NCBI GenBank assembly: GCA_030698575.1
Contig: JAUYMQ010000632.1
Span: forward strand, 1-5,669
Direction: 5' to 3'
DNA from: Deltaproteobacteria bacterium
GTDB taxonomy: Bacteria > JAUYMQ01
Length of the DNA stretch: 5,669 bases
A model generated the notes under the pieces. The model was not told the origin of the DNA. It saw only the letters and a program-made list of their open reading frames with translations, and did no database searches. Positions 1-5,669 of the stretch are shown here, in pieces; position 1 is the stretch's first letter; each line of letters opens with the position of its first letter. Both the position numbers and the translations under genes were made by a program.

Positions 1-835
1 GCGCCGGCTTTTCTCCCGGAAGAATTCGCCGATCGAACTCGATGACGCACTCGGGGGGAACCACGTTCGATCGGACGCCTCCGTGGATCTTCGTGACGAC
101 CAGGGTGGGGCGCCCGAGGAGCGGGTGCCGCGCCTCGAAGCGCATGCGGGAGAGGCGCTCGACGAGATGGGCCGCATGGCGAATGGCGTTCACGCCCCGC
201 TCGGGCGTGGACGAATGGGCGGCGCGTCCCAGCACGGTGACCCGGCCGCGCAGCGTCCCCTTCGCCGCCAGCACCGGCTGCAGGCTCGTCGGTTCTCCCA
301 CCACCGCCAGGCTCGCGCGCACGAGCCCCTTCGCGACGAGGTATCCCGTCCCCTCGGCGCCCAGCGCCTCCTCGTCGCTCACAAGATGGATGGCAAGCCG
401 GTGGGGCGAGCGCATCCCGGATCGCACGACAGCCTCTGCAGCGGCCAGGAACGCCGCGACGCCGCCCTTCATGTCGGCCGAGCCGCGCCCCCAGAGCTTG
501 CCGCCCGCGACCTTCGCGGCGAAGGGGGGATGTTTCCAGCTGTCCGCGTCGCCCACGGGCACGACGTCGAGGTGGCCGTTGAAGAGAAAGGTGCGCTGCG
601 GCTCTCCGCGCCGGCGCGTGCCGAAGCCGCGCTCGGCCAGGAGGTTCCAGCGCCCCGCCGGCGTGATCACGCGGCGGAGGCGGAATCCCATCTTCCGCAG
701 GCGGGGCTCCAGGAAGAGCACCGCCTCACGCTCGTTTCCGGGCGGATTGGGAGTCGGTATGCGGATGAGCGAGCGGGTCAGCGACAGGAGGCCGCGCCGG
801 TTGATCAGATCTGGCAGACGCTCCGCGGCGGGCAT
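1..835 (-). CDS. M20-family zinc peptidase/deacylase (ArgE/DapE-like), 3' end outside the window
   Basis: The 278 visible residues match the M20 metallopeptidase family (acetylornithine deacetylase / succinyl-diaminopimelate desuccinylase / dipeptidase relatives), cytoplasmic di-zinc amide hydrolases. Visible motifs, in order: GHLDVVP (H88 zinc ligand, D90), GRGSADMKGG (D121, bridging ligand), SDEEALG (E155 general base, E156 zinc ligand) and VVGEPTS (E181 zinc ligand). From about residue 190 the dimerisation (lid) domain begins, with GRAAHSS at 203-209. The final zinc-binding His and the end of the catalytic domain lie beyond the window edge; nothing visible suggests a broken gene. The ATG at 835-833 is the only usual start codon after the in-frame TAG that also terminates the upstream small gene; GAGG lies 4 nt and GGAG 11 nt ahead of it. 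It follows the small exported-protein gene by 63 bases with no terminator between, so the two are probably co-transcribed. Exact substrate is not decidable: ArgE, DapE and generic M20 peptidases share these motifs. Family assignment is firm, function is not. Confidence 0.93.
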   Translation of the reverse strand, partial: MPAAERLPDLINRRGLLSLTRSLIRIPTPNPPGNEREAVLFLEPRLRKMGFRLRRVITPAGRWNLLAERGFGTRRRGEPQRTFLFNGHLDVVPVGDADSWKHPPFAAKVAGGKLWGRGSADMKGGVAAFLAAAEAVVRSGMRSPHRLAIHLVSDEEALGAEGTGYLVAKGLVRASLAVVGEPTSLQPVLAAKGTLRGRVTVLGRAAHSSTPERGVNAIRHAAHLVERLSRMRFEARHPLLGRPTLVVTKIHGGVRSNVVPPECVIEFDRRILPGEKPA

Positions 836-898
836 GGGGCCTCGCGCTCCGATCGTTCCGGGTTGCGCGTTGGGTAAAGCAGGTAAGGTAACGCCGGC

Positions 899-1171
899 CT
901 ACCAGTCGTAGGTGTCTTCGAGGGTGTCCTGCCCGAAGATCTGCTTGATCGGCGTTTGATCGCCCAGCCAGCGGCCCGGGCGCAGGATCAGGTTCTCGTA
1001 CGCGTAGCCGAGGGGATAGGCGATCGTGCCGGCGATGTAGACCGGATTGCCCGACTCGTCGGGATCGTAGTCGCTGGCCGCCGCCGGAGCTGGCAGGATC
1101 AGCAGGAGCGCCACAAGAATCGCCGGCAGTACCAGCGCGCGGCTCGGGGACCTTTCAAGAGAACAATGCAT
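899..1171 (-). CDS. Small exported protein of unknown function (90 aa)
   Basis: I do not recognise a named gene. The product begins with a classic Sec signal peptide: a short basic N-region (ERSPSR), a hydrophobic core around residues 13-27 (LVLPAILVALLLILP) and an APAAA-S cleavage site near residue 32. The cysteine at residue 3 is not in a lipobox. The mature part is only about 58 residues, starts with SDYDPDESGNP and ends with DTYDW. Its middle (YPLGYAYENLILRPGRWL, then IKQIFGQD) resembles from memory a short module seen in small envelope proteins of deltaproteobacteria and relatives; that resemblance is unverified. Export to the periplasm or outer envelope is inferred. The ATG at 1171-1169 is preferred over an in-frame GTG two codons upstream (1177-1175), because the GAGGTG Shine-Dalgarno sequence overlaps that GTG and is well placed for the ATG. 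A good promoter lies upstream, and an M20 hydrolase gene follows, so it is the first gene of a probable two-gene unit. Confidence 0.8.
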   Translation of the reverse strand: MHCSLERSPSRALVLPAILVALLLILPAPAAASDYDPDESGNPVYIAGTIAYPLGYAYENLILRPGRWLGDQTPIKQIFGQDTLEDTYDW

Positions 1172-1180
1172 GGACACCTC

Positions 1181-1225
1181 GCGTTTTCGCCCCCGGCCGG
1201 GCCGGGCGCCTGGATGACAGAACGC
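1181..1225 (-). promoter_or_regulatory. Structured 5' leader of the small exported-protein gene
   Basis: In the predicted transcript, GCGUU (1225-1221) can pair with AACGC (1185-1181), enclosing a G+C-rich hairpin whose stem is CGCCC (1208-1204) with GGGCG (1192-1188). The 3' arm of the outer stem ends directly before the GAGGUG ribosome-binding site. The pairing is seen by eye; a regulatory role is inferred. In such G+C-rich sequence short stems also arise by chance. Confidence 0.3.
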
Positions 1226-1231
1226 CTGATC

Positions 1232-1261
1232 ATTCTAGACGCCCCACCGCCGGGGGCGCAA
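1232..1261 (-). promoter_or_regulatory. Sigma-70-type promoter for the small exported protein and M20 genes
   Basis: On the minus strand there is a -35 element TTGCGC (1261-1256; first three bases of consensus) and a -10 element TAGAAT (1237-1232; five of six consensus bases), separated by 18 bases. Transcription would start near 1225-1227, giving a leader of about 55 nt before the ATG at 1171. The -10 is an A+T-rich island in an otherwise very G+C-rich stretch, which raises confidence. No second promoter of comparable quality was seen in this gap. Confidence 0.65.
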
Positions 1262-1270
1262 CCCTCTATT

Positions 1271-1295
1271 CCTGCGCTTATCGGCCTCGCGCAGG
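1271..1295. promoter_or_regulatory. Perfect 7-bp dyad upstream of the promoter, possible operator
   Basis: CCTGCGC at 1271-1277 and GCGCAGG at 1289-1295 are perfect inverted repeats around an 11-base centre. The dyad spans roughly -46 to -70 from the predicted start site, a usual place for an activator-binding site. It could instead be an RNA hairpin at the end of the glycosyltransferase transcript, but no T-tract follows it on either strand, so a standard intrinsic terminator is unlikely. Role is inferred from position only. Confidence 0.35.
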
Positions 1296-1325
1296 CACGC
1301 TTTATCCGGCGCCAAGCACGTAGGG

Positions 1326-1358
1326 GATTGCTTCGTCGCTTCGCTCCTCGCAATGACA
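1326..1358 (-). repeat. Full-length repeat copy, inverted (left end)
   Basis: A 33-bp copy, read on the minus strand as TGTCATTGCGAGGAG, then CGAAG, then CGACGAAGCAATC. This is the canonical form of the dispersed repeat. It faces all five right-hand copies and gives the composite element its inverted-repeat ends. Confidence 0.85.
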
Positions 1359-1370
1359 GGACAGAAGCCG

Positions 1371-1514
1371 CATGTCATTGCGAGGAGGGCCGCCTGCCAC
1401 CCGACGCATGTCATTGCGAGGAGGGCCGTCTGGCACCCGACGCATGTCATTGCGAGGAGGGCCGCCTGGCACCCGACGCATGTCATTGCGAGGAGGGCCG
1501 CCTGGCACCCGACG
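1371..1514 (+). repeat. Four tandem 36-bp units (derivative repeat copies)
   Basis: Units begin at 1371, 1407, 1443 and 1479. Units 3 and 4 are identical; unit 1 differs by one base (TGCC for TGGC) and unit 2 by one base (CCGTC for CCGCC). Each keeps the 15-base TGTCATTGCGAGGAG arm and CGACG but lacks the AAGCAATC end, replaced directly by the CA of the next unit. There are no spacers, so this is a tandem array rather than a CRISPR. Near-identity indicates recent copy-number expansion by slippage or unequal recombination. Because 36 is a multiple of three, five of six reading frames stay open across it; all the resulting ORFs are judged spurious. Confidence 0.92.
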
Positions 1515-1516
1515 CA

Positions 1517-1555
1517 TGTCATTGCGAGGAGGGCCGCAGGCCCGACGAAGCAATC
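1517..1555 (+). repeat. Full-length repeat copy (right end) with internal GC hairpin
   Basis: A 39-bp copy: TGTCATTGCGAGGAG, an 11-base centre GGCCGCAGGCC, then CGACGAAGCAATC. The centre gives a perfect hairpin, GGGCC-GCA-GGCCC at 1531-1543, absent from the left copy, whose centre is CGAAG. On the minus strand this hairpin starts 21 bases after the stop codon of the last glycosyltransferase gene, without a following U-tract. Confidence 0.85.
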
Positions 1556-1564
1556 TCCCGGGCG

Positions 1565-2665
1565 CTAGCTCATGCACTTCTCGTAAATGGCGATCGTTTC
1601 CCGCGCGACGCGCTCCCAGGAGAAGCCGGCCGCGCGGGCCCGGGCACGTTGTTCGAGATCGGCGCGAACCGTGGCGGCGCCGAGAATGCGCCCCATGGCA
1701 CCGGCAATCTCGTCAACGCTTTCCGGATCGACCAGCAGCGCGGCGTCTCCGGCAACTTCGGGAAGCGAGGACACCCTCGAGGTAACCGCCGCCGTGCCGC
1801 AGGCCATCGCCTCGAGCGGCGGCAGCCCGAAACCCTCGCAGCGCGACGGGAAGACGAACACACTCGCCGCGCCGTAGAGCGCCGGCAGATCCCCATCGGC
1901 GACGTTCCCCAGCACGATCACGCCTTCGTCGAGCCCCTCGTCACGCAGCCAGGCCCGAAATCGAGGCGGCGGGTTCCCGGCCAGCACCAGCGACGCCGTC
2001 ACGCCGGCCCTCCCCCGGAGCTTCGCGTAGGCGCGGACCACACCCTCGGCGTTCTTGTGGCGGCGGTAGTTCGAGAGGTGGAGCACGTAGCCCGGCGTGA
2101 TGCGGTGCGAAGCGGCAAAGCGCTCGACGTCGGCGGGCGGCGGGGGGTGGAACGCCGGGTCGGCCGCGAGCGGGGTGATGTGCACCCGAGCCGGATCGGC
2201 GCCAAGCCGCTCGACGAGATCTCGCTTGCTCGCCTCCGAGAGCGTGATCACCGCCCGGGCGCGGCGCACCAGCGGGCGCACGACGAACCGGTAGTAGAGC
2301 GGATGCACGCGGGAGTACTCCTCCGGATAACGCAGATGAATCAGATCGAAGACCGAGAGCACGAGCGGATGCCGGGCGAGAAGCGGCGAGGTGTAGGTGA
2401 GCGCGTGGTGGAGATCGCAGGGCACGCGGTTCAGCACGCGCGGCATGCGCAGCTGCTCGGCGACGCCGTAGGGCGCGACGCCTGCCTTCTCGACGGAGAA
2501 GCGAGAAGATGGCGCGAAGGCGCCGGGAAGCGGCCCCGGGCCGAAGACCACGTGAAAAGTATGCGGCGTCTCCATCGCCGCGTAGGCGTTGAGCAGGCTC
2601 CAGCCGTAGCGCGCGATGCCGTGAAGCGGCATGGCTATCGCGCGGGCATCAAGAAGCAGCTTCAC
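1565..2665 (-). CDS. GT4-family glycosyltransferase, last gene of the polysaccharide operon (366 aa)
   Basis: This is a retaining GT-B glycosyltransferase of family GT4, probably cytoplasmic or membrane-associated, adding a nucleotide-activated sugar to a growing glycan. The N-terminal acceptor domain opens with LLLDARAIA and [11 protein letters not shown] (residues 3-25) and includes [13 protein letters not shown] (104-116) and the [11 protein letters not shown] stretch (140-150). The C-terminal donor-binding domain begins at [13 protein letters not shown] (193-205), where R202 and K204 are likely diphosphate contacts. It has the full E-x7-E motif, [15 protein letters not shown], with E277 and E285. 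Overall it is closest to mannosyl- or rhamnosyltransferases of the WbaZ/mtfB sort, but donor and acceptor cannot be read from sequence. The GTG start (2665-2663) is chosen because GGGAGG lies 6 nt upstream and homology starts there; the reading frame continues further upstream but with low-complexity Ser/Arg/Pro translation antisense-like to the previous gene. It overlaps the upstream GT4 gene by 17 bases. Confidence 0.92.
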
Positions 2666-3830
2666 CGGTTGCCTCCCGCAGCCGTTCCTCCAGCCACAAC
2701 ACGTGCCCGGCCCAGCTGTGCGACGCGGCCACGTGGCCGCGTGCCGCCTCGCCCATGGCCCTGCGCCGCTCGCCGTCGCGCGCGAGCGTGACGATGGCCG
2801 TCGCAAAGGCGTCGAGATCGCGGGGCGGGACGGCGAGCCCCCGCTGCGCCTCGCCCACCTGCTCCCGCAGCCCCTCGTAGCCGAAGAGCACCACCGGAAG
2901 CCCGCAGGCCATGTACTCGAAGACCTTGAGGGGCGACCAGAAGAATCCAAAACGCGCCAGCGGCGGGTAGGCGCTGGCGTCGTAGGGGGCGATGCCGATG
3001 GCGCAGGAAGCCACCGCGGCGGGCATCTCTTCATAGGGGATCGAGCCGGCCACGATCACGTTCTTCTCGATCCCCTCGGCGCGGACCCTGGCGCGGACCT
3101 CCGCGAGGTCATCCCCCTCGCCGAGCAGCACGAACTTCAACTCGGGCGCGCGCGCTAGCGCCCGGCGGGAGATGCCGGGGATGTCGAGCACGCCGTGCCA
3201 GCGGCGGAAGCTGCCCGCGAAGAGAACGACCGTGCTCCCTTCCAGACCGAAACGATTCCGGAAAGCCCGGCCGGCCTCCGTCGCAGCCGCCTCCGGGCTG
3301 AAGCGCTCGACGTTCACGCCCCACCCGCACAGCCGAACCCGATCCCGCGCACCCGCCGGGACGATGCTCTCGCGGGGCGCCACCGCGATGCGCGCCGCGC
3401 TGAACTGCCACGCCACCCAGGCGCGCGTCACCGGGGCGAGGAGCGCGCCGCGCCACCCCATGCGCCAGACGAGTTCCTCGACGTGCGGGCTGTTGACCTC
3501 GAGCACGAGCGGGATGCTCCGGCGCCGCGAGAGAACCGCCCCCGCGCCGCCCTGTGTCAGATAGCGCTCCATGATCACGTCCGCGTCGGCGGCCAGCCCC
3601 GCGGCGGCGCGCAATCCCCTGAGCGGGACCATTTTACCGCCGACCTTCAGGTTCACACGGACGATGCGCACCCCTTCCAGCGTCTCCTCGGCGGCCTGCC
3701 CCGCGCCGAGGTGAACCAGCGCCGTGACCGCGTGACCGCGCGCCACAAGCCCGCGGGAAACCTCCCAGGCGTGCACGCTGCCGCCCATGCGGCCGGGGAT
3801 CTCCTCGTTGGCGAGGTAGAGAATTCGCAT
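2649..3830 (-). CDS. GT4-family glycosyltransferase (393 aa)
   Basis: A GT-B glycosyltransferase of family GT4. The N-terminal Rossmann domain starts MRILYLANEEIPGRMGGSVH, with the glycine-rich acceptor-side loop RMGGS at 14-18 followed by the HAWEVSRGLVARGHAVT helix-strand typical of the family. LVLEVNSPHVEE (108-119) is a conserved mid-domain segment, and GWGVNVERFSP (169-179) marks the linker into the donor domain. FAGSFRRWHG (204-213) and FVLLGEGDD (233-241) are donor-domain strands; SPLKVFEYMACGLPVV (299-314) holds the second Glu (E305) of the E-x7-E motif, while the position of the first Glu is F297, a variation found in several GT4 subgroups. No signal peptide or transmembrane helix is evident. 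ATG (3830-3828) is preferred over the adjacent GTG (3833-3831), since GAGG is 4 nt from the ATG but only 1 nt from the GTG. Its ATG shares one base with the stop of the GT9 gene. Sugar specificity is unknown. Confidence 0.92.
   Translation of the reverse strand: MRILYLANEEIPGRMGGSVHAWEVSRGLVARGHAVTALVHLGAGQAAEETLEGVRIVRVNLKVGGKMVPLRGLRAAAGLAADADVIMERYLTQGGAGAVLSRRRSIPLVLEVNSPHVEELVWRMGWRGALLAPVTRAWVAWQFSAARIAVAPRESIVPAGARDRVRLCGWGVNVERFSPEAAATEAGRAFRNRFGLEGSTVVLFAGSFRRWHGVLDIPGISRRALARAPELKFVLLGEGDDLAEVRARVRAEGIEKNVIVAGSIPYEEMPAAVASCAIGIAPYDASAYPPLARFGFFWSPLKVFEYMACGLPVVLFGYEGLREQVGEAQRGLAVPPRDLDAFATAIVTLARDGERRRAMGEAARGHVAASHSWAGHVLWLEERLREATGEAAS
2672..2677 (-). promoter_or_regulatory. Ribosome-binding site that decides the GTG start of the second GT4 gene
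   Basis: GGGAGG on the minus strand, 6 nt before GTG 2665-2663 and lying inside the 3' end of the upstream GT4 gene. It rejects the much longer upstream extension of this reading frame (to 3034) and indicates independent re-initiation rather than pure stop-start coupling. Confidence 0.75.
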
Positions 3831-5077
3831 CACGCCTCATCGGGCCGCGAGCCCGTCTTGCCGACAATGCCGGCGCCCAGTATCCGTTCCGCCGCGGCCA
3901 GCACCTCTGCCGTCGAGATCCCGTCCATGCAGAGGTGCTCCCGGATCGGGCAGCGGGGCAGTTTGCATCCGCCGCAACGTGCTTCCGGGTCGCTCACCAC
4001 AATGTGTTGCGGGCCGTAGGGGCGCCACATTCGCGGATCCGCCGGGCCCGAGAGAACCACTGCGGGCGTGCCCGCCGCCGACGCGATGTGCGCCATGCAG
4101 GTGTCGACGCTGAGCACCAGCACCGCGCGCGCGGCGACGTCGAGCGCCGTCACGAGCCCCGCGTGAAGGAGGTCGGGCGCTTTCTGAGCGAGCCGCGCGC
4201 GCATGGCATCGAGCACCGAGGCGTCTTCCGGCCCGCCGCTGATGACCACGCGAAGCCCGTGCCGTGTCGCGAGCGAGTTGGCCACTTCGGCCCAGCGCTC
4301 GGACCGCCAGCGGTAGGACGAATCACTCCCCGGATGCACCACGACCACGCGGTCGCCGCCGGAGAACCCCGCGCCCGGCAGGAGCTTCTCCCATTCCGCG
4401 CTTCGATCAACGCGCAGCCGCGGCTGGGCGTCCGTCACCTCGGCGCCCACGAGCGCACCGAGGGCCAGCCAGTGCTCGGCCTGGTGCCGGGGCTCGGTTC
4501 CCACGGGATAGTCGGCCGTCGCGCGCGCCCACTCGACGGGCCAGGGAAGCGTGTGCGTCAGATCGAAGCCGCGCCCGTGATCATCGTAACCCACGCGAAC
4601 GCCCGCGCCGGCCTTCCGGGCGATGGCGACGCTCAGGCGCGTGAAGTCGAGCACGAAGGCCATGCAGGCCTGCCCGGCCGGCCCGACAAGCGCAGCCGCC
4701 CGCGCAGCCGCGCGGCGTGTGCCCTCACCAGGCACAGGCGTGAAGGGCACCACCCGATCGACGCCCTCCGCCCGTTCCATGAGATCGGCGACGACGGGCG
4801 AGACGACCAGCACGACCTCGGTCGAGGGGAAACGGGCGCGCAGCGCGCGGAGAAGCGGCGTGATGACGATCGCGTCGCCGATGCGTATGCGGTGGACGAC
4901 GAGCAGGCGTTCGGGAGGCGTGGCGTCAAGGGGGACGGGACCGTGGCGGAGCGAACGCCAGGCGTCGCCGGCACGCCCGATCGTCCGGCCGAGCAGCGGC
5001 TCGGCGATCCGCGTGCGAAGAAGATACTTCTCCCTGCCGCGCAGAACCCGCGCATAGGGCGGCGGGCGGGCGGTCAC
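3830..5077 (-). CDS. GT9-family glycosyltransferase (heptosyltransferase-type), 415 aa
   Basis: Family GT9 comprises inverting GT-B enzymes, best known as ADP-heptose:LPS heptosyltransferases. The catalytic region starts at residue 58 with LLVVHRIRIGDAIVITPLL (the G-D-x4-TP motif, G67/D68, T73/P74) and continues RARFPSTEVVLVVSP. The C-terminal domain carries VVHPGSDSSYRW (246-257), VVISGGPED (277-285) and the signature SVDTCMAHIASAAGTPAVVL (323-342) plus GPADPRMWRPYGP (344-356). A C-terminal Cys set, C368-x2-C371-x4-C376-x6-C383, is common in the family's core enzymes. Residues 1-57 are an unusual basic extension ahead of the domain. GTG 5077-5075 overlaps the sulfatase stop as GTGA; no other usual start lies between it and the GT9 domain, and the frame further upstream is an antisense-like shadow. 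It may transfer heptose or another sugar; the context does not show heptose biosynthesis genes. Confidence 0.93.
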   Translation of the reverse strand: MTARPPPYARVLRGREKYLLRTRIAEPLLGRTIGRAGDAWRSLRHGPVPLDATPPERLLVVHRIRIGDAIVITPLLRALRARFPSTEVVLVVSPVVADLMERAEGVDRVVPFTPVPGEGTRRAAARAAALVGPAGQACMAFVLDFTRLSVAIARKAGAGVRVGYDDHGRGFDLTHTLPWPVEWARATADYPVGTEPRHQAEHWLALGALVGAEVTDAQPRLRVDRSAEWEKLLPGAGFSGGDRVVVVHPGSDSSYRWRSERWAEVANSLATRHGLRVVISGGPEDASVLDAMRARLAQKAPDLLHAGLVTALDVAARAVLVLSVDTCMAHIASAAGTPAVVLSGPADPRMWRPYGPQHIVVSDPEARCGGCKLPRCPIREHLCMDGISTAEVLAAAERILGAGIVGKTGSRPDEA

Positions 5078-5669
5078 TGCACGTACCCCAGCGCGCGGAG
5101 AACCCCCTTGGTCTGCTCGTCGACGGGGCCCTGCCCCTCGACGGTGACCAGCATCGGTTTGAGGGCCTCGCGCAGGCGCGCAAGACGTCCCGGCTCGGCG
5201 GACGCCAGATCGTGAAGCTCGTAGGGGTCCTTCGCGAGATCGAACAGCGCGGGCGCCGCGAGGATGTCGCCCGAGGGGACGAGCCTCGACTCCATGCTCT
5301 TGAAATCGCCCTCGACCGCCGCGAGGTGCAGCTCCTCGTCCCAGGTTTCGGTGCGCGCCACGATCGCGCGATCGGGGAGCTTCCGTTCGACCAGCCCCGG
5401 CACCGGGAGCGGCAGCACCGCCCCCTCGAGCTTGTCCGGCGCGGGAACGCCGAGGAACGCCAGGAGCGTGGGCGTCACGTCGACGAGCGAGGCGGGCCAC
5501 TCCATGACGGACCCGGCGGGGAGATACCCCGGCAGCCGCAGGACCCAGGGCACGTGCAGCACCTCTTCGTAAGCTTTCCCGTTGTGTCCGCGCTCGCCGC
5601 GCTCGCCGAGCAGCTCGCCGTGATCGGCGGTGACCACGATGAGCGTCCGCTCACGCATCCCCCGCGCCT
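5074..5669 (-). CDS. Sulfatase-family protein, C-terminal part only (5' end outside the window)
   Basis: The 197 visible residues are the C-terminal portion of a type I sulfatase (alkaline-phosphatase superfamily). TLIVVTADHGE is the characteristic segment carrying the metal-ligand Asp and His (visible residues 15-16), followed by LLGERGERGHNGKAYEEVLHVPW. The SLVDVTPTLLAFLGV helix and the terminal LFDLAKDPYELHDLA motif are both hallmarks of sulfatases. The frame is open to the window edge; the ATG at 5658-5656 is inside the domain and is not the start. The formylglycine-forming Cys/Ser motif, needed to tell a true sulfatase from a phosphotransferase or inactive homologue, lies outside. Known relatives hydrolyse sulfate esters on carbohydrates, often in the periplasm or outside the cell; whether this one has a signal peptide or membrane anchor is not visible. 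The gene overlaps the GT9 gene by 4 bases, so it belongs to the glycan operon. Confidence 0.92.
   Translation of the reverse strand, partial: ARGMRERTLIVVTADHGELLGERGERGHNGKAYEEVLHVPWVLRLPGYLPAGSVMEWPASLVDVTPTLLAFLGVPAPDKLEGAVLPLPVPGLVERKLPDRAIVARTETWDEELHLAAVEGDFKSMESRLVPSGDILAAPALFDLAKDPYELHDLASAEPGRLARLREALKPMLVTVEGQGPVDEQTKGVLRALGYVQ

Follow-up and report, generated by a model that had tools for sequence, protein, structure and literature searches.

Tandem half-hairpin units beside a TGTC-tagged REP element and the one-sided recurrence of such arrays in many phyla

Introduction

The CGTC-tagged REP superfamily (Di Nocera et al. 2013), which includes dRS3 of Neisseria and RPE-4/RPE-6 of Rickettsia, comprises elements with an 8-9 bp stem that begins with AT, a 4-5 nt loop, and a terminal unpaired CGTC tag that is often TGTC (or CCTC) (PMC3733652). 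According to the text of that study, these REPs are dispersed at high copy number in intergenic DNA near gene 3' ends, mostly as head-to-head dimers; head-tail dimers are called negligible and clusters rare, and the authors mention clusters in which flanking DNA is reiterated too. The same text describes them as being without a dedicated transposase, and because none has been linked to them, the spread of CGTC-type REPs is still a question (PMC3733652).

Tandem arrangements have been described in Pseudomonas fluorescens SBW25, for which the text of Bertels and Rainey (2011) reports REPIN clusters and tandem REP arrays that include flanking sequence (PMC3116915). The elements there are GTAG-type and RAYT-linked, and whole REPINs or REPs are repeated at periods of ≈70-110 bp or more. 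In the text of the two papers (PMC3733652, PMC3116915), we found no description of units made of a REP 5' half, of their polarity, or of an endpoint at the hairpin tip. REP clusters that take in flanking DNA are known, and the half-hairpin units, the polarity, and the tip endpoint are apparently undescribed in those texts, which is not proof of novelty.

Here we analyze a stretch of 5,669 nt from a Deltaproteobacteria bacterium (the window; contig JAUYMQ010000632.1 of assembly GCA_030698575.1), in which a REP is accompanied by such half-hairpin units. Taken alone, the array in the window is an ordinary intergenic repeat cluster.

Results

Layout of the repeat cluster

The cluster lies just past the 3' end of a glycosyltransferase gene, and its parts and neighbors are arranged as follows.

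899-1177, minus strand: 92 aa ORF, the next downstream on the glycosyltransferase strand, with a signal-peptide-like start
1326-1358, minus strand: complete REP with a CGAAG-type centre, TGTCATTGCGAGGAGCGAAGCGACGAAGCAATC, TGTC tag toward the array
1359-1372, no strand assigned: 14-nt spacer, GGACAGAAGCCGCA, with a facing tag on either side and the semi-conserved CGCA as its last four bases
1373-1408, plus strand: half-unit 1, outermost from the complete REP, 20-nt REP 5' half plus CCTGCCACCCGACGCA
1409-1444, plus strand: half-unit 2, 20-nt REP 5' half plus TCTGGCACCCGACGCA
1445-1480, plus strand: half-unit 3, 20-nt REP 5' half plus CCTGGCACCCGACGCA
1481-1516, plus strand: half-unit 4, same letters as half-unit 3
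1517-1555, plus strand: complete REP with a GGGCCGCAGGCCC-type centre, predicted to form a DNA hairpin
1565-2677, minus strand: family 4 / group 1 glycosyltransferase gene (Pfam, 370 aa stretch scanned)

The two complete REPs (1326-1358, minus, and 1517-1555, plus) face each other, as an earlier sequence-only reading of the window had it; they do so tag to tag, with the half-units between them. That reading also counted four 36-bp units amplified on one side, which agrees with the unit starts at 1373, 1409, 1445, and 1481, and Tandem Repeats Finder reports a period of 36, 4.7 copies, 97% matches, and a score of 324. The stop codon of the glycosyltransferase gene is the TAG at 1567-1565 on the minus strand, so the complete REP does begin 9 nt past it, the distance first read. 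A Pfam scan of the 92 aa ORF at 899-1177 (minus) gave no match. Because 36 bp is divisible by three, long reading frames stay open across the array on both strands (956-2791, plus; 1235-1522 and 1302-1577, minus); these frames are almost certainly spurious.

The TGTC repeat in its own genome

The proposal that the repeat belongs to a dispersed family, with its arms elsewhere in the genome, is borne out by a search with the 15-base arm, TGTCATTGCGAGGAG, which at ≤1 mismatch occurs in 169 copies (92 + 77) spread over many contigs of the 4.13-Mb genome; ≈0.25 chance copies are expected from base composition, with 66% G+C assumed, and the reversed-pattern control gave 0 matches. Nearly all copies carry TGTC at the 5' end, usually with CGCA just before the tag, and they end in CGACGAAGCAATC followed by C-rich DNA, whereas the centre varies (CGAAG, GGGCCGCAGGCCC, and others). 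Most copies are paired with their tags outside, many of them as plus/minus pairs 73-120 bp apart, and the complete pair in the window is of the rarer tail-to-tail kind. At seven loci (L034, L041, L059, L062, L069, L070, and L087), a second palindromic repeat, CCCGAGGTCCCGCGCGAAGCGCGGGCCGAGA or near it, is nested by the REP tip.

The predicted fold of the complete copy at 1517-1555 leaves TGTC unpaired and consists of an ATTGC/GCAAT stem and a GGGCC-GCA-GGCCC tip, two helices of 5 bp each with an internal loop between them; folding of the CGAAG-type copy is weak, and a single REP unit has no unusually good predicted folding. Judged by these features, the window repeat fits closest to the CGTC-tagged REP superfamily, with which it shares the unpaired tag, the palindrome beginning with AT, high copy number, intergenic placement, and the occurrence of both head-to-head and tail-to-tail pairs. 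The position near a gene 3' end, seen here for the copy 9 nt past the stop, and the absence of an associated transposase gene, seen here for the three Y1_Tnp genes of the genome, none of which has a TGTC REP beside it, are further likenesses. Unlike the described members, the window REP has an interrupted inner stem that is longer than the listed 8-9 bp. It differs from GTAG-type RAYT REPs and REPINs in its TGTC tag, and no RAYT gene with the same repeat adjoins it. An Rfam scan of the window returned no RNA family match up to E = 1, and a literature search with the letters of the repeat returned primer sequences only.

Anatomy of the 36-bp units

The units had first been taken for full repeats with an altered centre. 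In fact each matches the complete REP exactly through base 20, which lies in the apical loop (TGTCATTGCGAGGAGGGCCG), and then continues for 16 bp of flank-like sequence, CCTGGCACCCGACGCA, ending in CGCA. As read from these letters, the units are REP 5' halves cut in the hairpin loop and joined to flank-like DNA, with no altered centre. Other arrays of the same genome have units that likewise stop near the hairpin tip, with junctions between GAGGAGCG and TCCCATCGCA (L075), GAGGAAGGCCG and AACCGCC (L080), and GAGC and CCCTTCTCGCA (L086), and at many loci the added segment copies the DNA just 5' of the array. In 17 of 86 arrays, the added segment and the array's 5' flank are at least 80% identical; pairing arrays at random gives 0.7%.

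In the window, the 5' flank GGACAGAAGCCGCA matches the added segment at 8 of 15 positions, with no match beyond CGCA, a loss that insertion of the facing REP may explain. Since this flank no longer matches, a flank origin for the window's 16 nt is drawn from the other loci, and we infer that these bases once formed the REP's 5' leader, which would make the repeated segment the leader plus the 5' half of the hairpin. The sequence CCCGACGCA also precedes an unrelated single REP in this genome.

Recurrence and polarity of half-unit arrays

The sequence-only reading had considered the layout of one complete copy, four derived units, and another complete copy less ordinary. That judgment does not stand, as half-unit arrays occur at ≈20 loci of the same genome and at many loci in many phyla. 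They are also found in the isolates Chloroflexus islandicus, Thermodesulfatator autotrophicus, and Pumilibacter intestinalis, and therefore are not an artefact of metagenome assembly. None of the 40 genomes returned by a search for relatives shares the phylum of the window's genome.

The arrays are strongly one-sided. Across 61 contigs of the window's own genome, 47 tag-intact half-units stand in tandem 5' of another copy, and 3' halves do so in no case; the unpaired 3' arms listed in this genome are chance gene sequences or REPs with longer centres. Among 51 genomes, the 5' arm occurs in 237 short-period tandem pairs and the 3' arm in 4; the counts become 204 and 4 once one pair per genome is dropped, as these genomes were chosen through a 5' tandem. 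The base rates of single arms are much less unequal (140:105 and 317:164 for 5':3'). In viral contigs, which were selected for complete REPs without regard to tandems, 11 5'-half neighbors and 0 3'-half neighbors surround 173 complete REPs; a 3'-arm control scan of these contigs used 9-nt arms, too short for specificity, and is excluded from the counts. Throughout, neither the units of one array nor the arrays dispersed in one genome count as independent events.

The four 3'-arm tandem pairs all come from Thermodesulfatator autotrophicus (G088, L261-L264), the sole such genome of the 51. In two other genomes (G056 and G052), one array unit with an identical added segment recurs at many loci, so that arrays can evidently disperse whole. 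The window's own genome has practically no half-REPs standing alone, away from a complete REP, which argues that the units arise where they are found, next to a complete REP.

Endpoint, period, and leader

In 143 of 156 arrays, the retained part of the REP extends no further than the hairpin tip, compared with a mean of 82 and a maximum of 104 in 5000 trials of a uniform null for the breakpoint. An excess of breakpoints within 2 nt of the tip is marginal (p = 0.03). Retained REP length and flank length are negatively correlated, a correlation that errors in breakpoint placement alone produce. The modal period is 24-28 bp, found in 115 of ≈170 arrays, and the 36 bp of the window lies above the usual range. 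These half hairpins at ≈26 bp set TGTC arrays apart from those of SBW25, which resemble the window array in being tandem repeats that take in flanking sequence. The few clean junctions carry 0-2 nt of microhomology.

In singleton REPs (L360-L434), the ≈11 nt 5' of the tag are poor in G (≈0.13 versus 0.24 farther 5') and rich in pyrimidines, with no conserved sequence, and the length of this leader is in a range similar to that of the duplicated flank. No nick site or consensus was found at the start of the duplication in the arrays. An age gradient is weak: the proximal unit is the cleaner one in 14 arrays and the distal unit in 5 (p = 0.06).

Transposase genes and the transcript

The genome contains three Y1_Tnp genes. 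No TGTC REP lies beside any of them, and at least two are flanked by repeats of their own that are unrelated to it. The RAYT or transposase link suggested at first was accordingly rejected, the Y1 genes being not adjacent and carrying other repeats. At two of these loci (L071:7019-8323 and L072:10801-11935), the flanking repeats are a ATCCGTGCCCTAAAGGGCCGG family and a 34-bp inverted repeat with GGGGTCAGACCCC.

The idea that the cluster would give the glycosyltransferase mRNA a foldable 3' end fared better in prediction, as the minus-strand RNA of the repeat block is predicted to fold well below its shuffles (z = -6.0). The further suggestion, that the cluster could insulate a downstream promoter, went unsupported: no sigma-70-like promoter was found between 850 and 1750 of the window, and no terminator-like site at the array, the only such site predicted being far from it. 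We infer that the 3' end of the glycosyltransferase transcript includes the array. REPs commonly occupy such a position, which calls for no dedicated function; a role in stabilizing that end is plausible by analogy and would be ordinary.

Discussion

Our central reading, to which we give even odds, is that the window holds a TGTC-tagged REP cluster in which one copy has been duplicated repeatedly in polar tandem fashion, as leader plus 5' half. In one possible and less certain outline, a single-strand nick in the pyrimidine-rich leader would be followed by short synthesis from the nick up to the hairpin tip, and rejoining would then leave an extra leader-plus-half-hairpin unit. Each unit would be copied next to the complete REP, and older units would thus be outermost. 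The duplication may be a by-product of REP mobilization by a putative enzyme.

Only tentatively, and at less than even odds, do we ascribe the polarity to an element-specific act of this kind (for example, leader nick, synthesis to the tip, and rejoining) in place of ordinary slippage. A one-sided, element-specific act would explain the polarity, the start, and the endpoint together. In IS200/IS605-type single-strand transposition (TnpA, RAYT), a short tag lies at the foot of a hairpin and the cut falls several bases 5' of it; cutting of this type would, by analogy, give the observed polarity, and the analysis linked no enzyme of this type to TGTC REPs. That polar copying is intrinsic to TGTC/CGTC REPs at large, with a putative enzyme nicking the leader ≈5-15 nt 5' of the tag, we regard as somewhat doubtful.

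Ordinary replication slippage or template switching is the strongest competitor, in our estimate only slightly less likely than such an act. Here a polymerase would stall in the palindrome and the nascent end would re-pair upstream, with no special enzyme, and the product would be a duplication of flank plus half hairpin. Breakpoints at or before the hairpin tip are what stalling predicts, and REP clusters reiterated together with flanking DNA are already described in the texts cited above (PMC3733652, PMC3116915). Events on either side of the hairpin should nonetheless yield 3'-half arrays, and those are nearly absent; slippage at the hairpin accounts for the endpoint and not for the polarity. 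Strand preference gives a divided answer: in Pumilibacter (G079, L591-L604), arrays favor the locally G-rich strand 20:6, compared with 45:40 for single REPs (p = 0.04), whereas in the window's genome, G052, and G056 the orientation of arrays shows no relation to GC skew (24:22). The 0-2 nt of microhomology at the cleanest junctions also speaks against slippage, with few junctions being clean.

Selection offers a different source of one-sidedness, in which repeated TGTCATTGCGAG sites bind protein or form useful RNA and duplications on the 5' side alone are retained. In some arrays (for example, L037 and L193), the cores are intact while the added segments diverge, a contrast that is biased because loci were found by their intact cores, and outer units do decay. 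The folding of the transcript far better than shuffles (z = -6.0) would suit a useful RNA, but a single REP unit folds no better than usual, and the arrays adjoin unrelated genes. We consider this explanation improbable. Equally hard to credit is an altered repeat, that is, a full repeat whose centre changed and whose 3' end was lost before unequal exchange multiplied it in tandem: the CCCGACG of the unit does resemble the REP's own CCCGACGAAGC, and in the window the unit finds no match in the array's 5' flank, but loci with other centres and added segments stop at one structural point with a segment that copies the 5' flank, the CGCA before the tag is common to most REPs of this genome, and CCCGACGCA stands before an unrelated single REP.

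For the REP family, duplication on one side with a fixed structural endpoint in many phyla limits any model of how CGTC-type REPs move. The gain or loss of half-units beside a marked REP would provide a simple assay of that movement. If the polar reading is true, half-unit arrays across many phyla would be the footprint of polar copying and would offer a way to find these REPs' missing transposase.
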